Of a DNA stretch of 64,000 bases, positions 1 through 64,000 are shown piece after piece. Below the pieces are notes generated by a model that saw nothing but the letters and a program-made list of their open reading frames with translations, was not told the origin of the DNA and searched no databases. The stretch is from assembly GCF_008271655.1 (NCBI RefSeq), contig NZ_VKKX01000011.1, positions 558,001 through 622,000 of the forward strand. The letters run 5' to 3'. A program made the translations under genes and the position numbers. Source of the DNA: Gemmobacter caeruleus. GTDB lineage: Bacteria; Pseudomonadota; Alphaproteobacteria; Rhodobacterales; Rhodobacteraceae. Position 1 is the stretch's first letter. Each line of letters starts with the position of its first letter.

Positions 1-1
1 C

Positions 2-253
2 CTGACCACGGGCGGGCGCATGCTGATGGCGTCGGATTTTCCGCCGGGGATGCAGGGCGATGCCCAGGCCGCCGTCTCGGTCAGCCATCCGGTCGCCGAT
101 CTGGCCGAGGGGCAGCGCATCTTCACCGCGCTGTCGGATGGCGGGGCTGTGCTGAAGGATTTCGCGCCGACCTTCTGGTCGGACGGGTTCGGCATGGTCA
201 AAGACCGTTTCGGCACGCATTGGATGGTCAGCGGGCCGGCGCGGCAGGGCTGA
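2..253 (+). CDS. VOC/PhnB-like protein, C-terminal part (5' end outside window)
   Basis: The reading frame is open from the window edge to a TGA at 251-253, so only the C-terminal 83 residues are present. The tail ends in an F-W-x-D-G-F-G-M-V-x-D-R-F-G-x-x-W-M-V pattern, which is typical of the last strand of PhnB/YjdN-type vicinal-oxygen-chelate proteins (glyoxalase fold). These are small cytosolic, often metal-binding dimers, and their substrates are usually unknown. trpA follows 83 bp downstream on the same strand. The family call rests on this C-terminal motif only, and the exact function cannot be told. Confidence 0.7.
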
Positions 254-336
254 CGGGCCGCCGCCGCGCGCGCCCCATTGATTTTCCCGCCCCGCCCGTG
301 CAAACCCGGGCGGGAGATCAAGGGGACGGGCCGGAC

Positions 337-1128
337 ATGACCAGAATCGACGACACCTTCGCGCGGCTGCGGCAGCAGGGGAAGAAGGCGTTCGTCGCCT
401 ATATCATGGGGGGCGACCCCGATGTCGAAACCTCGCTGGCCGTGATGAAGGGCCTGCCGGGCGCCGGGGTCGATGTGATCGAGCTGGGCATGCCCTTCAC
501 CGATCCCATGGCCGATGGCCCGACGATCCAGCTGGCCGGGCAACGCGCGCTGGAAGGCGGCATGACCATGGACAAGGTGCTGGCCATGGTGCGCGATTTC
601 CGCGCCGGCGATGCCACGACGCCGATCGTGCTGATGGGCTATTACAACCCGATCTATGCGCGCGGTGTGGACCGTTTCCTGTCCGAGGCGACGGCCGCCG
701 GGATCGACGGGCTGATCGTGGTGGACCTGCCGCCCGAGGAGGATGACGAGCTGTGCATCCCCGCCCAGGCGGCCGGGCTGAACTTCATCCGCCTGGCGAC
801 GCCCACCACCGATGACAAGCGCCTGCCGGCGGTGCTGAAGAATACCAGCGGTTTCGTGTATTACGTCTCGATCACCGGCATCACCGGATCGGCCGCCGCC
901 GAGGCCGGCGACGTGGCGCCGGAGGTGGCCCGCATCAAGGCCGCGACCGACCTGCCGGTCATCGTGGGCTTCGGCATCAACACCGCCGAAAACGCCCGCG
1001 CCATCGCCGGCATCGCGGATGGCTGCGTGGTGGGCTCTGCCATCGTGAAGGAAGTGGGCGCCGGCAAATCCGTCGCCGAAGTCCTCGCCCGCGTCGCCGA
1101 CCTGGCATCGGGCGCGCATAGCGCGTGA
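337..1128 (+). CDS. trpA: Tryptophan synthase alpha chain
   Basis: TrpA cleaves indole-3-glycerol phosphate to indole and glyceraldehyde-3-phosphate and channels indole to TrpB, the last step of tryptophan synthesis. The 263-residue product has the usual family length. The catalytic pair is visible as Glu49 in V-I-E-L-G-M-P-F and Asp60 in D-P-M-A-D-G-P. The C-terminal G-F-G-I-N phosphate-binding loop and G-S-A-I-V-K motif are also present. The ATG at 337 is preferred because AGGGGA lies upstream and the protein then begins with the conserved M-T-R-I-D-x-x-F. The frame is open further upstream, but that part has no family similarity. trpB is not in the window. Confidence 0.97.
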
Positions 1129-1343
1129 AGGGCGGCATGGTCGCTGCCACCTGCGCGGAGTGGGGCGTGGTCAGCCTCCCGGCCGATGTGACGCTGAAAC
1201 GGCGCCCGTTGTTGCCGTTGTGCTGAACCTATCCACGGGTCCTGTAGGATAATGCGAACAGCGCCGGTGCTTCGGCATTGAGCCGTTTATTGCCAGCGGC
1301 AACTAGCCCCGGTTTGCGTGCACCGACGCACCAGGCGTTCTTT

Positions 1344-2105
1344 TCACCGGAAGACTTCCCCCGTATCGGCGTTCAAATACAGGCGGTTGGTGGCCGTCGC
1401 ACCGCCGCAGTAAGTGAAGTAGACGGGTTGGTTGCTATGGCTTGTAGACTTCACCCAACCGCCCATGTCGCGGAAGTTGCGTTCGGTGCATCGGCGTTGC
1501 GCGATAAGTGATTGGGCCGCTTCCGCGAACACGGTTCGGTATCGTGCGAAGTCGTCGGACCCGGCCACTAGTTCTTCAACCCCCGACGCATCCGCAGCGG
1601 GATCGGGCGGACGCGTTTCTGATAGGTATTTAATCGAAACCCATTCGGCGAACTGCCCGTCAATAATGCCGTTTGCATCGTCGCAGGCTGCATTACCAGT
1701 ATCGACGTATTCGCTGCGACCTCCGACGCACGACGCGTCATAGGTCTGCGTTATCCGCGCCCAACCGTCGCGTTCTTCAAGCACGGTCACGCCTTCGCGG
1801 AAGAACAATCGTCCTACCACACCGCAGCTTTCCGACGGGCATGTGCGTCGGTTCAAGCGTTCGGAAGTAACCCAAAGCTGTTCGTCACCTTCGGGCGCGG
1901 CCCATGGACGTTCATTCACTTTCGGCATAGCGGTGTCCGCCGTTTCCGGTGATGGTCCGGTCACGCCGACAAGAACGAAGCAACCGACGAATGACGCCAA
2001 GGCAACCCAACGGCTCTTGAACGGCTTGAATGGGTAGATCACCCCGGCCAACGACACGATTGACGCTAACGTCAACACCAAAACAACCACAGAATTTCCG
2101 CCCAA
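1344..2105 (-). CDS. Membrane-anchored SH3-domain protein, AT-rich, probably acquired
   Basis: This 253-residue protein starts at TTG (2103-2105) behind AAAGGGGATAAGGG. Two hydrophobic segments (residues about 5-25 and 33-50) are followed by an extracytoplasmic SH3b-like domain (about 78-160). That domain has the usual L-N-x-R-x-x-P-x-x-x-x-x-V-x-x-L opening and G-W-x-x-I core, and four cysteines are placed to form disulfides. A C-terminal region of about 80 residues is unassigned. Bacterial SH3 domains commonly bind cell wall or peptides. Codon use is unlike the neighbours, with many TTG, GTT, TCA and GTA codons. The gene sits between trpA and the 3' side of a tRNA-Glu, which suggests horizontal acquisition. 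Function is unknown. Confidence 0.75.
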   Translation of the reverse strand: MGGNSVVVLVLTLASIVSLAGVIYPFKPFKSRWVALASFVGCFVLVGVTGPSPETADTAMPKVNERPWAAPEGDEQLWVTSERLNRRTCPSESCGVVGRLFFREGVTVLEERDGWARITQTYDASCVGGRSEYVDTGNAACDDANGIIDGQFAEWVSIKYLSETRPPDPAADASGVEELVAGSDDFARYRTVFAEAAQSLIAQRRCTERNFRDMGGWVKSTSHSNQPVYFTYCGGATATNRLYLNADTGEVFR

Positions 2106-2344
2106 GCCCTTATCCCCTTTAGCGGTTCAATGCCGCGACCCTAGCACGGATAACGTGTTCGTGTGGCGTTTTACGGGCGAAGCTTGACGACACACGACTT
2201 CGCAGGGCGCGAAATGCGGTTAGGTCTTCGTGATCATTCACAAGTGGGCGGGGTCGTTCGATGCCTTTTGCTTCGCAAAGCAATGCATAGACAGAGGGGG
2301 TGTTTGAATTTTACCCTGCAAAAACAGACACTTGCGGGGATAAG
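2106..2344. other. AT-rich intergenic stretch beside tRNA-Glu
   Basis: The 239 bp between the SH3-domain gene and the 3' end of tRNA-Glu have low GC compared with the rest of the window. They must hold the leftward promoter of the SH3 gene, but no clear -35/-10 pair can be assigned. A 64-codon open frame on the plus strand (from 2163) runs into the tRNA and has no recognisable features, so it is not called. I see no integrase gene and no convincing repeat of the tRNA 3' end. Confidence 0.5.
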
Positions 2345-2419
2345 TGGCAGCCCGTAGGGGAGTCGAACCCCTCTTTTCAGGTTGAAAACCTGACGTCCTA
2401 ACCGATAGACGAACGGGCC
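2345..2419 (-). tRNA. tRNA-Glu (anticodon TTC)
   Basis: Read on the minus strand from 2419, the sequence folds as a 75-nt tRNA with encoded CCA. The acceptor stem is GGCCCGT/ACGGGCT, with G1 opposite U72. The anticodon arm is TCAGG-TTTTCAA-CCTGA with TTC in the loop. The T arm is GAGGGG-TTCGACT-CCCCT. The 3' end (G-CCA) faces the AT-rich SH3-domain gene, the side on which integrating elements usually insert. Confidence 0.97.
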
Positions 2420-2478
2420 ACGCTGGGTGGGGGCTGTCTATGTCAGCCGCCCGCCCGGTGCAAGGGGGAAAAACGCGC

Positions 2479-3273
2479 TCAGCGGTCGATTTTTGCGCCC
2501 ATCAGGGCGATGGCCTGCTGATAGACGGTGGCGGCGTTCCATTCGCGGATGACGGCGAAATTCGGCTCGCCCTCCTGGTAGCCCGCACCGGGGCGCCAGC
2601 CCTTCGAGGCCAGGAAATTCGCGGTCGAGGCCAGCGCGTCGGCCTGTTTGGTCAGGTCCACCCGTCCGTCGCCGTCGCCATCCACGCCATAGCGCAGCAC
2701 ATTGCCCGGCAGGAACTGGGTATGGCCCACCTCGCCATGCTTGGCGCCCACCGATTTCGACGAGATCACGCCCTGATCCACCAGCTTCAGCGCGGCGATC
2801 AGATGGGGGGTGAAGTAGTCGCTGCGGCGGCAATCATAGGCCAGCGTCGCGATCGAGGACACGACATTGCTGTCGCCCATGAAGCTGCCAAAGCCGGTCT
2901 CCATGCCGTGAATCGCCAGCAGCACGCCGGCGGGCACGCCATAGCGCGCCTCCAGCCCCTGATAGAAGGCGGCGCTGGCGGCCTTGCGCTTGCGGCCCTG
3001 CGCCACGATCGTATCGGCGCCGCGCACCGACAGGAACTTTTGCAGCGAATACTTGAAGCTTTTCTGGTTGCGGTCGGCGGCGATGGTCTTGGTCGCGTAG
3101 CTCGACCCCATCAGCGCCGCGATGCCGCGCTCGCCCACGCCCGCGGCGGCGGCTTCCTGCGCCATGACGGGCTTCCAGGATTCGTAATTGCCGCCGGTAT
3201 TGCTGCATGGCGCGGCCAATGCGCCGCCCGTGGTCAAGGCGGCAAGCGCCAGACCCGCGGCCAATGACTTCAT
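2479..3273 (-). CDS. Lytic murein transglycosylase, MltB-like (GH103/SLT_2)
   Basis: This periplasmic peptidoglycan lyase would cleave MurNAc-GlcNAc bonds to give 1,6-anhydro-muropeptides. The 264-residue product starts at 3273 with a clear signal peptide (M-K-S-L-A-A-G-L, cleavage after about A20). The catalytic region is A-I-H-G-M-E-T-G-F-G-S-F-M-G with Glu125, matching the MltB V-E-T-x-x-G-R-x-M-G site. It is followed by L-A-Y-D-x-R-R-x-D-Y-F. A G-H-T-Q-F-L-P motif and a D-G-D-G-D-G-R-V-D segment, common in this family, follow. The upstream in-frame extension to 3336 would put extra residues before the signal peptide and is rejected. It is divergent from pepT. Confidence 0.92.
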   Translation of the reverse strand: MKSLAAGLALAALTTGGALAAPCSNTGGNYESWKPVMAQEAAAAGVGERGIAALMGSSYATKTIAADRNQKSFKYSLQKFLSVRGADTIVAQGRKRKAASAAFYQGLEARYGVPAGVLLAIHGMETGFGSFMGDSNVVSSIATLAYDCRRSDYFTPHLIAALKLVDQGVISSKSVGAKHGEVGHTQFLPGNVLRYGVDGDGDGRVDLTKQADALASTANFLASKGWRPGAGYQEGEPNFAVIREWNAATVYQQAIALMGAKIDR

Positions 3274-3455
3274 CTGAAACACCTGAAGAACTCCATCTGG
3301 TTTGCGGCAGTTTACGATCTTGCCGACAAGGCGCAAGCGCGGGGCAGGGGGAATTTGCGCGCCGCGCGATCACTTCGGCGCCAACCGGCCGCAGTCGGCG
3401 CTTGACTTGGCGCGCGCCCGCGCGTCCCCTCGGGCCGCAAAAGACCGGAGGCCCC

Positions 3456-4694
3456 ATGCGCAGCGCATTCGACACCGAACTGGAAACCCGCCTGATCCGC
3501 TATGCGGCGGTGGATAGCCAGAGCGACGAGGACAGCCCGACCCAGCCCAGCACGGCGATCCAGCTTGATCTGGCGCGGATGCTGGAGGCCGAACTGCACG
3601 AGATCGGCGCCGCGGATGTGCGGATCACCGATTACGGGGTGGTGCTGGCGACGATTCCCGCCACGGCGACGGGCCCCGCCATCGGGTTTCTGGCGCATAT
3701 GGACACCGCGCCCGCCTATCATGCGACCGGGGTGAAGCCCGTGGTGCATCGCGGCTATAATGGCGGCGACATCACCTTTGCCGATGCGCCGGGGCTGGTC
3801 CTGTCGCCCGAGGTCGCGCCCTATCTGGGCACGCGCCTTGGGCATGACATCGTGACCGCCTCGGGCACCACGCTGCTGGGGGCCGATGACAAGGCGGGGA
3901 TCGCGATCCTGATGACCATGGCGCGGCATCTGCTGGCCCATACCGACCTGCCGCACGGCACGATCCGGCTGGCCTTTACCCCCGACGAGGAAATCGGCCG
4001 CGGCGTCGATCCGCGACTGGCGCAGGATCTGGGGGCGGCCTTCGCCTATACGCTGGATGGCGGCGCCGTCGGCGAGATCGAATATGAAAGCTTTTCGGCC
4101 GACGGGGCAGTGGTCAGGATCATCGGGGTTTCCACCCATCCCGGCACGGCCAAGGGCAAGATGGTGAACGCGGCCACGCTGGCGGGGCGGCTGATCGGCT
4201 TTCTGCCGCAGGGGACGCTGACGCCCGAGGTGACCGAGGGGCGCGAAGGGTTCCTGCATCTGACCGATATCCGGGGCGGCGCGGCCGAGGCCGAACTGCG
4301 TTTCATCCTGCGGGATTTCGAGCTGGACGGACTGGCGCAGAAGGGCGAGGTGCTGCGCGCCGCCTGCGCGGCCTCGCAGACGGCCGAGCCGCGCGCGCAG
4401 ATCACCTGCGAGATCCGCCCGCAATATCGCAACATGCGCTATTGGCTGGAAAAGGACATGCGCCCGGTCGATCTGGCCCGCGCCGCCTGCCGGGCGGAAG
4501 GGGTGGAGCCGCTTTCCGTGCCGATCCGCGGCGGCACCGACGGGTCGCGCCTGACGGAAATGGGGGTGCCCACGCCCAATATCTTTACCGGCATGCAGGA
4601 AATCCATGGCCCGCTGGAATGGATCAGCGTGCAGGACATGGCGCGGGCGCTGCGGGTCTGCCTGCGGCTGACGCAAGAGGCGGCGCAGGCCTGA
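3456..4694 (+). CDS. pepT: Peptidase T (tripeptide aminopeptidase, M20B)
   Basis: This cytosolic zinc aminopeptidase releases the N-terminal residue of tripeptides. The 412-residue length is normal for PepT. Visible dinuclear-zinc motifs in order are A-H-M-D-T-A-P (first His/Asp), L-G-A-D-D-K-A-G (bridging Asp), and T-P-D-E-E-I-G-R-G (catalytic Glu and ligand Glu). The V-S-T-H-P-G-T-A-K-G dimerisation-domain segment and the C-terminal R-G-G-T-D-G-S-R-L motif also match peptidase T. The ATG at 3456 is chosen because the protein then begins at the family's normal N-terminus. The upstream open frame overlaps the divergent transglycosylase promoter region. Confidence 0.95.
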   Translation: MRSAFDTELETRLIRYAAVDSQSDEDSPTQPSTAIQLDLARMLEAELHEIGAADVRITDYGVVLATIPATATGPAIGFLAHMDTAPAYHATGVKPVVHRGYNGGDITFADAPGLVLSPEVAPYLGTRLGHDIVTASGTTLLGADDKAGIAILMTMARHLLAHTDLPHGTIRLAFTPDEEIGRGVDPRLAQDLGAAFAYTLDGGAVGEIEYESFSADGAVVRIIGVSTHPGTAKGKMVNAATLAGRLIGFLPQGTLTPEVTEGREGFLHLTDIRGGAAEAELRFILRDFELDGLAQKGEVLRAACAASQTAEPRAQITCEIRPQYRNMRYWLEKDMRPVDLARAACRAEGVEPLSVPIRGGTDGSRLTEMGVPTPNIFTGMQEIHGPLEWISVQDMARALRVCLRLTQEAAQA

Positions 4695-4715
4695 CGGGCG
4701 GTCAGGGCCGGGCCG

Positions 4716-5588
4716 TCAGAACCACTGGCCCGGTTCCATCAGCCCCAGATCCATCAATTGCTGGCTGTGCCAGAGGAATTCCGTCGAACTGTGCCAGCGG
4801 AAATTCTGGATGTCATAGCGCGAGCCGGGATTGGTCTTCAGCGCCTTGGCGGTGCGAAAGCTGCAAATGCAGGCGGTCAGGTTGTGGTGCCAGGGGCAGG
4901 AATAGGTGTTGTATTCCTCGATGTTGAAGGTGTGATCGGCGCGCAGTTCCAGCCCCGGCGCCGCGCGGAACAGCGAGATGCGGTCGATCTTGCGCTTGGC
5001 CCAGGAAACATGTTCCTCGAACCGCCAGCGCAGGCCGCCATAGAAATCGAGCTGGCGTTCCTTGGGCGCCCAGTTCCGATCGGGATCCTTGCGCGCGAGC
5101 GCATAATAGCCCGACCGATCCAGATGCGCATCCTCCAGCGAGACGGCATTGGGGTATTTGTCCAGATCGCCGGCATAGAGGTCGATCACATAGGTCAGCA
5201 TCGCCTCGCGCCGTTCCTCGGCCTGAAAGGTCAGCAGGTCGAACACTGTCCGCGTCTCGCAGAAAGGGAAGAACAGGTATTCGGCGTTGTAGCAGTAATA
5301 GATCCAGGTGCCGGGCGGGGCGAGGGCGGTCACCGCATTCACCGCCAGCGGCAGCGCGTCATCCTGATGGATATCGTAATCAATGCGATGCACCAGCGCG
5401 GCCAGCGTCTCGGGCAGGTCAAGTTCGGGATGGGCGAACAGCAGGACGGTGCGGAATCCGGCATCCAGATGGTGCCGCAGAGTCGAGGCCAGTTCGACCC
5501 CGTCTTCGGCCAGGATCAGCGCGACCGGCCCCTTGGCCAGCACCGCCGCCGCCTGATCCCGGAAGGCATCCAACCCGTTGTGCCGCAT
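4716..5588 (-). CDS. Conserved glycosyltransferase-like protein
   Basis: The 290-residue cytosolic protein starts with M-R-H-N-G-L-D-A-F at 5588. The N-terminal half reads like the nucleotide-sugar-binding fold of family-2 glycosyltransferases (a [14 protein letters not shown] strand followed by A-S-T-L-R-H-H-L-D). It lacks a clear canonical D-x-D. The C-terminal half is rich in Trp, His and Tyr, including [13 protein letters not shown] and E-P-G-Q-W-F at the very end. I recall close relatives across Rhodobacterales annotated as glycosyltransferase family 2, usually beside miaB. The acceptor is unknown. The frame stays open far upstream across miaB, but that part is antisense shadow. Confidence 0.75.
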
Positions 5589-5726
5589 CCGCCACGCTCC
5601 ACCGTCAGCTCTGTCGCCGCCAGCTTTGGGCAAGCCGCCGCGCATTTGCAAGCGTGCGGGCGGCCAATGTTGCGGCGGCGGGCGGTTTTCGCTAGAAGGC
5701 GCGCTGATCCTGAAGGGGCCACCGCC

Positions 5727-7055
5727 ATGACCGACGACGTGACCGACACGCCGAAAAAGCTGTTCATCAAGACCTATGGTTGCCAGATGAACGTCTATGA
5801 CAGCGAGCGCATGGCCGAGGCCCTGGGCGCCAAGGGCTATGTCACGACCGAGGTGGCGGAGGAGGCGGACATGGTTCTGCTCAATACCTGCCACATCCGG
5901 GAAAAGGCGGCGGAAAAGGTCTATTCCGATCTGGGGCGCCTGCGTCCGCTGAAACAGGCCAAGCCCGATCTCAAGATCGGTGTCGCCGGCTGCGTGGCCC
6001 AGGCCGAGGGCGAGGAGATCCTGCGCCGCATGCCGCTGGTCGATCTGGTGGTGGGGCCGCAAAGTTATCACCGCCTGCCCGAGATGGTGGAGGCCAAGGG
6101 CAAGGTGATCGACACCGATTTCCCCGAGGAAGACAAGTTCGACCACCTGCCGCAGCGCAAGGCCCTGCGCGGCCCGACTGCTTTTCTGACGGTGCAGGAG
6201 GGCTGCGACAAGTTCTGCGCCTTTTGCGTCGTGCCCTATACGCGGGGGGCCGAGGTCAGCCGCCCGGCGGCACGGCTTTTGTCCGAGGCGCGCGATCTGG
6301 TCAGCCGCGGGGTGCGCGAGATCACGCTTCTGGGCCAGAACGTCAACGGCTATCACGGCGCGGGCGAGGGCGGCACCTGGGGCCTGGGCCGGCTGGTGCG
6401 CGAGATGGCCGCGATCGACGGGCTGGAGCGGCTGCGCTACACGACCAGCCACCCCAATGACATGGATGACGACCTGATCGCCGCTCATGCCGAGGTGCCG
6501 CAGCTGATGCCCTATCTGCATCTGCCGGTGCAATCGGGCAGCGACCGCATCCTCAAGGCGATGAACCGCAAGCACACGGCGGAACAGTATCTGCGGCTGA
6601 TCGAACGTATCCGCGCCGCGCGGCCCGACATCCTGCTGAGTTCGGATTTCATCGTGGCCTTCCCGGGCGAGACGGATGCCGATTTCGAGGCGACGATGGA
6701 CCTGATCCGCGCGGTCGGCTTTGGCGCGGCCTTCAGTTTCAAGTATTCCGCGCGGCCCGGCACGCCGGCGGCGGAAAAGCCGGAACTGCCGGCCGATCTG
6801 GCCGATGCGCGGTTGCACGCGCTTCAGGCGCTGATCACCGCGCAGCAGCAGGCGGCACAGGTGGCCATGGTCGGGCGCGAGGTTGGCGTGCTGTATGAAA
6901 AGCCGGGACGGCTGCCAGGGCAGATGGTGGGCAAATCGGACCATCTTCATGCCGTTCATGTCGCCGATCCGGCGGGCAAGGTGGGCGATCTGGTGCGCGT
7001 GCGGATCGTGGCCGCAGCCCCCAATTCGCTGGCGGGCGAGAGAATCAGCGCCTGA
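5727..7055 (+). CDS. miaB: tRNA (N6-isopentenyladenosine-37) C2-methylthiotransferase MiaB
   Basis: MiaB is a radical-SAM enzyme that converts i6A37 to ms2i6A37 in tRNAs reading UNN codons. The 442-residue product shows the UPF0004 N-terminal domain with its cluster cysteines ([15 protein letters not shown] and V-A-G-C-V-A). The radical-SAM motif follows in [12 protein letters not shown]-terminal TRAM domain covers about residues 375-440. The ATG at 5727 follows GAAGGGGCC and gives M-T-D-D-V before the first conserved block. The longer upstream frame is antisense to the neighbouring gene and is discarded. Confidence 0.97.
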
Positions 7056-7233
7056 GGCGCTGTTTCCGCTTTTGCGTCAATGTCATGCTTTGTTCCGCCC
7101 AGCCGCGCCATGCGCAACAATTGGTAGGCGCAAGCGGCTGATACCCATAGATTTTGCTTTACATCGCGTTTGCGTGAGGTCAAACCCCGTAAAAAGCATA
7201 TCAAGTCACTTGAGTGAACAAGGGAGCTGCGGC

Positions 7234-7797
7234 GTGGAACGGTTTTCCAAGGCAGTGCGTGGAATTTTGGGGGGGCTTGCCGTCACGGCGGCGCTGGCGT
7301 GTTCGGCCAATGCACAAAACTCCCCCGAGGTTGCGGGCAAGATCGACTGGGGCGTCTGGGTCGATGACGATGGCTGCATGCATTGGTGGGCAGATGGCGG
7401 GGTCGAGGGCTATATGCTGGACCGCGTCAACCCCAAGACCGGCAAGCCCGTCTGTCTCAAGCGCAATACCTGCCTTGTCCAGAACACCGATACGCTGTTC
7501 GCGACCGACAGCCACAAGCTGACCGCGTCGGGCCGGTCCTATCTGCAACAGTTCTTCCAGCAGGCCGGAGCCTTTGGTTACGCCGTCTATGGCCATACCG
7601 ACAGCCGCGCTTCGGATGAATACAACATGTCGCTCTCGCAGCGCCGGGCCAAGGCCGTGGCCGATGTCGCCCGTTCGGTCGGCGCGATGGTGGAGCGCGA
7701 GATCGGCTATGGCGAGCGCCAGCCGATCGCGCCGAATGATTCCGCTGCGAACATGCAGAAGAATCGTCGTGTCGAAGTCGTTTGCTACCGGTGGTGA
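7234..7797 (+). CDS. OmpA-family outer-membrane/periplasmic protein with cysteine module
   Basis: The 187-residue protein starts at GTG 7234, behind AGGGAG at 7220-7225. It has a signal peptide (residues 1-27, ending A-N-A). Residues about 44-74 form a compact module, D-D-G-C-x-x-W-W-A-D-G-G-V-E-G-Y-x-x-x-R-x-N-P-x-T-G-K-P-V-C. An OmpA-C (peptidoglycan-binding) domain follows at about 85-187, with Y-G-H-T-D-S-R, L-S-Q-R-R-A-K-A-V and N-R-R-V-E-V. OmpA-C domains hold the outer membrane to peptidoglycan. The next gene, 5 bp downstream, encodes a lipoprotein with the same cysteine module, so the two are probably co-transcribed and work together. A longer frame upstream lacks a signal peptide. 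Confidence 0.88.
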   Translation: MERFSKAVRGILGGLAVTAALACSANAQNSPEVAGKIDWGVWVDDDGCMHWWADGGVEGYMLDRVNPKTGKPVCLKRNTCLVQNTDTLFATDSHKLTASGRSYLQQFFQQAGAFGYAVYGHTDSRASDEYNMSLSQRRAKAVADVARSVGAMVEREIGYGERQPIAPNDSAANMQKNRRVEVVCYRW

Positions 7798-7802
7798 TCC
7801 AG

Positions 7803-8162
7803 ATGACCAAATTTCTTCCGGGCCTCGCCCTTGTTTCCGTCACCGCGCTGGCAGGTTGTGTCGACGGGTTGAGCCCCTATGTGCAAAGCCCCGATACGGT
7901 GATCGCCACCGCGCAGGATCGCGGGCGTGACAATGTCGCGTTGGCGCCGGGTGGCGGCGGCATCGCCTATGACCCCGATGGTTGCCAGGGCTGGATCATC
8001 GACGACGGCGTCGAGGGCTATTCGGGCCGTCGCTTCGACCCGGTTTCGGGCCTGCCGGTCTGCAACAACCACTATCCGCCGGGCACGGTGGTGCGCAACT
8101 ACCAGACCCGGGATGCGGGGCTGCGCGACTATGTGCCCTATGCCGGGCGCCGCACGCGCTGA
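7803..8162 (+). CDS. Small lipoprotein sharing the cysteine module of its neighbour
   Basis: The 119-residue product has a lipoprotein signal peptide with lipobox L-A-G-C (Cys19), so it should be lipidated and outer-membrane anchored. Residues 58-87 repeat the pattern seen in the upstream OmpA-family protein: D-x-D-G-C, W, D-D-G-V-E-G-Y, R, P-x-S-G-x-P-V-C. The two module cysteines are 26 apart, the same as in the neighbour (Cys48/Cys74 there, Cys61/Cys87 here). The rest is unassigned, with a basic C-terminus. The start at 7803 is preferred over an upstream ATG at 7782, which overlaps the previous gene and would move the lipobox inward. Confidence 0.8.
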   Translation: MTKFLPGLALVSVTALAGCVDGLSPYVQSPDTVIATAQDRGRDNVALAPGGGGIAYDPDGCQGWIIDDGVEGYSGRRFDPVSGLPVCNNHYPPGTVVRNYQTRDAGLRDYVPYAGRRTR

Positions 8163-8185
8163 GCCGCACACCAGACTGTGATCCC

Positions 8186-8207
8186 GGGCCGCGCCATTGC
8201 GCGGCCC
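8186..8207 (+). terminator. Hairpin terminator after the OmpA/lipoprotein pair
   Basis: The arms GGGCCGCGC (8186-8194) and GCGCGGCCC (8199-8207) pair perfectly around a CATT loop. They are followed by GTGTCATTTT. The site lies 24 bp after the lipoprotein stop. Confidence 0.7.
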
Positions 8208-8399
8208 GTGTCATTTTCAAGGGGCTGGGGGCGGTGATTCCGGGGCCGCAACATCTTGTGGAAAGCATGTGGCGAATTTGCCTGATTTTTGATCAATCCG
8301 CTGAAAAACCTTTCCCATCGTCCAGCTTTGTCTTGTTTCCTTAACCATCGAGGCGCAGATTCAAGGGACAGGAGCCCTCTAGCCGCAAAGGAAGACCCC

Positions 8400-9410
<1,011 letters not shown>

Positions 9411-9418
9411 CCGCGATC

Positions 9419-9444
9419 GGGCCGGGGGCGCGCCCCGGCCCTTT
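9419..9444 (+). terminator. Hairpin between phoH and ybeY
   Basis: The arms GGGCCGGGG (9419-9427) and CCCCGGCCC (9433-9441) flank a 5-nt loop and are followed by TTT. The T run is short, so partial read-through into ybeY is likely. Confidence 0.55.
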
Positions 9445-9485
9445 CAGCCCGTTGCGGTTCCGCGCCGCCATGCTATGAGGCGGGC

Positions 9486-9989
9486 ATGAACGCAACCGTC
9501 GATATCGTGATCGAGGATGACCGCTGGCTGGCCTTCGGGCTTGAGCGTTGCGCGCTGCGTGCGGCGCAGGCGGTCTTGGGCCATCTGGGCCTTGACCCCG
9601 CGCTGTTTCAGGCCGTCGTCATGGGCTGCGACGATGCCCGCATCACCGGGCTGAACGCCGATTTCCGTGACAAGCCGCGCCCGACCAATGTGCTGAGCTG
9701 GCCGTCAGAGGAACGCGGCAGCGAATATGCCGGCGAGGCACCGGCCTTGCCCGCCCCCGGCACGCAGGATGACCCCGCGACGCTGGGCGATATCGCCATC
9801 GCCTGGGAAACCTGCGCGCAAGAGGCCGCCGATCAGGGCAAGAGCGTTGACGATCACGTTACACATTTGCTGATACATGGCATATTGCACCTTCTGGGCT
9901 ACGATCACATCGACGATGACGATGCGGCGCTGATGGAGGAAACCGAGCGGCGCATTCTTGAAACGCTTGGTATCGCGGACCCATATTAG
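9486..9989 (+). CDS. ybeY: Endoribonuclease YbeY (rRNA maturation factor)
   Basis: YbeY is a zinc-dependent endoribonuclease involved in 16S rRNA 3' maturation and ribosome quality control. The 167-residue protein carries the signature H-L-L-I-H-G-I-L-H-L-L-G-Y-D-H, the three-histidine zinc site. It also has T-N-V-L-S-W-P, L-G-D-I-A-I-A and the usual acidic stretch after the zinc motif. It lies between phoH and a corC-like gene, the standard phoH-ybeY-corC-lnt order. Confidence 0.96.
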   Translation: MNATVDIVIEDDRWLAFGLERCALRAAQAVLGHLGLDPALFQAVVMGCDDARITGLNADFRDKPRPTNVLSWPSEERGSEYAGEAPALPAPGTQDDPATLGDIAIAWETCAQEAADQGKSVDDHVTHLLIHGILHLLGYDHIDDDDAALMEETERRILETLGIADPY

Positions 9990-10034
9990 GCCACGCCTTG
10001 AAAGGGCGCGGGGATAACGCAGGTAGAAGGACAG

Positions 10035-10946
10035 ATGGGCAGTAGTTACGACGGATCGCCGGCAGCGCAGGCCGGCCCAGCCGAGGCCAATCCGGGAGAG
10101 GGCGACTCTTCCGAGGCGGCACGACAGGGTTTTTTCGGGCGACTTCTCTCTGCCTTTTCCTCCGCCGATCCGCCGGACGAGGCGCCCGCCGCCGCGACCC
10201 CGGTCGCGCCGCCGCCGGTGCAATTGCCGGGTCTGGCCAATCTGCGCAAGCTGCGGGTCGATGATGTGGCGATTCCCAAGGTCGATATCGCCGCCGTGCC
10301 GCTGGATATCGGCCGCGACGATCTGGTCGAGGTGTTCCGCGCCCAGGGCTTTTCACGCCTGCCGGTCTACAAGGGCACGATGGACCACCCGCAGGGGCTG
10401 GTGCTGCTCAAGGATCTGGCGTTGCAACATGGGTTCGGCAGCGGCGGGCGGTTCAGCCTGAAAAAGCTGCTGCGGCCGATCCTTTATGCGCCGCCCTCGA
10501 TGCCGCTGCATGTCCTGCTGCAAAAGATGCAGAAGGAGCGGGTGCATATGGCGCTGGTCATCGACGAATATGGCGGCGTGGACGGGCTGGTCACGATCGA
10601 GGATCTGATCGAGACCGTGATCGGCGAGATCGAGGACGAGCATGACGAGGAGGAGGGCAACCTGTGGAAGCAGGAAAAGCCCGGCGTCTGGATCATGCAA
10701 TCCACCGCCCCGCTGGACGAGGTGGAGGCCGAGATCGGCGTGAAGCTGCGCACCGATGCCGATGACGAGGAGATCGACACCCTGGGCGGGCTGGTCTTCC
10801 TGCGCACCGGCCGTGTGCCCGCGCGGGGCGAGATCGTGCCGCATGAAAGCGGGGTGGAATTCGAGGTGATGGATGCCGACCCGCGCCGGATCAAGCGGTT
10901 GCGGCTGCGGCTGCCCGATCTGCCGGCCGAAACCGTCGAGGCCTGA
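10035..10946 (+). CDS. CBS-domain hemolysin family protein (CorC/TlyC-like)
   Basis: The 303-residue cytosolic protein has a low-complexity Ala/Pro-rich N-terminus (1-65). Two CBS domains (about 70-190) follow, the second with the typical V-I-D-E-Y-G-G-V-D-G-L-V-T-I-E-D-L-I-E segment. A CorC_HlyC domain covers about 205-290 (T-L-G-G-L-V-F, G-R-V-P-x-x-G-E). The family is named for magnesium/cobalt efflux (CorC) or haemolysin (TlyC), but in this position it is a standard housekeeping gene of uncertain direct role. Its stop is immediately adjacent to the TTG start of lnt, so the two are translationally coupled. Confidence 0.93.
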   Translation: MGSSYDGSPAAQAGPAEANPGEGDSSEAARQGFFGRLLSAFSSADPPDEAPAAATPVAPPPVQLPGLANLRKLRVDDVAIPKVDIAAVPLDIGRDDLVEVFRAQGFSRLPVYKGTMDHPQGLVLLKDLALQHGFGSGGRFSLKKLLRPILYAPPSMPLHVLLQKMQKERVHMALVIDEYGGVDGLVTIEDLIETVIGEIEDEHDEEEGNLWKQEKPGVWIMQSTAPLDEVEAEIGVKLRTDADDEEIDTLGGLVFLRTGRVPARGEIVPHESGVEFEVMDADPRRIKRLRLRLPDLPAETVEA

Positions 10947-12419
10947 TTGATCCGCGCCCTGCGATCCCTGGTGCCGGCGCTGCTGCTGGGCGCGCTGGCG
11001 GCGGCGGGGCAGGCACCGCTGGGCGCCTGGTATCTGGCGCTGCCGGCCTTTGCCGGCATCGTGGCGCAGGTCGTGGCGGCGCGCGACGCGCGGCAGGCTG
11101 CCGCGCGGGCCTGGGCGGCGGGGCTGGGCCATTTCGCGCTGGCGCTGAGCTGGATCGTGCAGCCCTTTCTGGTCGAGCCTGAAACCTATGGCTGGATGGC
11201 GCCCTTTGCGCTGATCGGCCTTGCGGGGGGGCTGGCGCTGTTCTGGGCGGTGGCAGGCGCGCTGGCGGGGGGGCTTGCGGGCCGGGGCCGGCGCGCGTTC
11301 GCCTTTGCGCTGGCACTGACCGGGGCCGAGGCGTTGCGGGGTGTGGTGCTGACCGGCTTTCCCTGGGCGCTGCCCGGCCATATCTGGATCGACACGCCGG
11401 TCGCGCAGGCGGCGGCGCTGATCGGGGCCAACGGGCTGACGCTGCTGACACTCTATAGTGCGGCGGCTGTGGTGGCGCTGCCGGGCCTGTCGCGGGTCTT
11501 GCCCGTTCTGGTGCTGGCGGCGGTCTGGGGCGGTGGCGCCGCGCGGCTGGCCGCGCCCGAGCCCGCCGCGCCGGGCCTGACCTTCCGGCTGGTGCAGCCC
11601 AATGCCGAACAACACCTGAAATGGGATCCCGATCAGGCCGAACGGCTTTATCGCCGGCTGACCGCGCTGACCGCGCAAGGCCCGCGGCCCGATCTGGTGA
11701 TCTGGCCGGAAACCAGCCTGCCATATCTCTATGATCCGGGGGGCGAGGCGGTCGCGGGCGCGGTGGCGGCGGCGGGCGGTGCGCCGCTGGCCATGGGCGT
11801 GCAGCGGCTGGAAGGGGCGGCGGCTTTCAACAGCCTCGCGGTGATCGGCGCGGACGGGGTGCAGATCGCGCTTTATGACAAGGCGCATCTGGTGCCCTTT
11901 GGCGAATACATGCCCTTTGGCGAAAGGCTTCATGCCTGGTTCGGCATCAGCGCCTTTGCCGCCCGCCAGGGCTTTGGCTATGCGGCGGGACCGGGGCCGC
12001 GGGGGCTCGATCTCGGGCGGCTGGGCCGGGTGCTCCCGCTGATCTGCTATGAGGCGGTCTTTCCGCAAGAGGTGAACCAGCCCGAACCGCGGCCCGGCTG
12101 GCTGCTGCATATCACCAATGACGCCTGGTTCGGCACGCTGACCGGCCCGTTCCAGCATGCCGCGCTGGCGCGACTGCGCGCGGTGGAACAGGGGCTGCCG
12201 CTGGTGCGGGTGGCCAATACCGGCGTCACGCAGATGGTCGATGCCAGGGGCCGCGTCACCGCCGCGCTGCCCTTCGGGACCGAGGGCGCACTGGATGCGG
12301 CCCTTCCGGGCGCCTTGCCGCCCACCCCCTATCGCCGCCTGGGCGAGGTGCCCTTTGTGGTGTTGCTGTGCGGACTCGTCGCAACCCTGATCCGCCGCCG
12401 GCGCCGCCCCCGCGCTTGA
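10947..12419 (+). CDS. lnt: Apolipoprotein N-acyltransferase
   Basis: Lnt adds the third acyl chain to diacylated lipoproteins in the inner membrane. The 490-residue protein has N-terminal transmembrane helices (about 1-195), a periplasmic nitrilase-like domain (about 210-460) and a C-terminal helix. The catalytic triad is visible: Glu in W-P-E-T-S-L-P, Lys in [12 protein letters not shown] and Cys in I-C-Y-E-A-V-F-P. The start is TTG at 10947, directly after the corC-like TGA with no gap, and no better ATG lies upstream. The very basic R-R-R-R-R-P-R-A tail should stay cytosolic. Confidence 0.95.
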
Positions 12420-12455
12420 CCTCCCCGCGGCGCGGGCGTAACCCGTGCCATCGAA

Positions 12456-12501
12456 CCGTCACAACGGCTTCCTGGCGTGACGGGGATCAATCAACGGAGC
12501 A
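12456..12501 (+). promoter_or_regulatory. SAM/SAH-type riboswitch controlling metK
   Basis: The leader holds a 7-bp stem, CCGTCAC (12456-12462) with GTGACGG (12477-12483), enclosing ACGGCTTCCTGGC. This matches the published SAM/SAH riboswitch core as I remember it. Downstream GGAGC (12496-12500) can pair with GCTTCC in the loop (12467-12472), forming the class's H-type pseudoknot. That same GGAGC is the Shine-Dalgarno sequence of metK, 8 nt before its ATG. Ligand binding should therefore hide the ribosome site and repress metK when SAM is high. The class is known mainly from Rhodobacterales metK leaders. Confidence 0.9.
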
Positions 12502-12508
12502 CTTCCCC

Positions 12509-13675
12509 ATGAGCAGACTGAACTACGTCTTCACCTCGGAATCCGTTTCCGAGGGGCACCCTGACAAGGTGTGCGACCGCATCTCGGATTCGGTGCTGGA
12601 TGCCTTCCTGACCGAGGAACCCAATGCCCGCGTCGCCTGTGAAACCTTCGCCACCACCAATCGTGTCGTCGTCGGCGGCGAGGTCGGGCTGTCCGACAAG
12701 AAGAAGCTGCGGGAGATGCTGGACGGCGTCGAACAGATCGTGCGCGATTGCGTGCGCGATATCGGCTATGAACAGGACGAGTTTCACTGGGCCACGCTGA
12801 AGGTGAAGAACCACCTGCACAAGCAATCGGCCCATATCGCCCAGGGCGTCGATCGTGATGGCGCGGGCGATCAGGGCATCATGTTCGGTTACGCCTGCCG
12901 CGAGACGCCGGAACTGATGCCGGCGCCGATCCAATACGCCCATGCCATCCTGCGCCGCCTGGCCGAGGTGCGCAAATCCGGCCAGGAGCCGACGCTGCGC
13001 CCGGATGCCAAATCGCAGCTCTCGCTGCGCTATGAAGGCGGCAAGCCGGTCGAGGTGACCTCGATCGTGCTCTCGACCCAGCATGAAAGCGAAAGCCAGA
13101 CCTCCGACGATATCCGCGCCATCGTGGAACCCTATATCCGCGAAGTGCTGCCCTCGGGCTGGATCACCGACAAGACCGAATGGTGGGTGAACCCGACCGG
13201 CACCTTCGTGATCGGCGGGCCGGATGGCGATGCCGGGCTGACCGGGCGCAAGATCATCGTCGATACCTATGGCGGCGCGGCCCCGCATGGCGGCGGCGCG
13301 TTTTCGGGGAAAGACCCGACCAAGGTGGACCGCTCGGCCGCCTATGCCGCGCGCTATCTGGCCAAGAACGTGGTCGCCGCGGGCCTCGCGGATCGCTGCA
13401 CGCTTCAGGTCAGCTATGCGATCGGCGTGGCGAAACCGCTGTCGATCTATGTCGATACCCATGGCACGGGCCAGGTGGACGAGGCCGTGATCGAACGCGC
13501 CGTGGCGGAGTGCATGGACCTGACCCCGCGCGGCATCCGTGAACACCTGGCGCTGAACCGCCCGATCTACGCCCGGACGGCCGCCTATGGCCATTTCGGC
13601 CGCGCCCCCGAAGCCGATGGCGGCTTCAGCTGGGAACGGACGGATCTGGTCGAGGCGCTGAAAAAGGCGGTGTGA
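12509..13675 (+). CDS. metK: S-adenosylmethionine synthetase
   Basis: MetK makes SAM from ATP and methionine. The 388-residue protein shows the N-terminal [14 protein letters not shown]. The hexapeptide-like [11 protein letters not shown] and the P-loop-like [16 protein letters not shown] are also present. Translation starts at 12509 behind the riboswitch-embedded GGAGC. A hairpin terminator follows. In relatives I remember, trmB lies directly downstream; here it does not, and a gene-free repeat region follows. Confidence 0.98.
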
Positions 13676-13741
13676 CCCGAATGGCAGGGGCCTTCGCCGG
13701 GGGCATCGAGCCCCCGTCAAAGGCGTTGCCACGGATGACGG

Positions 13742-13767
13742 GGCCCGGTCACCACGACCGGGCCTTT
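13742..13767 (+). terminator. Rho-independent terminator of metK
   Basis: GGCCCGGTC (13742-13750) and GACCGGGCC (13756-13764) pair perfectly around ACCAC and are followed by TTT. Confidence 0.75.
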
Positions 13768-13790
13768 CGCATATGGCGCGGGCGCAAGGT

Positions 13791-13812
13791 GAGTATTTGC
13801 ACAAGGAGCAAG
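13791..13812 (+). repeat. Intergenic repeat, copy A
   Basis: GAGTATTT-GCA-CAAGGAGCAA matches, in inverted orientation, the element at 13968-13989 (shared pattern GAGTATTTnnnCAAGnAGCAA). Short elements of this type are common between genes in Rhodobacterales. No function is known to me. Confidence 0.55.
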
Positions 13813-13967
13813 ACGCATAACGCTTTGTTAACCTCGACCGGGTCATATGACAGTGCGGTACAGGGGGGAGCCCCGATGACCGTCAAGGAGCAAAGCCGCC
13901 CCGGCGCCGTGTGAAGCGCTCACATGGGTTGAAACGAGACCCCGTGCCGCCGGGGCGCATCCTTGCC

Positions 13968-13989
13968 TTTGCTTCTTGCCGAAATACTC
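13968..13989 (-). repeat. Intergenic repeat, copy B (inverted relative to copy A)
   Basis: On the minus strand this reads GAGTATTT-CGG-CAAGAAGCAA and agrees with copy A except in the three-base spacer and one or two other positions. The two copies face each other across 155 bp. Confidence 0.55.
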
Positions 13990-14083
13990 CCGCCGGAGGC
14001 AAAGCCCGAGGGGGCGGGCGCAGCCCGGCACCGAGAGGAAAGGCTTGCGCCGCAGGCGCTCCTTGCAAGAAGCGCTGGTGGCA

Positions 14084-15592
14084 TTATTCGCCGCGGGGGA
14101 AGCGCTTGTTTTCCTCCAGCACGTTGAGGTCCATATGGTTGCGCATGTAGCGTTCCGAGGCCGCGCGCAGGGGTTGGTAATCCCAGGGGAAATAGCTGCC
14201 ATTGCGCAGTGCTTCGTAGACCACCCAGCGGCGGGCCTGGCTTTCGCGGACCTCGGCGTCATAGCGGTTCAGATCCCAGCGGGCCTCGGCCATGGCGCGG
14301 AAATGCGCAAGCGTGCCGGCATGTGCCGGGTCTTGCGCAAGGTTGCTGCGTTCCTCGACATCCGTCTCCAGGTCGAACAGCAGTTCCGGGTCTACGAGGC
14401 AGCGCACATATTTCCAGCGGCCTTCGCGCAGGCAGACCAGCGGCGTGATACTGCCCTCGGCCGCATATTCCATCGCGACCGGGCTGGTGCGGTCAAAGCC
14501 CCTGGCCAGCGGCACCAGGCTTTCGCCATCGGTCCAGGGCATGACCTCATCCATCGAGATGCCGGCCAGATCGCACAGCGTGGGCGTCACGTCGATGGTG
14601 CAGACCGGGGTTTCCACCCGGCCTGGCTCCAGCCCCGGGGCGGCGATCATCAGCGGCACGCGGGCAGAGCCTTCGAAGAAGTTCATCTTGAACCACAGCC
14701 CGCGCCGGCCCAGCATCTCGCCGTGATCCGAGACGAAGATGATGATCGCCTCTTGTCGCGTCGCCTCCAGCGTGTCGAGGATCTCGCCGATCTTGGCATC
14801 GACGTAAGAGATATTGGCGAAATAGCCCTGCCGCGCGCGGCGGATATGGTCGGGCGTCACCTCCAGCCCGCGCCAGTCGCAGGCATCCATCAGGCGTTGC
14901 GAATGGGGGTCCATCTCCTCATAGGCGAGGGCCTCAGGCGGGTCGAGGTGCTGGCAGCCCTCATAGAGATCCCAGTATTTGCGGCGGGCGACAAAGGGGT
15001 CATGCGGGTGGGTGAAACTGGCGCAAAGTGCCCAGGGCCGCCCGTCCTGCCCGCGCGACAGGCCGTAGATCTTCTGCACCGCCTGAAAGCACACGTCGTC
15101 ATCATATTCCAGCTGGTTGGTGATCTCGGCCACGCCGGCGCCGGTGACCGAACCGAGGTTGTGATACCACCAGTCGATCCGCTCGCCCGGTTTGCGGTAA
15201 TCCGGGGTCCAGCCGAAATCGGCGGGGTAGATATCGGTGGTCAGCCGTTCCTCAAAACCGTGGAGCTGGTCGGGGCCGACGAAATGCATCTTGCCCGACA
15301 GGGCGGTCTGGTATCCGGCGCGGCGCAGGTGATGGGCGAAGGTCGGGATGTCCGAGGTGAATTCGGCGGCATTGTCATAGACCCGGGTGCGGCGCGGCAG
15401 TTGACCGGACATGAAACTGGCCCGCGCCGGCGCGCAAAGCGGCGAGGCGGTATAGGCATTGGCAAAGCGGACCGAGCGTTCGGCCAACCGTCTGAGGTTG
15501 GGCGCATGCAGCCAGTCGGCCGGGCCATCGGGAAACAGGGTTCCCGTCAGCTGATCCACCATCAGAATGAGGATATTGGGCCGATACGCCAT
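14084..15592 (-). CDS. betC: Choline-sulfatase
   Basis: BetC hydrolyses choline-O-sulfate to choline and sulfate in the cytosol, feeding glycine-betaine synthesis and sulfur supply. The 502-residue product has the usual length. It opens with the metal-binding P-N-I-L-I-L-M-V-D-Q-L-T-G-T. The formylglycine motif is C-A-P-A-R in S-P-L-C-A-P-A-R-A-S-F-M-S-G. The S-G-K-M-H-F-V-G-P-D-Q-L-H-G-F-E and V-S-D-H-G-E-M-L-G segments and the R-R-W-V-V-Y-E-A-L-R-N-G tail are typical of BetC. The start at 15592 is the family N-terminus. It is divergent from a LysR gene 93 bp away, the classical regulator arrangement. betIBA and a choline transporter are not in the window. Confidence 0.93.
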   Translation of the reverse strand: MAYRPNILILMVDQLTGTLFPDGPADWLHAPNLRRLAERSVRFANAYTASPLCAPARASFMSGQLPRRTRVYDNAAEFTSDIPTFAHHLRRAGYQTALSGKMHFVGPDQLHGFEERLTTDIYPADFGWTPDYRKPGERIDWWYHNLGSVTGAGVAEITNQLEYDDDVCFQAVQKIYGLSRGQDGRPWALCASFTHPHDPFVARRKYWDLYEGCQHLDPPEALAYEEMDPHSQRLMDACDWRGLEVTPDHIRRARQGYFANISYVDAKIGEILDTLEATRQEAIIIFVSDHGEMLGRRGLWFKMNFFEGSARVPLMIAAPGLEPGRVETPVCTIDVTPTLCDLAGISMDEVMPWTDGESLVPLARGFDRTSPVAMEYAAEGSITPLVCLREGRWKYVRCLVDPELLFDLETDVEERSNLAQDPAHAGTLAHFRAMAEARWDLNRYDAEVRESQARRWVVYEALRNGSYFPWDYQPLRAASERYMRNHMDLNVLEENKRFPRGE

Positions 15593-15623
15593 CTTTCGCC
15601 GCCTTTCGCATGTGCTACCATTG

Positions 15624-15634
15624 ATCCACTGGAT
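15624..15634. promoter_or_regulatory. Possible LysR operator between betC and its regulator
   Basis: The short palindrome ATCCA-C-TGGAT lies in the 93-bp divergent promoter region. It fits the inverted-repeat style of LysR-type sites. A direct repeat ATTTCGATG occurs nearer the LysR start. This is assigned by position and symmetry only. Confidence 0.35.
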
Positions 15635-15685
15635 AGCTGATTCAGAAAAGGCAGGGAATTTCGATGTTTTGCATAAACAATTTCG

Positions 15686-16555
15686 ATGCAACTTGATCCT
15701 GCCGCCCTGCGGGTGATCGAGGCGGTGGCCCGGCATGGCACGCTGACACGCGCCGGGGCGGCGCTTGGCCTGTCGCAACCGGCGATCAGCTATCAGCTGC
15801 GCCGGGCCGAGGAAAATCTGGGGCTTGTGCTGTTTCAGCGGTCGCGGGCGGGATGCCGGCCCAGCCCGGCAGGCGAGGTGCTGTTGCGCGGTCTGCTGCC
15901 GGCGCTGGCGCAGATCGACGCCAGCATCGCCGAGGCGCAGGCGCTGGCGCGCGTGCCGGCGCTGCGCATCCTGACCGATTTCGGGTTCGCCGGCCTGTGG
16001 CTGATGCCCCGGCTGGCCCGGTTCCGCGCGCGCCATCCCGAGGTGGAGGTGCAGATCACCGCCGCGCAGGAACAGCGCGCCCCGCGTCCGGGCGAGGTGG
16101 CGATCCGCTTTGCCCGGGCGGGTGATCTGGAGGGCTGGCTCTTGCTGGCGGAACGGGTGGTGCCGGTTTGCAGCCCCGGCTGGCTGGCCGGGCGCAGCGG
16201 GACGGAAACGCCCGAGACCATCGCCGGGCAGGTGCTGTTGCATCTCGATGCGCCTGACGAGGCGCGCTGGATCACCTGGGCGGGCTGGTTCGCTGCGCAT
16301 GGGCTGCGCCGCGGGCGGCGGCCGGGCGAGCTGGGCCTGAACACCTACGACTTCGTGGTGCAGGCGGCGCTATCGGGGCAGGGCATCGCCCTGGGGTGGC
16401 GCCCGCTGATCGACCCGCATCTGGCCAGCGGCGCGCTGGTCGCCCTGGGGCCGGAAATGGTGCGCGAACAATCGGGCTATTGGGTGGAGGCGCCGGGGCT
16501 TGAGACCGCCGCGCATCGCACCTTGGCGAACTGGTTGCGCGAGGAGGCGGGGTGA
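15686..16555 (+). CDS. LysR-family regulator, divergent from choline-sulfatase
   Basis: The 289-residue protein has an N-terminal winged HTH (about 3-62, with T-R-A-G-A-A-L-G-L-S-Q-P-A-I-S-Y-Q-L-R-R-A-E). A LysR substrate-binding domain (about 88-285) follows. Divergent placement from betC suggests that it controls choline-sulfate use, and it resembles the LysR regulators often paired with betC. Its stop lies 95 bp before a CocE/NonD hydrolase gene that begins the following transport cluster, so it could regulate that as well. Confidence 0.9.
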   Translation: MQLDPAALRVIEAVARHGTLTRAGAALGLSQPAISYQLRRAEENLGLVLFQRSRAGCRPSPAGEVLLRGLLPALAQIDASIAEAQALARVPALRILTDFGFAGLWLMPRLARFRARHPEVEVQITAAQEQRAPRPGEVAIRFARAGDLEGWLLLAERVVPVCSPGWLAGRSGTETPETIAGQVLLHLDAPDEARWITWAGWFAAHGLRRGRRPGELGLNTYDFVVQAALSGQGIALGWRPLIDPHLASGALVALGPEMVREQSGYWVEAPGLETAAHRTLANWLREEAG

Positions 16556-16561
16556 TATATG

Positions 16562-16586
16562 TTTCGCGACATGTCGTGTCGCAAAA
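16562..16586. promoter_or_regulatory. Inverted repeat in front of the hydrolase/transport cluster
   Basis: TTTCGCGACA (16562-16571) and TGTCGCAAAA (16577-16586) form 10-bp arms with one mismatch around 5 nt. They sit 64 bp before the hydrolase ATG. A half-site TTGCGACA recurs at 18644-18651, just upstream of the binding-protein gene. The spacing and recurrence suggest a regulator site. The regulator is unknown. Confidence 0.45.
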
Positions 16587-16649
16587 CAACATGATCTGGC
16601 CCGCCGCGCTTTCTACCCCTTGGAAAGCACCCATTCCGCAGAGGCCGTC

Positions 16650-18638
16650 ATGACCCCCGTTCCAGCCATTCCCCTGTCCGACCTGCCGCATCGCCTGACC
16701 GAGGTGGCGGATATGCGCATTCCGATGCCCGACGGGATCACCCTGTCGGCCCGGGTCTGGATGCCCGAGGATGCGCCGTCCCGCCCCGTGCCGGCGGTGC
16801 TGGAATACATCCCCTATCGCAAGCGCGACGGCACCCTGCCGCGGGATGAGCTGATGCACCCCTATGTCGCGGGTCATGGCTATGCCTGCGTCCGGGTGGA
16901 CATGCGCGGCAATGGCGACAGCGAAGGGTTGATGACCGACGAATACAGCCAGCAGGAAATGGACGACGCGCTGTCGGTCATCGGCTGGCTGGCGGCGCAG
17001 CCCTGGTGCAGCGGCGCCGTGGGCATGATGGGCAAAAGCTGGGGCGGCTTCAACTGCCTGCAAGCGGCGTTCAACGGCCATCCGGCGCTGAAGGCGGTGC
17101 TGTCGGTCTGTTCGACCAGCGACCGTTTCGCCGATGACATCCATTTCAAGGGCGGCTGCCTGCTGGGGGAAAACATCGGCTGGGGCGCGGTCATGCTGTC
17201 GTTTTCGTCGCGCCCGGCCGACCCGGCGCTGCGGCCCGACTGGCGCGACGACTGGCTGGCGCGGCTGGAGGCCGAGCCGTTCCTCGCCCCCCGCTGGGCC
17301 AGCCATCAAAGCCGCGACGCCTATTGGCGCCATGGCTCGATCTGCGAGGATTGGGCGCGCATGACGGTGCCGGTGCTGAATATCGGCGGCTGGGCCGACA
17401 ATTACCTGAACACGCTGGGGCAGGTCATGGCGCATCATCGCGGTGTGGGGCAGGGGCTGATGGGGCCTTGGGTCCACCAATACCCGCATAGCGCGGTGCC
17501 GGGGCCGCAGATCGGCTTTCTGCAACTGGCGATCCGCTGGTGGGATCGCTGGCTCAAGGGCATCGAAAATGGCGCCGAGGCCGATCCGCGATACCGCGCC
17601 TACATGCTGCATTCGCAGCCGGTTTCGGCAGCGCCGGCCTTTCGCGCCGGGCATTGGGTGGCCGAACCCGACTGGCCGCACAGCGACCGGCGGTCGGCGC
17701 GGCCGGTCGATCTGGCCGGGCTGGAGGGGCGCACGATCTGCACGCCGCAGCATCTGGGCATGCATGCGGGCGAATATTTCCCGATGGGGATGAATGCCGA
17801 ACTGCCCGGCGACCAGCGGGACGAGGATGCGATGTCGGTCTGTCTCGATCTGGACATGCCCGAGGGGATCGACCTCTTGGGCCGCCCGCGCCTGAACCTG
17901 CGGCTGCGCAGCGACCAGCCCTTTGCCCATCTGATCGCCCGGCTTTGCGACGTGGCGCCCGACGGCAGTTCGACCCGGATCACCCATGGCATCCTGAACC
18001 TGCGCCATCGCGACAGCATGGCCGACCCCGCGCCGGTGCCGGTGGACCGGGCCTTTGACGTGGTGCTGGATCTGGACGAGACGGGCTATCGCCTGGCGCC
18101 CGGGCACCGGCTGCGGCTGGCGCTTTCGACGACCTACTGGCCCTTTGTCTGGCCCGCGCCGGTCGCGGCGACCCTGACCGTGCAGGGGGGGGCGCTGACC
18201 TTGCCCGTCCATCAGGGCAGCCGCGGCGACGAATGGGTGCCGCCGCCGCCCCAGACCGCGCCGGCCTGGCGGCATGAGGTGCGGCGCCCCGGCCATTCCA
18301 CCCGCCGCATCGCGCAGGATCTCCTGACCGGCCAGTGGGAACTGATCGTGGAGGAGGATACCGGCGATACCGAAAACCTCGATCACGGGCTGGTCTCGGG
18401 CGAGACGGTGCGTGAGGTCTGGCGCATCCATCCCGACGACCCGCTCAGCGCGCGGGTCGAGATCACCTATGAACAGCGGCTGTCGCGGGGCGACTGGTCG
18501 GTGCGGACGCGAGCCGAGGCGCGGCTCGAATCAGCGGCTGATGTGTTGCGCCATTCCGCCCGGCTTGAGGCCTGGGAAGGCGAGACTCGGGCCTTTACGC
18601 GCGAGTATTTTGACAACACCCAACGCGACCATGTGTAG
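16650..18638 (+). CDS. CocE/NonD-family serine hydrolase (S15-like)
   Basis: This is an alpha/beta hydrolase related to X-Pro dipeptidyl-peptidases, cocaine esterase and glutaryl-7-ACA acylase. It probably acts on an amide or ester in the cytosol, as no signal peptide is seen. The 662-residue protein has R-V-D-M-R-G-N-G-D-S-E-G and nucleophile Ser130 in G-M-M-G-K-S-W-G-G. A probable acid lies in G-G-W-A-D-N-Y and a probable His in G-P-W-V-H-Q-Y. A C-terminal beta-sandwich (PepX_C, about 380-640) follows. The ATG at 16650 is chosen over an in-frame start inside the LysR gene. The peptide-type ABC transporter downstream suggests that the imported compound is its substrate. Confidence 0.88.
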   Translation: MTPVPAIPLSDLPHRLTEVADMRIPMPDGITLSARVWMPEDAPSRPVPAVLEYIPYRKRDGTLPRDELMHPYVAGHGYACVRVDMRGNGDSEGLMTDEYSQQEMDDALSVIGWLAAQPWCSGAVGMMGKSWGGFNCLQAAFNGHPALKAVLSVCSTSDRFADDIHFKGGCLLGENIGWGAVMLSFSSRPADPALRPDWRDDWLARLEAEPFLAPRWASHQSRDAYWRHGSICEDWARMTVPVLNIGGWADNYLNTLGQVMAHHRGVGQGLMGPWVHQYPHSAVPGPQIGFLQLAIRWWDRWLKGIENGAEADPRYRAYMLHSQPVSAAPAFRAGHWVAEPDWPHSDRRSARPVDLAGLEGRTICTPQHLGMHAGEYFPMGMNAELPGDQRDEDAMSVCLDLDMPEGIDLLGRPRLNLRLRSDQPFAHLIARLCDVAPDGSSTRITHGILNLRHRDSMADPAPVPVDRAFDVVLDLDETGYRLAPGHRLRLALSTTYWPFVWPAPVAATLTVQGGALTLPVHQGSRGDEWVPPPPQTAPAWRHEVRRPGHSTRRIAQDLLTGQWELIVEEDTGDTENLDHGLVSGETVREVWRIHPDDPLSARVEITYEQRLSRGDWSVRTRAEARLESAADVLRHSARLEAWEGETRAFTREYFDNTQRDHV

Positions 18639-18737
18639 GAATATTGCGACATCGCGGGCGGAAATAAACAGTTTACGCATGCCGGCCCTTGGCCCCATGC
18701 TAACGCAAACATCAAAAAACCTACAGGGAGTGACGAA

Positions 18738-20324
18738 ATGAAGGACGAACTGGCCAAACTGGTGGACTGGATCGACGCCGGCGGGATGAGCCGCCGCGCC
18801 TTTCTGGGCCGGGCCTCGGCGCTTGGTCTGGCGGCCGCGCTTGGCTCTTCGCTTCTGCCAGGTCAGGCCCGGGCCGAAGAGCCTAAAAAGGGTGGCGTGC
18901 TGAAGATCGGCCTGGGTGGCGGCGAAAGCACCGATGCGCTGGACCCCGGTCTGGCCGACGGCCCGGTGTCGTTCAACGTGAACCGGCAATGGGGCGACAC
19001 GATCGTCAATGTCTCGCCCTCCAAGGAGGTGGAGCCGCGCCTCGCCGAAAGCTTTGCCCCGAACGATGACAGCACCGTCTGGACCTTCAAGATCCGCAAG
19101 GGCGTGAAGTTCCACGATGGCAGCGAGATGACGGTGGATGACGTGGTCGCCACCTTCAAGCGCCATTCGGACGAGAACGCCAAATCCGGCGCCTATGGCA
19201 TCATGCAGGGCATTTCCGATATCAAGGCCGATGGTGACAATGTCGTTTTCACGCTTTCCACCGGCAATGCCGACCTGCCTTTCCTGCTGGCCGACTATCA
19301 CCTTGTCGTGCAGCCCAAAGGCGGGGCGGACAATGTGAACGCGGGCATCGGCACTGGCCCCTACAAGGTCAAGTCGGCCGAACCCGGCGTGCGCTATGTC
19401 TTTGAAAAGAATACCGATGATTGGGATACCACCCGCGGCCATTACGATGGTGTCGAATTCCTGGTGATCAATGACACCACGGCGCGGACGGCGGCGCTGC
19501 AATCCGGCCAGGTCCATATGATCAACCGGGTGGATCCCAAGGTCGCAAAACTGCTGTCGCGCGCGCCGGGTGTGCAGGTCAAATCGGTGGCCGGGCCGGG
19601 GCATTACGTCTTCATCATGCATGTGGACAAGGCGCCGTTCGACAACAAGGATCTGCGGCTGGCGCTGAAATACGCCATCAACCGGCAGGAACTGGTGGAC
19701 AAGATCCTCGACGGCTACGGCTCGGTCGGCAACGACATTCCGATCAACAAGTCCTACCCCTATTTTGACGAGAGCCTGCCGCAGCGCGAATTCTCGATCG
19801 AGAAGGCGGCCGAGCATTACAAGGCCTCGGGCCATGACGGCAGCCCGATCGAGCTGATCGTGGCGGATGGCGCCTTCCCCGGTGCGGTCGATGCGGCGGC
19901 GCTGTTCCAGGCCACGGCGAAACAGGCGGGCATCCCGCTGGAAATCAAGCGCGTGCCCGATGACGGCTATTGGTCGGATGTCTGGAACGTCAAACCCTTC
20001 TGCGCAAGCTATTGGGGCGGGCGTCCTGTTCAGGACCAGATGTATTCCACGGCCTATCTCTCCACCGCCGACTGGAACGACACCAAGTTCAAGAACAAGG
20101 AGTTCGATGATCTGATCGTCGCGGCCCGCGCCGAAACCGATGAGGCCAAGCGCAAGGAGATCTATTCCAAGGTCGCCCATATCCTGTGGGAAGAAGGCGG
20201 GGTGATCTGCCCGATGTTCAACGACTTCATCGACGGGGTGTCGGACACCGTCGCCGGCTGGCTCGACGATCCGAACCTGGATCAGATGAACGGCTTTGCC
20301 TCGGCAAAGACCTGGTTCGCCTGA
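18738..20324 (+). CDS. Peptide/nickel-type ABC transporter, substrate-binding protein (Tat-exported)
   Basis: This is the periplasmic solute-binding component (SBP family 5, DppA/OppA type) of the transporter encoded by the next three genes. The 528-residue precursor has an unusually long N-terminal region. Its twin-arginine motif is S-R-R-A-F-L-G (residues 18-24), then a hydrophobic stretch and A-R-A cleavage (about 46), so it should be exported folded by Tat. The mature part has the family's W-T-F-K-I-R-K-G-V-K-F-H-D-G block and A-L-K-Y-A-I-N-R. The ligand could be a dipeptide, opine or similar amide and is not readable from sequence. Confidence 0.93.
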   Translation: MKDELAKLVDWIDAGGMSRRAFLGRASALGLAAALGSSLLPGQARAEEPKKGGVLKIGLGGGESTDALDPGLADGPVSFNVNRQWGDTIVNVSPSKEVEPRLAESFAPNDDSTVWTFKIRKGVKFHDGSEMTVDDVVATFKRHSDENAKSGAYGIMQGISDIKADGDNVVFTLSTGNADLPFLLADYHLVVQPKGGADNVNAGIGTGPYKVKSAEPGVRYVFEKNTDDWDTTRGHYDGVEFLVINDTTARTAALQSGQVHMINRVDPKVAKLLSRAPGVQVKSVAGPGHYVFIMHVDKAPFDNKDLRLALKYAINRQELVDKILDGYGSVGNDIPINKSYPYFDESLPQREFSIEKAAEHYKASGHDGSPIELIVADGAFPGAVDAAALFQATAKQAGIPLEIKRVPDDGYWSDVWNVKPFCASYWGGRPVQDQMYSTAYLSTADWNDTKFKNKEFDDLIVAARAETDEAKRKEIYSKVAHILWEEGGVICPMFNDFIDGVSDTVAGWLDDPNLDQMNGFASAKTWFA

Positions 20325-20327
20325 TCC

Positions 20328-21287
20328 ATGGCGCATCCGATCCTGAAACTGGTTGCCCAACGCGTTGCGTTGGGCCTCCTGTTGCTTCTCGCGGCTTCGG
20401 TGCTGATCTTCATCGGCACCCAGATCCTGCCCGGTGACGTGGCGCAGGCCATTCTGGGCCAATCCGCCACGCCCGAGACGCTGGCCAACCTGCGCGCCGA
20501 ACTGGGCCTGAACGAGCCTGTGGTGTCGCGCTATTTTTCGTGGCTTTTCGGGGTCTTGCATGGCGACCTTGGCACGGCACTTTCAAATGGCCAGCCGATT
20601 GCCCCCGCCTTGGGCGCGCGGCTGGCCAATACGTTGTTCCTCGCCTCTTGTGCCGCGGTGATCGCGGTGCCTCTGGCGGTTCTGCTGGGGCTGGTCTCGG
20701 TGCGCTATCGCAACCGCTGGCCCGACAAACTGATCTCGGCGGTGACGCTGGCCACCATTTCGGTGCCGGAATTTCTGCTGGGCTATATCGTGATCTTCTT
20801 TCTGGCGGTGCAGTATCGTCTGCTGCCGTCGCTTTCGACGGTCTATGATGGCATGACGCTGGGCGAGCGGCTTTATGCGATCGGCCTGCCGGTGATCGTG
20901 CTGGTGCTGGCGGTGCTGGGGCACATGATGCGGATGACCCGGGCGGCCATCCTCAACGTCATGCAATCGGCCTATGTCGAAACGGCCGAGCTGAAGGGCC
21001 TGCGCCCGTTCACCATCATCGCGCGCCACGCCTTTCCGAACGCCATCGCGCCGGTGGTGAATGTGGTGATGATCAACCTGGCCTATCTGGTGGTCGGTGT
21101 CGTGGTGGTGGAGGTGGTCTTTGTCTATCCCGGCATGGGGCAATATCTGGTCGATCACGTCTCCAAGCGCGACGTGCCGGTGGTGCAGGCCTGCGGGCTG
21201 GTCTTTGCCGGGGTCTATATCGGGCTGAACCTGATTGCCGACATCGTCTCCATCCTGGCCAATCCGCGACTGAGGCACCCGAAATGA
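20328..21287 (+). CDS. ABC transporter permease, DppB type
   Basis: The 319-residue inner-membrane permease has six hydrophobic segments. The C-terminal half carries the BPD coupling motif (E-T-A-E-L-K-G-L-R-P-F-T-I-I-x-R-H-A-F-P-N-A-I-A-P). The N-terminal L-P-G-D-V-A-Q-A-I-L-G region is typical of DppB/OppB. It starts 3 nt after the binding-protein stop and overlaps the next gene by ATGA, so it belongs to one operon. Confidence 0.94.
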   Translation: MAHPILKLVAQRVALGLLLLLAASVLIFIGTQILPGDVAQAILGQSATPETLANLRAELGLNEPVVSRYFSWLFGVLHGDLGTALSNGQPIAPALGARLANTLFLASCAAVIAVPLAVLLGLVSVRYRNRWPDKLISAVTLATISVPEFLLGYIVIFFLAVQYRLLPSLSTVYDGMTLGERLYAIGLPVIVLVLAVLGHMMRMTRAAILNVMQSAYVETAELKGLRPFTIIARHAFPNAIAPVVNVVMINLAYLVVGVVVVEVVFVYPGMGQYLVDHVSKRDVPVVQACGLVFAGVYIGLNLIADIVSILANPRLRHPK

Positions 21288-22102
21288 CCCGTCTGCCGCT
21301 TTCTGCCGTGATCGGCCTGACCTTCACCGGCGCCTATTTCGCCACGGCGCTTTTCGCGCCGCTGATCGCCCCCTATGGCATGGCCGAGATCGTGGGCGAC
21401 AGTTGGGAACCGTCCTCCAGCCAGTTCTGGCTGGGCACCGACAGTATCGGGCGCGATCTGCTGTCGCGGATGATCTGGGGCGGGCGCACCACGATCTTTG
21501 TCGCGGCCTGTGCCACGATCCTGTCCTTTGGTCTCGGCTCGATCCTGGGCTTCTTTGCCGCGGTGCGCGGGGGCTGGGTCGATCAGGTTCTGTCGCGGCT
21601 TGTCGATCTGATGATGTCGATCCCCTCGCTGATCTCGGCGCTGGTGGTGCTGTCGGTGATGCCGGTGACGCTGCCGATCCTGATCCTGGTCATGGGCATT
21701 CTGGACAGCACGCGGGTCTTCCGCCTGGCGCGCGCCGTGGCGGTGGATATCGCGGTGATGGATTATGTGGAGGCCGCCCGCCTGCGCGGTGAGAAACAGG
21801 CCTGGATCATCTTTCGCGAGATCCTGCCCAATGCGCTGTCGCCCCTGGTCGCGGAAATGGGGCTGCGCTTCATCTTTGCCGTCCTGTTCATCTCCACCCT
21901 CTCGTTCCTCGGGCTGGGGGTGCAGCCGCCGATGGCCGATTGGGGCGGCATCGTGAAGGAAAACAAGGAGGGCATCGTCTACGGCATCCCCGCCGCGCTG
22001 ATCCCGGCCTTTGCCATCGCCACGCTGGCGATTTCCGTCAACCTCGTGGCCGACTGGGTGCTGAACCGCACCGCCAGCCTGAAAGGAGGCCGCGGTGCCT
22101 GA
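21284..22102 (+). CDS. ABC transporter permease, DppC type
   Basis: This second permease has 272 residues, with an N-terminal hydrophobic segment, a W-L-G-T-D-S-I-G-R-D-L-L-S-R-M-I-W-G-G-R motif typical of DppC, and the coupling loop Y-V-E-A-A-R-L-R-G-E. It overlaps the upstream permease by 4 nt and the downstream ATPase by 8 nt. Confidence 0.94.
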   Translation: MTRLPLSAVIGLTFTGAYFATALFAPLIAPYGMAEIVGDSWEPSSSQFWLGTDSIGRDLLSRMIWGGRTTIFVAACATILSFGLGSILGFFAAVRGGWVDQVLSRLVDLMMSIPSLISALVVLSVMPVTLPILILVMGILDSTRVFRLARAVAVDIAVMDYVEAARLRGEKQAWIIFREILPNALSPLVAEMGLRFIFAVLFISTLSFLGLGVQPPMADWGGIVKENKEGIVYGIPAALIPAFAIATLAISVNLVADWVLNRTASLKGGRGA

Positions 22103-23744
22103 CAAAGCCGATCCGCAAACCCTGCTGGAGATCCGCGATCTGGTGCTGGAGGCCACGAGCTATCCGCCCGGTGAGCCGCCCAAGACCGTGACGCTGGTCC
22201 ATGGCGTGTCGCTGGCGGTGGAAAAGGGCAAGGTGCTGGGCCTGATCGGCGAAAGCGGCGCCGGCAAATCCACCATCGGGCTGTCCTCGATGGCCTATGG
22301 CCGGGGCGGTGTGCGCATCACCGGCGGGCAGATCATCGTCAACGGGCGCGACATCCTGAAGATCGGCGCCGGCGGCCTGCGCAAGCTGCGCGGCAAGGAA
22401 GTGACCTATGTCGCGCAAAGTGCCGCCGCCAGCTTCAACCCGGCCAAGCCGCTGATGGAACAGGTGATCGAAACCACGCTGGCCAGTGGCCAGATGACCC
22501 GCGCTGCCGCCGAGGCGCGGGCGGTCGATCTGTTCCGCCAGTTGGGCCTGCCGAACCCAGAAACCATCGGCAAGCGCTTTCCGCATCAGGTGTCGGGCGG
22601 GCAGTTGCAGCGGGTGATGACGGCGATGGCGCTGTGCCCGAAGCCCGATCTGGTGATCTTTGACGAACCGACCACCGCGCTTGATGTGACCACGCAGATC
22701 GACGTTCTGGCGGCGATCAAGCGGGCGATCCATGAAACCGGGGTGGCCGCGCTCTATATCACGCATGATCTGGCGGTGGTGGCGCAGGTGGCCGATGACA
22801 TCATGGTGCTGCGCCATGGTCGCATGGTGGAATATGGCAGCGTCCAGCAGGTGATCGAGGCCCCGCGCGAGGACTATACCCGCGCGCTGGTCTCGGTCCG
22901 GTCGATCGACCATGCCGAAAAGCCCGAGGCGCCGCCGCTCTTGCGCATCCAGAACGTGACCGCGCGCTACAAGGGCACCGCTTTCGACGTGCTGAAAAAC
23001 GTCTCGGTCGATCTGCCGCCGGGGCAGACGCTGGCGGTGGTGGGTGAAAGCGGGTCGGGCAAATCGACGCTGGCGCGGGTGATCACCGGGCTTTTGCCGG
23101 CCAGTCAGGGCCGCATCACCTTTGACGGGCGCGACCTGTCTGCCGATCTGGCGGGGCGGTCGCGCGACGATCTGCGCGAATTGCAGATGATCTATCAGAT
23201 GGCCGATGTGGCGATGAACCCGCGGCAGACGGTGGAAACCATCATCGGCCGGCCGCTGGAATTCTATTTCGGTCTCAAAGGCGCCGAAAAGCGCAAGCGG
23301 GTGCAGGAATTGCTGGACCAGATCGAGATGGGCAAGGGGTTTGCCGACCGCTATCCGGCGGAATTGTCGGGCGGGCAAAAACAGCGTGTCTGCATCGCGC
23401 GGGCGCTGGCGGCGAAGCCCAAGCTCATCATCTGCGACGAGGTGACCTCGGCGCTCGATCCGCTGGTGGCGGATGGCATCCTCAAGCTGCTGCTGGATTT
23501 GCAGGCGCGCGAGGGGGTGGCCTATCTGTTCATCACCCATGATCTTGCCACGGTGCGCGCGATTGCCGACCGGATCGCGGTGATGTTCAAGGGTCAGGTG
23601 CAGCGCTACGGCGCCAAATCCGATGTGTTGGCGCCGCCCTTTGACGCCTATACCGACCTTCTGCTGTCCTCGGTGCCCGAAATGAAGCTGGGCTGGCTGG
23701 AACAGGTGCTGGAGACGCGGCGGATGGAAAGCGCGGGGAACTGA
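22095..23744 (+). CDS. ABC transporter ATPase, two domains fused (DppD-DppF type)
   Basis: The 549-residue cytosolic protein carries two complete nucleotide-binding domains. The first has Walker A G-E-S-G-A-G-K-S-T, signature V-S-G-G-Q-L-Q-R and Walker B L-V-I-F-D-E-P. The second has G-E-S-G-S-G-K-S-T, L-S-G-G-Q-K-Q-R and L-I-I-C-D-E-V. A fused ATPase replaces separate DppD and DppF proteins, as in YejF and GsiA. It powers the importer made with the two permeases upstream. The GTG-started phosphodiesterase gene follows 1 nt after its stop. Confidence 0.94.
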   Translation: MPDKADPQTLLEIRDLVLEATSYPPGEPPKTVTLVHGVSLAVEKGKVLGLIGESGAGKSTIGLSSMAYGRGGVRITGGQIIVNGRDILKIGAGGLRKLRGKEVTYVAQSAAASFNPAKPLMEQVIETTLASGQMTRAAAEARAVDLFRQLGLPNPETIGKRFPHQVSGGQLQRVMTAMALCPKPDLVIFDEPTTALDVTTQIDVLAAIKRAIHETGVAALYITHDLAVVAQVADDIMVLRHGRMVEYGSVQQVIEAPREDYTRALVSVRSIDHAEKPEAPPLLRIQNVTARYKGTAFDVLKNVSVDLPPGQTLAVVGESGSGKSTLARVITGLLPASQGRITFDGRDLSADLAGRSRDDLRELQMIYQMADVAMNPRQTVETIIGRPLEFYFGLKGAEKRKRVQELLDQIEMGKGFADRYPAELSGGQKQRVCIARALAAKPKLIICDEVTSALDPLVADGILKLLLDLQAREGVAYLFITHDLATVRAIADRIAVMFKGQVQRYGAKSDVLAPPFDAYTDLLLSSVPEMKLGWLEQVLETRRMESAGN

Positions 23745-23745
23745 G

Positions 23746-24576
23746 GTGGCAAAGCTGCTTCTGATCATCCTCGACGGTGTGCCCTATGCCAATTTCCGCC
23801 GGCTGTTCGGCAATCTGGAGGGCTGGGTGGCGCAGGGCGCGGCCCGGGTCTGGCGGCATCGGTCGGTGCTGCCCTCGACCTCGGCCAGTTGCTATGCTTC
23901 GCTTCATACCGGGCTGCCGCCGCAGGTGACGCAGGTCTGGGGCAATGAGGCGGTGCGGCGGCTGGATCACCCCGACATCTTTTCCGAATGCCGGCAGGCC
24001 GGGCGCAAGACTGGCGCGGTGGCGCACAGCTTCTGGTCGGAATTCTTCAACCGCGCGCCCTTTGATGCCGTGCGCGACCTGGAATATGACGAGGCTGACG
24101 GGCCGATTACCCATGGCCGCTTTCACACCATGCAGGGCTATAACCTGATCAATCAGGCCACGCCCGCCGATCATGACCTGTTCGCCACGCTGACCCGGCT
24201 GTGTGAAAGGTTCGGCATCGACTATGGCATGTTGCATACCTGCACTCTGGACAGCATGGGCCACCGCTTTGGTCATGACTGCCGTGAAATGGACCATGCC
24301 TGTTATGCGCTGGATGCCCAGCTTGCGCCCTTTGTGCAACGCTGGCGCGCGGCGGGGTATGAGGTGATCGTGACCGCCGATCACGGGCAGGACATGCGCG
24401 GCCATCATGGCGGGGCGGCGGATGTGCAGCGTGATACCGCGCTTTACTATTTCGGACCGGCCGAGGGGCCGCCGCCCGATGCGGTGATCGGGCAAATGGC
24501 ACTGGCGCCGACGATCCTGACCCGGCTGGGCGTGCCGGTGCCGGCCTCGATGGGGGCGCCGCCGTTCCTGCGCTAG
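23746..24576 (+). CDS. Alkaline-phosphatase superfamily phosphodiesterase (NPP-like)
   Basis: The 276-residue protein starts at GTG 23746, 1 nt after the ATPase stop. It shows the superfamily metal sites: L-I-I-L-D-G-V at the N-terminus, a nucleophile region P-S-T-S-A-S-C-Y-A-S-L-H-T-G, D-S-M-G-H-R-F-G-H, and T-A-D-H-G-Q-D with a following G-H-H-G-G. This matches nucleotide pyrophosphatase/phosphodiesterase-type enzymes. No signal peptide is seen, so it should act in the cytosol. Being last in the ABC operon, it probably processes the imported compound. Its stop overlaps the convergent esterase stop (shared CTAG). Confidence 0.85.
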   Translation: MAKLLLIILDGVPYANFRRLFGNLEGWVAQGAARVWRHRSVLPSTSASCYASLHTGLPPQVTQVWGNEAVRRLDHPDIFSECRQAGRKTGAVAHSFWSEFFNRAPFDAVRDLEYDEADGPITHGRFHTMQGYNLINQATPADHDLFATLTRLCERFGIDYGMLHTCTLDSMGHRFGHDCREMDHACYALDAQLAPFVQRWRAAGYEVIVTADHGQDMRGHHGGAADVQRDTALYYFGPAEGPPPDAVIGQMALAPTILTRLGVPVPASMGAPPFLR

Positions 24577-25463
24577 GCTGGCAGCAGGCCGCGCAGCCGG
24601 TCGCAAATGCGGTCGAACGCGGCGCGGGCGCGGGGCACGGAATGGCGGGCGCGCAGCCAGCCATGCACAAGCCCTGTATCCAGCAGCCATTCCGCGCGGC
24701 CGCCCGCCGCCCGGATGCGCGCCACATACTCGGCCCCGTCATCGGCCAGCGGGTCGCATTCCGCGCTGAAAGCTATGACCGGGGGCAGGCCGGTGAAATC
24801 ATGGTCATGCAACACGCCCACGGTGACATCGGGCTGCGCGGGTTCGGCGCCGCCATGGCGCGCGGCGGCATACCAGATCACATCCGCCGTGGTCAGCATC
24901 GGCGCCCGCGCATGGGTCACATAGCTGCCCTTGCCGCGGTCACCGCCAAGGCCGGGATAAATCAGCAGCAGCCCGCGCAGATCGGCCTTGCCGCGCAGCG
25001 CATGCGCGACCGAGGCGACCAGCGCGCCCCCGGCGGAATCGCCCGCCAGCACCAGCGGGCCGGGCAGGGCGCGCGCCACCGCCAGCACATCCTCATAGGC
25101 GGCGGGATGGGGGTGTTCCGGCACCAGACGGTAATCGACGCTGATCACCTGCGCGCCGCAGGCCGTGGCCAGTTCGGCGCAGACATCGTCATGGCTGTCC
25201 AGCCCGCCCACCACGAAACCGCCGCCATGGGCATAAAGCAGCCGCGGGACCGTCGCCCCATAGCGCCGGCAAGGCACGCCCGCGATGGTCAGGTCCGCGA
25301 CCTCCAGCCCGGCGGGGCGGGGGGCGCGAAAGGCCGCGCACATCCGGTCATAGACCGCGCGCTGATCGGCGATGGAAAGGTCCACGGCATCGGGGGGGTA
25401 AAAGCTTTCGCTGCGCTGGATGAAGTCGCGGGTCGCCGCGTCGATCTGCTGTTGATACGGCAC
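24573..25463 (-). CDS. Alpha/beta-hydrolase esterase (hormone-sensitive lipase family)
   Basis: The 296-residue cytosolic esterase has the oxyanion-hole motif H-G-G-G-F and nucleophile motif G-D-S-A-G-G. D-P-L-A-D supplies the acid, and a histidine lies in G-L-V-H-G-W. I prefer GTG 25463 as start because a GGGGG stretch lies just upstream. TTG 25499 would add 12 residues. The gene faces the phosphodiesterase gene and overlaps it by 4 nt at the stops, so it is not in the same operon, but it may serve the same catabolic cluster. Confidence 0.87.
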   Translation of the reverse strand: MPYQQQIDAATRDFIQRSESFYPPDAVDLSIADQRAVYDRMCAAFRAPRPAGLEVADLTIAGVPCRRYGATVPRLLYAHGGGFVVGGLDSHDDVCAELATACGAQVISVDYRLVPEHPHPAAYEDVLAVARALPGPLVLAGDSAGGALVASVAHALRGKADLRGLLLIYPGLGGDRGKGSYVTHARAPMLTTADVIWYAAARHGGAEPAQPDVTVGVLHDHDFTGLPPVIAFSAECDPLADDGAEYVARIRAAGGRAEWLLDTGLVHGWLRARHSVPRARAAFDRICDRLRGLLPA

Positions 25464-25598
25464 GCCGTCCCCCTGTCCATTTCGGCGATCTTGCCACAAT
25501 GCCCCGGCGGCACTGCATCAAAAACGCCGCGCCCTGCCCATATTGCCGACATAATCGGCGGTGATCCTGACCGCGTGGGCAATGTGGCGGGTGACGAG

Positions 25599-26036
25599 AT
25601 GCAAGTGTTGCGAACCGAGATTTCCGGGGCCGATCTGGTCGGGTGGGGCGTGCGTGTCCTGCTTGTGGCGCAAGAGGGCGCGGCGGCGACCGATACCGCG
25701 ATGAAGCGGGTGGCGGGGATGGGCGGCCAGGTGGACCTTGAGGGTGAATTTTTCGCCGGTCTGTCGGCGCTGATGGACGATCCGCGCGGCTACGGGCTTT
25801 TCGTGCTGCTTTGCGACGATTTCGGCGGGCTGGAGGCCGGCCATCGGGCGGTGTCGCTGCTGCGCGGGGCGGGCTGCACGGTGCCCTGCATCCTGGTCGC
25901 CTCGGGGCTGGCCGAGCAGAGCTTTCCCGAACATCGTGACGAGCCTGTCCTGCTGCGGGCGCCGCTTTCGGCGGTGTCGCTAAGGGTGGGCTTTGAACAT
26001 GCGCTGCGCGAACGGATGCTGTGGTCGGCCGCCTGA
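25599..26036 (+). CDS. Uncharacterised protein, possibly degenerate receiver domain
   Basis: The 145-residue protein starts M-Q-V-L-R-T-E-I at 25599. A central G-V-R-V-L-L-V-A-Q-E strand, an alternating alpha/beta pattern, an L-F-V-L-L-C-D-D-F strand and a late P-V-L-L-R-A-P-L strand resemble a response-regulator receiver. The usual acidic pocket and Lys-Pro are not clearly present, so phosphorylation looks unlikely. No output domain or kinase gene is adjacent. A strong terminator follows. The upstream frame is antisense to the esterase gene and is ignored. Confidence 0.6.
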   Translation: MQVLRTEISGADLVGWGVRVLLVAQEGAAATDTAMKRVAGMGGQVDLEGEFFAGLSALMDDPRGYGLFVLLCDDFGGLEAGHRAVSLLRGAGCTVPCILVASGLAEQSFPEHRDEPVLLRAPLSAVSLRVGFEHALRERMLWSAA

Positions 26037-26063
26037 TTGCAGGGCCCGACCCCGGAAGATGAA

Positions 26064-26089
26064 AAAAGGCGGGCCGAGGCCCGCCTTTT
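26064..26089. terminator. Bidirectional terminator between converging genes
   Basis: AAAAGGCGGGC (26064-26074) and GCCCGCCTTTT (26079-26089) form an 11-bp stem with loop CGAG. It has A and T runs on both sides, so it should stop the rightward gene and the leftward cspA. Confidence 0.9.
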
Positions 26090-26110
26090 CACATTCGATC
26101 GGGCGAAGGC

Positions 26111-26317
26111 TCAGGCCAGCGCCAGATTGGTCGCCGATTCGCGGCCGTCACGGCCGGCTTCGATATCGAAGGTCACGGCCTGACCGTCGGCCAGCGCGCG
26201 GATGCCGGCGCGCTCAAGCGCGGTGATGTGAACGAAAATGTCCTTCTTGCCGCCTTCCGGGGCAATAAAGCCATAGCCTTTGGTGGCGTTGAACCATTTC
26301 ACGGTGCCCTTGGCCAT
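26111..26317 (-). CDS. cspA: Cold-shock protein (CspA family)
   Basis: This 68-residue single cold-shock domain binds single-stranded RNA/DNA and acts as an RNA chaperone. Both RNA-binding motifs are visible: K-G-Y-G-F-I (RNP1) and D-I-F-V-H (RNP2), after the usual [16 protein letters not shown] lies just before the ATG. Upstream on this strand a GC-rich hairpin (about 26341-26362) lies in the probable leader, where csp genes often carry regulatory structure. Confidence 0.95.
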
Positions 26318-26701
26318 CGTGCATACTCCTGTTTCGATCTGCCGCCCGCAGGATGCGGCGGCTCGGCATCGTCAGCGCATTCGAGCTGTGGCCGGGATTC
26401 GGTAACAGGGGTCGAGAAGAGATAACGTCGCGCGCGTAATGTGGGGCCGTCTGGCCATAAAGGCAAGCAATAAAGCACGAGGGCGGCAGATAGGGCGCGC
26501 GCGCGCTGCCTTGCATCTGCGGCATGGGGGGTATCTTCGCCGCTGCACTGCCGCAAGTCATGCGCTATCGCCGCAATGCGGCGGACATAAAATTTCAAGA
26601 TCGACCTAAATACAGTTGCAATGTTGCGTCGCGAATGTATCTCTATGCCCATGGCACGCGCCGATTCTGCGGCGCGGCATCGACAGAGAGAGGAGCGCCC
26701 C
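26318..26701. other. Divergent promoter region of cspA and ccrA
   Basis: This 384-bp gap must hold both promoters and the leaders. I see a GC-rich hairpin at about 26341-26362 (cspA leader), an alternating GC run near 26492-26504, and GTTGCAA-T-GTTGCG at 26615-26629, a possible regulator site for ccrA. No small gene is supported. Confidence 0.5.
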
Positions 26702-27994
26702 ATGGCCCTGGATACCCAGCCCGCGATTGCGCCTTATGACGCGCCGATCAAGGACTTGTATGAAATCGGCGAAATGCCGCCGCTCGGCCATGTGCCGAAG
26801 AACATGTATGCCTGGGCGATCCGCCGTGAACGCCATGGCGAGCCGGAACAGGCGATGCAGCTGGAGGTCGTGCCGACCTGGACGCTGGACAGCCACGAAG
26901 TGCTGGTTCTCGTGATGGCGGCGGGCGTGAACTATAACGGTGTCTGGGCCGGTCTCGGCGTGCCGATCAGCCCGTTTGACGGCCACAAGCAGCCCTATCA
27001 CATCGCCGGTTCCGATGCCTCGGGCATCGTCTGGGCCGTGGGCGACAAGGTGAAGCGCTGGAAGGTGGGCGACGAGGTCGTGGTGCATTGCAACCAGGAC
27101 GACGGCGACGACGAGGAATGCAACGGCGGCGACCCGATGTTCTCGCCCACGCAGCGGATCTGGGGCTATGAGACGCATGATGGATCTTTCGCGCAGTTCA
27201 CCCGCGTGCAGGCCCAGCAGCTCATGCCGCGGCCCAAGCATCTGACCTGGGAGGAAAGTGCCTGCTACACGCTGACGCTGGCCACCGCCTATCGCATGCT
27301 GTTCGGCCATGCGCCGCATGACCTGAAGCCGGGTCAGAACGTGCTGGTCTGGGGCGCCTCGGGCGGGCTTGGTTCCTATGCGATCCAGCTTGCGGCGGCG
27401 GCCGGCGCCAATGCGATCGGCGTGATCTCCGAAGAGGACAAGCGCGATTTCGTCATGTCGCTGGGCGCCAAGGGCGTGATCAACCGCAAGGATTTCAAAT
27501 GCTGGGGCCAATTGCCCAAGGTCAACAGCGAGGAATATAACGACTGGCTGAAAGAGGCCCGCAAGTTCGGCAAGGCGATCTGGGATATCACCGGCAAGGG
27601 CGTGAGCGTGGACATGGTCTTCGAACACCCCGGCGAGGCGACCTTCCCGGTCTCCACCCTGGTCTGCAAGAAGGGCGGCATGGTGGTGATCTGCGCCGGC
27701 ACCTCGGGTTTCAACTGCACCTTCGACGTGCGCTACATGTGGATGCACCAGAAGCGTCTGCAAGGGTCGCATTTCGCGCATCTGAAACAGGCTGCGGCGG
27801 CGAACAAGCTGATGTGCGAACGCCGGCTCGACCCCTGCATGTCCGAGGTGTTCCCCTGGGCCGAGATCCCGCAGGCCCATACGCTGATGCTGCGCAACCA
27901 GCACAAGCCCGGCAACATGGCCGTGCTGGTGCAGGCGCCGCGCGCCGGGCTGCGCACCTTTGAAGACGCGCTGGAGGCCGGCCGTCAGGGCTGA
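26702..27994 (+). CDS. ccrA: Crotonyl-CoA carboxylase/reductase
   Basis: Ccr reductively carboxylates crotonyl-CoA with NADPH and CO2 to (2S)-ethylmalonyl-CoA, the key step of the ethylmalonyl-CoA pathway for acetate-level carbon. The 430-residue protein is a long MDR-family enzyme. It has the N-terminal M-Y-A-W-A-I-R-R-E-R-H-G, G-V-N-Y-N-G-V-W-A-G-L-G, G-S-D-A-S-G-I-V-W and nucleotide-binding V-W-G-A-S-G-G-L-G-S-Y. It ends with the Ccr-specific G-S-H-F-A-H and N-Q-H-K-P-G-N-M-A-V-L. The ATG at 26702 follows GAGAGGAGC. It has its own terminator. Ethylmalonyl-CoA mutase is not adjacent here. Confidence 0.96.
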   Translation: MALDTQPAIAPYDAPIKDLYEIGEMPPLGHVPKNMYAWAIRRERHGEPEQAMQLEVVPTWTLDSHEVLVLVMAAGVNYNGVWAGLGVPISPFDGHKQPYHIAGSDASGIVWAVGDKVKRWKVGDEVVVHCNQDDGDDEECNGGDPMFSPTQRIWGYETHDGSFAQFTRVQAQQLMPRPKHLTWEESACYTLTLATAYRMLFGHAPHDLKPGQNVLVWGASGGLGSYAIQLAAAAGANAIGVISEEDKRDFVMSLGAKGVINRKDFKCWGQLPKVNSEEYNDWLKEARKFGKAIWDITGKGVSVDMVFEHPGEATFPVSTLVCKKGGMVVICAGTSGFNCTFDVRYMWMHQKRLQGSHFAHLKQAAAANKLMCERRLDPCMSEVFPWAEIPQAHTLMLRNQHKPGNMAVLVQAPRAGLRTFEDALEAGRQG

Positions 27995-28030
27995 TCCGCC
28001 AGGGGCCTTGACCTTTGCGAAGGCAGTTTT

Positions 28031-28062
28031 CCGCCGCTCCGGTTCACCGGGGCGGCGGTTTC
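28031..28062 (+). terminator. Terminator of ccrA
   Basis: CCGCCGCTCCGG (28031-28042) pairs with CCGGGGCGGCGG (28047-28058) around TTCA, with one T-G wobble. It is preceded by TTTT and followed by TTTCC. Confidence 0.75.
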
Positions 28063-28168
28063 CATTCGGGAGCGCGGCGTTTGGTGACGTTCTATTGACC
28101 TATCCCCCGATATTGTCACGGTAATCGGTAGGGTTGTTTCCGATTCATATACAATCGGCGGGGTTGCA

Positions 28169-28360
28169 ATGCATATGGCGGATGACTGGATTTTCGACCT
28201 ACTGGCGGATCTGCGCAGCTTTGCGCTGGCCAACGGGCTTCCGGCTTTCGCGGCGCAGGTCGAAACCGCCGTTCGCGTCGCCGAGGTGGAACTGGCCGCC
28301 CGGGCCGAAGGGTTTGGCGGTGCGACGCTGCCCGACCAGCCGCTCGGGCGCGCGAACTGA
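28169..28360 (+). CDS. Small hypothetical protein (63 aa)
   Basis: The short cytosolic protein (M-H-M-A-D-D-W-I-F-D-L-L-A-D-L) is mainly helical and ends in a Pro/Gly-rich tail. Codon use is normal for the genome. A GGCGGGG precedes the ATG. A second ATG at 28175 may be the true start. It lies 51 bp before a helicase gene. Similar short proteins occur in relatives, as far as I recall. Function is unknown. Confidence 0.6.
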   Translation: MHMADDWIFDLLADLRSFALANGLPAFAAQVETAVRVAEVELAARAEGFGGATLPDQPLGRAN

Positions 28361-28411
28361 AGGCGCCGCCGCCCCTCGCCATTCCGGGGCGGCTGGCCTA
28401 AGGTGCGCGCC

Positions 28412-29950
28412 ATGCAGATGCCCGACCGCACGTCCGACATGACCTTTTCCGACGATCAGGCCGAGGCCTGGGATCGCGTGGCCGACCAGTTGCGCGGCAT
28501 GGGCGTCGATCTGGTCGAAGGCAGCCTGACCCCCGCGACCGAAGGTAAAAGCACGGTCCTCGGGGTGATGGGCAAGGCGGGTTCGGGCAAGACCATGCTG
28601 CTTGCCAGTCTCTACAAGGCGCTGAAGGCCGCCGGGGTGGAGATCATTTCGGGCGATTACGAGGGCAAGCGCCGCAAGGAGCGCCGCAGCCTGGCGATTC
28701 TGGCGCCGACCAACAAGGCGGCCTCGGTGCTGCGCATGCGCGGCGTGCCGGCGACGACGATTCACCGCATCCTCTATACCCCGGTCTATGATCCGCAATA
28801 TGAACGCATCGCCGACTGGCTGACGGGCAATGGCGAACGCCCGGTGGTCGAGGGGCTGACCGATCTGGCGCTTGATCGCGCCAAGGCGTTTTACGACAGC
28901 AATGCCTCGGTTCCCGGGGCGCTGGCGGCGGCGGGGCTGCGCGGGTCGGATTTCATCCAGGGCTGGAAACGGCGCGAGGAGCCGCTGGATATCGGCTTCA
29001 TCGACGAAAGCTCGATGCTGGATGACCGACAATTTGATGACCTGCGCGAGATCTTTCCGACGCTGGTGCTGTTTGGCGATCCGGCGCAGCTGGCGCCGGT
29101 GAACCAGTCGGGGCAGATGGTGTTCGACAAGCTGGGGGCCGAGCGGCAGTTGCACCTGTCGCGCATCCACCGGCAGGCCGAGGGTAACCCGATCCTCGAT
29201 CTGGCGCATGCGCTGGCCGACCCGGATCTGAGCTTTGACCGCTTTGAGCGCATGGTCGAACAGGCTGCCGCCCGCGATGACCGGGTGGTGATGGCCGAAA
29301 GGGTGGATGCCGGGTTGATGGCGCGCAGCCCGGTGCTGGTCTGGCGCAATGCGACGCGGATCCGGCTGATCAACGCCTTTCGCATGGTGAACGGCGCGCC
29401 GGCCGATGCGCTTTTGCCCGGCGAGCCGCTGATCTGCGACGGTATCGAACTGCCGCTGAAGCACCGCAAGAAACGTATTGATCTTGAGGCGCGCGGTCTG
29501 ATCAAGGGCGCGCAGGTGATCTATCTCGGCCCCGGCACGCGGCCTGGATTTGCCAAGCTGCATGTGATCGGCGCCGAGGAGCCGCAGCTTTCCGCCGCCT
29601 CGATCATCAAGATCGAAAAGCCCGATGAGGAAGAGCCGTTCATCCCGCAGGCCGCGACCATGGGCGCCACCTTCCTGCATGGCGCGGCGGTGACGATCCA
29701 CAAGGCGCAGGGGTCGCAATGGCCCGAGGTGCAGGTCTTTGCCCCCGATCTTTGGGCCGCCGCGCAGGCCGGGCGGTCAGAGGCCGGCATCGCGCTGTGG
29801 AAACGGCTCGCCTATGTGGCGATCACCCGCGCGGAAAAGCGGCTGCACTGGGTGATCCGCAACCGGCTGGGCCGGCCGCAGGCCCCGCTGGGGGTCGAGG
29901 ATCTGCGCGCCCAGGCCCCGGCGGCCTTTGCGCTGAGCGCCGAGGAGTAA
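28412..29950 (+). CDS. ATP-dependent DNA helicase, SF1 (RecD/Dda-like)
   Basis: The 512-residue protein has Walker A G-K-A-G-S-G-K-T. Motif Ia is L-A-P-T-N-K-A-A, Walker B is I-G-F-I-D-E-S-S-M-L-D, and motif III is L-F-G-D-P-A-Q-L-A-P-V. A UvrD_C_2-type end follows with T-I-H-K-A-Q-G-S-Q-W-P and Y-V-A-I-T-R-A-E-K-R. This is the architecture of stand-alone RecD-like/Dda helicases acting in replication or repair. No RecB or RecC subunit is nearby. The ATG at 28412 is preferred over an in-frame GTG at 28403. Confidence 0.9.
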   Translation: MQMPDRTSDMTFSDDQAEAWDRVADQLRGMGVDLVEGSLTPATEGKSTVLGVMGKAGSGKTMLLASLYKALKAAGVEIISGDYEGKRRKERRSLAILAPTNKAASVLRMRGVPATTIHRILYTPVYDPQYERIADWLTGNGERPVVEGLTDLALDRAKAFYDSNASVPGALAAAGLRGSDFIQGWKRREEPLDIGFIDESSMLDDRQFDDLREIFPTLVLFGDPAQLAPVNQSGQMVFDKLGAERQLHLSRIHRQAEGNPILDLAHALADPDLSFDRFERMVEQAAARDDRVVMAERVDAGLMARSPVLVWRNATRIRLINAFRMVNGAPADALLPGEPLICDGIELPLKHRKKRIDLEARGLIKGAQVIYLGPGTRPGFAKLHVIGAEEPQLSAASIIKIEKPDEEEPFIPQAATMGATFLHGAAVTIHKAQGSQWPEVQVFAPDLWAAAQAGRSEAGIALWKRLAYVAITRAEKRLHWVIRNRLGRPQAPLGVEDLRAQAPAAFALSAEE

Positions 29951-30026
29951 GCGGCGCGGAAGGGGCGGCAGGGTCTTTCCCCCGCCCGCGCCCCGGCATA
30001 AGCTGCCGCAAAAAAGGGAGCCCGCC

Positions 30027-30266
30027 ATGTCCATCTGCGTCTTCGTCCAGTTCCGTTGCACCCCCGGCCAGACCTACAAGGTGGCTGATGCGATCTATGA
30101 CCGCGAGGTGGTGAGCGAACTGTTCTCGACCTCGGGGGAATATGACCTTCTGGCCAAGGTCTATATCCCCGACGGGGCCGATGTCGGGCATTATCTTTCG
30201 GAAAACCTGTTCGACATCCCGGGCATCATGCGCACGCTGACCACGATGACCTTCAAGGCATTCTGA
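30027..30266 (+). CDS. Stand-alone RAM/AsnC-ligand-binding domain protein
   Basis: The 79-residue protein consists only of the Lrp/AsnC C-terminal effector domain (V-F-V-Q-F-R-C-T-P-G-Q to T-T-M-T-F-K-A-F), without the DNA-binding half. Such stand-alone RAM proteins form ring assemblies, bind amino acids or similar ligands, and may modulate Lrp-family regulators. It has its own AAAGGGAG ribosome site. No Lrp gene is adjacent. Confidence 0.85.
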   Translation: MSICVFVQFRCTPGQTYKVADAIYDREVVSELFSTSGEYDLLAKVYIPDGADVGHYLSENLFDIPGIMRTLTTMTFKAF

Positions 30267-30277
30267 CGCGCAACGGC

Positions 30278-30300
30278 GCGATTTTTCGACGAAAAATCGC
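30278..30300. repeat. Perfect 23-bp palindrome
   Basis: GCGATTTTTCG and CGAAAAATCGC flank a single central A. The site lies between the RAM-protein gene and the convergent zinc-protein gene. It may act as a weak bidirectional terminator or be a dispersed palindromic repeat. Confidence 0.6.
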
Positions 30301-30381
30301 TTCCGTTCAGCGCAATTCCGTGCCCGCCAAGCGGTTTCCGGCGCTTTTGAAAAAGCCCCATACCCGCCCGGGCCGGGCGCC

Positions 30382-30567
30382 TCAGTGGTCGTCGTGGGCG
30401 TGGTCGCGGTCGATCACATAGCGCTTGTCGCAATAGCCGCATTCGACAAAGCCGCTATCCTGCGGGATGGTCAGCCAGACGCGCGGATGGCCCAATGCGC
30501 CCTCGCCCCCGTCACAGGCCACTTTCCAATGGGTCACGACCTGGGTTTCCGGGGCTTCGATCGACAT
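30382..30567 (-). CDS. Zinc-finger protein, NDUFS6/zf-CHCC type
   Basis: The 61-residue protein has the CHCC zinc-site pattern: Cys in V-A-C-D-G, His in G-H-P-R-V-W-L, and C-G-Y-C-D-K-R-Y near the C-terminus. This is the fold of the 13-kDa NDUFS6 subunit of respiratory complex I, which Paracoccus complex I contains as an accessory subunit. A complex-I assembly or stability role is therefore plausible. The nuo genes are not in the window. The ATG at 30567 follows AGGAGG-like sequence, and the long upstream frame is shadow. Confidence 0.85.
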
Positions 30568-30668
30568 GGCGGACCTCCTGAATATGGCCACTGGCTGCGC
30601 CTTTGGTCCTTTTACGAAGCCAGCCGCGCCGGGGCAAGAGCGAAGGGGCAGGGCAGGCGCAAAGGCGG

Positions 30669-31220
30669 TTACCCCGCCAGTTCCGCCGCGCGGATCACCG
30701 GAAAGAACGCCCCCTGCGAGCGCAGGCCGAACCAGCGTTCCCCCTGCGCCTCGGCCTCCTCGCCGATCTCCATCAGGCGGTAAAAGCTCTTGCGGTCCAC
30801 CCGGGCCTCCAGCCCGCGGCGGATCAGGATATAGGGCGCGCCCTCGGCCATGCGCAGCGGGTGGTCGGGGCCAAGCGTCACGCTGTCGCCGACATTGGTG
30901 GTGAAGGTCAGGTTTTGCGCCGCCCCCGTGCCGTCGCGCGTGAAATCGACGGCGATGAAGGGCACGTCCTCCACCCGGATGCCCAGCTTCTCGACCGGGG
31001 TGACGAGGTAATAACGCCCGTCTTCCAGCTTCAGGATCGAGGCGAACAGCCGCACCAGCGGCGCGCGGCCGATGGGGGTGCCCTCGTGAAACCAGGTGCC
31101 GTCGCGGGCAATCCGCATGTCCATCTCGCCGCAATAGGGCGGATTCCACAGATGCACTGGCGGCGGCCCCTTTTTCGAGGCGCGCTTCACCTCGTCCAGC
31201 ATTGAGGGGGTTTCAGCCAT
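30669..31220 (-). CDS. DUF1285-domain protein
   Basis: The 183-residue cytosolic protein matches the DUF1285 pattern: [33 protein letters not shown] at the N-terminus and Y-L-V-T-P-V-E-K in the middle. The biochemical role of the family is unknown. It is divergent from the moxR operon, and such pairing with moxR-DUF58 genes is common in Rhodobacterales. A further in-frame ATG at 31244 has no better ribosome site. Confidence 0.85.
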
Positions 31221-31305
31221 TTGCGGGCCTTTCGCTTTTGTCATTTGTAGTGCGCGGCGCGAACCGCTTAAATACGCAGTATAAACCTTCAAGGGGCGAA
31301 AAGTC

Positions 31306-32304
31306 ATGGCGCAAGAGTTGATTGGGCAGATCGAAAGCCTTGGGGCCCGGCTGGCAGAGGCGCGGGTCTCGATCAACCGGCGCTTCATCGGGCAGGAAAA
31401 GGTGGTGGATCTGGTGCTGGCCGCCCTTTTGTGCGGGGGGCATGCGCTGCTGGTGGGCTTGCCCGGCCTGGGCAAGACGCGGCTGGTCGATACGCTGTCC
31501 ACCGTCATGGGCTTGCAGGGCGGGCGCATCCAGTTCACCCCTGACCTGATGCCGGCCGACATCCTCGGCTCCGAGGTGCTGGAGACGGCGGCTGATGGCA
31601 GCCGCGCCTTCCGCTTCATCGAGGGGCCGATCTTCTGCCAGTTGCTGCTGGCCGACGAGATCAACCGCGCCAGCCCGCGCACGCAATCGGCACTGTTGCA
31701 GGCCATGCAGGAACGCGAGGTCACCATCGCCGGCCAGCATCGCCCGCTGGGGCGGCCGTTTCATGTGCTGGCGACGCAGAACCCGATCGAGCAAGAGGGC
31801 ACCTATCCGCTGCCCGAGGCGCAGCTTGACCGTTTCCTATTCCAGATCGACGTGGAATATCCCGACCGCGCGACCGAACGCGATATCCTGCTGGCCACCA
31901 CGGGGGCCGAGGATTTGCAGGCGCATCAGGTGCTGACCGGGGCGGAGCTGATGGCCGCGCAAGAGGTGATCCGCCGCATGCCGGTGGGCGAGACGGTGGT
32001 GGAGGCGATCCTTGATCTGGTGCGCGCCTGCCGCCCGGGCGAGCCGGAGGGCGCCGCCCTGGCCGACAGTCTGAGCTGGGGCCCGGGGCCGCGCGCGGCG
32101 CAGGCGCTGATGCTGGCCTGCCGGGCGCGGGCGCTGCTTGACGGGCGGCTGGCGCCTTCGGTCGCCGATGTGGCGGCGCTGGCGCGGCCGGTGCTGACGC
32201 ATCGCATGGCGCTGAACTTTGCCGCGCGGGCGCGGGGCGACAGCCTGTCGGGGCTGATCGACCGCGTGGCGGGCCGCGTGCTGGGGCTGGAGGCTGCGGC
32301 GTGA
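31306..32304 (+). CDS. MoxR-type AAA ATPase
   Basis: The 332-residue AAA+ chaperone-like ATPase has Walker A G-L-P-G-L-G-K-T (51-58), Walker B L-L-L-A-D-E-I-N-R-A, and the MoxR-typical R-P-F-H-V-L-A-T-Q-N-P-I-E-Q-E-G-T-Y-P-L-P-E-A-Q-L-D-R-F. MoxR proteins work with vWA-domain partners on metal insertion or assembly of envelope complexes. It is the first gene of a four-gene operon and overlaps the DUF58 gene by 4 nt. Confidence 0.95.
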   Translation: MAQELIGQIESLGARLAEARVSINRRFIGQEKVVDLVLAALLCGGHALLVGLPGLGKTRLVDTLSTVMGLQGGRIQFTPDLMPADILGSEVLETAADGSRAFRFIEGPIFCQLLLADEINRASPRTQSALLQAMQEREVTIAGQHRPLGRPFHVLATQNPIEQEGTYPLPEAQLDRFLFQIDVEYPDRATERDILLATTGAEDLQAHQVLTGAELMAAQEVIRRMPVGETVVEAILDLVRACRPGEPEGAALADSLSWGPGPRAAQALMLACRARALLDGRLAPSVADVAALARPVLTHRMALNFAARARGDSLSGLIDRVAGRVLGLEAAA

Positions 32305-33173
32305 CCACCCCCGCCGACCTGCGCGCCCGGGCCGAGCGGCTGGGTCAGGCCCTGCCGCCCCTCCTGGCGGCGGCCGATCATCTGGCGGCCTCGGTCGCTC
32401 TGGGCGATCACGGGCGGCGGCGCGCGGGCATGGGCGACGAATTCTGGCAATACCGGCAGGCCCATGCCGGTGACAGCGCGCGGATGATCGACTGGCGCCG
32501 CTCGGCCCGGGGCGATCAGCAATTCGTGCGCGAACGCGAATGGCAGGCGGCGCAGAGCGTGTCGCTCTGGGTCGATACCTCGGCGGCGATGCGTTTTTCG
32601 GGCGACCGCGCGCGTGCGCCCAAGATCGACAGGGCGCGGCTGCTGGCGCTGGCGCTGTCGATCCTCTTGCTGCGCGGCGGCGAACGGGTGGGCCTGCTGG
32701 GCGCGATGACGCCGCCCCGGGGCGGGCGGGCGCAGGCCGAACGGCTGGCGCTGGCGCTGGCCGCCGAGGATGCCGCCGATTACGGGCGCCCGCGCAGCGA
32801 GGGCATCGCGGCGCATGGGCGGGTGGTGCTGATTTCGGATTTTCTGGGCGATCCGGCGGGGGTGGAGGCCGCGATTGGCGCGGCCGCCGACCGGGGCGCG
32901 CGGGGCGTGTTGTTGCAGGTGCTGGACCCGGCCGAGGAGAGCTTTCCCTTTGACGGGCGCACGATCTTTGAATCCATGGGCGGCAGTCTCCAGCACGAGA
33001 CGCAGCGCGCCGGCGATCTGAGGGCGCGTTATCTGGCGCGGCTGGCAGAACGGCGGGCGCGGCTTTCGCAACTGGCGCGGGCCTCGGGCTGGCACCTTTC
33101 GACCCATCACACCGGCGATGCGGCGCAGCCCGCGCTGCTCTGGCTTTATTCCGCGCTGGAGGCCGCGCTCTGA
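32301..33173 (+). CDS. DUF58 protein (vWA-like partner of MoxR)
   Basis: The 290-residue protein carries the DUF58 core R-x-Y-x-x-G-D-x-x-R-x-I-D-W-R-x-S-A-R, seen here as Y-R-Q-A-H-A-G-D-S-A-R-M-I-D-W-R-R-S-A-R. It is followed by a vWA-like strand W-V-D-T-S-A-A-M. The metal site D-x-S-x-S is reduced to D-T-S-A-A, so MIDAS metal binding is doubtful. It overlaps moxR by 4 nt and shares its final base with the next ATG. Confidence 0.92.
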   Translation: MTTPADLRARAERLGQALPPLLAAADHLAASVALGDHGRRRAGMGDEFWQYRQAHAGDSARMIDWRRSARGDQQFVREREWQAAQSVSLWVDTSAAMRFSGDRARAPKIDRARLLALALSILLLRGGERVGLLGAMTPPRGGRAQAERLALALAAEDAADYGRPRSEGIAAHGRVVLISDFLGDPAGVEAAIGAAADRGARGVLLQVLDPAEESFPFDGRTIFESMGGSLQHETQRAGDLRARYLARLAERRARLSQLARASGWHLSTHHTGDAAQPALLWLYSALEAAL

Positions 33174-35926
33174 TGTGGATGCTTGGCCCGCTGGGCTTTA
33201 CCTCGCCTCTGGTCCTGACCGCGCTGGTGGCGCTGCCGCTGTTGTGGGTGCTGTTGCGCGCCGTGCCGCCGGCGCCGATCCGGCGGCGCTTTCCCGGGGT
33301 GGCGCTGCTGCTGGGCCTTCAGGACAAGGATACCGAGACCGAGCGCACGCCGCTCTGGCTGCTGTTGCTGCGGGCGGCGGCGCTGGCGGCGGCGATCATC
33401 GGGTTTGCCGGGCCGGTGCTGAACCCCGCACGGCAAGAGGCGGCCTCGGATGCGCCGCTGCTGATCGTGATGGATGCGGGCTGGGCCGATGCGCGCGACT
33501 GGCCGCGCCGGGTGGACCGCGCCTTGGCGGTGGCCGAGGCGGCGGGCCGGGCCGGGCGCACCGTGGCGCTGGCGCGGCTGACCGATCCGCCGCAGACCCC
33601 GGTATTTCAGGCGGCGCAACCGCTGCTGGCGCGGCTGGGGGCGGCGCGGCCCGAACCCTATGCCCCGCAGGATCTTGCGGGCTGGGCGGCGGCGCTGCCG
33701 GGTGATGCCTTTGACAGCTACTGGATTTCCGACGGGCTGGATCATCCGGGCCGCGACGCGCTGTTGGACGCGCTTCAGGCGCGGGGCGCGGTGCGGGTGT
33801 TCGAAACGCCGCGCCCCGTGCTGGCGCTGCGGCCCGTGGGGTTCAAGGATGGCGCGGTGCAGATCACCGCGCTGCGCCAGCCCGCCGGCGCGCAGGCCGA
33901 GATCGCGGTCGCCGCGCGGGGGCTGGACCCGGCGGGGATCGAACGTGAACTCGCCCGCGCGACCCTGACCTTTGCCACCGGCCAGACCAGCGCCGACACC
34001 GCGCTGGCCCTGCCGCCCGAATTGCGCAACCGTTTGACCCGGTTCGAGATTTCCGAGACGCGCACCGCCGGGGCGGTCACGCTGACCGATGACAGCCTCA
34101 AGCGGCGCAAGGTCGCGCTGATCGGGGGGGGCGCGGGGAAAGAGGGGCTGTTGCTGCTGTCGCCCACGCATTACCTGCGGCAGGCTTTGGCGCCGGTGGC
34201 CGAGCTGATCGACGGCAATCTGACCGATGTGTTGCTGGCCAATCCCGATGTGATCGTGCTGACCGATGTCGCGCGGCTGACCGGCGAGGAAAGCAATGGC
34301 CTGTTGAAATGGGCCGAGGGCGGCGGGCTTTTACTGCGCTTTGCCGGGCCGAAACTGGCGGCCTCGGACATCGCGCGCAGCGAGGAAGACCCGCTCTTGC
34401 CGGTGCGGCTGCGCGAGGGCGGGCGGTCGCTGGGCGGCGCAATGAGCTGGGGCGATCCGCGCACCCTCGCGCCCTTTCCCGAGGGAAGCCCGTTCTTCGG
34501 TCTACCGGTGCCGGGCGAGGTGACGATCAAGGCGCAGGTGCTGGCCCAGCCCGACCCCGCCCTGGCGGAACGCACCATCGCCATGCTGGAGGATGGCACG
34601 CCCCTGGTCACGCGCAAGGCGATCGGGCAGGGGCAGGTGGTGCTGTTCCATGTCACCGCCAATGCGGAATGGTCGTCGCTGCCGCTATCGGGCCTGTTCG
34701 TGCAGATGCTGGAGCGGCTGGCGGTGTCCACCCGCCCGGCGCTGCCCGATGCGGCCGATCTCAAGGGCCAGACCTTCACGCCCGATACGGTGCTGGATGC
34801 CTATGGCCAGCCGCAGGAACCGCAGGGCCTGCCCGGCATCGCGGGCGAGGATCTGGCCGGGGCGGCGCCGGGGCCGGGCCGTCTGCCGGGGCTATATGCC
34901 GGCGACGACCGGCGCGTCGCGCTGAACGTCATCGGGCCAGAGGCCACGCTGGCCCCGGCGGTCTGGCCGGTCTCTGTGCCGGTGGAGGGGATCGAGGCCG
35001 CGCGCGAAATGCCGCTGAAAGGCGCCTTGCTGGCGCTGGCGCTGGCGCTGCTGGCGGCGGACAGCCTTGCCGCGCTGTGGCTTTCGGGGCGGTTGCGCCT
35101 GGGGGCGGCGGCGCTGGCGCTGGCTTTGATCCTGCCGCAGCCCGAGGGCGCGCGGGCGCAGGACGCGCCCCAACCCGGCGACGCCTTCGCCATCGAGGCC
35201 ACGACCGAATTGCGGCTGGCCTATGTGGTGACCGGCGACCGGCGGCTGGACGATCTGTCCAAGGCCGGGCTGATCGGGCTGGGCCAGCAATTGTTCGGCC
35301 GCACCACGATCGAACCCGCAGCCCCCATGGCGGTGGATATCGAGCGCGACGAACTGGCGTTCTTTCCCTTCCTCTACTGGCCGGTTTCGGCCGATCAGCC
35401 GCTGCCCTCGGTCGCGGCCTATGGCAAGCTGAACCAGTTTCTGCGCACCGGCGGCATGATCCTGTTCGACACCCGCGACGCGGATATGGCGGGCGGCACC
35501 TCGCCCGAGGCGCGGCGGCTGCAATTCATCGCGGCGGCGCTTGATATTCCGCCCTTGCAGCCGATTGCCCCCGATCATGTGCTGACCCGCACCTTCTATC
35601 TGCTCCAGGATTTTCCGGGCCGGCAGAATGCCCCGATCTGGGTCGAGGCGCCGCCCCCCGACGCCGAGGCGGCAGAGGGGATGCCGTTTCGCAACCTCAA
35701 TGACGGGGTGACGCCGGTGGTGATCGGCGGCAATGACTGGGCCGCCGCCTGGGCGGTGAACGACCAGGGCCTGCCGCTTTACCCGGTGGGGCGCGGATCG
35801 ACCGGCGAACGCCAGCGCGAGATTTCCTACCGTTTCGGGATCAACCTGATCATGCATGTCTATACCGGCAACTACAAATCCGATCAGGTCCATGTGCCGG
35901 CGCTGCTGGAAAGGCTGGGGCAATGA
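33173..35926 (+). CDS. BatA/DUF4159 membrane protein
   Basis: This large 917-residue membrane protein has an N-terminal BatA-like segment (1-90, two helices, L-G-P-L-G-F-T-S-P-L-V-L). A periplasmic or cytosolic region with a glutamine-amidotransferase-like fold follows (about 90-610). Two helices lie near 615-665, and a DUF4159 domain covers about 680-917 (E-L-R-L-A-Y-V-V-T-G-D, F-F-P-F-L-Y-W-P-V, G-G-M-I-L-F-D-T-R-D). It starts in a TGATG overlap with the DUF58 stop and overlaps the next gene by 4 nt. The role is unknown, with envelope assembly together with MoxR likely by context. Confidence 0.9.
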   Translation: MWMLGPLGFTSPLVLTALVALPLLWVLLRAVPPAPIRRRFPGVALLLGLQDKDTETERTPLWLLLLRAAALAAAIIGFAGPVLNPARQEAASDAPLLIVMDAGWADARDWPRRVDRALAVAEAAGRAGRTVALARLTDPPQTPVFQAAQPLLARLGAARPEPYAPQDLAGWAAALPGDAFDSYWISDGLDHPGRDALLDALQARGAVRVFETPRPVLALRPVGFKDGAVQITALRQPAGAQAEIAVAARGLDPAGIERELARATLTFATGQTSADTALALPPELRNRLTRFEISETRTAGAVTLTDDSLKRRKVALIGGGAGKEGLLLLSPTHYLRQALAPVAELIDGNLTDVLLANPDVIVLTDVARLTGEESNGLLKWAEGGGLLLRFAGPKLAASDIARSEEDPLLPVRLREGGRSLGGAMSWGDPRTLAPFPEGSPFFGLPVPGEVTIKAQVLAQPDPALAERTIAMLEDGTPLVTRKAIGQGQVVLFHVTANAEWSSLPLSGLFVQMLERLAVSTRPALPDAADLKGQTFTPDTVLDAYGQPQEPQGLPGIAGEDLAGAAPGPGRLPGLYAGDDRRVALNVIGPEATLAPAVWPVSVPVEGIEAAREMPLKGALLALALALLAADSLAALWLSGRLRLGAAALALALILPQPEGARAQDAPQPGDAFAIEATTELRLAYVVTGDRRLDDLSKAGLIGLGQQLFGRTTIEPAAPMAVDIERDELAFFPFLYWPVSADQPLPSVAAYGKLNQFLRTGGMILFDTRDADMAGGTSPEARRLQFIAAALDIPPLQPIAPDHVLTRTFYLLQDFPGRQNAPIWVEAPPPDAEAAEGMPFRNLNDGVTPVVIGGNDWAAAWAVNDQGLPLYPVGRGSTGERQREISYRFGINLIMHVYTGNYKSDQVHVPALLERLGQ

Positions 35927-37995
35927 GCGGGGTTCTGGTCTTTTCGCCGCTGCTGCCCTGGCCGTTGCTGGCGGGGCTGGGGGCGGTGGCGCTGCTGCTG
36001 GTCGGGCTGGCCCTGGCGCGCGGTCTGGCGGGCTGGCCCTGGCGCGGGCTGGCGGTGCTGGCGCTGCTGGCGGCGCTGGCCAACCCCGCGCTGCAACAGG
36101 AAGACCGCAAACCCCTGAGCGATATCGTGATCGCCGTGGTGGATGAAAGCGCCAGCCAGTCGGTCGGTGACCGGGCCGCGCAATCGCAGGCGGCGCTGGC
36201 GCGCCTGCGGTCCGAGGTGGCGGCGCTGCCCGATACCGAACTGCGCGAAGTCACGCTGCGCGATGCGCCCGGCGATGGCGGCACCGCGCTGATGGCGGCC
36301 CTGACCGAGGCATTGGCGGCAGAGCCGCGCGACCGGATCGCCGGGGCTTTCCTCATATCAGACGGGCGGGCGCATGATCTGGCGCTGTCGCCGGCCAGCC
36401 CGGCGCCGGTGCATCTGATGCTGACGGGGCGCCGCGCCGATTGGGATCGCCGGCTGATCGTCAAGAACGCCCCCGCCTTTGCCATTCTGGGCGAGCCGGT
36501 GACGCTGACCCTGCGGGTCGAGGATGAGGGGCAGGTTCCCCCCGGCGTCACGGGGCTGGCCGATATTTCCATCGCCGTCGATGGGGGCGCGCCGGAATGG
36601 TATGCCGTGCCGGTGGGCGAGGATCTGGACCTGCCGGTGACGCTGCCGCATGGCGGGCAGAACATCCTGCAATTCGAACTGGCCGAGGCGCCGGGCGAAT
36701 TGACCACCCGCAACAATGCCTCGGTCACCACGATCAACGGGGTGCGCGACCGGCTGCGCGTGCTGCTGGTTTCGGGCGAACCGCATGCCGGCGAGCGAGT
36801 CTGGCGCAACCTGCTGAAATCCGACCCTTCGGTCGATCTGGTCCATTTCACCATCCTGCGCCCGCCGGAAAAGCAGGACGGGATCCCGGTGGACGAATTG
36901 TCGCTGATCGCCTTTCCCACGCGCGAACTGTTCGTGGAAAAGATCGAGGAATTTGACCTCATCATCTTTGATCGCTACCGGCTGCGCGGCATTCTGCCCA
37001 CGCAATACCTTGAAAACGTGCGCGATTATGTGCAGCGCGGTGGCACGGTGCTGGTGGCGGCGGGGCCGGAATTCGGCACCGCCGACAGCCTGTGGCGTTC
37101 GCCTTTGGCCGATATATTGCCGGTCACCACCACCAGCCGCGTGCTGGAAGGCGGCTTTCGCCCCGGCCTGACCGATCTGGGGCAGCGCCATCCGGTGACG
37201 CAGGGCCTTGAGAAACTGGCGCCGCAGGGCGGCTGGGGCCGCTGGTTCCGCCAGATCGAGATCGCGGCGCGCGGTCAGGGCCAGGTGGTCATGCAGGGGC
37301 TGGAGGGCAAGCCGCTGCTGGTGCTGGCGCGCGAGGGCGAGGGGCGGGTCGCGGTTCTTGCCTCGGATCACGCCTGGCTTTGGGGGCGCGGCTATGAGGG
37401 CGGCGGGCCGCAACTGGAACTGCTGCGCCGACTGGCCCATTGGATGCTGAAAGAGCCGGAGCTGGAGGAGGAGACGCTGGCCGCCGTGCCGGGCGAGGAA
37501 AGCCTGCGCATCACCCGGCATACGCTGGCCGCCGTGCCCCCGCCGCCGGTGGAGATCACCGGGCCGGACGGGCAGATCGCCAGCGTCACCCTGACCGAAC
37601 GCGGCCCCGGGCTTTTCAGCACGGAATGGCCGGCGCCGCTGGTCGGGCTTTACCGGCTGAAACAGGGCGATCTGGCGACCGTCGTGGCGCTCGGGCCGCC
37701 GGCACCGCGCGAATTTGAACAGACGCTGGCCAGTGCCGACCCGCTCCGCCCCTATCTGGAGACGACGGGCGGCGGGGTGATCCGGCTGGAGGAGGGCCTG
37801 CCCGATCTGCGCACCGTGGGCGCGGGGCGGGTGGCGGCCGGGCGCGGCTGGCTGGGCATCACGCCGCGCGGCGCCTATCTGACGCAGGATGTGCGGATCA
37901 GCGAAGTGCTGCCCCCCTGGCTCTGGCTCTTGCTGGCAGCAAGCCTGACGCTGGTTGCCTGGCTGCGCGAGGGGCGGATGGGCGCGCGGCGCTGA
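35923..37995 (+). CDS. Membrane protein with vWA-like and amidotransferase-like domains
   Basis: This 690-residue last member of the MoxR operon has two N-terminal helices (about 13-60). A vWA-like domain follows with an intact metal motif V-V-D-E-S-A-S (D-x-S-x-S) and F-L-I-S-D-G-R. A region with L-L-V-S-G-E-P-H and G-G-T-V-L-V-A-A-G-P resembles class-I amidotransferase folds without a clear catalytic cysteine. A single C-terminal helix (about 660-680) ends in a basic tail. Together with the DUF58 protein it supplies the vWA partners typical of MoxR systems. Confidence 0.88.
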   Translation: MSGVLVFSPLLPWPLLAGLGAVALLLVGLALARGLAGWPWRGLAVLALLAALANPALQQEDRKPLSDIVIAVVDESASQSVGDRAAQSQAALARLRSEVAALPDTELREVTLRDAPGDGGTALMAALTEALAAEPRDRIAGAFLISDGRAHDLALSPASPAPVHLMLTGRRADWDRRLIVKNAPAFAILGEPVTLTLRVEDEGQVPPGVTGLADISIAVDGGAPEWYAVPVGEDLDLPVTLPHGGQNILQFELAEAPGELTTRNNASVTTINGVRDRLRVLLVSGEPHAGERVWRNLLKSDPSVDLVHFTILRPPEKQDGIPVDELSLIAFPTRELFVEKIEEFDLIIFDRYRLRGILPTQYLENVRDYVQRGGTVLVAAGPEFGTADSLWRSPLADILPVTTTSRVLEGGFRPGLTDLGQRHPVTQGLEKLAPQGGWGRWFRQIEIAARGQGQVVMQGLEGKPLLVLAREGEGRVAVLASDHAWLWGRGYEGGGPQLELLRRLAHWMLKEPELEEETLAAVPGEESLRITRHTLAAVPPPPVEITGPDGQIASVTLTERGPGLFSTEWPAPLVGLYRLKQGDLATVVALGPPAPREFEQTLASADPLRPYLETTGGGVIRLEEGLPDLRTVGAGRVAAGRGWLGITPRGAYLTQDVRISEVLPPWLWLLLAASLTLVAWLREGRMGARR

Positions 37996-38067
37996 ACGCT
38001 TGGGCGAATCCCCGGTCTGGGGCATGCTTGAGGGGTGTTTCAGGCAGTGTTTCAGACGGAGGCGTTC

Positions 38068-39312
38068 ATGACCGGGACGGTTGATGTTGTCATTGTCGGG
38101 GCCGGGGCGGCGGGATTGGCCGCCGCCAAGACACTGCGCGAACAGGGGCTCAGCTTTACCGTGCTGGAGGCGATGGACCGCATCGGCGGTCGCGCCTGGA
38201 CCACCAGCACCGATTTCGGCGTGCCCTTCGATATCGGCTGTGCCTGGCTTCATGCCGCCGACCGCAACCCGTTTTTCCCCGAGGCGCAGGCGGCGGGCTG
38301 GACGCTCTATCATCACGACATGACGCTGGATCACCTCTATTTCGGGGGGCGGCGGGCGTCGGACGACGATCTGGCGCGGATGCGCGCGGCCGAGGTCGCG
38401 ATGGCCGATTGCATCGCCACGCATCGGGGCGCCGAGGATCGGCTGTCGGCGGTGCTGGCCGATTGCCACTATCTGCGCGCCTCATCGACCTTTGCCGGGC
38501 CGATGGATTTCGGCGCGGATGATGACGAGATCTCCATCGCGGATTTCCGGGCGGCGGCGGATCTCGACCCCAATTATTTCACGCGCGAGGGGTTCGGTGC
38601 GCTGATCCATCGCTGGGGCGCCGATGTGCCGGTGCATCTGGCAACCCCGGTGCGCGGCATCCGCTGGGATGGGCCGGGCGTCGCCGTGGAAACCGATCGC
38701 GGCACCCAATCCGCGCGGGCGGTGATCGTGACGGTCTCGACAGGGGTGCTGCAATTCGACGGCATCGCCTTTACCCCGGCACTGCCCGACCGGCATCAGG
38801 AGGCGATCTTTGATCTGCCGATGGGGCTTTTGACCAAGATCCCCATCACGGTCAGCGGCACGCGGCTGGGGCTTCGGCCGTTCGACGATCTGCTGATGGA
38901 ACGCCATGCCCGGCATGACCTGTTCTTCCTGTGCTTTCCCTTCAACCTTGACCTCATGGTCGGCTTTGTCGGTGGCGATTTCGCCTGGGAGATGGAGGCG
39001 GCGGGCGTCGAGGCCGGGCTGGATTTCGTGGGCGACCGGCTGGTCGAGATGTTCGGATCGGATATCCGCCGCCATATCGGCCCGGGCATGATGACCCGCT
39101 GGGGCGGTGAACGCTGGGTGCGCGGCGCCTATGCGGCGGCGCGGCCGGGCAAGGCGGCGGCACGGGCCGCGCTGCGCGATCCGGTGGGCGAGCGGATCTG
39201 GTTCGCGGGCGAGGCGCTGGCCGGGGCGGGGCTGATGCAGACCGCCGCCGGCGCGCGGCTTTCGGGGGCTGCGGTCGCGCGCGATGTGGCGGCGCGGCTG
39301 GCGGCGGCCTAG
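38068..39312 (+). CDS. FAD-dependent amine oxidase
   Basis: The 414-residue flavoprotein has an N-terminal dinucleotide motif V-I-V-G-A-G-A-A-G-L-A-A-A and the amine-oxidase R-I-G-G-R-A-W-T segment. It ends in I-W-F-A-G-E-A-L and a G-A-x-x-S-G FAD-contact helix. It should oxidise an amine to aldehyde or imine, ammonia and hydrogen peroxide; the substrate is unknown. ATG 38068 follows GGAGG and is preferred to an earlier in-frame GTG at 38035. The stop overlaps that of the convergent DUF599 gene. Confidence 0.9.
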   Translation: MTGTVDVVIVGAGAAGLAAAKTLREQGLSFTVLEAMDRIGGRAWTTSTDFGVPFDIGCAWLHAADRNPFFPEAQAAGWTLYHHDMTLDHLYFGGRRASDDDLARMRAAEVAMADCIATHRGAEDRLSAVLADCHYLRASSTFAGPMDFGADDDEISIADFRAAADLDPNYFTREGFGALIHRWGADVPVHLATPVRGIRWDGPGVAVETDRGTQSARAVIVTVSTGVLQFDGIAFTPALPDRHQEAIFDLPMGLLTKIPITVSGTRLGLRPFDDLLMERHARHDLFFLCFPFNLDLMVGFVGGDFAWEMEAAGVEAGLDFVGDRLVEMFGSDIRRHIGPGMMTRWGGERWVRGAYAAARPGKAAARAALRDPVGERIWFAGEALAGAGLMQTAAGARLSGAAVARDVAARLAAA

Positions 39313-40016
39313 CTGTCCTCGCTCAGCCGGGCGACGATGGCGGCGCGGCTTTGCGAGGCGAATTCGCGCCGGATCAGCGTGGCAAAGGTGGCGGTCATGG
39401 TCAGGAACATCACCCAGGGCCCCGCCAGCCAGCCAAGCGCGCCAAGCGCGCAATAGACCGCGCGCAGGCCGCGATTGTAATTGCGCGCGGCCGTGATGTT
39501 GACCTCGGCCGCGCGGGCGGCGCGGTCATGGGCGCGCGGGTGGTCTGGGTCATTCGGCACCGAGGCCATCAGGACCGAACAATAGCCGAACAGCCGGTGC
39601 GACCAGACGAATTTCAGAAAGGCGTTGACGACAAAACCCAGCACGAACAGGATCTTTGCCTTGATCAGCAGGGCCGGATCGGAATGCAGCTCAAAGCTCA
39701 TGGCGAGGCCCTGCAAGGGCGAGGTATCGGCGAGCAGCGCCAGCCCGGCGCCAAGCGCCAGCAGGCAGGAGGAGGCGTAGAAGGTGATCCCCTGGCGCAA
39801 GCCGTCCAGAATGGTGGCGTCAAAGATGCGCGGCTGGCGGGTGACGAATTCGCGCATCCAGTCGCGCCGGTAATGGGCGAGGATCTGCGAGACCGAAGGG
39901 CGCGGCAGGTCGGGCTTTTCGATCGCCCAGCCCAGCAGGGCCGACCCTGCCAGCGTGTAACCGGCAGCGGCCAGATCGGCGGTCGAGAATTGATGCAGCA
40001 GTGTCAGCGCGTCCAT
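39309..40016 (-). CDS. DUF599 membrane protein
   Basis: The 235-residue protein has about four hydrophobic segments (near 11-30, 79-97, 120-140 and 189-210). It carries the DUF599 pattern H-Y-R-R-D-W-M, N-A-F-L-K-F-V-W-S-H-R-L-F-G-Y and A-A-R-N-Y-N-R-G-L-R-A-V-Y. It is an inner-membrane protein of unknown function. The ATG at 40016 is taken because upstream sequence belongs to the glcD promoter region. It is divergent from glcD. Confidence 0.87.
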   Translation of the reverse strand: MDALTLLHQFSTADLAAAGYTLAGSALLGWAIEKPDLPRPSVSQILAHYRRDWMREFVTRQPRIFDATILDGLRQGITFYASSCLLALGAGLALLADTSPLQGLAMSFELHSDPALLIKAKILFVLGFVVNAFLKFVWSHRLFGYCSVLMASVPNDPDHPRAHDRAARAAEVNITAARNYNRGLRAVYCALGALGWLAGPWVMFLTMTATFATLIRREFASQSRAAIVARLSEDS

Positions 40017-40059
40017 CCACTTGGCATAGCCTGACCAGAAAGCGTTGCCAAATGCAAAA

Positions 40060-40082
40060 ATTGGATATATAAACTTACCAAT
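40060..40082. promoter_or_regulatory. Possible operator before glcD
   Basis: ATTGG (40060-40064) and CCAAT (40078-40082) form an inverted repeat around a 13-bp AT-rich spacer, immediately upstream of the glcD ribosome site. Its position suggests a repressor or activator site for glycolate genes. The regulator is not in the window. Confidence 0.35.
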
Positions 40083-40098
40083 ATTCAGGGGGGCGCCG

Positions 40099-41532
40099 AT
40101 GGACATGCCGATTCCGAATGCCGCGATCCTGGATCGCAAGGCGCGTATCGTGGCCGAGTTGCGCAGGGTTCTGCCCGCCGACGCCGTGATCGAGGACGGG
40201 GTGGAACTGCGCGCCTATGAATGCGATGCGCTTTCCGCCTATCGCTGTCCGCCGCTGGCCGCGATCCTGCCGCGCAACACCGCCGAGGTGGCGGCGGCGC
40301 TGAAGGTCTGCCATGCCGAAGGCGTGCCGGTGGTGCCGCGCGGCGCCGGCACCTCGCTGGCCGGGGGGGCGCTGCCCACGGCCGACAGCGTGATCCTGGG
40401 CATTGCCCGCATGAATGCGGTGCTGGAGGTGAGCTATCCCGACCGCTATATCCGCGTCGAGGCGGGCCGCACCAATCTGAGCGTGACCGGCGCGGTGGAG
40501 GAAGAGGGCTTTTTCTACGCCCCCGATCCGTCGAGCCAGCTTGCCTGTGCCATCGCCGGCAATATCGCGATGAATTCCGGCGGGGCGCATTGCCTGAAAT
40601 ACGGGGTGACGACCAACAACCTGCTGGGCGTGACCATGGTCTTGATGGATGGCACGGTGCTGGAGATCGGCGGACCCTGGTCGGACGCGGCGGGGCTTGA
40701 TCTGCTGGGGCTGGTCTGCGGATCCGAAGGGCAGTTGGGCGTGGTGACCGAGGCCACGCTGCGCATCCTGCCCAAGCCCGAAGGCGCATTGCCGGTGCTG
40801 ATCGGCTTTGACTCCTCGGAAGTGGCGGGGGCCTGCGTGTCGGACATCATCAAGGCCGGTGTCTTGCCGGTGGCGATCGAGTTCATGGACGGGCCCTGCA
40901 TCAAGGCCTGCGAAGCCTTTGCCAAGGCGGGCTATCCCGATTGCGAGGCGCTGCTGATCGTCGAGGTGGAGGGGGCCGAGGCCGAGATCCGCCACCAGCT
41001 TGGCCTGATCACCGATATCGCGCGGCGTCACAACCCGGTGGAACTGCGCGAGGCGGCGGATGCCGATCAGGCCAAGCGCATCTGGCTGGGCCGCAAATCC
41101 GCCTTTGGCGCCATGGGGCAGATCAACGATTACATGTGTCTGGATGGCACGATCCCGGTTTCCAGCCTGCCGATGGTCTTGCGTCGGATCGGTGAATTGA
41201 GCCGGGATTACGGGCTGGATGTCGCCAATGTGTTCCATGCGGGCGATGGCAACATGCATCCGCTGATCCTTTACAACGCCAATACCCCGGGCGAGCAGGA
41301 GAAATGCGAGGCGCTTGGCGCCGATATCCTGCGGCTTTGCGTCGAGGCGGGCGGCTGTCTGACCGGCGAGCATGGGGTGGGGATCGAAAAGCGCGACCTG
41401 ATGGAGGTGCAATATGGCCCCGCCGATCTGGAGGCGCAGTTGCGGGTCAAGGATGTGTTCGATCCGCAATGGCTGCTTAACCCCGCCAAGGTGTTTCCGC
41501 TGCATGTGACCGCCAGCCGGCGTGCCGGCTGA
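40099..41532 (+). CDS. glcD: Glycolate oxidase subunit GlcD (FAD-linked)
   Basis: This is the catalytic FAD subunit of membrane-associated glycolate dehydrogenase (GlcDEF), which oxidises glycolate to glyoxylate. The 477-residue protein has the PCMH-type FAD domain (V-V-P-R-G-A-G-T-S-L-A-G-G-A) and a C-terminal oxidase domain with A-N-V-F-H-A-G-D-G-N-M-H-P and G-E-H-G-V-G. The start at 40099 follows AGGGGGG. A second ATG lies two codons later. glcE and glcF follow on the same strand. Confidence 0.95.
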   Translation: MDMPIPNAAILDRKARIVAELRRVLPADAVIEDGVELRAYECDALSAYRCPPLAAILPRNTAEVAAALKVCHAEGVPVVPRGAGTSLAGGALPTADSVILGIARMNAVLEVSYPDRYIRVEAGRTNLSVTGAVEEEGFFYAPDPSSQLACAIAGNIAMNSGGAHCLKYGVTTNNLLGVTMVLMDGTVLEIGGPWSDAAGLDLLGLVCGSEGQLGVVTEATLRILPKPEGALPVLIGFDSSEVAGACVSDIIKAGVLPVAIEFMDGPCIKACEAFAKAGYPDCEALLIVEVEGAEAEIRHQLGLITDIARRHNPVELREAADADQAKRIWLGRKSAFGAMGQINDYMCLDGTIPVSSLPMVLRRIGELSRDYGLDVANVFHAGDGNMHPLILYNANTPGEQEKCEALGADILRLCVEAGGCLTGEHGVGIEKRDLMEVQYGPADLEAQLRVKDVFDPQWLLNPAKVFPLHVTASRRAG

Positions 41533-41540
41533 GACCGCGC

Positions 41541-41559
41541 GGGGGGCTGTCTGCCCCCC
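41541..41559 (+). terminator. Hairpin after glcD
   Basis: GGGGGGC (41541-41547) and GCCCCCC (41553-41559) flank TGTCT. A second hairpin, ATCCTG/CAGGAT, follows directly, and then a repeat with a T5 run. This may reduce glcE and glcF transcription relative to glcD. Confidence 0.5.
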
Positions 41560-41584
41560 ATCCTGCTGCGCAGGATTCCCCCCG

Positions 41585-41606
41585 AGGATATTTTTGAACA
41601 GATGAA
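41585..41606 (+). repeat. Dispersed intergenic repeat, copy 1
   Basis: The core GGATATTTTTGAACAGATGA is shared exactly with 45510-45529, and both copies follow a GC-rich hairpin. This copy runs into the glcE start: the ATG at 41602 lies inside it. Confidence 0.75.
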
Positions 41607-41610
41607 TGAC

Positions 41611-42675
41611 ATGCGCCCAGGTGATGAAGCGGAATTGAGTGAGGCGATCCGGGCCGCGTCCGGGCCCTTGCGGGTGCGAGGCGGCGGCACGCGCGGAGCG
41701 GCGCGCGAAGGCGCCGTGCTGGAGACGGCAGGGCTTGCCGGTATCCGGCTTTATGAACCGGGCGCGCTGACGCTGGTGGCGGGGGCGGGGACGCCGCTGG
41801 CCGAGATCGACGCGGCGCTGGCGGCCGAGGGGCAGCGCTTGCCCTTCGAGGTGCCGGATCTGCGGGCGGTGCTGGGGCGGGCGGGCGTTTCGACCCTGGG
41901 CGGCGTGGTGGCCGAAAATGCGGCCGGGCCGCGGCGGGTGGCCGTGGGGGCGGCGCGCGATTTCTGTCTGGGCCTGCGGATGGTCGATGGCCGGGGCACG
42001 GTGATCCGCAATGGCGGGCGGGTGATGAAGAATGTCACCGGCTATGATCTGGTCAAGCTGATGGCGGGCAGCCGCGGGCAGTTGGGCGTGCTGACCGAGG
42101 TCGCGCTGAAGGTGCTGCCGCGCCCCGAGGCAGAGGCGACGCTGTGCCTGCCCGGGCTTGACGATGCGCGCGCGGTGGCGGCGATGTCGGCGGCGCTGGG
42201 TTCGCCCTGGGAGGTGACGGGGGCGGCGCATCTGCTGGGGCGCGGCACCTATCTGCGGGTCGAGGGGTTCGAGGGCTCGGTGCGCTATCGCGCCGGGCGG
42301 CTGCGCGATCTGCTGGCGGGGTTCGGCTCGGCGGCGGAGGTGGCCTCGCCCTGGAGCGCGATCCGCGATGTGACGCCGCTGGCCGAGGTGCCGGGCGATC
42401 TGTGGCGGCTGCATCTGGTGCCTTCGGAGGCGGCGGCTGTGGTGGCGCGGCTGGGCGCCGAGGCGGCGGTCTATGACTGGGGTGGCGGGCTCGTGTGGCT
42501 GCGCATGGCGCCGGGCGTCGATCTGCGGGCGCGGGCCGGGGCGTTTCGGGGTCATGCGACCTGTCTGAGCCGCCCCGACGCGGTGCCCGAATCCCCTGAA
42601 ATCGCCCGGTTGACCGCGGGCTTGCGCGCGCAGTTCGATCCGCGCGGCCTGTTCTCCGACCCGGCGGGAGCCTGA
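41611..42675 (+). CDS. glcE: Glycolate oxidase subunit GlcE
   Basis: The 354-residue FAD-binding subunit of glycolate dehydrogenase has the PCMH-like N-terminus (L-R-V-R-G-G-G-T-R-G, then L-G-G-V-V-A-E-N-A-A-G-P) and G-R-V-M-K-N-V-T-G-Y-D-L-V-K-L, the GlcE hallmark. The M-R-P-G-D-E-A-E-L start at 41611 agrees with relatives. A frame-compatible ATG at 41602 lies inside a dispersed repeat and would add M-N-D. Neither has a good Shine-Dalgarno sequence. glcF begins 1 nt after the stop. Confidence 0.93.
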   Translation: MRPGDEAELSEAIRAASGPLRVRGGGTRGAAREGAVLETAGLAGIRLYEPGALTLVAGAGTPLAEIDAALAAEGQRLPFEVPDLRAVLGRAGVSTLGGVVAENAAGPRRVAVGAARDFCLGLRMVDGRGTVIRNGGRVMKNVTGYDLVKLMAGSRGQLGVLTEVALKVLPRPEAEATLCLPGLDDARAVAAMSAALGSPWEVTGAAHLLGRGTYLRVEGFEGSVRYRAGRLRDLLAGFGSAAEVASPWSAIRDVTPLAEVPGDLWRLHLVPSEAAAVVARLGAEAAVYDWGGGLVWLRMAPGVDLRARAGAFRGHATCLSRPDAVPESPEIARLTAGLRAQFDPRGLFSDPAGA

Positions 42676-42676
42676 C

Positions 42677-43972
42677 ATGCAGACCTTCTTCACCCCCGAG
42701 CAATTGCAGGATCCCGGCCTGGCGCGGGCCAACCAGATCCTGCGCAGCTGTGTGCATTGCGGCTTTTGCACCGCGACGTGCCCGACCTATCAGGTGCTGG
42801 GCGACGAGCTGGACAGCCCGCGCGGCCGTATCTACCTGATCAAGGAAATGCTGGAGAGCGGCCGCCCGGCGGATGAAAGGACGGTCAAGCACATCGACCG
42901 CTGCCTGTCTTGTCTGGCCTGCATGTCCACCTGCCCGTCGGGGGTGCATTACATGCATCTGATCGACCAGGCGCGGGCCTATGTCGAAAAGACCTATCGC
43001 CGGCCCTGGCATGACCGGGCCTTGCGATGGGTTCTGGCGAAAGTGATCCCGCATCCGACGCTGTTTCGCCTGTCGTTGCTGGGGGCCAAGATGGCGCGGC
43101 CCTTTGCGCGGCTGATCCCCGATGCGCGGTTGCGCGCGATGATCGCCATGGCACCGAAGGAGGTGCCGCCGGTCAGCCGCAATGACGACCCGCAGGTCTT
43201 TGCCCCGACCGGGCCGAGGCGGGCGCGGGTGGCGCTGTTGACGGGATGCGCGCAAAAGGCGCTGAACACCGATATCAACGATGCCACGATCCGGCTGCTG
43301 CGCCGCATCGGCTGCGAGGTGGTGGTGGCCAAGGGCATGGGCTGCTGCGGGGCGCTGACGCATCACATGGGGCGCGAGGGCGAAAGCCATGCCCAGGCGG
43401 CGGCCAATATCGGTGCCTGGATGGGGGTGAAGGCCGAGGGCGGGCTGGATGCGATCGTGATCAACACCTCGGGCTGCGGCACCACGGTCAAGGATTACGG
43501 CCATATGTTCCGCAACGATCCGCAGGCAGACGCGGCAGCGGAAGTGTCGGGCCTGGCGATGGATATTTCAGAACTGCTCGTGAAACTGGGTCTGCCCGAG
43601 GGTCGGCGCCGGCTGCGCGTGGCCTATCATGCCGCCTGTTCGCTGCAACATGGTCAGCAGGTCAAGACCGCGCCGAAGGATCTGCTGAAACAGGCGGGGT
43701 TCGAGGTGGTGGAGCCGGCCGACCCGCATCTGTGCTGCGGCTCGGCCGGCACCTACAACCTGCTGCAACCCGAGATCTCGTCGGAGCTGAAACGCCGCAA
43801 GGTGGCAACGCTGGAGGCGAAGACGCCGCAGGTGATTGCCGCGGGCAATATCGGCTGCATGATGCAGATCGGATCGGGCACCGGGCTGCCCGTCGTCCAT
43901 ACCGTCGAATTGCTGGATTGGGCCACAGGCGGGCCGGCGCCGCGCGCGCTGGTCGCGGCGGGGCTTGCCTGA
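42677..43972 (+). CDS. glcF: Glycolate oxidase iron-sulfur subunit GlcF
   Basis: The 431-residue electron-transfer subunit has two 4Fe-4S motifs (C-V-H-C-G-F-C-x-x-x-C-P and C-L-S-C-L-A-C-M-S-T-C-P). Two CCG cysteine-rich repeats follow (G-C-C-G-A and L-C-C-G-S-A-G-T-Y). It passes electrons from GlcD/GlcE towards quinone at the membrane. It is the last gene of glcDEF. Confidence 0.95.
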   Translation: MQTFFTPEQLQDPGLARANQILRSCVHCGFCTATCPTYQVLGDELDSPRGRIYLIKEMLESGRPADERTVKHIDRCLSCLACMSTCPSGVHYMHLIDQARAYVEKTYRRPWHDRALRWVLAKVIPHPTLFRLSLLGAKMARPFARLIPDARLRAMIAMAPKEVPPVSRNDDPQVFAPTGPRRARVALLTGCAQKALNTDINDATIRLLRRIGCEVVVAKGMGCCGALTHHMGREGESHAQAAANIGAWMGVKAEGGLDAIVINTSGCGTTVKDYGHMFRNDPQADAAAEVSGLAMDISELLVKLGLPEGRRRLRVAYHAACSLQHGQQVKTAPKDLLKQAGFEVVEPADPHLCCGSAGTYNLLQPEISSELKRRKVATLEAKTPQVIAAGNIGCMMQIGSGTGLPVVHTVELLDWATGGPAPRALVAAGLA

Positions 43973-44021
43973 ACGCGCGATTTGCCACAATCCTGCCGGA
44001 TCAACGGGGTAATACGGGCGG

Positions 44022-44852
44022 ATGATGCGCGTTTTCGGTTTGATCCTGACCATCTGCCTGAGCCTTGGCCTGCCGGCCGGGGCGCAGGATGCACGGCTCA
44101 AGAGCCTGGAATCCAGCGATATGGGGCGAGGATGGGAGGCGGTCGGGCGGCTCAATCTGGGCACGCGCGGCTTTTGCACCGGGGCTCTGATCGCGCCGGA
44201 TCAGGTGCTGACGGCGGGGCATTGCCTGTTCGACAAGGAAACCGGCGCCCGCATCGACCCGACGACGATCGAGTTTCTGGCCGGCTGGCGCAATGGTCGG
44301 GCGGTGGCCTATCGCCGGGTGAAACGCGCGGTCGCGCATCCCGACTATGTCTATAGCGGCGGCGATCTGGAGGCGCGGGTGCCTTTTGACGTGGCGCTGT
44401 TGCATCTGGATCAGCCGATCCGGCTTCCCTCGGTTCGGCCCTATGATACCGCGCCGGAGCCGCGGCGCGGCGCGCAGGTCGGCGTCGTGTCCTATGCCCG
44501 CGACCGCGCCGAGGCGCCGTCGCTGCAAGAGGTCTGCGAGGTGCTGGCGCGGCGGTCGGACATGCTGATGCTGAGCTGCGACGTGGATTTCGGATCCTCC
44601 GGCGCGCCGATCTTTTCGCTGGAGGGCGGCGTGGCGCGGGTGGTCTCGGTCGTGTCGGCCAAGGCCGAGATGGACGGGCGCAAGGTGGCGCTTGGCACCG
44701 CGCTGGAGGCGCCGCTGGCGGTGCTGCGCGCGGCGCTCTTGCGCGAGGAGGGGCCCTTGCGCGCCAGCGGCGCCAGTGTGTTGCGCGGTGGGGCGGCGGG
44801 GGCAGGCACGGCGGGCGGCGGCGGGGCCAAATTCCTGCGCCCCGGCGGCTGA
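44022..44852 (+). CDS. Secreted trypsin-like serine protease
   Basis: The 276-residue precursor has a signal peptide ending about A21. The S1-fold triad is visible: His67 in L-T-A-G-H-C, Asp123 in D-V-A-L-L and Ser193 in D-F-G-S-S-G-A-P. The nucleophile motif is G-S-S-G-A-P rather than G-D-S-G-G-P, as in V8/glutamyl-endopeptidase-like bacterial members. A Gly/Ala-rich C-terminal tail (about 255-276) looks disordered. It probably acts in the periplasm or outside the cell. A second ATG one codon later is an equal start candidate. Confidence 0.88.
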   Translation: MMRVFGLILTICLSLGLPAGAQDARLKSLESSDMGRGWEAVGRLNLGTRGFCTGALIAPDQVLTAGHCLFDKETGARIDPTTIEFLAGWRNGRAVAYRRVKRAVAHPDYVYSGGDLEARVPFDVALLHLDQPIRLPSVRPYDTAPEPRRGAQVGVVSYARDRAEAPSLQEVCEVLARRSDMLMLSCDVDFGSSGAPIFSLEGGVARVVSVVSAKAEMDGRKVALGTALEAPLAVLRAALLREEGPLRASGASVLRGGAAGAGTAGGGGAKFLRPGG

Positions 44853-44899
44853 ACGCCCTCCCCCTTGAAACCACGATCCCCATTGCACAGATGAGGGGA

Positions 44900-44984
44900 G
44901 CCGGGCGCCATGACGGGCCCGGCTTCAACCCGAAGGCCCGCCCGGATGCGGGGGGCCTGATTGCATCGCTCAATGAGGATGACC
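44900..44984 (+). promoter_or_regulatory. ROSE-like RNA thermometer in the hsp20 leader
   Basis: Three consecutive hairpins can form. They are GCCGGGC/GCCCGGC (44900-44906 with 44917-44923), GGCCC/GGGCC (44935-44939 with 44953-44957), and a last one, CATC-G-CTC (44964-44971) with GAGGATG (44975-44981) around AAT. The last hairpin contains TCGCT, which fits the ROSE consensus UYGCU. It leaves a bulged G opposite the Shine-Dalgarno sequence and completely hides GAGGA, 5 nt before the ATG. This is the layout of ROSE elements that melt on heat shock and release translation of small heat-shock genes. Confidence 0.6.
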
Positions 44985-45437
44985 ATGCGTAATTTCGACC
45001 TGGCCCCGCTCTATCGTGCCACTGTGGGCTTTGACCGTATCGCCGATCTGATGGATCGCGTTCTGGCCGCCGATGTCGCCCAGCCGACCTATCCGCCCTA
45101 CAATATCGAAAAGACCGACGAGAATGCCTATCGCATCTCGATCGCGGTCGCGGGCTTCACGCCCGAGGAACTGAATGTCGAGGTGCGCGACGGGGCGCTG
45201 TTCGTCACCGCGCGCAAGGCCCCCGACGAGGCTGAGCGCAATTTCCTGCATCGCGGCATCGCCACCCGCGCCTTTGAGCGCCGCTTTGCCCTGGCCGATC
45301 ATGTGCGCGTCTCTGGTGCCAGCCATGAACATGGCATGCTGCATATCGACCTGGTGCGCGAGACGCCCGAGGCGCTGAAGCCCCGCCGGATCGAGATCGC
45401 CCGCGCCGCCGATCTGGTGGATGCGAAGGTGAACTGA
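44985..45437 (+). CDS. Small heat-shock protein, Hsp20 family
   Basis: This ATP-independent holdase chaperone has 150 residues, with an N-terminal R-N-F-D-L-A-P-L-Y-R-A-T-V-G-F-D-R segment (IbpA-like). An alpha-crystallin domain covers about 35-130 (Y-P-P-Y-N-I-E-K, I-S-I-A-V-A-G-F, F-L-H-R-G-I-A-x-R-A-F-E-R-R-F-A-L-A-D). A short P-R-R-I-E-I tail carries the I-x-I-type contact. Start 44985 has GAGGA 5 nt upstream, inside a ROSE-like hairpin. A terminator follows. Confidence 0.94.
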   Translation: MRNFDLAPLYRATVGFDRIADLMDRVLAADVAQPTYPPYNIEKTDENAYRISIAVAGFTPEELNVEVRDGALFVTARKAPDEAERNFLHRGIATRAFERRFALADHVRVSGASHEHGMLHIDLVRETPEALKPRRIEIARAADLVDAKVN

Positions 45438-45441
45438 TCGC

Positions 45442-45465
45442 AAAGGGCCGAACGCGCGGCCCTTT
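45442..45465 (+). terminator. Terminator of hsp20
   Basis: AAAGGGCCG (45442-45450) and CGGCCCTTT (45457-45465) pair perfectly around AACGCG, 4 nt after the stop. Confidence 0.8.
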
Positions 45466-45473
45466 GGCGGGCG

Positions 45474-45530
45474 CCGGAGGGGTTTTGCACCCCTCCGGAC
45501 CTCCCCGCAGGATATTTTTGAACAGATGAA
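45474..45530 (+). repeat. Dispersed intergenic repeat, copy 2, with leading hairpin
   Basis: A hairpin CCGGAGGGG/CCCCTCCGG (45474-45498) is followed by the same core as at 41585-41606 (GGATATTTTTGAACAGATGA at 45510-45529). The hairpin stems of the two copies differ, but the arrangement of hairpin plus core is the same. Confidence 0.75.
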
Positions 45531-45635
45531 GGACAGCGGCGAGAAGATGTGCGGAATCTGCGCCATTTGATCCGCGTCAAGGTGGGGGCGTCGGGGGTGG
45601 GCTAGGGTTTTACCGAAACGACGAAGGAGACACGC

Positions 45636-45872
45636 ATGTCGAACACCCCGCATGAGCTTGCCGAGGAATTTCCGGCGCAGGCGCTCAGGATTTCCGCGCT
45701 GAAGGAACAGGACGCGCATTTCGCCCGGTTGGTCGAGGAATATCACGAGATCAACCGCGCCGTGCATCGGGCCGAAACCCGGGTCGAGGCAGTGTCGGAT
45801 GAGCATGAGGCGGAGCTGCGCAAGAAGCGTGGCGCGCTGAAGGACCAGATCTGGCAGCGCATCAGCGCCTGA
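45636..45872 (+). CDS. YdcH/DUF465-family small protein
   Basis: The 78-residue, highly charged, mostly helical protein contains F-P-A-Q-A-L-R-I-S-A-L-K-E-Q-D-A-H-F-A-R-L-V-E-E-Y-H-E-I-N-R, the DUF465 pattern, ending L-K-K/R-x-R-G-x-L-K-D-Q-I. It probably forms a short antiparallel coiled coil in the cytosol. Function is unknown. GAAGGAG lies before the ATG and a strong terminator follows. Confidence 0.88.
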   Translation: MSNTPHELAEEFPAQALRISALKEQDAHFARLVEEYHEINRAVHRAETRVEAVSDEHEAELRKKRGALKDQIWQRISA

Positions 45873-45896
45873 TCGCGCGTCCTTTCCGCAGGAATA

Positions 45897-45921
45897 GGCC
45901 CGGCGCTGCCGGGCCTTTTTC
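45897..45921. terminator. Terminator after the DUF465 gene
   Basis: AGGCCCGGC (45897-45905) and GCCGGGCCT (45909-45917) flank GCT and are followed by TTTT. The site lies between converging genes and may also serve the leftward pccR. Confidence 0.88.
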
Positions 45922-45927
45922 ATGGCG

Positions 45928-47325
45928 TCATTCGGCGATCTGATAGGGCAGGATGCCGCGCTGATCGGGATCGACGCGCAGCCGCCGTTCCAGCGGCGGG
46001 ACCGAGCGTTGGTGGCAGTCGCGGCGTTCGCAGATGCGGCAGGAGATGCCGATCGGTTCAAAGGCGCCGCGCAGGTCCAGCCCGTCGGCATAGACCAGCG
46101 CATCGGCATGCTGCACCTCGCAGCCCAGCCCGATCGCATAGCGGCGCACCGGCGCATTGAAGCTGCCCCCGGGTTTGGTCACGTCGCGCGCGAGGCAGAG
46201 ATAGCGCACCCCGTCGGGGGTTTCGGCCAGCTGGCGCAGGAATTGCCCCGGGGTTTCAAAGGCGCGATGCACATTCCAGAGCGGGCAGGCCCCGCCGAAG
46301 CGGGCGAATTGCAGCCGCGTGGCGGAGTGGCGTTTGGTGATGGTGCCGGCCTGATCGACGCGCACGAAGAAGAAGGGGATGCCCTTGGCCCCCGGCCGTT
46401 GCAGGGTGGAGAGGCGATGCGCCACCTGTTCGATACTGGCGCCGAACAGGTCGGCCAGCCGTTCCAGATCGTGTCTTTCGTCCAGTGCCGCCTGCTGAAA
46501 CGCGCGATAGGGCAGCAGGGCCGCGCCGGCGAAATAGTTGGCCAGCCCGATCTTGGCGATGTCGCGGGCCTCGGGCGTGGCGAAACGGGCGAGATCGAGC
46601 GTCGCCTCCAGCAGGTCATCCTGTGTGGCGAGGGCGACCTGATAGAGCAACTGGAACCGCTGGGTTGGCCCCGAGGCACGGCCCGACACCGCAAGGCGCC
46701 GCGTGGCGGGGTCAAAGTGGCGCAATTGTCCGGTGTCGGAAAACTGCAAGTCGATACCGGCCTTTGACAGGGTATCTGTTGCGATGAAAAGCGGGTCTTT
46801 TCGGGTGCCTGCGGGCATTGCGTAATGTTCCGCGGCGCGGTCGATCGCATCAAGATAATTGTCGCAATAGTGAAAGAAATCGCGCACCTCCTCCCACGGG
46901 CTCGGGCGGAGGGCGGCGTCTTCGCGGCCCAGGGCCTCATCCAGCGAGGCCAGGCGTTCATGGGTTTGGCGATAGGCGCGGTGCAGGTCGAGAAAGGCCC
47001 GCGCCAGCGCCGGCGCGTTGGAAGCGGCCAGCCGCAGATCGGCCAAAGGCGGGCTGCCGCTCTGGAATACCGGATCGGCGAGGGCCTCGCGCATGTCCGA
47101 CACGATGCGTTCGGCATCGCCTGTGGTCAGTTCGGTCACGTCAAAGCCGAATTCCTGCACCAGCGACAGCACCACCGCAGCCGAGACCGGGCGGTGGTTG
47201 TTTTCCATCTGGTTGAGATAGGGCAGCGACACGCCCAGCTTGTCGGCAAAGGCCTTTTGCGTCACCCCCAGCCGCCCGCGCAATTCGCGCAGCTTCACCC
47301 CGGCATAGAGCTTTTGCGTGGTCAT
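45928..47325 (-). CDS. pccR: Short-chain fatty acyl-CoA regulator, PccR type
   Basis: The 465-residue regulator has an N-terminal XRE-type HTH (about 5-60, G-V-T-Q-K-A-F-A-D-K-L-G-V-S-L-P-Y-L-N-Q-M-E-N). A middle IrrE-like domain (about 165-290) and a C-terminal domain ending in C-R-I-C-E-R-R-D-C-H-Q-R follow, the ScfR/RamB/PccR architecture. In Rhodobacter, PccR senses propionyl-CoA-level metabolites and controls pccB. The start at 47325 follows AAAGGGAGGGG. TTTGCAAA-type sites lie in its own promoter and before pccB. Confidence 0.92.
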   Translation of the reverse strand: MTTQKLYAGVKLRELRGRLGVTQKAFADKLGVSLPYLNQMENNHRPVSAAVVLSLVQEFGFDVTELTTGDAERIVSDMREALADPVFQSGSPPLADLRLAASNAPALARAFLDLHRAYRQTHERLASLDEALGREDAALRPSPWEEVRDFFHYCDNYLDAIDRAAEHYAMPAGTRKDPLFIATDTLSKAGIDLQFSDTGQLRHFDPATRRLAVSGRASGPTQRFQLLYQVALATQDDLLEATLDLARFATPEARDIAKIGLANYFAGAALLPYRAFQQAALDERHDLERLADLFGASIEQVAHRLSTLQRPGAKGIPFFFVRVDQAGTITKRHSATRLQFARFGGACPLWNVHRAFETPGQFLRQLAETPDGVRYLCLARDVTKPGGSFNAPVRRYAIGLGCEVQHADALVYADGLDLRGAFEPIGISCRICERRDCHQRSVPPLERRLRVDPDQRGILPYQIAE

Positions 47326-47337
47326 ACTGCCCCTCCC

Positions 47338-47366
47338 TTTGCTAAAGAGCATGTCGCCTTTGCAAA
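47338..47366. promoter_or_regulatory. Putative PccR sites in the pccR promoter
   Basis: TTTGCTAA (47338-47345) and the palindrome TTTGCAAA (47359-47366) lie 13-41 bp upstream of the pccR start. The motif is the type I recall for PccR/RamB-family binding, so autoregulation is likely. Confidence 0.6.
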
Positions 47367-47414
47367 TCTTGCCTGTCAAGCTGCCGCAACAGGGTTAAGG
47401 CCGCGTAAACGGGA

Positions 47415-48635
47415 TCAGCCCGGCAGGCCCAGGGCCCGCGCGCGCCGGATCACCCACAGGATCGCCAGCACCGAGCCGACCGAGGTCGCCAGCATCAGCG
47501 CGACCAGCGGGCGTTCGGTGGCGCCGGGGGGCAGCAGGATGCCGGCCAGGGCTGCCAATGCCGCGCCGCCGCCGATATTGATCGCCCCGCCCAGCCCCGA
47601 GGCGGTGCCCGACAGATCGGGGCGCACGGAGAGGATGCCCGCATTGGCATTGGGCAGGCAGACGCCATTGCCGGCCCCCATGACCAGCGTCAGCCCGAAG
47701 AACAGGAAGGGCCCCATCGCCCCGGCCAGCGACACGGCCAGCAGCCCCGAACAGGCCAGCGTGGTGATCAGCGTGCCGATCAGCACCATCCGGTTCATGC
47801 CGATCCGCACCGAATAGCGCCCGGCAAAGAAATTGCCGCCCGCATAGCCCACGGCGGTCAGCGCGAACAGCAGCCCGATCTGGGTGGAGCCGAGGCCGAA
47901 GACCTCGGTCCCGACATAGGGCGCGCCGCCGAGATAGGCGAAGAAGCAGCCCGAGGACAGCGCCGCCGCCAGGCAATAGCCCCAGAAGCGCTGCGATGTC
48001 AGCAGCCGCGGATATTGCGCGATCTGTTCCCCCAGCCCAAGGCCCGAGGGGCGCGAGGTCTCGCCCAGGTCGCGCCAGCACAGCCAGGTCACCGCCAGCC
48101 CCGCCAGCAGCAGGAAGCCGAAACTGGCCTGCCAGCCCAGGGCCTCGTCCAGCACGCCGCCGATGACCGGGCCGATCATCGGAACCAGGCTCATGCCCAT
48201 GGTGACATAGCCGATCATCGAGGCCGCGCGGGCATCCGACACCATGTCGCGCACGATGGCGCGGCTGAGCACCATGCCGGCGGCGATGACGGCTTGTGCC
48301 ATGCGGGCGATCAGAAAGGTCTCCGCCGTCGGGGCCAGCAGCACCGCGACAGTCGCGATCAGAAACAGCAAAAGCGACCCCAGCACCACCTTGCGCCGCC
48401 CGTACCGGTCGGAGATCGGGCCGATCAGCACCTGAAGCCCCGCCGACAGCGCAAGGTAGAGCGCGACCGAAAGCTGCATCGTGGCATAGGGCACGCCATA
48501 CCAGGCCGCCATCGAGGGCAGCGAGGGCAGAAAGATGTTCATCGACAGCGCCGAAACCCCGGCCAGCAGGGTCAGCGTCAGCACGGTGGGCGGGGTGGTC
48601 GGGTCCAGAAGGCGGGACTGTGGAAGATCGGACAT
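47415..48635 (-). CDS. MFS drug-resistance transporter, Bcr/CflA family
   Basis: The 406-residue inner-membrane protein has about 12 hydrophobic segments. It carries the MFS motif G-P-I-S-D-R-Y-G-R-R-K-V between helices 2 and 3, and the Bcr/CflA features F-L-P-S-L-P-S-M and R-A-I-V-R-D-M. It should be a proton-coupled exporter of drugs or metabolites. It lies between pccR and pccB on the minus strand without an obvious link to propionate metabolism. Confidence 0.92.
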   Translation of the reverse strand: MSDLPQSRLLDPTTPPTVLTLTLLAGVSALSMNIFLPSLPSMAAWYGVPYATMQLSVALYLALSAGLQVLIGPISDRYGRRKVVLGSLLLFLIATVAVLLAPTAETFLIARMAQAVIAAGMVLSRAIVRDMVSDARAASMIGYVTMGMSLVPMIGPVIGGVLDEALGWQASFGFLLLAGLAVTWLCWRDLGETSRPSGLGLGEQIAQYPRLLTSQRFWGYCLAAALSSGCFFAYLGGAPYVGTEVFGLGSTQIGLLFALTAVGYAGGNFFAGRYSVRIGMNRMVLIGTLITTLACSGLLAVSLAGAMGPFLFFGLTLVMGAGNGVCLPNANAGILSVRPDLSGTASGLGGAINIGGGAALAALAGILLPPGATERPLVALMLATSVGSVLAILWVIRRARALGLPG

Positions 48636-48683
48636 GGGGACAGGGCTAGGCCGTGGGGGGCGCCCTGTCCATCCCGTCCGCGA

Positions 48684-49034
48684 CTACCACTTGTGAAAAA
48701 TGAAAAAGGCGCCAAGCGCGATGAAGGAAAATCCGACCAGATGGTTCCAGGTTAACGGTTCCTTCAGGAAGAACACCGAAAACACCCCGAAGACGCAGAG
48801 CGTGATGACCTCCTGAATGGTCTTCAATTCGGCGGCAGAGAAATGGCTATGGCCGATCCGGTTCGCGGGCACCATCAGCATGTATTCGAACAGCGCGATG
48901 CCCCAGGAGATGAAGATGACCGCGATCAGTGGCGCGCCCTTGAACTTCAAGTGGCCATACCAGGCGAATGTCATGAAGATGTTGGAGGCGAGCAGTAAGC
49001 CGATAGTGACGACAGGAACGGGCAGGGCGGGCAT
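48684..49034 (-). CDS. DUF486/DMT-superfamily small membrane protein
   Basis: The 116-residue protein has four hydrophobic helices and the DUF486 pattern M-T-F-A-W-Y-G-H-L-K, S-W-G-I-A-L-F-E-Y-x-L-M-V-P-A-N-R-I-G and L-G-A-F-F-I-F-H. It resembles a half-size transporter of the drug/metabolite type that would work as a dimer. The start at 49034 has AAAGGAG upstream. Its promoter shares the gap with pccB. Confidence 0.88.
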   Translation of the reverse strand: MPALPVPVVTIGLLLASNIFMTFAWYGHLKFKGAPLIAVIFISWGIALFEYMLMVPANRIGHSHFSAAELKTIQEVITLCVFGVFSVFFLKEPLTWNHLVGFSFIALGAFFIFHKW

Positions 49035-49093
49035 GGCGGTCTCCTTTCCCGCTGGCATGGCGCGGGGCGCGGAACTTGGCAAGGGGGCGTAAG

Positions 49094-49133
49094 TTTGCAA
49101 TTTGCAACTTGCGATCTGCCAATAATTTGCAAA
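49094..49133. promoter_or_regulatory. Putative PccR operator array before pccB
   Basis: TTTGCAA occurs twice in direct tandem (49094-49107). It is followed by two decaying 7-mers (CTTGCGA, TCTGCCA), a 4-bp spacer and the palindrome TTTGCAAA (49126-49133). This stands 71-110 bp before the pccB start, where a PccR-type regulator is expected to bind. The same palindrome is in the pccR promoter. Confidence 0.7.
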
Positions 49134-49203
49134 TTTTCGGAATTTCGTTTTGCAGGGCGGCCGCGCAAGAATATTGTGCGCACGATTCCCCGGGAGGACC
49201 GCC

Positions 49204-50736
49204 ATGAAAGACATCCTGCAAGAGCTTGAGACCCGCCGCGCCGTCGCCCGCGCCGGCGGTGGCCAGCGCCGCGTCGAGGCCCAGCATGCCAAGGGCAAGC
49301 TGACCGCCCGCGAACGGATCGAGCTTCTGCTGGACGAGGGCAGCTTCGAAGAGTTCGACATGTTCGTGCGCCATCGCTGCACCGATTTCGGCATGGAGGC
49401 CGACCGCCCCGCCGGTGACGGCGTGGTGACCGGCTGGGGCACGATCAATGGCCGCCAGGTCTATGTGTTCAGCCAGGATTTCACCGTCTTCGGCGGCTCG
49501 CTGTCGGAAACTCATGCGCAAAAGATCTGCAAGATCATGGACATGGCGATGCAGAACGGGGCGCCGGTGATCGGGCTGAACGACAGCGGCGGCGCCCGTA
49601 TCCAGGAGGGCGTGGCCAGCCTTGCCGGCTATGCCGAGGTGTTCCAGCGCAACATCATGGCCTCGGGCGTGGTGCCGCAGATCAGCGTCATCATGGGCCC
49701 CTGCGCCGGCGGCGCGGTCTACAGCCCCGCGATGACCGACTTCATCTTTATGGTGAAGGACACGTCTTACATGTTCGTGACCGGCCCCGATGTGGTGAAG
49801 ACGGTGACGAATGAGGTGGTCACCGCAGAGGAGCTGGGCGGCGCCAGCACCCATACCCGCAAGTCGAGCGTGGCCGACGGCGCCTTTGAAAACGACGTGG
49901 AGGCGCTGGCCGAGGTGCGGCGTCTGGTCGATTTCCTGCCGCTCAACAACCGCGACAAGGCGCCGGTGCGCCCCTTCTTTGACGATCCGGCCCGGGTGGA
50001 GGACAGCCTCGATACGCTGATCCCCGACAACCCGAACCAGCCCTATGACATGAAGGAACTGATCGCGAAGATCGCCGATGAGGGCGATTTCTACGAGATT
50101 CAAAAGGATTACGCGGCGAATATCATCACCGGCTTTGTCCGCATCGAAGGGCAGACCGTGGGTGTCGTCGCCAATCAGCCGATGGTGCTGGCGGGCTGTC
50201 TCGATATCGATTCCAGCCGCAAGGCCGCGCGTTTCGTGCGCTTTTGCGATGCGTTCGAGATCCCGATCCTGACCTTGGTCGATGTGCCCGGCTTCCTGCC
50301 CGGCACCAGCCAGGAATATGGCGGCGTCATCAAGCACGGGGCGAAACTGCTGTTTGCCTATGGCGAGGCGACGGTGCCGAAGGTCACGGTCATCACCCGC
50401 AAGGCCTATGGTGGTGCCTATGACGTGATGGCGTCGAAACACCTGCGCGGCGATTTCAACTATGCCTGGCCCACGGCGGAAATCGCGGTGATGGGCGCCA
50501 AGGGCGCGACAGAGATCCTCTATCGCTCGGAACTGGGCGACAAGGACAAGATCGCCGCCCGCACCAAGGATTACGAAGATCGCTTCGCCAATCCCTTTGT
50601 CGCGGCCGAACGGGGCTTCATCGACGAGGTGATCCAGCCGCGTTCGACCCGCCGGCGGGTCGCCCGGGCCTTTGCGTCGCTGCGCGGCAAGAAGCTGGCA
50701 AACCCCTGGAAGAAGCACGATAACATCCCCCTGTAA
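49204..50736 (+). CDS. pccB: Propionyl-CoA carboxylase beta subunit
   Basis: This is the carboxyltransferase subunit, which moves CO2 from biotin to propionyl-CoA to give methylmalonyl-CoA. The 510-residue protein has the N-terminal [18 protein letters not shown]. The acyl-CoA-binding [12 protein letters not shown] and [11 protein letters not shown] motifs and the biotin-side D-V-P-G-F-L-P-G and K-A-Y-G-G-A-Y motifs are visible. The start at 49204 follows CGGGAGGACC. The alpha subunit gene is 2.7 kb downstream, separated by five small genes. Confidence 0.97.
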
Positions 50737-50764
50737 CGCGTTACCGCAAACAAGGGGGTAGTCC

Positions 50765-51526
50765 ATGCGGCTGGAGATCGACATCGGGGCAGAGGCCAGG
50801 GACAGCGTCATCGCGGCGCTGGACTTTGCGGCCCTGTCACGCGGCGACCTGATGAACCTGATCCTGCAAAGGTCGGAGGTCATGTTCGATCGTCCGAAAT
50901 CGGGCCGCATCATCAAGGCCTGGAACGAGGGCGACGAGGCGCCGATCAATGCCGTGATCGACGATATGGGCCAGACCATCGCGCAGCGTGCCGCCGGGGT
51001 GATCCGTGCGGAATATCGCGCGCTGGAGCCGGTCTTGCGCGACCTGGCGCCGCGGCGGGTGGCCGATATCGGCTGTGGCTATGCGCTGTTCGACCTGTTC
51101 CTCGGGCAGGAGCTGGGCTGCGAACTGCTGCTGATCGACCTTGAATCGAATGAGCGGCGCCACTTTGGTTTCGCCAAGGAGGGCGCCGCCTATTCCAGCC
51201 TGGCCGTTGCGCGCAAGCTGCTGGAAGATAACGGTATTCCGGCGGATCGGGTCGCCACGCTCAACCCCCGCGACACCGCGCCCGAAACGGCGGGGCCGGT
51301 CGATCTGGCGGTCAGCTTCCTGTCTTGCGGCTTTCACTATCCGGTCGATCTTTACCTGCCTTTCCTGGAACAGGCGCTGGCCCCCGATGGTGCCGCGATC
51401 CTTGACTTGCGCGAGGCGACGGCGGTTGAGCAGGCGGCAAAGCTGGCCCGGCTGGGCAGCCTGACCGACCTTCCCGCCCCGCCCAAGGCGCGGCGCGTCT
51501 TGTTGCGCAAGGGGGCGAGGGCATGA
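50765..51526 (+). CDS. Putative SAM-dependent methyltransferase, unassigned
   Basis: The 253-residue cytosolic protein has a Rossmann-type motif V-A-D-I-G-C-G-Y-A-L-F-D-L-F (about 98-111), an acidic strand-2 end L-L-L-I-D-L-E and a strand-4 segment D-L-A-V-S-F-L-S-C-G-F-H-Y-P. The N-terminal 90 residues are unassigned. Methyl acceptor is unknown. It starts 28 bp after pccB and overlaps the next gene by 4 nt, so it is probably transcribed with pccB. Confidence 0.7.
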   Translation: MRLEIDIGAEARDSVIAALDFAALSRGDLMNLILQRSEVMFDRPKSGRIIKAWNEGDEAPINAVIDDMGQTIAQRAAGVIRAEYRALEPVLRDLAPRRVADIGCGYALFDLFLGQELGCELLLIDLESNERRHFGFAKEGAAYSSLAVARKLLEDNGIPADRVATLNPRDTAPETAGPVDLAVSFLSCGFHYPVDLYLPFLEQALAPDGAAILDLREATAVEQAAKLARLGSLTDLPAPPKARRVLLRKGARA

Positions 51527-51921
51527 CCGGCGAACCCTTCCGCACACCCGAAGACGGGCTGGTCGTGCTGGTCGGCGGCAACGAGGCGATTACCGTGCCG
51601 TCGGGACAGGACGTGACCTTGCAGGACGTGATCTGGAGCGAGGCCGGCCCCGCGGGCCTTGCGCTGCGTTTTCGCTTCGTGGCGCCGCGCATCGCGCGCA
51701 TGGGCGGCGACATCGCCTTTGAGGTCGCCTCGGAGGACATGATGGCGCTGTGCGAGAGCTATGCCCTGCCGCGCATCGCGGAATTCGGTCCGGCGCCCCG
51801 GCAGGTCATCATCTCGCTTGCGGCGCAGCCCTTGCCCTTTGGCGAGGCGGCCCCCGATGTCACCCAGTATTTCGAGGCCTATCGCATCGAAAACGGCACC
51901 TGCATCTGGGAGATGTTCTGA
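51523..51921 (+). CDS. DUF6497-like protein
   Basis: The 132-residue protein with alternating short strands contains T-V-P-S-G-Q-x-V, A-L-R-F-R-F-V-A-P-R-I and a C-terminal Y-R-I-E-N-G-T-C-I-W-E-M-F. This matches the DUF6497 family seen in Rhodobacterales. No signal peptide is seen with this start. The ATGA overlap with the preceding methyltransferase-like gene suggests coupled translation. Function is unknown. Confidence 0.75.
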   Translation: MTGEPFRTPEDGLVVLVGGNEAITVPSGQDVTLQDVIWSEAGPAGLALRFRFVAPRIARMGGDIAFEVASEDMMALCESYALPRIAEFGPAPRQVIISLAAQPLPFGEAAPDVTQYFEAYRIENGTCIWEMF

Positions 51922-52129
51922 TGAAAACGCAATATGTTGTGGGCCGTTCTTCCAGTGCTGGCCATTCTGATGCAGGCCGGACACAGCCGGCCGGCGCGCC
52001 GCTTTCGCCGTGTCAATCGGTCGGGTTTGGCGGTATTCTCGGGGCGAAGCGCAAGCAAACGCTTCGGATCCCGAAACGGGGGCGCGGCCGCATCCCGGCC
52101 CCGACCCTCCAAGAAAAGTGGAGCAGAGG

Positions 52130-52273
52130 ATGTCGAACAGTATCCGTATCACGCTGGCTGTCTGCACGCTGGCTTTCCTCGCCGCTTGCGGCGGTGCCAA
52201 GCAGGACGAAGTCGTCTATGTGGATGAACCGGCCGTCTCGAACGAGCCCGTGTTCACCGGCAAATACAAGTAA
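52130..52273 (+). CDS. Very small lipoprotein (47 aa)
   Basis: A lipoprotein signal peptide with lipobox L-A-A-C (Cys20) is followed by a 27-residue acidic mature part with V-V-Y-V-D-E-P and ending F-T-G-K-Y-K. GCAGAGG lies just before the ATG. Short lipoproteins with an F-x-G-K-Y ending occur at this position in relatives, as I recall. Function is unknown. A perfect hairpin follows 10 nt after the stop. Confidence 0.7.
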   Translation: MSNSIRITLAVCTLAFLAACGGAKQDEVVYVDEPAVSNEPVFTGKYK

Positions 52274-52282
52274 TCTTCCGGC

Positions 52283-52306
52283 GCGGGCCGCGCAGGCGCG
52301 GCCCGC
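52283..52306 (+). terminator. Strong hairpin after the small lipoprotein gene
   Basis: GCGGGCCGCG (52283-52292) and CGCGGCCCGC (52297-52306) form a perfect 10-bp stem with loop CAGG. There is no T run, so attenuation or RNA 3'-end protection is as likely as termination. Confidence 0.45.
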
Positions 52307-52339
52307 CCATCCCCGCCCCTTCGGACAGGAGGGCGCGGC

Positions 52340-52738
52340 ATGCTGAAGCATCGTGGCTTTCCCGGCCGGATGACCGGCACCGATTACCAGTTCACCATCC
52401 GCCGCGCCAATGTGAAGGAAGGTGCGACGAAACTGATCCGGCGTGAACGCTTCAAGGATCGCAAGAACCTCGACCGTGCTGCCGACAGCGCCTTCATGGC
52501 CGCACTCTGGGCCTATTTCGGCGAAGAACCCTTTGAACGCGGCAATCTGGATGCCGGGCGGCTGTCCTGGCTGTTCGGGCGCGAGGTGGTCGCCGCCGAA
52601 GACCCGTTCGACCCCAGCTCTTACGACGCGCTGCTGCGCATCGACGCCAAGCGCGCACAGGCCTCTTTCCCCGAAGTCTTTGCCGAAGACGCCGAAGAAC
52701 CGGCCTTCGACGACTGGGACGACGAGGAGGAAGACTGA
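52340..52738 (+). CDS. Conserved hypothetical protein with acidic tail
   Basis: The 132-residue cytosolic protein has a basic N-terminal half (R-G-F-P-G-R-M-T-G-T-D-Y-Q-F-T-I-R-R-A-N-V-K-E-G) and an extremely acidic C-terminus (E-D-A-E-E-P-A-F-D-D-W-D-D-E-E-E-D). AGGAGGGC precedes the ATG. No known domain is recognised. It belongs to the group of small genes between pccB and pccA. Confidence 0.72.
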   Translation: MLKHRGFPGRMTGTDYQFTIRRANVKEGATKLIRRERFKDRKNLDRAADSAFMAALWAYFGEEPFERGNLDAGRLSWLFGREVVAAEDPFDPSSYDALLRIDAKRAQASFPEVFAEDAEEPAFDDWDDEEED

Positions 52739-53072
52739 GCATGTTTCCGCGCAACCCAGGGGTCTTCGGGCGGCTTTTCGCGCAAGCATGGCTTGCGGCG
52801 GAAATTCCCTTTGCCGTGGCCGGGTTGCGTGCCCATCTTCTGTCCGAGGCGGTGCGTCCCCTTGTGTCCGCCATCCGCAGGGCGGGGTTTGTCGTGAACC
52901 CGTCCTGTGACCCTTCCCTTGACCCTTCGTCCGGTCCCGCGCGGACCGGACGCCTTTCCCCGGATCGGCAAGGCTCCGCGCACGATTGCGTGCCCGCCAC
53001 CGAACACGGCTTTTCGCCGCCGATCCATGCGCTACACTTGGCCCACAGAACAATCCTGAACGGAGGCCGAGC
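52739..53072 (+). other. Gap of 334 bp before a YMGG-like lipoprotein gene
   Basis: An open frame starts at 52741, directly after the previous stop, and continues across the downstream lipoprotein gene. Its composition (repeated P-S, R and A runs) and lack of motifs make it unconvincing. The stretch has several GC-rich hairpins but no assignable promoter. I call no gene here. Confidence 0.45.
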
Positions 53073-53342
53073 ATGCGTCTTTCTTCCCTTACTCTTTTCG
53101 CGGCACTCGCGCTGGCAACTGCCGGCTGCGTGCAATCGGGCGGCGGCTACAATGGCGGCTATGGCTATCAGCCTGCGCCTGCCAACCCGCTGCAAACCCA
53201 GGGCGGCCGTGCGCTGGCCGGGGCCGTTGTCGGCGCCGCCATCGCCGACGCGACTGATGAAAACATGGTCGCCGGGGCCGCGCTTGGCGCGCTGGCCGGT
53301 GGCGCCACTTGCGGCGTTCCGGGCCTGCCGCCCTGCCGTTGA
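53073..53342 (+). CDS. Small glycine-rich lipoprotein
   Basis: The 89-residue lipoprotein has signal and lipobox A-T-A-G-C (Cys19). A Gly/Tyr-rich stretch and a glycine-zipper-like A-G-A-V-V-G-A-A-I-A-D-A-T-D-E-N-M-V-A-G-A-A-L-G-A-L-A-G-G segment follow, and it ends with two cysteines. Glycine-zipper lipoproteins of this kind sit in the outer membrane. The start at 53073 has CGGAGG upstream. A hairpin terminator separates it from pccA. Confidence 0.8.
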   Translation: MRLSSLTLFAALALATAGCVQSGGGYNGGYGYQPAPANPLQTQGGRALAGAVVGAAIADATDENMVAGAALGALAGGATCGVPGLPPCR

Positions 53343-53382
53343 TCTGACGCCCGCCCGCAAGGCGGCGCTGCAACCTGTCACC

Positions 53383-53420
53383 AGGGCCAGTCGGGGTATC
53401 CCCCCGGCTGGCCCTTCGTA
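53383..53420 (+). terminator. Hairpin between the lipoprotein gene and pccA
   Basis: AGGGCCAG-T-CGGGG (53383-53396) pairs with CCCCG-G-CTGGCCCT (53402-53415), followed by TCGTATTT. It probably terminates or attenuates transcripts coming from upstream, implying a separate pccA promoter or partial read-through. Confidence 0.6.
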
Positions 53421-53468
53421 TTTGAGCCGCGCATGCAGGCCCGCATGCCGTTGAGGGAAGGAAACCGG

Positions 53469-55472
<2,004 letters not shown>

Positions 55473-55517
55473 GGTGGCGCGCAGCGTCACGGCATACCGG
55501 CTTCGGGCTGGAATTGA

Positions 55518-55532
55518 GTTCCCATTTTGTTC
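55518..55532. promoter_or_regulatory. LexA (SOS) box before the Y-family polymerase gene
   Basis: GTTC (55518-55521), 7 nt, GTTC (55529-55532) is an exact alphaproteobacterial LexA site. It lies 39 bp before the polymerase ATG, where it could cover the promoter. Confidence 0.8.
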
Positions 55533-55570
55533 TATGATGGGGGCGCAATTCCTGTCCGAGTCGTCTTGCC

Positions 55571-56794
55571 ATGACGCTGCGCGTTTCCACCCTGTTCTTC
55601 GACATGAACAGCTTTTACGCCTCGGTCGCGCAGGCCGAGGAACCGGCGCTGATGGGGCGTGCGGTGGGGGTGCTGACGACGGATGCGCCGGGCGCGGCCT
55701 GTATCGCGGCCAGCATCGACGCCAAGCGCCGGGGCGTCGGCATGGGCACAAGGCAGGACGAGGCGCGCAGGCTTTGCCCGGGCATCGTCTTTCGTGCGGT
55801 GAAGCACGATGTCTGCGTGCGCTATCACCATGCCATCCTGCAAGCCGTGGAAACGGTGCTGCCCATCCATCGGGTCTGGTCGATCGACGAATGTTCGTGC
55901 CTGTTGACCGGCTCGCAGCAGGAACTGTCGCGGGCCATGCAGATCGGGCGCGATCTGCAACAGGCGGTGCTGGACCGGGTCAGCCCGGCCTTGCGCTGCT
56001 CGGTCGGGCTGGCGCCGACGCGGTTGCTGGCCAAGCTGGCGGCCGGGCTGGAAAAGCCGGGCGGGCTGCACTGGTTGTTGCCGCATGTGCTGCCCGACCG
56101 GCTGGCCCATCTGGCGCTGGACGATCTGCCGGGCGTGTCCTGGCGGATGAAGGCGCGGCTGGAGGCGGCGGGCGTCACGGATGTGCCCATGCTTTACCAT
56201 CTGGACCCCAAGCGCGCGCGGGCGATCTGGGGCAGTGTGGCGGGCGAGCGGTTCCTGCGCGAATTGCGGGGCGAAACCGTGATCTGGCCGGAAACCCATC
56301 GTGGCATGATCGGCCATGGCCAGGTGCTGACCGCCGGCAACAAGACGCCCGAGGGCGCGCGTCTGGTGGCGCGGCGTCTGCTGGTGAAGGCTGCGGCGCG
56401 GCTGCGGCGCGAGGGTTTCCATGCCCGCAGCCTGCATCTGAGCGTGAAATGCGCCGAGGCGGGCTATATCGGCCATGGCGGCGATATCCGCGCCACGCAG
56501 GATACCTTTTTCCTGCTGGAGGTGCTGGGCCGCTACTGGATGGCGCTGCCGCCGCACCGGCCGCTCTCGGTTTCGGTCACGCTGGGCGGGCTGGTGCCGG
56601 ATGCCGAGGTTTCGGCGGATCTGTTTGCCCCGGCGCAGGATCGGCGCGCGCTTTGCGCGGTGGTAGATCGTCTGAACCAGCGCTTCGGGCAGGATACCGT
56701 GCGCTATGGCCAGTTGCCGCCGCATCATGTGCCCTATACCGGCGCCAAGATTGCCTTCGGGCGCATCCCGACCGCCGAGGATTTTCTGGAATAG
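55571..56794 (+). CDS. Y-family DNA polymerase (DinB/UmuC-like)
   Basis: The 407-residue translesion polymerase has catalytic Asp11 in F-F-D-M-N-S-F-Y-A-S and Asp106-Glu107 in W-S-I-D-E-C-S. A thumb region with helix-hairpin-helix (L-D-D-L-P-G-V-S-W-R-M-K-A-R-L) and a little-finger domain (about 240-380) follow. No clear C-terminal clamp-binding peptide is seen. It is divergent in detail from standard Pol IV (W-S-I-D-E instead of S-L-D-E). A LexA box indicates SOS control. It sits between pccA and the mutase gene, with which it has no metabolic connection. Confidence 0.9.
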   Translation: MTLRVSTLFFDMNSFYASVAQAEEPALMGRAVGVLTTDAPGAACIAASIDAKRRGVGMGTRQDEARRLCPGIVFRAVKHDVCVRYHHAILQAVETVLPIHRVWSIDECSCLLTGSQQELSRAMQIGRDLQQAVLDRVSPALRCSVGLAPTRLLAKLAAGLEKPGGLHWLLPHVLPDRLAHLALDDLPGVSWRMKARLEAAGVTDVPMLYHLDPKRARAIWGSVAGERFLRELRGETVIWPETHRGMIGHGQVLTAGNKTPEGARLVARRLLVKAAARLRREGFHARSLHLSVKCAEAGYIGHGGDIRATQDTFFLLEVLGRYWMALPPHRPLSVSVTLGGLVPDAEVSADLFAPAQDRRALCAVVDRLNQRFGQDTVRYGQLPPHHVPYTGAKIAFGRIPTAEDFLE

Positions 56795-56893
56795 GCTCTG
56801 GTCCCGACCAGCGGCCGCTTTGCATCGGTGCGTTCGCGCGCGCCGCAACTCCCTGTGCCGGTGCCCATCCGGCAGAAGCCAAGGACGAGAGCC

Positions 56894-59023
56894 ATGACTG
56901 ACCCGATTGAAACCTGGCGCAAGCTTGCCGAGAAAGAACTCAAGGGCCGCAATCCCGACAGCCTGACCTGGCAGACGCTGGAAGGTATCGCGGTCAAGCC
57001 GCTCTATACCGCCGAAGATACCGCCGGCCTGCCGCATATGGGCAGCCTGCCGGGCATCGGCCCCTTCACCCGCGGCGTGCGCGCGACGATGTATGCCGGC
57101 CGGCCCTGGACGATCCGGCAATATGCCGGCTTTTCCACCGCCGAGGAATCGAATGCCTTTTACCGCAAGGCATTGGCTGCCGGGCAGCAGGGCGTCTCGG
57201 TCGCCTTCGACCTGGCCACGCATCGCGGCTATGACAGCGATCACCCGCGCGTCGTGGGCGATGTCGGCAAGGCGGGCGTGGCCATCGACAGCGTCGAGGA
57301 CATGAAGATCCTGTTCGACGGCATCCCGCTCGACAAGGTTTCGGTCTCGATGACGATGAACGGCGCGGTGATCCCGATCCTGGCGAATTTCATCGTCACC
57401 GGCGAGGAACAGGGCCATGACCGTTCGGTGCTGTCCGGCACCATCCAGAACGATATCCTCAAGGAATTCATGGTGCGGAATACCTATGTCTATCCGCCCG
57501 AACCCTCGATGCGTATCATCGCCGACATCATCGAATATACCTCGAACGAGATGCCCAAGTTCAACTCGATCTCGATCTCCGGCTATCACATGCAGGAGGC
57601 AGGCGCGAATCTGGTGCAGGAGCTGGCCTATACCCTGGCCGACGGGCGCGAATATGTGCGCGCCGCCATCGCGCGGGGCATGAATGTCGATGATTTCGCG
57701 GGCCGGCTGTCGTTCTTCTTTGCCATCGGCATGAATTTCTTCATGGAGGCCGCCAAGCTGCGCGCCGCGCGTCTGCTCTGGCACCGCATCATGAGCGAGT
57801 TCGCGCCCAAGAAATCCGGCAGCCTGATGCTGCGCACCCATTGCCAGACCTCGGGCGTGTCCTTGCAGGAGCAAGACCCCTATAACAACGTGGTCCGCAC
57901 CGCCTATGAGGCGATGGCGGCGGCGCTTGGCGGCACGCAATCGCTCCATACCAATGCGCTGGACGAGGCGATCGCGCTCCCGACCGAGTTTTCGGCCCGG
58001 ATCGCGCGCAACACCCAATTGATTCTTCAGGAAGAAACCGGCGTGACCAAGGTGGTCGATCCGCTGGCGGGGTCTTACTATGTCGAAAGCCTGACGGCGG
58101 AACTGGCCGAAAAGGCCTGGGCGCTGATCGAGGAGGTCGAGGCCATGGGCGGCATGACCAAGGCGGTCGCCAGCGGCATGCCCAAGCTGCGGATCGAGGA
58201 ATCGGCCGCGCGGCGCCAGGCCATGATCGACCGGGGCGAAGAGGTCATCGTCGGGGTGAACAAGTATCGCCTGGCCAAGGAAGACCCGATCGACATTCTG
58301 GATATCGACAACGTCAAGGTGCGCGAGGCGCAGATCGCGCGGCTCAACACCATGCGCGCCAGCCGCGATGAGGCCGCCTGTCAGGCCGCGCTGGCCGAGC
58401 TGGGCCGTCGCGCCGCCGAGGGTGGCAATCTGTTGGAAGCGGCGGTCGCGGCCTCGCGCGCCCGCGCCTCGGTCGGGGAGATTTCGGACGCCATGGAAAA
58501 GGTCTTTGGCCGCCACCGCGCGGAAGTGAAAACCCTCGCCGGGGTCTATGGCGCCGCCTATGAGGGCGATGACGGTTTCGCCCAGATCCAGCAGGATGTG
58601 GAGGCCTTTGCCGAGGCCGAGGGCCGCCGCCCGCGTATGCTGGTGGTCAAGATGGGCCAGGATGGCCATGACCGCGGCGCCAAGGTCATCGCCACGGCCT
58701 TTGCCGATATCGGCTTTGACGTCGATGTTGGCCCGCTGTTCCAGACGCCCGAGGAAGCCGCGCAGGATGCGGTGGACAATGACGTGCATGTCATCGGCAT
58801 TTCCAGCCAGGCCGCCGGCCACAAGACGCTGGCGCCGAAACTGGTGCAGGCGCTGAAGGACAAGGGCGCCGAGGATATTCTGGTGATCTGCGGCGGGGTG
58901 ATCCCGCAGCAGGATTACGATTTCCTCTACAAGAACGGCGTGAAGGCGATCTTTGGGCCGGGGACCAATATCCCCAATGCCGCCCGCGATATCCTCAAGC
59001 TGATCCGCGCCGCGCGGGGCTGA
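56894..59023 (+). CDS. mcm: Methylmalonyl-CoA mutase
   Basis: This B12-dependent enzyme converts (R)-methylmalonyl-CoA to succinyl-CoA, finishing propionyl-CoA assimilation. The 709-residue single-chain protein has the substrate barrel ([29 protein letters not shown]). The C-terminal cobalamin domain has D-G-H-D-R-G with His592 as lower axial ligand. Its length and pcc linkage favour methylmalonyl-CoA over the shorter ethylmalonyl-CoA mutase. No epimerase or MeaB gene is in the window. Confidence 0.94.
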
Positions 59024-59044
59024 TTGGCCGCAGGGGCAGGGCAG

Positions 59045-59070
59045 GGCGGCGGGGCAACCCGCCGCCTTTT
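59045..59070. terminator. Terminator between mutase and pth genes
   Basis: GGCGGCGGG (59045-59053) and CCCGCCGCC (59058-59066) pair around GCAA and are followed by TTTT. It serves the rightward mutase gene; the leftward pth gene ends 4 bp beyond the T run. Confidence 0.88.
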
Positions 59071-59073
59071 CCT

Positions 59074-59754
59074 TTAGCGGAACCGGTCCGCCAGTTTTTG
59101 CAGGGGGGTGCGGGTGTCTTCGGCCGGCGCGGGTTGCGGCGTGGCATTGCGCGGGGGTGGGGCCTGTTGCCCGGTCGAGGGGCGGGGCGGCGCCACCCGC
59201 AGCGCCACCGCGTTCAGAAACCGCGCGCTGTCGCCCGAGGCGAGCGCCGCCGCGCCGTCAGAGATGCCGCGCATCAGATCATCCAGCCAGTCCTGATCGG
59301 CCTTGGCGAAATCATGCAGCACATAGCCCGCCACCGCGTCCTTGTGGCCGGGATGGCCGATGCCCAGGCGGATGCGGTGATAGGCCTCGCCGATATGGGC
59401 ATGGATGGAGCGCAACCCGTTATGCCCGGCATGGCCGCCGCCGGTCTTGGCGCGGATCTTGCCCGGCGCCAGGTCCAGCTCGTCATGAAACACCGTCACA
59501 TCACCGGGCGTCAGCTTGTGAAAGCGCATCGCCTCGCCGACCGATTGGCCGGAGAGGTTCATGAAGGTTTCGGGTTTCAGAAGCAGCACGCGGTCGGACC
59601 CGAACCGCCCTTCGGCGACCAGCCCCTGAAAACCGCGCTTCCAGCCGGAAAAGCCGTGATCGGCGGCGATACGGTCCAGCGCCATGAAGCCGATATTGTG
59701 CCGGTTGCCGGCATATTTCGCGCCCGGATTGCCCAGACCGACCCAGAGTTTCAT
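59074..59754 (-). CDS. pth: Peptidyl-tRNA hydrolase
   Basis: Pth recycles tRNA from peptidyl-tRNAs released prematurely. The 226-residue protein starts M-K-L-W-V-G-L-G-N-P-G and has the catalytic His19 in N-R-H-N-I-G-F. K-P-E-T-F-M-N-L-S-G and G-G-G-H-A-G-H-N-G-L-R-S complete the family pattern. It is about 30 residues longer than usual because of a Pro/Ala/Gln-rich C-terminal tail (about 193-226), common in Rhodobacterales. The start is taken at 59754 rather than 59778. Confidence 0.95.
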   Translation of the reverse strand: MKLWVGLGNPGAKYAGNRHNIGFMALDRIAADHGFSGWKRGFQGLVAEGRFGSDRVLLLKPETFMNLSGQSVGEAMRFHKLTPGDVTVFHDELDLAPGKIRAKTGGGHAGHNGLRSIHAHIGEAYHRIRLGIGHPGHKDAVAGYVLHDFAKADQDWLDDLMRGISDGAAALASGDSARFLNAVALRVAPPRPSTGQQAPPPRNATPQPAPAEDTRTPLQKLADRFR

Positions 59755-59790
59755 CGCACCCCTCCCGTCAGAGGCCAACCCGCGCCGCCA

Positions 59791-61509
59791 TCAATCGCGC
59801 TTGCCGGCGAAACGCTGCTGCCAGTCGGCGCGTTCCTCGTCGGTGATCTTGCGGAACAGGTTTTCCGGCACGGTAAAGGCGTGTCCCGGCGGCAGGGCAC
59901 GCAGGGCCGCCGGCACGTCGGCGGGCCAGCTCCAGTCATCCGAGCCCATGGCCTCCATCATCGCCTGCGCCGCATCGGGGATGAAGGGCCGCGACAGGAT
60001 CGCATAGATGCGGATCAGGTTCAGGCTCAGGCGGATCATCGCCTCGGCCCGGGCCGGATCGGTCTTGATCGCGCTCCACGGGGCGGCCGCTTGCAGATAT
60101 TCGTTGCCGATCACCCAGATCGCCCGCAATTCGGCGGCGGCCTTGCGCACCTCGATCGCGTCCATATGGCGTTCGTAGTCGCGGATGCGCGCGCCCAGAT
60201 CGGCGATCAGCGCGGTTTCCTCGGGGCCGAACTCGCCGCCCGAAGGCACGGTTTCCCCCAGTTTCGACTTGGCGAATTTGGTGACGCGGCTGACGAAATT
60301 GCCCAGAACATCGGCCAGATCCTTGTTCACGGACGCCTGGAAGTTTTCCCAGGTGAATTCGCTATCGGCGCTTTCGGGGGCGTGAGACAAGAGCCACCAG
60401 CGCCAGTAATCCGAAGGCAGGATCGACAGCGCCTGATCCATGAACACCCCGCGCCCGCGCGAGGTGGAGAATTGGCCGCCATCATAATTCAGGTAATTGA
60501 AGGACTTGAGGTAATCGACCAGCTTCCACGGCTCTCCCGACCCCAGGATCGTGGCGGGGAAGGACAGGGTGTGGAAGGGCACGTTGTCCTTGCCCATGAA
60601 CTGATAATAGGTCACGTCCGCGGCGCCCTTGTCGGTGCGCCACCAGCGTTCCCAATCGGCGTCCTGCTTGCCATTGGCATCGGCCCATTCGGCCGTGCCG
60701 GCGATATATTCGATGGGCGCGTCGAACCAGACGTAGAAGACCTTGCCCTCCATCCCCGGCCAGGGCTGGTCGCCCTTCATCACCGGAATGCCCCAATGCA
60801 GATCGCGCGTGATGCCCCGATCCTGCAAACCGTCGCCGTCATTCAGCCATTTCTTCGCGATGGAGGTGGTCAGCACCGGCCAGTCGGTCTTGCTGTCGAT
60901 CCAGGCCTCCAGCTTGTCGCGCAGCGCGCGCTGCATCAGGTAAAGGTGCTTGGTTTCCCGCACCTCAAGATTGGTAGAGCCGGAAATGGTCGAATGCGGG
61001 TTGATGAGGTCGGTCGGGTCCAACTGCTTGGTGCAGTTGTCGCATTGATCGCCCCGCGCGCTGTCATAGCCGCAATTGGGGCAGGTGCCCTCGATATAGC
61101 GGTCGGGCAGGAAACGGTTGTCGTCGATGGAAAAGATCATCTTTTCTGATACTTCGCGGATCAGCCCGTTCTCGGCCAGCCGGCCGGCAAAGGCCTGGGT
61201 CAGCTTGTGGTTCCGCTGGCTGGAGGACCGGCCGAAATGATCGAAGGACAGGCGGAAGCCCTTGGCCAGATCGGCCTGAACGGTGTGCATCTCGGCGCAG
61301 TATTCCGCGACCGGCTTGCCGGCCTTGGCGGCGGCCAGCTCGGCCGGGGTACCGTGTTCGTCGGTGGCGCAGATGAACATCACCTCATGCCCGCGCGCGC
61401 GCATGTAGCGGGCGAACAGATCGGCGGGCAACTGGCTGCCGACGAGATTCCCGAGATGCTTGATCCCGTTGATATAGGGGATCGCCGAGGTAATGAGAAT
61501 CCGAGCCAT
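59791..61509 (-). CDS. metG: Methionyl-tRNA synthetase
   Basis: The 572-residue class-I aminoacyl-tRNA synthetase has the HIGH-type site [11 protein letters not shown]. The zinc-binding [17 protein letters not shown] and the [10 protein letters not shown] segment in the KMSKS position are visible. This F-S-T-S-R variant is normal in the archaeal/alphaproteobacterial-type MetRS. No C-terminal EMAP domain is present. The start is at 61509. Confidence 0.97.
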
Positions 61510-61580
61510 GCGCCTGTCCCTTTGCCGTGCAGGGGGCTGTTTAACGCCGCAGGGGCCAAGGGGAAAGGGGGTTCCGCGCC

Positions 61581-62162
61581 TCAGCCGCCATGGGCCGCGA
61601 TGCGCACCGTGATGTCAAGCGCGACCGCATCGCCCACCATGTCGCGAAAGCCGGTCGCACCAAAGGCGGCGCGGCTCAGCGTGCCGGTCAGATGCACGAC
61701 AAGGCGCGACAGGTCGCCCTCGGGCTGGCCATGCTGGCGCAGGATTTCGGCGCGCAGATCCAGCGGCCGCGTCACGCCGCGCAGCGTCAGCAGGCCCGAG
61801 ATGCGCGCCCCGCCGCGCGCCGCCCGGATCGCGGTGGACCGAAAGCGCGCCTCGGGGAAATGGCGCACATCCAGCACTTCGGCGCCGCGCATCGCCTCGG
61901 TCGCGAAGGGCAGGCCGGTGCGGGCGCCCGCGACATCCAGCGTCACCTCGACCGAACTGCCGGGCAGATGCGCCATGTCCAGCACCACATGCGCGGCGCG
62001 GATCGCGAAACTGCCCCGCAGCGGCGCGCCATTCAGGCTGGTCTGGAACCGCACCGAAGATGTCTCGGCCAGCAGGTCATATTGTCGGGGGCCGGCCGGG
62101 GCCAGACCGGGCAGCAGCGCCAGCGCGACGATCCAGCTTGCAAGGGATGGCAGGCGCGGCAT
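61581..62162 (-). CDS. YceI-family periplasmic protein
   Basis: The 193-residue precursor has a signal peptide ([17 protein letters not shown], cleaved near A-P-A-G). The YceI lipocalin-like barrel follows, with [26 protein letters not shown] and [12 protein letters not shown]. YceI proteins bind isoprenoid or other lipids in the periplasm. In-frame ATGs at 62219 and 62216 would put 19 extra residues before the signal peptide. Confidence 0.88.
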
Positions 62163-62305
62163 GGCAAACCCCCGGGATGCGCGCCCAGAATAGCGCTGGA
62201 TCGTCCGCGCGCCCATCACTTTCGGGTGGGGACTTTGGTCTGACCCGCGCGGCGGCTTGCGCCGTCCGCCAAGGCGGTTAGGCTGGTCCGCAACAGGAGC
62301 AGAAC

Positions 62306-63337
62306 ATGAAGCAGATCCCCCTGGGCCGATCCGGCCTGACCGTTTCCGAATTCTGCCTGGGCACGATGACCTGGGGTACCCAGAACACCGAGGCCGAGGC
62401 CCATGACCAGATCGCGCTGGCGCTGGATCACGGCGTGAATTTCTGGGACACGGCCGAGCTTTACCCCGTCAATCCGGTGCGGGTCGAGACGGCGGGCCGC
62501 ACCGAGGAAATCATCGGTGCCTGGTTTGCCGCGCAGGGCGGGCGGGATCGCGTCGTGCTGGCCAGCAAGATCGCCGGCGATGGCGAGGTGCGGCCGGGCG
62601 GCATCACCGGGGCCAGTTTCACCGCTGCGCTCGATGCCTCGCTCCGGCGGTTGCAGACCGATTACATCGACCTTTACCAACTGCATTGGCCGAATCGCGA
62701 CAGCTATCATTTTCGCGAAAACTGGTCCTATGTGCCAAAGACCGACCGGCAGGCGGTGCTGGACAACATGGCCGAGGTGCTGAATGCCGCCGAAACCGCG
62801 CGGGCGGCGGGCAAGATCCGCGCGCTTGGCCTGTCGAATGAAACGGACTGGGGGGCGGCGCAATGGCTGCGGCTGGCCGATGATCTGAACCTGCCGCGCA
62901 TGGCGACGATCCAGAACGAATATTCGCTGCTGTGCCGGCAGTTCGACACCGATTGGGCCGAGCTTTCGGCGATGGAGGACATGCCGCTGCTGGCCTGGTC
63001 GCCGCTGGCCACCGGGCTTTTGTCGGGCAAATATGCGGGCGATGTGATCCCCGATCATACCCGGCGCAGCGTGAACCCCACGCTGGGCGGGCGGGTGACG
63101 CCGCAGGTGTTTCCGGCGGTGTCGGCCTATCTGGGCGTGGCGCGGGAACATGGGCTGGACCCCTGCCAGATGGCGCTGGCCTTCACCCGCAGCCGACCCT
63201 GGCCCTGCCTGCCTATCATCGGCGCCACCACGCTGCCGCAACTGGCGAGCAATATCGCGGCGGCCGGGCTCGTGCTGGGCGATGAGGTGCAGGCGGCGCT
63301 GCGGGCGGTCTGGCGCGACCATCCGGCGCCGTTCTGA
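62306..63337 (+). CDS. Aldo/keto reductase, Tas-like
   Basis: The 343-residue NADPH-dependent oxidoreductase has catalytic Tyr in F-W-D-T-A-E-L-Y, Lys in V-L-A-S-K-I and His in L-Y-Q-L-H-W-P. The Tas-type N-terminus (I-P-L-G-R-S-G-L-T-V-S-E-F-C-L-G-T-M-T-W-G) and the C-terminal I-I-G-A-T-T-L-P-Q-L cofactor segment agree. The physiological substrate is unknown. It is divergent from the YceI-like gene. Confidence 0.93.
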   Translation: MKQIPLGRSGLTVSEFCLGTMTWGTQNTEAEAHDQIALALDHGVNFWDTAELYPVNPVRVETAGRTEEIIGAWFAAQGGRDRVVLASKIAGDGEVRPGGITGASFTAALDASLRRLQTDYIDLYQLHWPNRDSYHFRENWSYVPKTDRQAVLDNMAEVLNAAETARAAGKIRALGLSNETDWGAAQWLRLADDLNLPRMATIQNEYSLLCRQFDTDWAELSAMEDMPLLAWSPLATGLLSGKYAGDVIPDHTRRSVNPTLGGRVTPQVFPAVSAYLGVAREHGLDPCQMALAFTRSRPWPCLPIIGATTLPQLASNIAAAGLVLGDEVQAALRAVWRDHPAPF

Positions 63338-63393
63338 CCTTGCCAAAGCGGCCGTCCTTCGGCCATCTGTCTGCAATCGGGTGAGGGGTGGGA

Positions 63394-64000
63394 ATGCGTC
63401 GGCTTGTCGGTCTTGTCTTGTGTGTCGCGCTGGCCGGGTGCCAGTTGACCGCGCCGTTCAGGGGCGAGGGCGCGCCGCAGCCCGCGCCGGCGGCGGGGGT
63501 GACCGCTGCGCCCGGCGCGATTGCCGGCGCCCCGGTCACCGCCACCGCGATCGCCGCGCCGGGAACCGCCAAGCCCGCCACGACGGGCGCAACCGCCAAG
63601 CCTGCCCCCGCGGCGGCGCCTGTTGCGCCCCCCGTGGCATCGCCCGCGCAGGGCGCGCCGATCCCGCCGGGCACGATCAAGGCCCGGGGCACGCCACCCG
63701 CGCCGCCCGCCGCCGCCGCGACGGAGCCTGTGAAACCCGCCGATCCATCCGCCGGCGCCCCCGCCGATCCGGCCGCGCCCGAGGCCCCCAAATCCGCCGC
63801 GCAGCTGGCCTGCGAGGGGGATCGCGGCCAATGGCTCGACGCATCGGGCAAGGGGGTCAAGGCCTGCGTCTTTCGCACCCGAGACGGCGGCAAGGCCTGC
63901 AAGCGCGAGGGTGATTGCGATGGCGTCTGCCTTGCCCGGTCAATGACCTGTTCGCCCTACAAGCCGCTGTTTGGCTGCAATGACATCCTTCAGGCCGATG
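63394..64000 (+). CDS. Cys-rich lipoprotein, 3' end outside window
   Basis: The frame starts at ATG 63394 (GTGAGGGG upstream) and is open to the window edge (202 complete codons). The product has a lipobox L-A-G-C (Cys16). An Ala/Pro/Thr-rich linker of about 120 residues follows. A C-terminal module then carries eight cysteines within about 65 residues, including K-A-C-K-R-E-G-D-C-D-G-V-C. This looks like an outer-membrane lipoprotein holding a disulfide-rich domain away from the membrane by a flexible stalk. The domain family is not recognised. Confidence 0.75.
   Translation, partial: MRRLVGLVLCVALAGCQLTAPFRGEGAPQPAPAAGVTAAPGAIAGAPVTATAIAAPGTAKPATTGATAKPAPAAAPVAPPVASPAQGAPIPPGTIKARGTPPAPPAAAATEPVKPADPSAGAPADPAAPEAPKSAAQLACEGDRGQWLDASGKGVKACVFRTRDGGKACKREGDCDGVCLARSMTCSPYKPLFGCNDILQAD

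Follow-up and report, generated by a model that had tools for sequence, protein, structure and literature searches.

The window analysed here, a 64,000-nucleotide stretch of the Gemmobacter caeruleus genome (contig NZ_VKKX01000011.1, positions 558,001 to 622,000 of the forward strand), encodes at 44985-45437 (+) an IbpA-type small heat-shock protein of 150 aa, Hsp20 (PF00011, E 2e-18), which aligns with Escherichia coli IbpA at 51% identity over 138 columns. The closest named relatives of this Hsp20 come from Gemmobacter species, with G. serpentinus at 92% identity, and these species are assigned to the Rhodobacterales, Paracoccaceae. Beyond hsp20 lie a DUF465 gene (45636-45872), a terminator-like GC hairpin with a T run behind it (about 45897-45921, +), which attracts weak Rfam small-RNA matches, and a convergent gene (45928-47379, -) for an ScfR-type short-chain fatty acyl-CoA regulator (PF09856, PF06114 and an HTH domain). 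Most of the weak Rfam matches in 45725-45940 (+) overlap one terminator-like hairpin and fall below their cut-offs, and they were set aside. The repeat AGGATATTTNNNNNCAGATGAA occurs in the window at 41585-41606 and 45509-45530 (+); it has 96 matches in the genome (51 forward, 45 reverse) versus none for a reversed control, and 30 of these are arranged as 15 facing +/- pairs, the two starts of a pair lying 37-44 nt from each other. Elsewhere in the window, a SAM-SAH riboswitch (RF01727, 59.2 bits) occupies 12453-12501 (+), and the gene just downstream of it, ending at 13675, appears by eye to be S-adenosylmethionine synthetase-like (metK).

For comparison of the hsp20 leader across genomes, a protein search of 149 genomes of the family returned a match in 147, and the best locus was taken from 130 of these, the window included. 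Together with 80 named loci, this gave 210 leaders, which were reduced to 206 distinct ones by dropping L234, the alignment of which begins at residue 3, and by merging three exact duplicates; the 206 may still hold near-identical leaders from the same species. A CTTG followed after 17 or 18 nt by at least four of the seven letters of CCCAGAT was found in 195 of the 206 leaders, versus 63 of 2060 mononucleotide shuffles, and on the conservation of this motif we assign to hsp20 a putative heat-shock (RpoH-type) promoter with a -35 element CTTGAAA at 44864-44870 (+) and a -10 element CACAGAT at 44886-44892 (+), in which A44889 is -12 and T44892 is -9. Among the 195 selected promoters, A-12 is present in 195 and T-9 in 194, both of which are letters that the selection score rewards. 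T-9 is reported to be critical for RpoHI in R. sphaeroides (PMC3441632), and from the promoter motif and its conservation we infer that hsp20 may depend on RpoHI. The promoter spacing predicts a transcript start at about 44899-44901 and a leader of 84 nt (family median, 87 nt), and with a start near 44901 the transcript leader would consist of three hairpins and little else. The initial annotation had named a start downstream of 44960 as an observation that would count against its reading of this leader; the conserved heat-shock-type promoter would instead place the start near 44901, which makes a start that far downstream unlikely.

The minimum free energy (MFE) fold of 44890-44995 comprises three serial hairpins at -52 kcal/mol, versus -41.6 kcal/mol (sd 3.8) for shuffles of the same segment (z -2.76; 2 of 200 equally stable). 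Hairpin I extends over 44895-44931 in this fold and contains a conserved core at 44901-44922 (+), CCGGGC-[G44907]-CC-AUGAC-GG-GCCCGG. Hairpin II, AGGCCC-[G44940]-CCCG-GAUG-CGGG-GGGCCU, occupies 44934-44958 (+), and hairpin III, CAUC-[G44968]-CUC-AAU-GAG-GAUG, which is the weakest of the three and the presumed thermosensor, occupies 44964-44981 (+). All five bases of the Shine-Dalgarno (SD) sequence GAGGA (44975-44979, +), which is spaced five nt from the hsp20 start codon at 44985, are paired in hairpin III, and opposite them G44968 forms a single bulge on the 5' side. Both the serial hairpins and the wholly paired SD with a bulged G had been described in the initial annotation and are reproduced by the fold, in which the anti-SD strand is more exactly UC[G]CUC, i.e., TCGCT and the next C. 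Two further bases, G44907 in hairpin I and G44940 in hairpin II, are bulged like G44968 and were absent from that description.

The initial annotation had also identified the leader as a ROSE-like RNA thermometer, for which we searched with the Rfam ROSE covariance model, RF00435. The alignment spans the whole model (1-94), covers 44901-44991 and scores 27.6 bits, and the leader (44901-44984, +, as delimited by this match and the promoter spacing) is the top RF00435 match in the genome (E 0.071). The resemblance therefore held, full-length and best in the genome, but the curated gathering score of 45 bits was not reached, and because of this we class the element as ROSE-like and not as an Rfam RF00435 member. 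RF00435 scores above the cut-off in 2 of 196 Rhodobacterales genomes and at E up to 0.1 in 23 of 196, the latter figure being a lower bound, given that stricter filters lost even the window's own match. The 45-bit cut-off excludes 21 of these 23 order-wide matches and 17 of 18 class-wide matches at E up to 0.01. By BLAST, 22 of the 23 order-wide loci have an hsp20 relative directly downstream, the exception being L035; among the 41 RF00435 loci, which were checked for hsp20 apart from L254 and L259 (of odd length; L259 is the same place as L300), BLAST found no hsp20 at L035, L258 and L264. At E up to 10 the model also matches 3 of 14 control genomes, none above the cut-off, so weak RF00435 scores alone mean little. 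A second match in the same genome, C34 (18.1 bits, E 5.3), was dropped, its neighbouring ORFs containing no recognised hsp20, and the other weak Rfam matches in 44000-46000 (M23, HDV ribozyme, tfoR, two snoRNAs and others) are all below their cut-offs.

Conservation at the SD is nearly complete. A U-Y-G-C-U motif followed by AGGA is present in 205 of the 206 leaders (UCGCU in 200, UUGCU in five), which indicates that the SD-pairing hairpin is more than chance, and in all 205 the motif includes the G opposite the SD. AGGA lies 4-8 nt 5' of the ATG in 191 of 206. The single leader without UYGCU, L018 (genome G111), has GATTGCCTGATGAGGAT before its ATG and is a candidate for natural loss; its CTTG promoter and SD are still present. 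Within hairpin III (n=205), the loop-closing pair is C-G in 115 leaders, U-A in 23, U-G in 57 and another combination in 10 (Fisher p 6e-7), and an outer pair also covaries (Fisher p 5e-6), with both tests ignoring relatedness; a third hairpin III pair, tested in the same way, showed no covariation (p 0.17).

Hairpin I was tested on 40-nt pieces that had been cut by their distance from the promoter and not by the hairpin. The resulting alignment, A2, comprises those 119 of 129 family-genome leaders in which the promoter scores 4 or more and the UYGCU motif is present. Standard pairs fill 94.6% of 952 cells, versus 79.8% in shuffled alignments; cells changed on both sides number 151 versus 53.9; and the covariation is 0.530, versus 0.242 (sd 0.012) when shuffled and at most 0.210 when slid. 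None of these three values was reached by any of 500 shuffles, and by a weaker measure, which 13 of 500 shuffles reached, seven of the eight pairs change on both sides. RNAalifold, applied to 37 leaders that are mostly close relatives, recovered hairpins I and III with 5 of 15 pairs compensated and did not resolve hairpin II. The 3' side of hairpin II is badly aligned in A3, and the pairs of this hairpin were therefore counted on MFE folds, in which every counted pair is standard by construction.

We also modelled the response of the leader to temperature. In isolation at 37 C, hairpin III has a predicted stability of -5.5 kcal/mol, compared with -17.7 for hairpin I and -20.0 for hairpin II. 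The modelled probability that the window's SD is unpaired rises from 0.03 at 30 C to 0.11 at 42 C, and hairpins I and II stay closed while the SD opens slightly. Across the family the median rises from 0.13 to 0.18 over the same range, with a median opening ratio of 1.5 versus 1.06 for 23 control ORFs of the window, and the SD is nearly closed at 30 C (at most 0.06) in 33% of family leaders versus 13% of control ORFs. Six of eight Rfam-detected ROSE leaders likewise show a modest modelled rise (e.g., from 0.045 to 0.089 for L251); of the remainder, L253 has a more open SD at all temperatures, and L248 shows a slight fall that may stem from use of an internal ATG. MFE folding of the complete leaders leaves the SD wholly paired to the motif region in 103, 109 and 108 of 205 leaders at 25, 37 and 42 C, respectively, and because this count does not fall, the folding programs show no switch. 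The energy models agree with a thermometer, short of proof; the melting of hairpin III and the range of temperatures over which it would occur are inferred.

The 100-nt leaders were scanned for hairpins with a single unpaired G on the 5' side, an outer stem of at least four pairs, an inner stem of at least two and at least seven pairs in total. Three non-overlapping modules of this kind were found in 151 of the 206 leaders, two in 53 and one in two. Dinucleotide shuffles gave three modules in 0 of 1030 cases and two in 1.1%, and with other bulged letters, a 3'-side bulge or no bulge, three were never found and two in at most 5 of 206 leaders; these controls bear on the greedy nature of the scan, under which implausible modules passed in places (L040 and L045, for example). 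The module Gs lie mainly 15-24, 40-59 and 70-89 nt before the ATG, and those of the window are at -78, -45 and -17, a spacing of about 30 nt. When the pieces were folded separately, the MFE fold has a 5'-bulged G in 92 of 119 for hairpin I and 99 of 119 for hairpin II, versus 25 and 31 of 595 mononucleotide shuffles, respectively. No column of the aligned pieces is invariant except that of the hairpin I G (119 of 119); the G of hairpin II is kept in 117 of 119.

Beyond the family, the covariance model R1, which was built on alignment A1 and models hairpins I and III, finds a match (E up to 0.01) in 61 of the 289 genomes searched across the class. Among the best 30 R1 loci, 26 are from 20 other families, and 24 of those 26 adjoin hsp20, with three modules in 20, two in three and one in one. 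The remaining two, L300 with two modules and L281 with three, are both ROSE-like leaders, the latter judged on its leader sequence. R1 itself describes hairpins I and III, so the loci selected with it lean towards the module design. Of the 18 class-wide Rfam ROSE matches, 16 were scanned, which yielded three modules in seven, two in seven, one in one and none in one; L254, another of the 18, has three. Outside the family, then, the module design is widespread but less complete, and the RF00435 consensus itself shows an unpaired G in hairpin I.

The genome encodes a second hsp20 (L273/L241; contig 12 of G000, about 440075-440099, - strand), which is preceded by a two-hairpin ROSE-like leader. 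Its hairpins are CGGC[G]CCC-GAC-GGG-GCCG and then TGTC[G]CTT-TTCC-AAG-GACA, the latter covering the SD. This pair, a [G]CC hairpin and a UGUC[G]CUU hairpin, recurs in eight of nine second hsp20 genes among the matches listed; in the ninth, L267, the SD hairpin failed the scan, and UCGCU and AAAGGAC are present. Searches of the genome at E up to 10 with either Rfam ROSE or R1 missed the second leader, which makes R1 an incomplete screen, and apart from the window leader R1 found nothing else convincing there (next match 15.9 bits, E 4.5). A genome-wide search for the UYGCU-SD-ATG pattern gave eight matches versus five for the reversed pattern, and the eight include both hsp20 leaders.

In ROSE elements, as defined in a 2013 study of Pseudomonas (PMC3669281), U(U/C)GCU pairs with the SD in the 3'-most hairpin. 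ROSE elements also have a G opposite the SD that is unpaired or paired non-canonically, and in ROSE1 a G-G pair is reported. The window leader has this UCGCU-SD pairing in its 3'-most hairpin with an unpaired G opposite the SD, and with three hairpins in series before a small heat-shock gene it falls within the range of two to four that is a further ROSE trait. With RF00435 it shares the alignment to the full model, the unpaired G of hairpin I, the position of UYGCU against the SD and the small heat-shock protein gene downstream; it differs in having UCGCU where the consensus has UUGCU, and its outer stem is CAUC/GAUG, whereas other alphaproteobacterial matches have a longer one of the CCAUGUU/GAUAUGG type. 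E. coli ibpA, which is among the best-studied ROSE-like thermometers (PMC3669281), carries UCGCU and two hairpins that resemble those of the window in design and place, hairpin I AGGACGC[G]CC-UGAU-GG and hairpin II GACCU[G]UCCA-UUG-UGGA, with bulged Gs at -79 and -50 compared with -78 and -45 in the window. For E. coli ibpA, neither the scan nor the MFE fold recovered a bulged-G hairpin at the SD, whereas the window has one at -17. The short ROSE-like thermometers of Pseudomonas ibpA are described as having a 5' hairpin that is stable and a 3' one that melts (PMC3669281), i.e., two hairpins compared with three in the window, and the leader of the genome's second hsp20 is their closer analogue.

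More than 40 ROSE-like candidates have been predicted in alpha- and gammaproteobacteria (PMC3669281). An example before a Rhodobacterales hsp20 had been put forward in the initial annotation as an extension of the known range, and here it was anticipated by a 2011 paper reporting that ibpA and hspD of the Roseobacter Nautella R11 are preceded by ROSE-like motifs (PMC3230580); this organism belongs to the same order as the window's source, has the same type of gene and likewise has two small heat-shock protein genes per genome. In the sections concerned, the Nautella motifs are given in one sentence, with no structure, alignment or counts (PMC3230580), and a literature search on RNA thermometers and ROSE in Rhodobacteraceae and Rhodobacterales found no report beyond it in the collection searched.

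We conclude that 44901-44984 is very probably a three-hairpin ROSE-type RNA thermometer that controls the translation of hsp20. An RpoHI-like heat-shock sigma factor would transcribe hsp20, starting at about 44901. Hairpin III would bury the SD against UC[G]CUC at growth temperature, such that little Hsp20 is made, and upon warming this hairpin would open by degrees, with the stable hairpins I and II remaining folded, which would allow ribosomes to bind. The earlier reading of a ROSE-like thermometer before hsp20 is in this respect supported by the sequence, the Rfam alignment, the homologues and the covariation, with the opening by heat between 30 and 42 C modelled. Comparison between genomes demonstrates conserved structure, covariation of hairpin I, pairing of the SD, a promoter motif and full-length resemblance to ROSE. 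That the hairpins are by-products of a GC-rich sequence, or of a reading frame extended upstream, is scarcely credible. The region is GC-rich, and the ORF listing offers an alternative TTG start at 44961 with a frame over 44961-44984, but the distances from UYGCU to the ATG spread evenly over the three frames (64, 69 and 72), and because they show no frame preference the leader is non-coding; the z score of the fold, the covariation of hairpin I and the presence of three bulged-G modules in 151 of 206 leaders versus 0 of 1030 shuffles also argue against chance. An ordinary stable leader, whose hairpins serve to protect the mRNA or to tune translation without sensing temperature, would fit the slight SD opening predicted at 30-42 C and MFE folds that show no switch, but we consider it highly improbable given that the specific UYGCU/SD geometry is near-universal at hsp20, the promoter is of the heat-shock type and the leader resembles ROSE elements.

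A further explanation involves the Hsp20 protein. E. coli IbpA binds its own 5'UTR and represses its own translation, for which R93 is irreplaceable and an aromatic residue is required at position 34 (PMC10474464), and E. coli IbpB, which is without this activity, has Q where IbpA has R93. The counterparts of R93 and Y34 in the window's Hsp20 are R95 and Y36; the Arg is kept in 206 of 206 orthologues and the Tyr in 205 of 206, and both are also present in the genome's second hsp20. We suggest, with somewhat less than even confidence, that Hsp20 may also repress its own translation through contact of R95 with the leader, as E. coli IbpA does via R93. If the leader were mainly such an autorepression site, Hsp20 would block translation until titrated by aggregates, and temperature would act through the protein and not through melting of hairpin III. 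The E. coli precedent and the conserved R95 and Y36 speak for this, as does the conservation of bulged Gs in hairpins I and II, which are stable; melting by itself leaves these Gs unexplained. However, hairpin III has the UYGCU/SD pairing that a thermometer requires, both controls have been reported for E. coli ibpA, and the two residues are possibly kept for other reasons, considering that IbpA-R93A is also partly impaired in chaperone activity (PMC10474464) and that the second hsp20 has both. We therefore regard autorepression as the main role of the leader as unlikely and retain the thermometer as the preferred reading.

Within that reading, the unpaired Gs conserved in hairpins that do not melt call for an explanation other than melting. 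According to the 2013 Pseudomonas paper, the function of the 5' hairpins in ROSE-like elements is not fully understood (PMC3669281), and the 2023 IbpA paper demonstrates binding of the leader RNA without naming, in the sections concerned, the bases that are recognised (PMC10474464). By analogy with E. coli, we propose that the bulged-G hairpins may be part of a candidate Hsp20 binding site on the leader. A broader and doubtful version is that one module, a hairpin with a single bulged G on its 5' side, recurs in tandem about every 30 nt in the ROSE leaders of alpha- and gammaproteobacteria; the last copy would be the thermometer and the first two, which do not melt, a platform for recognition by the small heat-shock protein encoded downstream. 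Simpler alternatives are that the Gs aid folding or that they descend from duplication of one module. The element itself is ordinary; its possible importance lies in the bulged G that is repeated and conserved. In the order, the conserved thermometer falls short of the Rfam cut-off in almost every genome searched (2 of 196 Rhodobacterales genomes above). The three marked Gs make up a small set of point deletions that would bear on the role of the 5' hairpins and on IbpA recognition together, and if the platform version were true, one leader would sense temperature through hairpin III and free chaperone through hairpins I and II.
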